DNA of 11,008 bases from positions 1-11,008 of the forward strand of contig JAOQAA010000121.1 in assembly GCA_025963815.1 (NCBI GenBank), read 5' to 3'. Below the pieces are notes generated by a model. That model was not told where the DNA came from, ran no database searches, and saw only the letters and a program-made list of their open reading frames with translations. The translations under genes were made by a program, and so were the position numbers. This DNA is from Capsulimonas sp. (GTDB taxonomy: Bacteria > Armatimonadota > Armatimonadia > Armatimonadales > Capsulimonadaceae). Shown here one piece after another: positions 1 to 11,008 of the stretch; position 1 is the stretch's first letter; each line of letters begins with the position of its first letter.

Positions 1-240
1 GAGCAGCGTGGGCGACGAGGCGACAATGATCCGGTAGCTTGCCTGGAGATATCCCTTTTCCTTGGAAACATCCCGCCAACTCAGGCGCGGCGCCGTCACA
101 TCAATACCCTGAGGATTATCGAGATGCTCGCAGGTCAAACGGTCAAAAGTCACCACGGACGGCGGCCCTGCGGCGATGGAGGCGGACGGCAGGCAGGAAA
201 TCAGTATCGCCAATGATAAAGACGTGGAAATTTTAGACAC
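1..240 (-). CDS. Alpha-L-rhamnosidase (GH78) paralogue, N-terminal 80 codons only
   Basis: This is the start of a second secreted alpha-L-rhamnosidase, cut by the left window edge. It begins at a GTG (240) preceded by AAGGAGA with six bases between. The 80 visible residues align without gaps to the start of the neighbouring rhamnosidase (336-3533); by hand count 64 of 80 are identical, including NPQGIDVT, PRLSW and GYLQASYRIIVASSP, the Fn3-like N-terminal region typical of large bacterial GH78 enzymes. The signal peptide differs: residues 13-16 read LISC, a lipobox-like motif that would place lipidated Cys16 here, whereas the neighbour has MIGA. The gene sits 95 bp downstream of its paralogue but has its own promoter, a copy of the paralogue's. 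Catalytic domains lie outside the window, so activity cannot be judged. Family certainty is high because of the paralogy. Confidence 0.85.
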   Translation of the reverse strand, partial: MSKISTSLSLAILISCLPSASIAAGPPSVVTFDRLTCEHLDNPQGIDVTAPRLSWRDVSKEKGYLQASYRIIVASSPTLL

Positions 241-260
241 TCTCAATCTCCTTGACTTGT

Positions 261-314
261 ATTATAAGTGATTTTAAACGATCCATCCATGGCGAAATTG
301 GATGAAAACTTGTC
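261..314 (-). promoter_or_regulatory. Promoter of the second rhamnosidase (shared box architecture)
   Basis: Reading leftward: GACAAGTTT (306-314), four bases, a CCAATTTCGCCATGG box (287-301), then a perfect TATAAT (261-266) followed by ACAA. The start GTG is about 21 bases beyond the -10, so the transcript leader would be very short and begin almost at the Shine-Dalgarno. No TTGACA-like -35 exists: the expected place overlaps CCATGG, which suggests regulator-controlled initiation. The layout is identical in spacing at 3555-3608 and 4945-4998. Confidence 0.7.
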
Positions 315-335
315 TGATTAGGTAAGAGGGGCCTC

Positions 336-3300
336 CTATCTCTTCACCCGAGACTTCACCACCCAGGCGCCGGACTTCATCTCACGCGAAACACCGTCCG
401 GCGTCGTCACGGTCGCCGTTGTGTTTGTTGGGATCGTGACATTCATGGTGACGCTCTGTCCTGTGCGAGTCCAGTTAGAAACGATCATGCCCTGCGGGGA
501 GTCAAACGAGCACTTGACCCATTGAAGATCGCCGAGTATCTGCGGTTTGATCACGATATGCGAGAAGCCGGGCTTCTTTGGATCGTAATGGATGCCGCCA
601 AGTGTCTGGTAGAACCATGCGTCTACATTGCCCGCTTGGATTAAGAGCGCTTCGCTGTTCATTCCTGGGTCGCGCGTGTCGTAGTCCCAGCGCTCCCAGA
701 TCGCCTGCGCGCCGCGCTTGACCATATATCCCCAACTCGGCCTTGTCGTTTGTGTCACCAATTTCCACGCGACGTCGCCCCGGCCATTCTCCGTCAGCAC
801 CTGCATGAGCCACTGGTTACCGATGAGCCCTACGGTCAGATGTCCGTCATGTGTCACCAAAATGTCGTTGGCGAGGTTATCCACGATCTTCTGAAGCTGC
901 ACTGGATCGGACGGCGTCAGACCGAAGGCCAGCGGCAGGACGTACGAACACTGGGTCCCGCTGGTATAGGTGGCTGTCGCTGGATCGTAGAATCGGGCGA
1001 GGAAGGCTTTGGCGAGGGCGTCGCCCAACTCGCGGAACATCGTGATGTCGTCCGTCTTGCCCAGGCGCTCGGCGGTGCGCTGTGCAATCCGGAGATTGTT
1101 GTATTGATAGGCGGAGGCCACGAGATCCAGTGGGGTCAGGCCATTGTCTTTGATTTTTCCGCCGATCGTGTAGACATCGCACCAGTCCCCGTAGCCGACG
1201 CCCTGGATCGTTCCATCGGGGAGATTATGCTGCTCGCGCATGTTAAGAATCCAGCGCTTCGTCGACTCGTAATGTTTTTGCGCCAGTCCTGTGTCGCCAT
1301 AGAAACCCGTATACCAGTCCGGAATGATCGTGTAGACGCTCGGCCACTCCACGCCATTTCCCGAATCCCAGTACATCGAGAGGTCGGGAATGCTGCCGTT
1401 CGGGCGCTGGGAGCGGTGAACATCGTCCATCCACTTGGTGTAGAAGGCGGCGACATCGTAGTTATACGCCTCGCTTTCGCTATCCTTGGCGGGATCGCCC
1501 ATCCAGGGCTGACGCTCGTCCCGGTCCGGATCGAGCGGCGCGCTGCGCAGGAACATCTTCATTCCCGTCACCATGGCCGCGTGGATCTTGTTGACCGTGT
1601 CATTGGAGCAGGAGAAACTTCCCACCGGACGGACATCCGTATGCTCGTCCAATCCCTCGAAGTTGTCCAGCGTAGGCTTGCCGGGAAAACCCATGACCTG
1701 CACGCGGCGAAAGCCCTGGCCTTTGAAGATCGGATTCCATGTCTCTGCGCCGCTGCCCTGGAATGTATAGTGGTCGGTCGCGAGCGCCGTACGGTTGTCG
1801 GCGGTCTTGAGCGTCCCGTCGGGAAGAAGCGCATAGGCGCTCGTCATATGGACTGTTGTTCCCCGCTTGCCGCGTGCCTTGATGCGAACTGTCCCATAAA
1901 ACGTTTGCCCCATATCGACAACGTAAACACCGGGTTTTGGGGACGTGATCTTGACGGGCTTGATGACGCGCGTCACACGCATCGGTTCGATCATCGGCGC
2001 GATCAGAACTCCGCCGGGCGCTGGCATGATGTCGGGCGTCGTCCAGATCTTTGCGGGCGCTGCGTATCCCGGCTGTGTCCAGCCTGGCATCTCCATGCGC
2101 GCGTCGTAGATCTCGCCGTCGTATTCGTTGTTTGCCCGGATCGGACCCTGATCGGTCATCTTCCAAGTTTGGTCACTGACTATCGTCTGCTTGGAGCCGT
2201 CCTTATAAGTGATCTCGATCTGCGCTAAGACGCGGGGCGCGCCGAAGCTTTCCTGCGTGATCGGCGCGTTCAGTCTGGGCGAGTGGAAACGCCCGTTTCC
2301 TAGAACAACGCCGATGGCGTTTTTCCCATTGCGCATCAGGGCGGTGACATCGGTCGTCACATAGTAGTCCGCCTTTTGAAAATCGGAAAGGGCGGGGTCC
2401 ATCACGTGATCTGAGGCGGGCCTGCCGTTCACGAACAGCTGGAAGAAGCCCGGGGCGCACACATACGCCGTGGCGCGTAAAATCTGTTTGCTCGCCGTAA
2501 ACTCACGACGAAGGTAACGGGCGGGAAGGTCCGGGTGACGGGCGGCCTCGCCTTGGGACACATTGCCCCAGGGTGGCGTGCCGTATGCGCCGAGGTCCAT
2601 TGCCGGTTTCCAGGCGCTGTCCTCGAAATTTGTCGTATTCCAGCCGGCGCCGGCCGCTTCGGAAGATTTCCACTCTGGCCCGGTCGGAATGATGGACGTT
2701 CCGCCATCACGGTATTCGATCTTCAGCGCGCCAATCACGCCCGCCGGACTCTGCCCAGAGTCGCCGGCGTTGTTCGCCTGCACGGCCAGCACGTTATCGC
2801 CACTATGAACGAGCTTGCTGACATCAACTGTCTCCAAAAAATGCCAATCCGCGCTCTTTGCGACCGCCCTCCCGTTGATGTACAGCGTGAATGCATCGTC
2901 CGCCGTGCCCACAAACTCGGCTCGTTTGATCGCGCGGCCATTCGGAACACGAAGGGAGATGCGAAAGAACGCGGCTCCGAGCGGCGCGGCGGAGCTTGGT
3001 TGCGGGGCGTTCGGAAGCCAGATCCATCGCGCGCCTGAAAGAGCGGCGCTTTCCGGATGCGGCGCTTGGAAGGCTTTTCCGATCCATGTGGCTTTCCAGT
3101 CCGTCGGCGCAAGCAATCCCATGCTGAAGGTCGCCGGCTTGCTCCACGCTGATTGTCGCCCCGACGTATCCCACACCTGAACTGCCCACCAACACTGCGT
3201 GCGCGACATCAACGGCGCTCCGGCGTAAGGAATCAGCGTCGTACCGGAATTCTTGACCTTGCCGCTGTCCCAGAGATTGCCTTTCCCTGCTTTGAGCAGC

Positions 3301-3533
3301 ATCGGCGATGAGGCGACAATGATCCGATAACTTGCCTGAAGATACCCTTTCTTGGACGACCTCTCTTGCCAACTCAGACGAGGCTGGGTCACGTCAATGC
3401 CCTGAGGATTATTGAGATATTCGCAGGTCAGGTGGTCAAAGCTCACCGTGGACGGCGGCCCTGCGGCGATGGAGGCGGACGGCAGGGCGCCAATCATTAT
3501 CGCCAATGATAAAGACGCGGAAATTTTAGACAC
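336..3533 (-). CDS. Secreted alpha-L-rhamnosidase, glycoside hydrolase family 78
   Basis: The enzyme is predicted to release terminal alpha-L-rhamnose from plant or microbial rhamnosides outside the cytoplasm. It has 1065 residues, within the range of large bacterial GH78 proteins. Seen: a signal peptide (about residues 1-24, ending SIAAG); an Fn3-like N-terminal region (about 28-140); an extra beta-sandwich with WIWLP and LYINGRAV (about 165-275); the rhamnosidase N-terminal domain (about 335-445, with APGFFQLFVNGR); a Con A-like domain (about 510-630); the (alpha/alpha)6 catalytic barrel (about 640-980); and a C-terminal beta domain. DPDRDERQPW carries the likely general acid (Glu673), and AIWERWD the likely general base (Glu947), by family knowledge. 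The GTG start at 3533 is preferred over an in-frame ATG at 3584: AAGGAG lies 8 bases upstream of it, the signal peptide follows directly, the ATG lies inside the promoter box, and the paralogue's leader is out of frame. It lies just downstream of the regulator gene. Confidence 0.93.
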   Translation of the reverse strand: MSKISASLSLAIMIGALPSASIAAGPPSTVSFDHLTCEYLNNPQGIDVTQPRLSWQERSSKKGYLQASYRIIVASSPMLLKAGKGNLWDSGKVKNSGTTLIPYAGAPLMSRTQCWWAVQVWDTSGRQSAWSKPATFSMGLLAPTDWKATWIGKAFQAPHPESAALSGARWIWLPNAPQPSSAAPLGAAFFRISLRVPNGRAIKRAEFVGTADDAFTLYINGRAVAKSADWHFLETVDVSKLVHSGDNVLAVQANNAGDSGQSPAGVIGALKIEYRDGGTSIIPTGPEWKSSEAAGAGWNTTNFEDSAWKPAMDLGAYGTPPWGNVSQGEAARHPDLPARYLRREFTASKQILRATAYVCAPGFFQLFVNGRPASDHVMDPALSDFQKADYYVTTDVTALMRNGKNAIGVVLGNGRFHSPRLNAPITQESFGAPRVLAQIEITYKDGSKQTIVSDQTWKMTDQGPIRANNEYDGEIYDARMEMPGWTQPGYAAPAKIWTTPDIMPAPGGVLIAPMIEPMRVTRVIKPVKITSPKPGVYVVDMGQTFYGTVRIKARGKRGTTVHMTSAYALLPDGTLKTADNRTALATDHYTFQGSGAETWNPIFKGQGFRRVQVMGFPGKPTLDNFEGLDEHTDVRPVGSFSCSNDTVNKIHAAMVTGMKMFLRSAPLDPDRDERQPWMGDPAKDSESEAYNYDVAAFYTKWMDDVHRSQRPNGSIPDLSMYWDSGNGVEWPSVYTIIPDWYTGFYGDTGLAQKHYESTKRWILNMREQHNLPDGTIQGVGYGDWCDVYTIGGKIKDNGLTPLDLVASAYQYNNLRIAQRTAERLGKTDDITMFRELGDALAKAFLARFYDPATATYTSGTQCSYVLPLAFGLTPSDPVQLQKIVDNLANDILVTHDGHLTVGLIGNQWLMQVLTENGRGDVAWKLVTQTTRPSWGYMVKRGAQAIWERWDYDTRDPGMNSEALLIQAGNVDAWFYQTLGGIHYDPKKPGFSHIVIKPQILGDLQWVKCSFDSPQGMIVSNWTRTGQSVTMNVTIPTNTTATVTTPDGVSREMKSGAWVVKSRVKR

Positions 3534-3609
3534 TCTCAAGTCTCCTTGACTTGTATTATAAGTGTTTTTGAACGATGCATCCATGGCGAAATTGGCGAAA
3601 AACTTGTCT
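3294..3609. repeat. Copy 2 of tandem duplication (rhamnosidase 5' end plus promoter)
   Basis: Partner of bases 1-315. It contains the first 80 codons of the complete rhamnosidase, its Shine-Dalgarno and the full promoter with both upstream boxes. Because the promoter was duplicated with the gene, each paralogue can be transcribed independently under the same control. Confidence 0.85.
3555..3608 (-). promoter_or_regulatory. Promoter of the rhamnosidase (shared box architecture)
   Basis: Reading leftward: GACAAGTTT (3600-3608), four bases, CCAATTTCGCCATGG (3581-3595), then TATAAT (3555-3560) followed by ACAAG. The -35 position is occupied by the CCATGG box and reads TGGATG, far from consensus. 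A transcription start near 3548 would put AAGGAG (3542-3547) at the extreme 5' end of the mRNA, a leader of about 15 bases. The CCATGG-centred box resembles the left half of the palindrome upstream of the regulator gene, so that regulator is the natural candidate to bind here. Confidence 0.72.
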
Positions 3610-3659
3610 TTTACGGCAAAATGAGAGAACGAGGATTGATGGGCGGCTATGGCGGCTTG

Positions 3660-4850
3660 CTAGCGTGCGTGGGTCAAGAGTGCATCTTCGGAGACACATC
3701 GGATGCTGTCGCGCTCGATCAGTCTTGTGGGCAACTCCACATGCGTCAGGGCAATCGTGGGGTATTCGTGGCGGCGAAGGATCAGCTTCGCCGCCGCTCT
3801 GCCGATTTCCTCGAAGGATTGGGCCACGGTGGTCAGTCCGACCCCATTGGGCAGGGTTTGCAGAATGTCGTCGAGGGCGATCAGGGAAACGTCCTGGGGC
3901 GCTTGGAGGCCAAGCATCGAAAGGTGGCGGGCGACACGGTCCGCTTCCTGACCGCCGGCGCAGATCATCGCCGTGGGGCGTCGCCCCAAAGGCTGTCGCA
4001 CCGTCGCATCAAGCATTGCCCATACGTTCGCGTAGTTGGGAGGAGGCGAGAGGACCATTTCATACGCTTCCGCGGAAAACGCCTCCACGAGCGCCTGACG
4101 GTAGCCTCGAATCCGTTCCTGCTCGGTGTGCGTGTACTCTCCGCTCGTGACAAAGGCGATACGCTGGTGCCCCTGATGAATGAGACGCCATGCGGCTTGA
4201 TGCGCCGCTTCCCGGAAATCAGACCCTATGAAATCGGACTGTACGCCAGGCGTCGTTCGGTTCAGCAGGACAAGCGGCATATGCTTCGGCGTCTCCAAAA
4301 TCCATTGGGGTACGCGGCAGTTCTGAGGATAATAGACGACGCCTCCAAAGCCCTGACGGAAGGCGTAACGGAGGTGATCTTCTTCACTTTCGGGACTTTT
4401 CGGCCCTGGCTCTAAATTATGCCCGATGTCAATACAGATTCCATGCCGCCCCGATCCTCGGAGCGCCTCATCCATTCCCGAGAACACGCGCCGCTGTGCG
4501 CTTCTCGCGAGTTCCCCGGCGTCCCAGCGCCACATGACCAGAGCAATGACGCGCACAGGATCCAAAGCGGGCGCCATGGAGAGCATCTCTGATCCGTTCG
4601 GCGGCGCCTTGGCTTCGCCCACGACGGCGCGGCAGTGGGGGCGTCGATCGAGAAACCCCTCCAGGGTCATCTCCGTGATCGCCGCGCGGATCGCTTCTTG
4701 GGCGACATTCAGCTCTTCCGATAATACGCGTATGGAAGGCAGCCTGTCTCCACGCCGGTAGCGGCCGGACTGAATGTAATCAAGCAGAAGCGTGTTCACA
4801 TTGTTCGGCGAACTATTCGACTGTCTGTAGCGAGATGAGATTGTATCCAT
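3660..4850 (-). CDS. GntR-type HTH / LacI-type sensor transcriptional regulator
   Basis: A 396-residue DNA-binding regulator with the AraR-like layout: an N-terminal GntR winged helix (about residues 17-78; GRYRRGDRLPSIRVLSEELNV, then EMTLEGFL) joined to a LacI/periplasmic-binding-protein-like sugar-sensing domain (about 100-385). The sensor shows RIAFV (230-234), ERIRGYRQAL, DVSLIALDD (320-328), LTTVAQSFEEIGRAAAKL (339-356) and LPTRLIERDS, all typical of LacI effector domains. It probably binds a rhamnose-containing sugar or breakdown product and controls the adjacent rhamnosidases. This role is inferred from position and from promoter boxes shared with them. Its own promoter holds a near-perfect 20-bp palindrome, implying autoregulation. 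No clear Shine-Dalgarno precedes the ATG at 4850; the expected GntR fold starts soon after, so the start is probably right. The effector and the sign of regulation are unknown. Confidence 0.9.
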   Translation of the reverse strand: MDTISSRYRQSNSSPNNVNTLLLDYIQSGRYRRGDRLPSIRVLSEELNVAQEAIRAAITEMTLEGFLDRRPHCRAVVGEAKAPPNGSEMLSMAPALDPVRVIALVMWRWDAGELARSAQRRVFSGMDEALRGSGRHGICIDIGHNLEPGPKSPESEEDHLRYAFRQGFGGVVYYPQNCRVPQWILETPKHMPLVLLNRTTPGVQSDFIGSDFREAAHQAAWRLIHQGHQRIAFVTSGEYTHTEQERIRGYRQALVEAFSAEAYEMVLSPPPNYANVWAMLDATVRQPLGRRPTAMICAGGQEADRVARHLSMLGLQAPQDVSLIALDDILQTLPNGVGLTTVAQSFEEIGRAAAKLILRRHEYPTIALTHVELPTRLIERDSIRCVSEDALLTHAR

Positions 4851-4888
4851 CGGTCTTTATCGGTTAATTTTACAGACGCCGCCAATGA

Positions 4889-4902
4889 CAATACCAGTAT
4901 TG
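4889..4902. promoter_or_regulatory. Short palindrome in the regulator's 5' leader
   Basis: CAATAC-CA-GTATTG has perfect 6-bp arms. It lies between the predicted transcription start (near 4938) and the regulator's start codon at 4850, so it could be a second operator or a weak RNA hairpin. Evidence is symmetry alone. Confidence 0.3.
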
Positions 4903-4944
4903 CATAGAGTGGGATTGAATGGTCTTCAGGCCGTCTTTCTTTGT

Positions 4945-4998
4945 ATTATAGGAGGAGCCGGGGATTATCGCCATGGTGATAATGGTAAGAAACTTGTC
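4945..4998 (-). promoter_or_regulatory. Promoter of the GntR/LacI regulator (shared box architecture)
   Basis: Reading leftward: GACAAGTTT (4990-4998), four bases, CCATTATCACCATGG (4971-4985), then TATAAT (4945-4950) followed by ACAA. Offsets from the -10 hexamer to CCATGG (26 bases) and to the far box (45 bases) equal those of both rhamnosidase promoters, although the filler sequence is unrelated here. Conservation is therefore functional and not just the product of the duplication. The predicted leader is about 88 bases. Confidence 0.72.
4964..4983. promoter_or_regulatory. Candidate operator palindrome (autoregulation)
   Basis: ATTATC-G-CCATGG-T-GATAAT is symmetric at 18 of 20 positions; only the pair flanking CCATGG is asymmetric. 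It covers the -35 region of the regulator's promoter, where bound protein would interfere with or recruit RNA polymerase. The rhamnosidase promoters keep the left half and the CCATGG centre but not the right half, which suggests weaker or asymmetric binding there. Confidence 0.6.
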
Positions 4999-5072
4999 CA
5001 TAATGGGAAGTAACTGAGAGGATGCTTAATGGCTTCGACGAGCGTCTCGGGCGCCGGTCGATCCATTGCCGT

Positions 5073-5116
5073 CCACCAGACCGATCAAGCGCGATCACGT
5101 CCGATCAGTCTGGTGG
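5073..5116 (-). terminator. Long hairpin after the pseudopilin gene (terminator-like, no U-tract)
   Basis: Arms CCACCAGACCGATC (5073-5086) and GATCAGTCTGGTGG (5103-5116) enclose 16 bases. As DNA there is one mismatch. As leftward RNA that position becomes a G-U pair, so the 14-bp stem is fully paired only on the strand that transcribes the pseudopilin. It lies 22 bases past the stop codon. No U-run follows, so it may be a 3'-end-stabilising or factor-dependent structure and not an intrinsic terminator. Confidence 0.45.
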
Positions 5117-5137
5117 TAATTCTACTTGGATCCGTTA

Positions 5138-5995
5138 CTATCGGGTGCTGAAGGTGGCGGCGAAGACGCTGTTATCCGTTCCGGCCGCCGTGTTGCTTCC
5201 CCCAGTGCAGCCTGCGATGGCGGGATTGTTATCCTGGTTACAGGCGGCTCCGGAAGCGTCGTCACCTTTAGAAACCGCCGCTCCGCGGAACCATTTGGCG
5301 TGACCGTCGGCGAGCAGGAAGTTTGAGCCGTCCGTATGCCGCGCCGTGTTGTAATGAACCCAGCCGTATGCGTTCGGGCCGGGGCAGGTTCCGGGGTCGC
5401 CGCCGAGGCATCCTGTCGCCAGCCCGTCGACGATATTTGTCCCTTGCGTGTTGCCAGGCCCGTTGGTCGCTGAAGAATGGTAATGGTTGGGGTTGGTGGT
5501 GGTCTCGTAGGGATCCGTTATGACGGCAATGGTGCTGTAAGCTTCGCACAACAGGATAGTCTTTGCGGGAGCGGCCAGTGCCGGAATGCTTCCCTTCACG
5601 TTTCCATCCGTTCGGGTAATGTCCAGGTTGACCGAATAGGAAACCGGGACCGCCGTCGCGTTTGCTTCGGGAACGGCCTTCGTCGAATCATCCGGACACG
5701 CATAAACCCCGGCGCTCTTCACATAGGGATAAACCTGCCCGGCCCAGCCGACGCCCAAGAAGCCGTTACTCGCGCCGCCCGCGCCGCCGGTCGGATACGC
5801 CTCATCGTTGTCGTTCGAATATTGAAGAAACGCAAGTCCGAGCTGCTTTTCGTTGGAGACGCAGCTGGTCTGGCGAGCCTTCTCGCGAGCCTTGGCGAAA
5901 ACTGGGAAGAGAATGGCGGCGAGAATCGCGATAATAGCGATGACAACGAGTAATTCGATCAGAGTAAATGCGGATGATTTAGCCTTGAGTAACAT
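5138..5995 (-). CDS. DUF1559 pseudopilin with prepilin N-terminus and H-x9-DG motif
   Basis: A 285-residue type IV pilin-like surface or periplasmic protein. Residues 1-40 are a class III prepilin signal: MLLKAKSSA, then [22 protein letters not shown] with cleavage expected before Phe10, Glu at mature position +5, and a hydrophobic alpha1 helix. The residue before the cleavage site is Ala instead of the usual Gly. The DUF1559 body follows ([28 protein letters not shown]), and the hallmark His220-x9-Asp230-Gly231 ([15 protein letters not shown]) lies near the C-terminus. The ATG at 5995 is chosen because it places the pilin signal at the N-terminus and AAGGAG lies 12 bases upstream; the open frame continues to 6142 but would bury the signal. 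The function of DUF1559 pseudopilins is not established; they are abundant in Planctomycetota, Verrucomicrobiota, Lentisphaerota and Armatimonadota, often near sugar-use genes, as here. Confidence 0.92.
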
Positions 5996-6033
5996 ATAAA
6001 TCCCGATCTCCTTTTCACTACGGACGAAGTATG

Positions 6034-6077
6034 CACGGAGGTCTCCGTGTACCACACTATTAGTATAACACACGGAG
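6034..6077. promoter_or_regulatory. CACGGAG operator-like sites at the pseudopilin promoter
   Basis: A dyad CACGGAG-GT-CTCCGTG with perfect 7-bp arms (6034-6049) lies just downstream of the predicted pseudopilin transcription start. A third CACGGAG (6071-6077) sits in the promoter spacer, so a larger inverted repeat (6043-6050 with 6070-6077) brackets the -10. The arrangement suits a repressor binding both sides of the start site. The binding protein is unknown, and the motif is unrelated to the CCATGG boxes. Confidence 0.5.
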
Positions 6078-6090
6078 TGCACCATGTCAA
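6062..6090 (-). promoter_or_regulatory. Sigma70-type promoter of the pseudopilin gene
   Basis: Reading leftward: TTGACA (6085-6090), a 17-base spacer, TATACT (6062-6067). This is a perfect -35, optimal spacing and a five-of-six -10. The start near 6055 gives a leader of about 60 bases to the ATG at 5995. It is the most consensus-like promoter in the window. Confidence 0.75.
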
Positions 6091-6142
6091 ATATTAATGC
6101 ACCATTTAATTTATATGGGGCGCTAATGACTTTGTGGTGCAT
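6078..6142. repeat. Three TGCACCAT motifs upstream of the pseudopilin
   Basis: TGCACCAT occurs at 6078-6085 and 6098-6105 in direct orientation, exactly 20 bases apart (about two helical turns), and inverted as TGGTGCAT at 6135-6142. The first overlaps the promoter spacer and -35 edge and the others lie upstream, an arrangement typical of a regulator contacting the same DNA face. No protein can be assigned. Confidence 0.45.
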
Positions 6143-6233
6143 TTCTGATTCTCCTCGCGATCAATCATCATTGAATGCGGCAGATTATATTTATTGTGCG
6201 GCAAAGCGCTTATTAGTATTTTCCAATATTTCC

Positions 6234-6262
6234 TTGACAAACTCCCAGACTTATTGTATGAC
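6234..6262 (+). promoter_or_regulatory. Promoter of the cytochrome c peroxidase gene
   Basis: TTGACA (6234-6239), a 17-base spacer, TATGAC (6257-6262): a perfect -35 with a four-of-six -10. The predicted start near 6269 gives a leader of about 58 bases to the TTG start at 6327. Confidence 0.65.
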
Positions 6263-6326
6263 TATTAGGCAGTTCGCTGCTTCATGAAATGATTTGGGCG
6301 CGAATGCGTCACCCTCGGAGGAAGAG

Positions 6327-7481
6327 TTGAAAATCAACGGCCGGATTTCGATGATCGTTACAGTGCTGTGCACCGCGATCCTGGGTTCGACTCTGCTCGT
6401 GGCCGGCTGCGGCGGCGGGGGAGGCGGGGGCGGCGACAATACGCCGGCCGATAAGGCGATGCTGGGGAAGGCGTTCTTCAATGACCGTACGCTTTCTTCG
6501 CCGGGTGGGCAGTCCTGCGCAACGTGTCACGGATCGGCGAACGCGTTCACGGATGGCCGGCAGGATTCGCCGACTTCGGAAGGCGCCACGGCCGGCCGGT
6601 TCGGCAAGCGCCAGACTCCTTCGATCCGTTATATGGCGTTCTCGCCCCGGTTCCATTTTGACGCCGGCGAGCAGGACTACATTGGCGGACAGTTCTGGGA
6701 TGGACGCGCGGTCGATCTCAAGGACCAGATCCACTTCCCTTTGCTCAATGTCGCCGAAATGAACAACGCCAGCAAAGCGGACATCGTCGCCAAGGTGAGC
6801 GCTGGACCGTCCGCCGACCGTCTGCGCGCTGTTTATGGCCCCGACGTTTTCAGCACGACGGATCAGGCGTTCGACGCCATCGCCGATTCTATCGCCCGCT
6901 TCGAAGCGTCGTCTGAGTTCAACTCGTTTACGTCGAAGTATGACTTCTATCTGAAGGGGCGGGCGACGCTGACGGCCACCGAGATGCGTGGTCTGACGCT
7001 CTTCAAAGGCAAGGCGGCCTGCGCCAACTGCCATCCGAGCGACCCGGGCCCGAACGGCGAGCCGCCGCTCTTCACCGACTTCACCTACGACAATATCGGC
7101 CTTCCGCGCAATCCGAACAATCGGTTCCTGAACATGCCGCCGTCCATCAACCCCGACGGCCCCTCGTTCGCCGACATCGGCCTGCAGCAGACGACCGGGC
7201 GCGTGGACGACGCGGGACGCTTCAAAGTGCCGACCCTGCGTAATGTCGCTGTTACCGCCCCATACTTCCATAACGGCGGGATTACGACGCTGGATCAGGC
7301 AGTTCAGTTCTACAACAAGCGGGACCTCGGCGGCTTCGGCACAGCCGAATTCCCCGCGACAATGAACCGTGAGGAGCTTGGCAACCTGCACCTCACCGAC
7401 GATGAAGTGACCGACATCGTCGCATTCCTCAAAACCCTCACCGACGGCTACGCCGCCGGCGCGGTTGCTACCAAAGCATAG
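6327..7481 (+). CDS. Di-heme cytochrome c peroxidase / MauG-family lipoprotein
   Basis: A 384-residue exported di-heme protein. Such proteins reduce peroxide with electrons from small cytochromes or, in MauG relatives, oxidise a protein partner. Two c-type heme sites are visible: CATCH (Cys64, Cys67, His68) and CANCH (Cys232, Cys235, His236), the usual pair. Family signatures include TPSIRYMAFSPRFHFD, GQFWDGRA and FKVPTLRNVAVTAPYFHNGG (residues 299-318), followed by a DQAVQFYN segment. A signal peptide ends in LVAGC, so Cys28 is probably lipidated, followed by a run of glycines before the heme domain. The TTG at 6327 is chosen because GGAGG lies 5 bases upstream and the signal peptide follows at once; an earlier in-frame TTG at 6294 has no ribosome site. 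The gene is monocistronic, with its own promoter and terminator. Whether it is a true peroxidase or MauG-like cannot be settled by eye. Confidence 0.9.
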   Translation: MKINGRISMIVTVLCTAILGSTLLVAGCGGGGGGGGDNTPADKAMLGKAFFNDRTLSSPGGQSCATCHGSANAFTDGRQDSPTSEGATAGRFGKRQTPSIRYMAFSPRFHFDAGEQDYIGGQFWDGRAVDLKDQIHFPLLNVAEMNNASKADIVAKVSAGPSADRLRAVYGPDVFSTTDQAFDAIADSIARFEASSEFNSFTSKYDFYLKGRATLTATEMRGLTLFKGKAACANCHPSDPGPNGEPPLFTDFTYDNIGLPRNPNNRFLNMPPSINPDGPSFADIGLQQTTGRVDDAGRFKVPTLRNVAVTAPYFHNGGITTLDQAVQFYNKRDLGGFGTAEFPATMNREELGNLHLTDDEVTDIVAFLKTLTDGYAAGAVATKA

Positions 7482-7509
7482 CCAGCGCCCATACGGCAAA
7501 CACCGAACC

Positions 7510-7548
7510 GCCCCGCCATGATCTGCATCATGGCGGGGCTATTTTATC
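7510..7548 (+). terminator. Rho-independent terminator of the cytochrome gene
   Basis: A perfect 13-bp stem, GCCCCGCCATGAT (7510-7522) with ATCATGGCGGGGC (7527-7539), closes a 4-base loop CTGC and is followed by TATTTTAT. It lies 29 bases after the stop codon. The U-tract is imperfect, but the stem is very stable. Confidence 0.85.
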
Positions 7549-7554
7549 CCAACT

Positions 7555-7647
7555 GGGTTTCGGCCCCTCCGCCCCATCCTGGGGGACCAGATTGCGACGA
7601 ACGCGTTTTCCGAGTTCCCCAGAATTGGGGCGGAGGGGCCGAAACCC
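7555..7647. repeat. Inverted pair of REP-like units (REPIN-like)
   Basis: A perfect 22-bp inverted repeat: the left arm is 7555-7576 (GGGTTTCGGCCCC, then TCCGCCCCA) and the right arm is 7626-7647. Pairing continues imperfectly inward through CCTGGGG and CCCCAGAA. Each unit also contains its own short palindrome (CCCCA...TGGGG), as REP elements do. About 50 bases separate the arms. Two opposed REP units around a spacer match the REPIN layout known from RAYT-mobilised repeats, but no RAYT gene lies in this window. Confidence 0.75.
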
Positions 7648-7651
7648 ACCA

Positions 7652-7774
7652 ATAAATATTTATCGTAGCTACCACATAGTTCGTTTTACGAACGAAGAAG
7701 TCCTCAATGATCTTCCAAAAGTACTATCCGTGATTAGTACAATGGCGACTCAACTCGCTCCTCGTGAACAATAA
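7652..7774 (+). pseudogene. C-terminal remnant of a DUF559 (Vsr-like endonuclease fold) gene
   Basis: The reading frame ending at TAA 7772-7774 contains YHIVRFTNEEVLNDLPKV followed by LSVI, which resembles the final strand and helix of DUF559 domain proteins (family pattern: V-[LI]-R-F-x-N, then V-L, then L-x-x-V-L-x-x-I). Only about 40 residues remain of a domain of roughly 110; everything upstream is replaced by the REP-like unit, and the catalytic core is absent, so this cannot be a working nuclease. The frame stays open through the repeat to a TTG at 7592, but the repeat-encoded part is not protein-like. Assignment rests on a short motif remembered from the family. Confidence 0.5.
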
Positions 7775-7798
7775 TGTTTGCGAACGTGGATTCTGGCT

Positions 7799-7826
7799 CC
7801 CCAGGATGGGGCCGGGGGCCGAAACC
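7799..7826 (-). repeat. Third copy of the REP-like unit
   Basis: CCCCAGGATGGGG followed by CCGGGGGCCGAAACC is the reverse complement of the left unit at 7555-7583, with a few substitutions in the C-rich middle. It has the same orientation as the right arm at 7626-7647 and retains the internal palindrome CCCCA-GGA-TGGGG. Together with the left unit it encloses the DUF559 remnant in inverted ends of about 272 bp overall. Confidence 0.7.
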
Positions 7827-7907
7827 TAGCAGTATCAGCAAAGGCAAAGGTCATCAGGGGGCGTAGGGTAGCGTCTTTGATGTGTCCAATCGGGATCGAT
7901 CAGCGGG

Positions 7908-9548
7908 TTACGCGGCGCTGATGAGGGATTCGGTGTCTCCGGCGATGGCCCAGCGGTTGCGGCCGGTGTGTTTGGCGGCGTAGAGGGCGGTGTCGGCGCT
8001 TTCGATCAGGTCTTCGGGATCGGTTCCGGCGATGGAGATGTCCGTGATGCCGATGCTGACGGTGATTTTACGGTTTGGGAAATCGAAGGCGCTGACGGCG
8101 GCGCGGATGCGTTCGGCGGTGGCGCGGGCTTGGTCGGAGCCGGCGTTGGGGAGGAGCACGGCGAACTCTTCGCCGCCGTAGCGGGCCGCAAGGTCTCCGT
8201 CCCGGATTGCGTCGCGCAGCAGGGTCGCCAGGGTGCGCAGGACATGGTCGCCCGCGGGGTGGCCGAAGGTGTCGTTGTAGAGTTTGAAGTGATCGACATC
8301 GAGCAGCAGCAGCGACAGCGGCGTTCCGTGGCGCTGGGCTTCGGAAAGCTCGACCCGCAGACGCTCCTGGAAGTCGCGGTGGTTGGAAAGCCCCGTCATT
8401 CCGTCCGTCGTCGCCAGGCTCATCAGACGCTCGTTCTTTTCCGCCAGCTCCCGGTAAGCTTCCCGTAGGTAGCGGTTCAGATTGTTGTTCTCCAGGATCG
8501 CGAACACCTGACGCAGCAGTAGCAGTCCGATCAGCAGCGCCGCGCCGACATAAACGCCCGTTTCCAATTTGGCGTTCGGGTGGTGCTTGAGCATGTATAC
8601 GACCAGCGCCCCCGTGCAGGGAACCAGGGCATACGGCATCATGGCGCGCCACAACACGGGATTACGCAGTTCGACGGTCTGGTGGATGTCGACCCCTTCC
8701 GTCGTGAGCTGCTTTTTTGGGCGAGTCTGAAGCAGCTCGCATCCGCTCAGGGCGATCAGGCCCCAGCCCAATACCCAGCCGATGTCCGTGAGTCGTCCGC
8801 TTTGATAGCTTTCATGCAGGGTCAGATAGGCGAACGGCACATTGGCGCTCACAACCCCCACGATGCCCAGCGCCAGCAGCCGAGTGACGCGCTTTAATGA
8901 CTGCTCCTCGGCGTGCGCCGTCACCACCAGCAGGCAAAAGAGCGCGCAGAGGTCGCTGAGTGGATAGCCTACGCCCAGGATCATACCCAGCGTGGTCTCG
9001 GAGCCGGCCTGTACGATCGGCCCCAGCAGGAAATACCAGCTGAATGTTACAAGGGCGGTCATCGTCATTCCGCTGTCCATCAGCACGCGCCAGCGCATGG
9101 CCGAGGGGAGGGGACGGTTCGGGAGAAGCAGAACGCCCGAAAAGAGAAACGGATAGCAGCACAGATAGGCGGCGTCGCACCACGATGGAAACGGGCATGG
9201 CTGTTTGAGGCGGAGCTCATAATCGGCCCAGATGAAGCTGCCGATCCCGTAAGAGAGCGATGCAAGCCCCAGGAACAGCGCCGCGCGCCAGCGCGCTTTC
9301 ATATCGCGCGGCGCCCCGCTCGCGAAGACTTCCCGGCGCATGCGCCAGCAGTCCCCAAAGACCCAGAGGCTTCCTAGAATCGGGAATGCATAGTTGGCGA
9401 TGTCTACGATTTCCAGCAGATGAGGATAGGAGACTGGCCGGCTATGGACCAGCCAGGCGTAAATGAGGGAAGCGCCGAGAATCGTCCAAAGGCGAAGCAT
9501 TGATGCGCCGGGAAGTTTTTTGATTGCGGAGAGAATAATCGTCGGCAT
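7908..9548 (-). CDS. Membrane diguanylate cyclase (ten-helix sensor + GGDEF)
   Basis: It makes cyclic di-GMP from two GTP at the inner membrane. Of 546 residues, 1-352 contain about ten hydrophobic helices (near 19-34, 47-66, 86-107, 125-142, 156-178, 186-210, 221-244, 254-272, 300-320, 330-352), with the segment PFPSWCDAAYLCCYPFLFSG between helices 3 and 4 that I associate with an uncharacterised membrane sensor found in many GGDEF proteins. A coiled-coil linker (about 353-380) leads to a GGDEF domain (about 381-535): DVDHFK with metal-binding Asp417, and the active site GGEEF (458-462). An inhibitory I-site RDGD (449-452) lies exactly five residues before GGEEF, so product feedback is likely. 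No EAL or HD-GYP domain follows. The start ATG (9548) lies in an inverted repeat that could mask it. The ligand sensed is unknown. Confidence 0.93.
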   Translation of the reverse strand: MPTIILSAIKKLPGASMLRLWTILGASLIYAWLVHSRPVSYPHLLEIVDIANYAFPILGSLWVFGDCWRMRREVFASGAPRDMKARWRAALFLGLASLSYGIGSFIWADYELRLKQPCPFPSWCDAAYLCCYPFLFSGVLLLPNRPLPSAMRWRVLMDSGMTMTALVTFSWYFLLGPIVQAGSETTLGMILGVGYPLSDLCALFCLLVVTAHAEEQSLKRVTRLLALGIVGVVSANVPFAYLTLHESYQSGRLTDIGWVLGWGLIALSGCELLQTRPKKQLTTEGVDIHQTVELRNPVLWRAMMPYALVPCTGALVVYMLKHHPNAKLETGVYVGAALLIGLLLLRQVFAILENNNLNRYLREAYRELAEKNERLMSLATTDGMTGLSNHRDFQERLRVELSEAQRHGTPLSLLLLDVDHFKLYNDTFGHPAGDHVLRTLATLLRDAIRDGDLAARYGGEEFAVLLPNAGSDQARATAERIRAAVSAFDFPNRKITVSIGITDISIAGTDPEDLIESADTALYAAKHTGRNRWAIAGDTESLISAA

Positions 9549-9584
9549 AATAGTATCCCACTCTCTATTATGGCGATTTTCGCC
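9546..9584 (-). promoter_or_regulatory. Start-codon hairpin of the diguanylate cyclase mRNA
   Basis: In the leftward mRNA, CAUAAUAG (9565-9572) can pair with CUAUUAUG (9546-9553); the last three bases of the second arm are the AUG start codon, and the loop carries the only purine-rich, Shine-Dalgarno-like stretch (GAGAGUGGGA). A small GC hairpin GGCGA-AAA-UCGCC (9572-9584) abuts it upstream. The 8-bp AU-rich stem is weak, as in structures that melt with temperature or on protein binding. It could equally be a DNA operator. Confidence 0.45.
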
Positions 9585-9664
9585 TTATCCCTTCAGGGCC
9601 TGCATTACCAGATTGTTCACGGACTAGAAAAAGCGGCGCGCCCGCCGGTATGATAGCAGAAGAA

Positions 9665-9703
9665 CGCAATCTTCGATTGCGGAGAAAATGGAGAGACCGC
9701 AAT
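9665..9703 (+). promoter_or_regulatory. Mutually exclusive leader hairpins before the HD hydrolase
   Basis: Hairpin 1 pairs CGCAATC (9665-9671) with GATTGCG (9675-9681) around a 3-base loop. Hairpin 2 pairs ATTGCGG (9676-9682) with CCGCAAT (9697-9703), enclosing the Shine-Dalgarno GGAGAGA and covering the first two bases of the ATG. They share 9676-9681, so only one can form: hairpin 1 frees the ribosome site and hairpin 2 hides it. A weak -10 (TATGAT, 9649-9654) without a clear -35 lies just upstream. Confidence 0.45.
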
Positions 9704-10154
9704 GACGCATGATGAAGGACTGTTAGTCGCGAAGGCGTTCGCCATCGCCGCCGGCGCGCACGCAAACCAGCTCAGCAAGGACGGGACCCCCTACGTCCAG
9801 CACCCCATCCGGATGGCCCTGCGCTGCCCGGACGCCGACGGCCAAATGGCCGCCGTTCTGCACGACGTCGTGGAGGACACCTCCGTTACCCCGGCCGACC
9901 TCGCCGCCGCCGGCATCCCGCCCCAAGTGCTCGCCGCCGTCGAGGCCGTCACAAAGCGCGAAGGCGAAGATTACGAAGCCTTCATTGAACGCGCCGCCCG
10001 CAACCCGCTTGCCGCCCGCGTCAAAATCCTGGACCTCGAAGACAACCTCAACCCCATGCGCCTCTGCGCCATCACCGAAGAAGACCTCCAGCGCATCGCC
10101 AAATACCACCGCGCCTGGGAACACCTGCGGGAAGTGACGGCCGGGAAGCTTTGA
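9702..10154 (+). CDS. Small RelA/SpoT-like HD phosphohydrolase (predicted alarmone hydrolase)
   Basis: A 150-residue single-domain metal-dependent HD protein resembling the hydrolase half of RelA/SpoT and small alarmone hydrolases such as Mesh1. The metal/substrate motifs appear in order: AHANQ with His20, GTPYVQHPIRMA with His34, VLHDVVEDT with the His54-Asp55 pair and Glu58-Asp59, and VKILDLEDNL with Asp111 and Asn115. There is no synthetase, TGS or ACT domain. The predicted role is removal of the 3' pyrophosphate of (p)ppGpp in the cytoplasm; a different nucleotide substrate is possible because HD domains vary. The ATG at 9702 has GGAGAGA upstream. It is the first gene of a three-gene operon, its stop overlapping the next start by 4 bases (TTGA), and it is divergent from the diguanylate cyclase. 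Its leader can form switching hairpins. Confidence 0.85.
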   Translation: MTHDEGLLVAKAFAIAAGAHANQLSKDGTPYVQHPIRMALRCPDADGQMAAVLHDVVEDTSVTPADLAAAGIPPQVLAAVEAVTKREGEDYEAFIERAARNPLAARVKILDLEDNLNPMRLCAITEEDLQRIAKYHRAWEHLREVTAGKL

Positions 10155-10495
10155 GCGCCCGCCCTCACTGGCCAGACTTAGCGAAAACTGCCCTCGCCGC
10201 CGGCCAAACCGTGCAAGTGGCGCCGACCGGCAACTCAATGACCGGCCGGATCGCCAGCGGCGACACCGTGACACTCGCGCCGTGCGAGAGCGCAACTCTC
10301 GCCGTCGGCGACATCGTCCTGGTCCAGATCCAAGGCCGCCGATACTCGCACACCGTGCTGCATTTAGTAAAGGCGATTGAGAACGGCCAATTTCTGATCG
10401 GCGCCAACAACGGGCGTATCGATGGGTGGGTTAGCTCAGAGCATATTTTGGGGCGTGCTTTAAATATCCGGCTGTATTCAAACGAGGAAGTATGA
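10151..10495 (+). CDS. S24/S26 peptidase-like small soluble protein
   Basis: A 114-residue protein with the LexA/signal-peptidase-like beta fold. GNSM at 27-30 supplies the likely nucleophile Ser29. IASGDTV (34-40) and LAVGDIVLV (50-58) are the two GD turns typical of S24/S26 peptidases, and FLIGANNGRIDGW with ILGRAL forms the closing part. At the general-base strand the sequence is GRRYSHTVL, so His67 may replace the usual Lys, as in ER-type (SipW-like) signal peptidases. There is no transmembrane helix and no HTH, so it is neither a normal signal peptidase nor a LexA/CI repressor. It starts with TTG (10151), overlapping the HD gene's stop, and ends overlapping the next ATG, so translation is likely coupled. 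Substrate, and whether it cleaves at all, are unknown. Confidence 0.75.
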   Translation: MSARPHWPDLAKTALAAGQTVQVAPTGNSMTGRIASGDTVTLAPCESATLAVGDIVLVQIQGRRYSHTVLHLVKAIENGQFLIGANNGRIDGWVSSEHILGRALNIRLYSNEEV

Positions 10496-10836
10496 GAGCA
10501 AAGGCCATTGAGACCGTTTTGCTTACGATCGACCGCGAATTGCGCTTCACGCTATTTGGATTGGAAAATGCTCTGGGCGTAGAGTTCAATGTCACGGCCG
10601 TGGAGCAGGTGTTCATGCACGAGGTTGAATATGGAAGCGCTGAAGGGAATTATATTCTCTACGAAAGTCTTCGGCTGCGAGTGCTTGCGTACGTGGAAGA
10701 ATATGAACCTGAGACCGTTTGGTTAACCGTGGAGAATCTCAAGGGAGACGAAGTCAAAGTTGCCGACATTGCTGAACGCGCTCACTATCAGACTCTTCGC
10801 ATGGAGCAGTTCGAGAAGCAGTATCCGAATTATTAA
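10492..10836 (+). CDS. Hypothetical protein, third gene of the HD operon
   Basis: I do not recognise this 114-residue protein. It is acidic, with no signal peptide, membrane helix or cysteine motif. The pattern suggests a mixed alpha/beta fold: an N-terminal helix (ETVLLTIDRELRFTLFGLEN), strands around EFNVTAVEQVFM and VWLTVENLKG, and a C-terminal amphipathic helix ending KQYPNY. It starts at an ATG (10492) that overlaps the upstream stop as ATGA, with GAGGAA 5 bases before it, so it is very likely expressed and coupled to the S24/S26-like gene. Its GC content looks lower than that of the first two genes, possibly a sign of later recruitment. The context hints at a partner or substrate of the S24/S26-like protein, but nothing in the sequence shows it. 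Confidence 0.75.
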   Translation: MRAKAIETVLLTIDRELRFTLFGLENALGVEFNVTAVEQVFMHEVEYGSAEGNYILYESLRLRVLAYVEEYEPETVWLTVENLKGDEVKVADIAERAHYQTLRMEQFEKQYPNY

Positions 10837-10975
10837 CGAATAAAGTGGGTTTGGAGAGTTCATGCGTCCGCCATTGACGCTACGGGAGGCGACTCGGGGG
10901 GCAATCCGCTGAGAATAGAAGAATTTTGTGTAACATTCCAATGCCATTTCTGTCTAAAAACGAGAGCGGGGAACG

Positions 10976-10995
10976 ATCGGCTTCCGGAAACCGAT
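10976..10995. other. Near-perfect 20-bp palindrome at the right edge
   Basis: ATCGG-C-TTCCGGAA-A-CCGAT is symmetric at 18 of 20 positions. It could be an operator of a gene starting beyond the window or an RNA hairpin; no T-run is visible before the window ends. The surrounding 10837-11008 stretch has no confident gene. Confidence 0.4.
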
Positions 10996-11008
10996 ATTCC
11001 ATTGGCTC

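Follow-up and report, generated by a model that had tools for sequence, protein, structure and literature searches.

The window, the whole 11,008-nucleotide stretch of DNA analyzed here, comes from an uncultured bacterium of Armatimonadota type (Capsulimonas sp.) and is part of a gene cluster for plant sugars. Its minus strand codes for a GH78 α-L-rhamnosidase (336..3533; PF17389, PF08531, PF25788, PF05592, PF17390), for a second α-L-rhamnosidase with a near-duplicate N-terminus, of which just the gene start precedes the cut made by the contig end (1..240, with a likely GTG start at 240), and for a regulator in which a GntR-type DNA-binding domain is fused to a LacI-type sugar-binding domain (3660..4850). 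The complete rhamnosidase likely starts with the GTG at 3533, which follows AAGGAG, the listed ATG at 3584 being upstream of the -10 element. The promoters of the second rhamnosidase (P1), the first rhamnosidase (P2), and the regulator (P3) had been noted in a preliminary description to share the boxes GACAAGTTT, CCATGG, and TATAATACAA at equal offsets, and this is borne out by their minus-strand positions: GACAAGTTT at 314-306, 3608-3600, and 4998-4990; CCATGG at 292-287, 3586-3581, and 4976-4971; and the -10 element TATAATACAA at 266-257, 3560-3551, and 4950-4941 of P1, P2, and P3, respectively. The offsets to TATAAT given earlier, 45 bases for the far box and 26 for CCATGG, hold at all three promoters for the left edges on the plus strand; counting on the transcribed strand from the 5' end of each box gives 48 and 26. 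All three also match the extended consensus GACAAGTTT-N4-CCAWTWTCRCCATGG. Within the window, GACAAGTTT and TATAATACAA occur nowhere but at P1–P3, and CCATGG is found at two more places.

These boxes are parts of a larger element of 36 bp, CC(A)-N6-ACAAG-N7-CCA-N7-CATGG, a tandem direct repeat whose period is 21 bp. It includes an additional CC(A) box, located 5' of GACAAG at a distance of 8 bases; both this box and the 21-bp periodicity had been overlooked. The distal half-sites are CCTAATCAGACAAG in P1 (309..322), CCGTAAAAGACAAG in P2 (3603..3616), and CCATTATGGACAAG in P3 (4993..5006), and the proximal ones, which include CCATGG and lie 21 bp from the distal, are CCAATTTCGCCATGG in both P1 (287..301) and P2 (3581..3595) and CCATTATCACCATGG in P3 (4971..4985), all on the minus strand. 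In the aligned sites, each half-site follows the pattern CC(A)-N6-[A/C]CA[A/T]G, with its two boxes separated by roughly one turn of the helix. The site extends from about -68 to -33 and takes up the place of a -35 element; CCATGG is separated from TATAAT by 20 nt, and the proximal half-site borders on the -35 position or covers part of it. The earlier remark that no -35 is recognizable stands: no sigma-70 pair (≥9/12 matches) is called on their own strand at P1–P3, and the TTGACA-like -35 of a standard sigma-70 promoter, at 16–18 nt, is absent from all three. A weak sigma-70 call (9/12) overlaps P3 on the opposite strand.

When each of nine sites is compared with itself at different lags, identity is highest at lag 21, with a mean of 7.8 of 14 positions, all other lags between 5 and 34 giving at most 5.8. 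At lag 21, the bases left unconstrained by the search patterns match at 36 of 72 positions, as against 18.5 (sd 3.5) in a shuffled null that reached this value in 0 of 20,000 trials; 13 AraC-adjacent sites match at 6–12 of 14 at this lag. Since the boxes match each other at lag 21, the two "distinct boxes" are best read as half-sites of one AraC/XylS-type operator, such operators having two direct-repeat half-sites ~21 bp apart. The preliminary description had taken them for two distinct contact sites, possibly for two proteins, a reading that gives way to that of corresponding parts of one 21-bp direct repeat.

In the organism's own genome (G000; 4,766,808 bp, 69% complete), the pattern GACAAGTTT-N10..18-CCATGG has four exact matches in 4.77 Mb, namely P1–P3 and one on contig C461, all with an identical 13-nt gap and with TATAAT in the same position; the reversed pattern has none, which places the shared boxes well above chance. 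Across seven genomes, the full layout including TATAAT is matched 16 times with up to 3 mismatches (reversed control: 2). Seven of these matches lie beside an AraC gene, five more are P1–P3 and the sites on contigs C666 and C683, and the remaining four (G003:C25, G001:3867492, G000:C75, G005:C38) are taken as chance. The pattern CGCCATGG-N20-TATAATACA, with 2 mismatches allowed, yields 11 matches versus 2 in the reversed control, four of which (L017, L018, L020, L022) have no visible regulon link and are probably fortuitous. A pattern with a 22-bp period has four matches, including one each in G001 and G006, and none in the reversed control; a rhamnosidase site on C462 in G000 has just such an extra base between its half-sites (22 bp). 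These searches support the suggestion that the promoters belong to one regulon maintained by selection, with further G000 sites preceding the C462 rhamnosidase, a PhyH gene on C461, a DUF1559 gene on C666, and a C683 gene with a sub-threshold GH43 match. The 7.6 Mb G001 genome holds only one site with fewer than 3 mismatches, and the multi-target regulon is therefore seen in G000 alone. Rhamnosidase genes do not carry the shared site as a rule: of 14 stretches scanned 5' of further genes matching GH78 in G000–G002, not all of which are sure to reach the promoter, 13 have no match scoring above 2.5, and the exception (L102, G000:C586; score 11.7) lies between a GH78 gene and a different AraC gene.

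The exact match on C461 lies between two divergent genes, a candidate AraC gene (G000:C461:8055-8978) and a gene for a PhyH dioxygenase. The AraC product combines a DNA-binding domain with two helix-turn-helix (HTH) motifs and a ligand-binding domain, as is typical of the family (HTH_18 and AraC_binding; PF12833, PF00165 in two stretches, PF02311), and the solved structure that it resembles most in sequence is the DNA-binding domain of the E. coli arabinose regulator (2k9s). All three orthologs in the bacterial family (100% identity in G000, 81% in G001, and 76% in G002) have a site with 0–1 mismatch at the 5' end of the AraC gene, with PhyH next on the far side, in G001 after a DUF1559 gene. 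At four loci, G001, G002 (the same as L143), L144, and L145, PhyH is followed by a GH78 gene whose product is 62–67% identical to that of the window.

We then scored AraC loci with a matrix trained on seven sites (P1, P2, P3, C461, G001, G002, C666), with C462 (because of its extra base), G005:C62, G001:679702, C683, and weaker matches excluded from training beforehand. In 25 untrained GTDB loci, several of which come from close relatives and so are not independent, the best match of the locus falls within 150 bp upstream of the AraC gene in 11 (permuted matrices: mean 0.66, maximum 3). L143 was excluded from this set, as it is the G002 training locus. For L146 (the G005:C22 contig), the query alignment included its AraC, and the matrix was built without its site. 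Ten of the 11 matches are on the divergent strand, the other one (L152) scoring negative and lying on the wrong strand, such that the stricter count is 10. Where a divergent PhyH gene is present (13 of the untrained loci), the site is on the divergent strand in 10; where it is absent (12 loci), in none. Both boxes recur together beside AraC genes in other phyla, and this AraC-PhyH operator module extends from Armatimonadota to Planctomycetota plus a Methylacidiphilales genome (Verrucomicrobiota). Among 27 loci of AraC paralogs within the family, the best match is beside the AraC gene in just four (L029, L033, L035, L047), and paralogs of up to 39% identity (L034, L040, L041) have no AraC-adjacent best match in the matrix scan. 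A search for AraC paralogs in G000 gives 31 matches; as some distant paralogs have similar sites, the motif alone cannot name one paralog. The anatomy of the site, its periodicity, and its conservation beside AraC genes are direct observations in these genomes.

We propose that P1–P3 are quite likely class-II-like targets of an AraC/XylS-family activator encoded elsewhere, the likely candidate being the C461 ortholog. Each operator would consist of the two half-sites 21 bp apart, covering 36 bp from about -68 to -33, and an AraC dimer, whose subunits carry two HTH motifs each, would bind the repeat and take the place of the missing -35 next to a perfect -10. The likely activator, C461 AraC, would then turn on several α-L-rhamnosidases together with the GntR/LacI regulator, with a rhamnose-containing compound as the presumable cue. 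Binding, activation, the ligand, and the action of C461 AraC, rather than a paralog, at all three promoters are what we infer from the sequence comparisons. The contig of the window has no AraC gene, and hence the regulation would act in trans; with the genome being 69% complete, another AraC of the same clade could be missing from the assembly.

Comparable switches have been described. In the araI2 system (PMC4760080), two half-sites likewise lie beside the promoter, and the two short boxes of each are spaced by roughly one turn of the helix. They are bound by a dimeric protein that has a pair of HTH motifs in each subunit, as proposed here, and occupation of araI2 recruits RNA polymerase; the box sequences differ, and the targets here are rhamnosidases, PhyH, and the GntR/LacI regulator. 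In Bacillales, Bacteroides, and Enterococcus, rhamnose regulators of the AraC family likewise have direct repeats with a 21-bp period and control rhamnose genes. These groups are defined by rha catabolic genes, and their motifs are described as unique; in the portions of that study considered here, Armatimonadota are not among the figure-legend lineages and the pairing with PhyH is not mentioned (PMC3870299). PMC4514859 quotes sites for XylS (two copies of TGCA-N6-GGNTA) and MekR (two copies of CACC-N5-CTTCAA) that are also 21-bp direct repeats by their written spacing, with different boxes and pathways. E. coli RhaS and RhaR belong to the AraC family and activate rhamnose genes but are described in PMC3870299 as binding inverted repeats, the two half-sites of RhaR being 17 bp long and separated by a spacer of 17 bp, in contrast to the direct repeats here. 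Thus, this kind of switch is well known; a limited literature search returned no description of the present target set and nothing on such regulation in Armatimonadota, including AraC in Capsulimonas; for PhyH together with AraC and rhamnose in planctomycetes, none of the papers listed was relevant by title.

Several other explanations were weighed. That the boxes are promoter copies spread via recent duplication, with no selection on them, draws on the clear resemblance of P1 and P2, which agree at 17 of 20 positions in the spacer between site and TATAAT but at 49 of 100 overall. Hence, the earlier view of these two promoters as duplicates is correct mainly from the site onward and does not extend to the whole region. 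The filler of P3 is, as had been stated, unrelated to both: P3 has the boxes, yet its spacer agrees with that of P2 at 4 of 20 positions and with that of P1 at 3 of 20, and outside the boxes it agrees with P2 at 36 of 100 and with P1 at 23 of 100. Inside the boxes, P1–P3 agree at 30 of 30 positions, the boxes having been picked from these same sequences. If P1 or P2 had given rise to P3 and the attached gene by very recent copying, the spacer should match as well, which is not the case. As the layout of the site is also conserved across genera and phyla, we find duplication without selection hardly credible. Nearly as implausible is a non-standard sigma factor or an extended -10 class, with the upstream boxes serving as polymerase contacts: the distance to a perfect -10 is constant and no -35 is called on that strand, but the 36-bp site is rare (four exact occurrences), associated with AraC, and extends to about -68. 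Moreover, TATAAT is the housekeeping -10, which counts against this reading. Two different proteins, one on GACAAGTTT and another on CCATGG, would account for the dissimilar first appearance of the boxes, and a palindrome at P3 could accommodate the second of them; however, the boxes align in register at lag 21 along with the flanking CCA and recur jointly beside AraC genes in other phyla, making this highly unlikely.

The palindrome in question, ATTATCgCCATGGtGATAAT (4964..4983), is 20 bp long with 9 of 10 pairs and overlaps the proximal half-site of P3. Together with the presence of the site in its own promoter and the adjacency of its gene, this 9/10 palindrome around CCATGG favors the preliminary choice of the GntR/LacI regulator (3660-4850) as the protein binding both boxes at all three promoters and regulating itself. 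Yet, the corresponding positions of P1 and P2 form just 5 of 10 pairs each, and the LacI-type operators described in the part of PMC3870299 consulted are 20-bp palindromes, unlike the 21-bp direct repeat. Furthermore, in the six other genomes of the family that were searched, the closest relative of this regulator has 45% identity (G001; 35% in G002), and G001 and G002 nonetheless retain the site beside the orthologous AraC gene. We accordingly regard this regulator as an unlikely binder; since the relatives that retain the site have no protein closely orthologous to it, its gene is more probably one of the targets. The palindrome is perhaps its own operator, as a working hypothesis. Elsewhere in the genome, the palindrome is found in one place at 3 mismatches, equal to the reversed control, and 0 of 5 GntR/LacI paralogs have a 9/10-pair palindrome within 300 bp upstream, which is weak evidence, as these paralogs are just 40–45% identical. 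It is conceivable, if rather doubtful, that P3 is a dual operator, wherein AraC activates the GntR/LacI gene via the direct repeat and the GntR/LacI protein on the palindrome ousts the activator; the result would be a cascade with two sensors and built-in feedback, superimposed on the AraC-PhyH operator module.

With the AraC/XylS-type activator as the preferred reading, an orphan promoter motif gains a candidate protein and a testable regulon. The case also illustrates that a neighboring regulator gene can mislead, with the GntR/LacI gene next door looking like a target. Finally, the AraC-site-PhyH arrangement in several phyla, partly with an α-L-rhamnosidase, suggests a role for a PhyH-type oxygenase in plant-glycan breakdown.

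The preliminary description reported GACAAGTTT, CCATGG, and TATAATACAA at fixed offsets in three minus-strand promoters of the window, namely those of the second rhamnosidase (P1), the first GH78 rhamnosidase (P2), and the GntR/LacI regulator (P3). All are exactly present in the window sequence, and the motif is real and was well spotted. The offsets of 45 and 26 are left-edge distances to TATAAT on the plus strand; counted along the transcribed strand, GACAAGTTT starts 48 nt and CCATGG 26 nt ahead of the initial T of TATAAT. A promoter scan of the window called no sigma-70 pair at P1-P3 on their own strand, and the same scan does call TTGACA-17-TATACT elsewhere in the window. The rhamnosidase leaders are very short, with AAGGAG followed by GTG at 3533 (P2) and 240 (P1). 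The mechanical ORF 336-3584 begins at an ATG (3584) upstream of the promoter -10, and its true start is probably the GTG at 3533. In the source assembly (G000; 4.77 Mb, 734 contigs, 69% complete), where the window is contig C306, GACAAGTTT-N10..18-CCATGG matches exactly four times and its reversed form not at all; the fourth, on contig C461, has the same gap and TATAAT distance as P1-P3. Across 61 genomes (G000 and 60 relatives), the only exact match outside G000 is in the same-genus genome G001.

The boxes had been interpreted as two distinct contact sites; they are instead halves of one repeated unit. Alignment of the sites reveals an extra CC(A) eight bases 5' of GACAAG, giving the unit CC(A)-N6-ACAAG-N7-CCA-N7-CATGG. 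Sliding nine sites along themselves yields a sharp peak at 21 bp (mean 7.8 of 14 bases alike, with other lags from 5 to 34 at most 5.8). Because the search patterns build in part of this peak, we repeated the lag-21 test on unconstrained bases only, of which 36 of 72 are alike (shuffled mean 18.5, sd 3.5; none of 20,000 shuffles as high). The half-sites recur every 21 bp, each holds two boxes one helical turn apart, and the promoter-proximal one occupies the -35 position; the whole operator spans about -68 to -33 if the T of TATAAT is taken as -12. Such an arrangement is typical of operators bound by AraC/XylS-family dimers. The XylS, MekR, and AraC sites quoted in PMC4514859 take this form, and PMC3870299 describes 21-bp direct repeats for rhamnose regulators of the AraC family in Bacillales, Bacteroides, and Enterococcus. 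Once the 21-bp repeat is recognized, the operator is of an ordinary kind. Variants with one extra base between the half-sites (22 bp) occur at G005:C12:51431-51493 (L174), adjoining an AraC match, and at G000:C462:3320-3382, upstream of another rhamnosidase 61% identical to that of the window.

We consider it probable that the P1-P3 site is an AraC-type activator operator. A scan of seven family genomes with the full pattern (corrected spacing, TATAAT included, up to three mismatches) gave 16 matches, as against two for a reversed control. Seven adjoin an AraC gene, namely the C461 site and others in G001 (three), G002 (one), and G005 (two); five are P1, P2, P3, a site on C666 before a DUF1559 gene that itself lies behind a rhamnosidase, and one on C683 before a gene whose match to GH43 falls below threshold. 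The remaining four we take as chance. On C461 the site lies between divergent genes for an AraC-family protein, our favored candidate activator, and a PhyH-type dioxygenase. Orthologs of this AraC in G001 (81%) and G002 (76%) have the site at the same place with 0-1 mismatch, followed by DUF1559, PhyH, and GH78 rhamnosidase genes in G001 and by PhyH and GH78 in G002; these rhamnosidases share 63% and 67% identity, respectively, with the one in the window. Rhamnose-related enzymes cluster on C461 too (L087), since it encodes a GH106 alpha-L-rhamnosidase (244-3645) and an 844-aa protein (4634-7168) with a weak, just sub-threshold match to a GH78-like hairpin. Prepilin-like DUF1559 genes that closely resemble one another at the N-terminus occur at 5138-6142 of the window, L006 525-1421, downstream in L014, and L118 1674-2516; three of the four are directly behind or facing an AraC-type site.

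Scanning GTDB with an alignment made from five site-linked AraC proteins yielded 26 loci, 14 of which have a divergent PhyH homolog by tblastn (E up to 1e-6 with three PhyH queries). With a matrix built from seven sites, all outside the 25 test loci, the best match of the whole locus falls within 150 bp upstream of the AraC gene at 11 of the 25 loci, and at ten of the 11 it is on the divergent strand. When the matrix columns were permuted 200 times, the number of such loci averaged 0.66 and never exceeded 3. Of the untrained loci, 13 have PhyH and 10 of these bear the site; none of the 12 lacking PhyH does (Fisher p=9e-5, which is too small as several Planctomycetota loci are near relatives). 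By their labels, the site-bearing loci come from Armatimonadota/Armatimonadetes, Chthonomonadaceae, Capsulimonadaceae, Planctomycetota, Phycisphaerae, Methylacidiphilales, and one unnamed bacterium. PhyH is followed by GH78 in L143 (the G002 locus), L144, and L145. Direct repeats of the CCA-N6-ACAT(G/A) type were also seen between facing AraC and PhyH genes in L155, L157, and the Planctomycetota/Phycisphaerae loci L149, L150, L151, L153, and L156.

The protein at 3660-4850, which combines a GntR DNA-binding domain with a LacI-type sugar-binding domain, had been implied to be the common binder. It belongs to a large paralog family (with 47 matches found in G000, 78 in G001, and 133 in G005), and its closest relative outside G000 is 45% identical. 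In those genomes that keep the site but have no ortholog, it cannot be the common factor, and as its own promoter is among the three, a role as target is more likely. Only P3 carries a 20-bp near-perfect palindrome, ATTATCgCCATGGtGATAAT (4964-4983; 9 of 10 pairs, as against 5 of 10 in P1 and P2), exactly over its CCATGG, which might be the regulator's own operator overlying an AraC half-site. We found no informative second copy in G000 and no similar palindrome within 300 bp upstream of five GntR/LacI paralogs, and regard such a dual arrangement as rather unlikely. The reach of the AraC-type operator is itself bounded. AraC-protein match sets are very large (60 in G001, 55 in G005). For other family AraC matches, the best matrix match lies beside the AraC gene in only 4 of 27 loci (L029, L033, L035, L047), and three paralogs 39% identical to the C461 protein have none alongside; therefore, the site belongs to a part of this AraC family and not to the whole. 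Likewise, it is absent upstream of other GH78-matching genes in 13 of 14 stretches (best score 2.5; training sites 44-54), so that it marks a single group of rhamnosidases and not all of them. The fourteenth scores 11.7 and has a GH78 gene on one side and a different AraC gene on the other; this related but weaker direct repeat (G000:C586; L102 at 3760, L035 at 1279), followed by TATAAT, possibly marks a parallel pairing of AraC and rhamnosidase that has a specificity of its own. These added paralog and GH78 counts very slightly lowered our confidence in both the dual arrangement and the AraC-type operator.

In a small literature search on armatimonad and Capsulimonas regulators, rhamnosidases, and PhyH-AraC pairs, we found no earlier description of this regulon. 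We infer each functional step of the AraC model. A dimer on the operator would make up for the polymerase contact lacking at promoters where no sigma-70 pair is called. By sequence inspection, C461, G001, G002, and L144 each have a likely start codon for AraC 11 bases away from the edge of the operator, a placement suggesting that AraC would probably also restrain its own transcription. Judging from the targets, the ligand sensed would be a rhamnose-containing compound.
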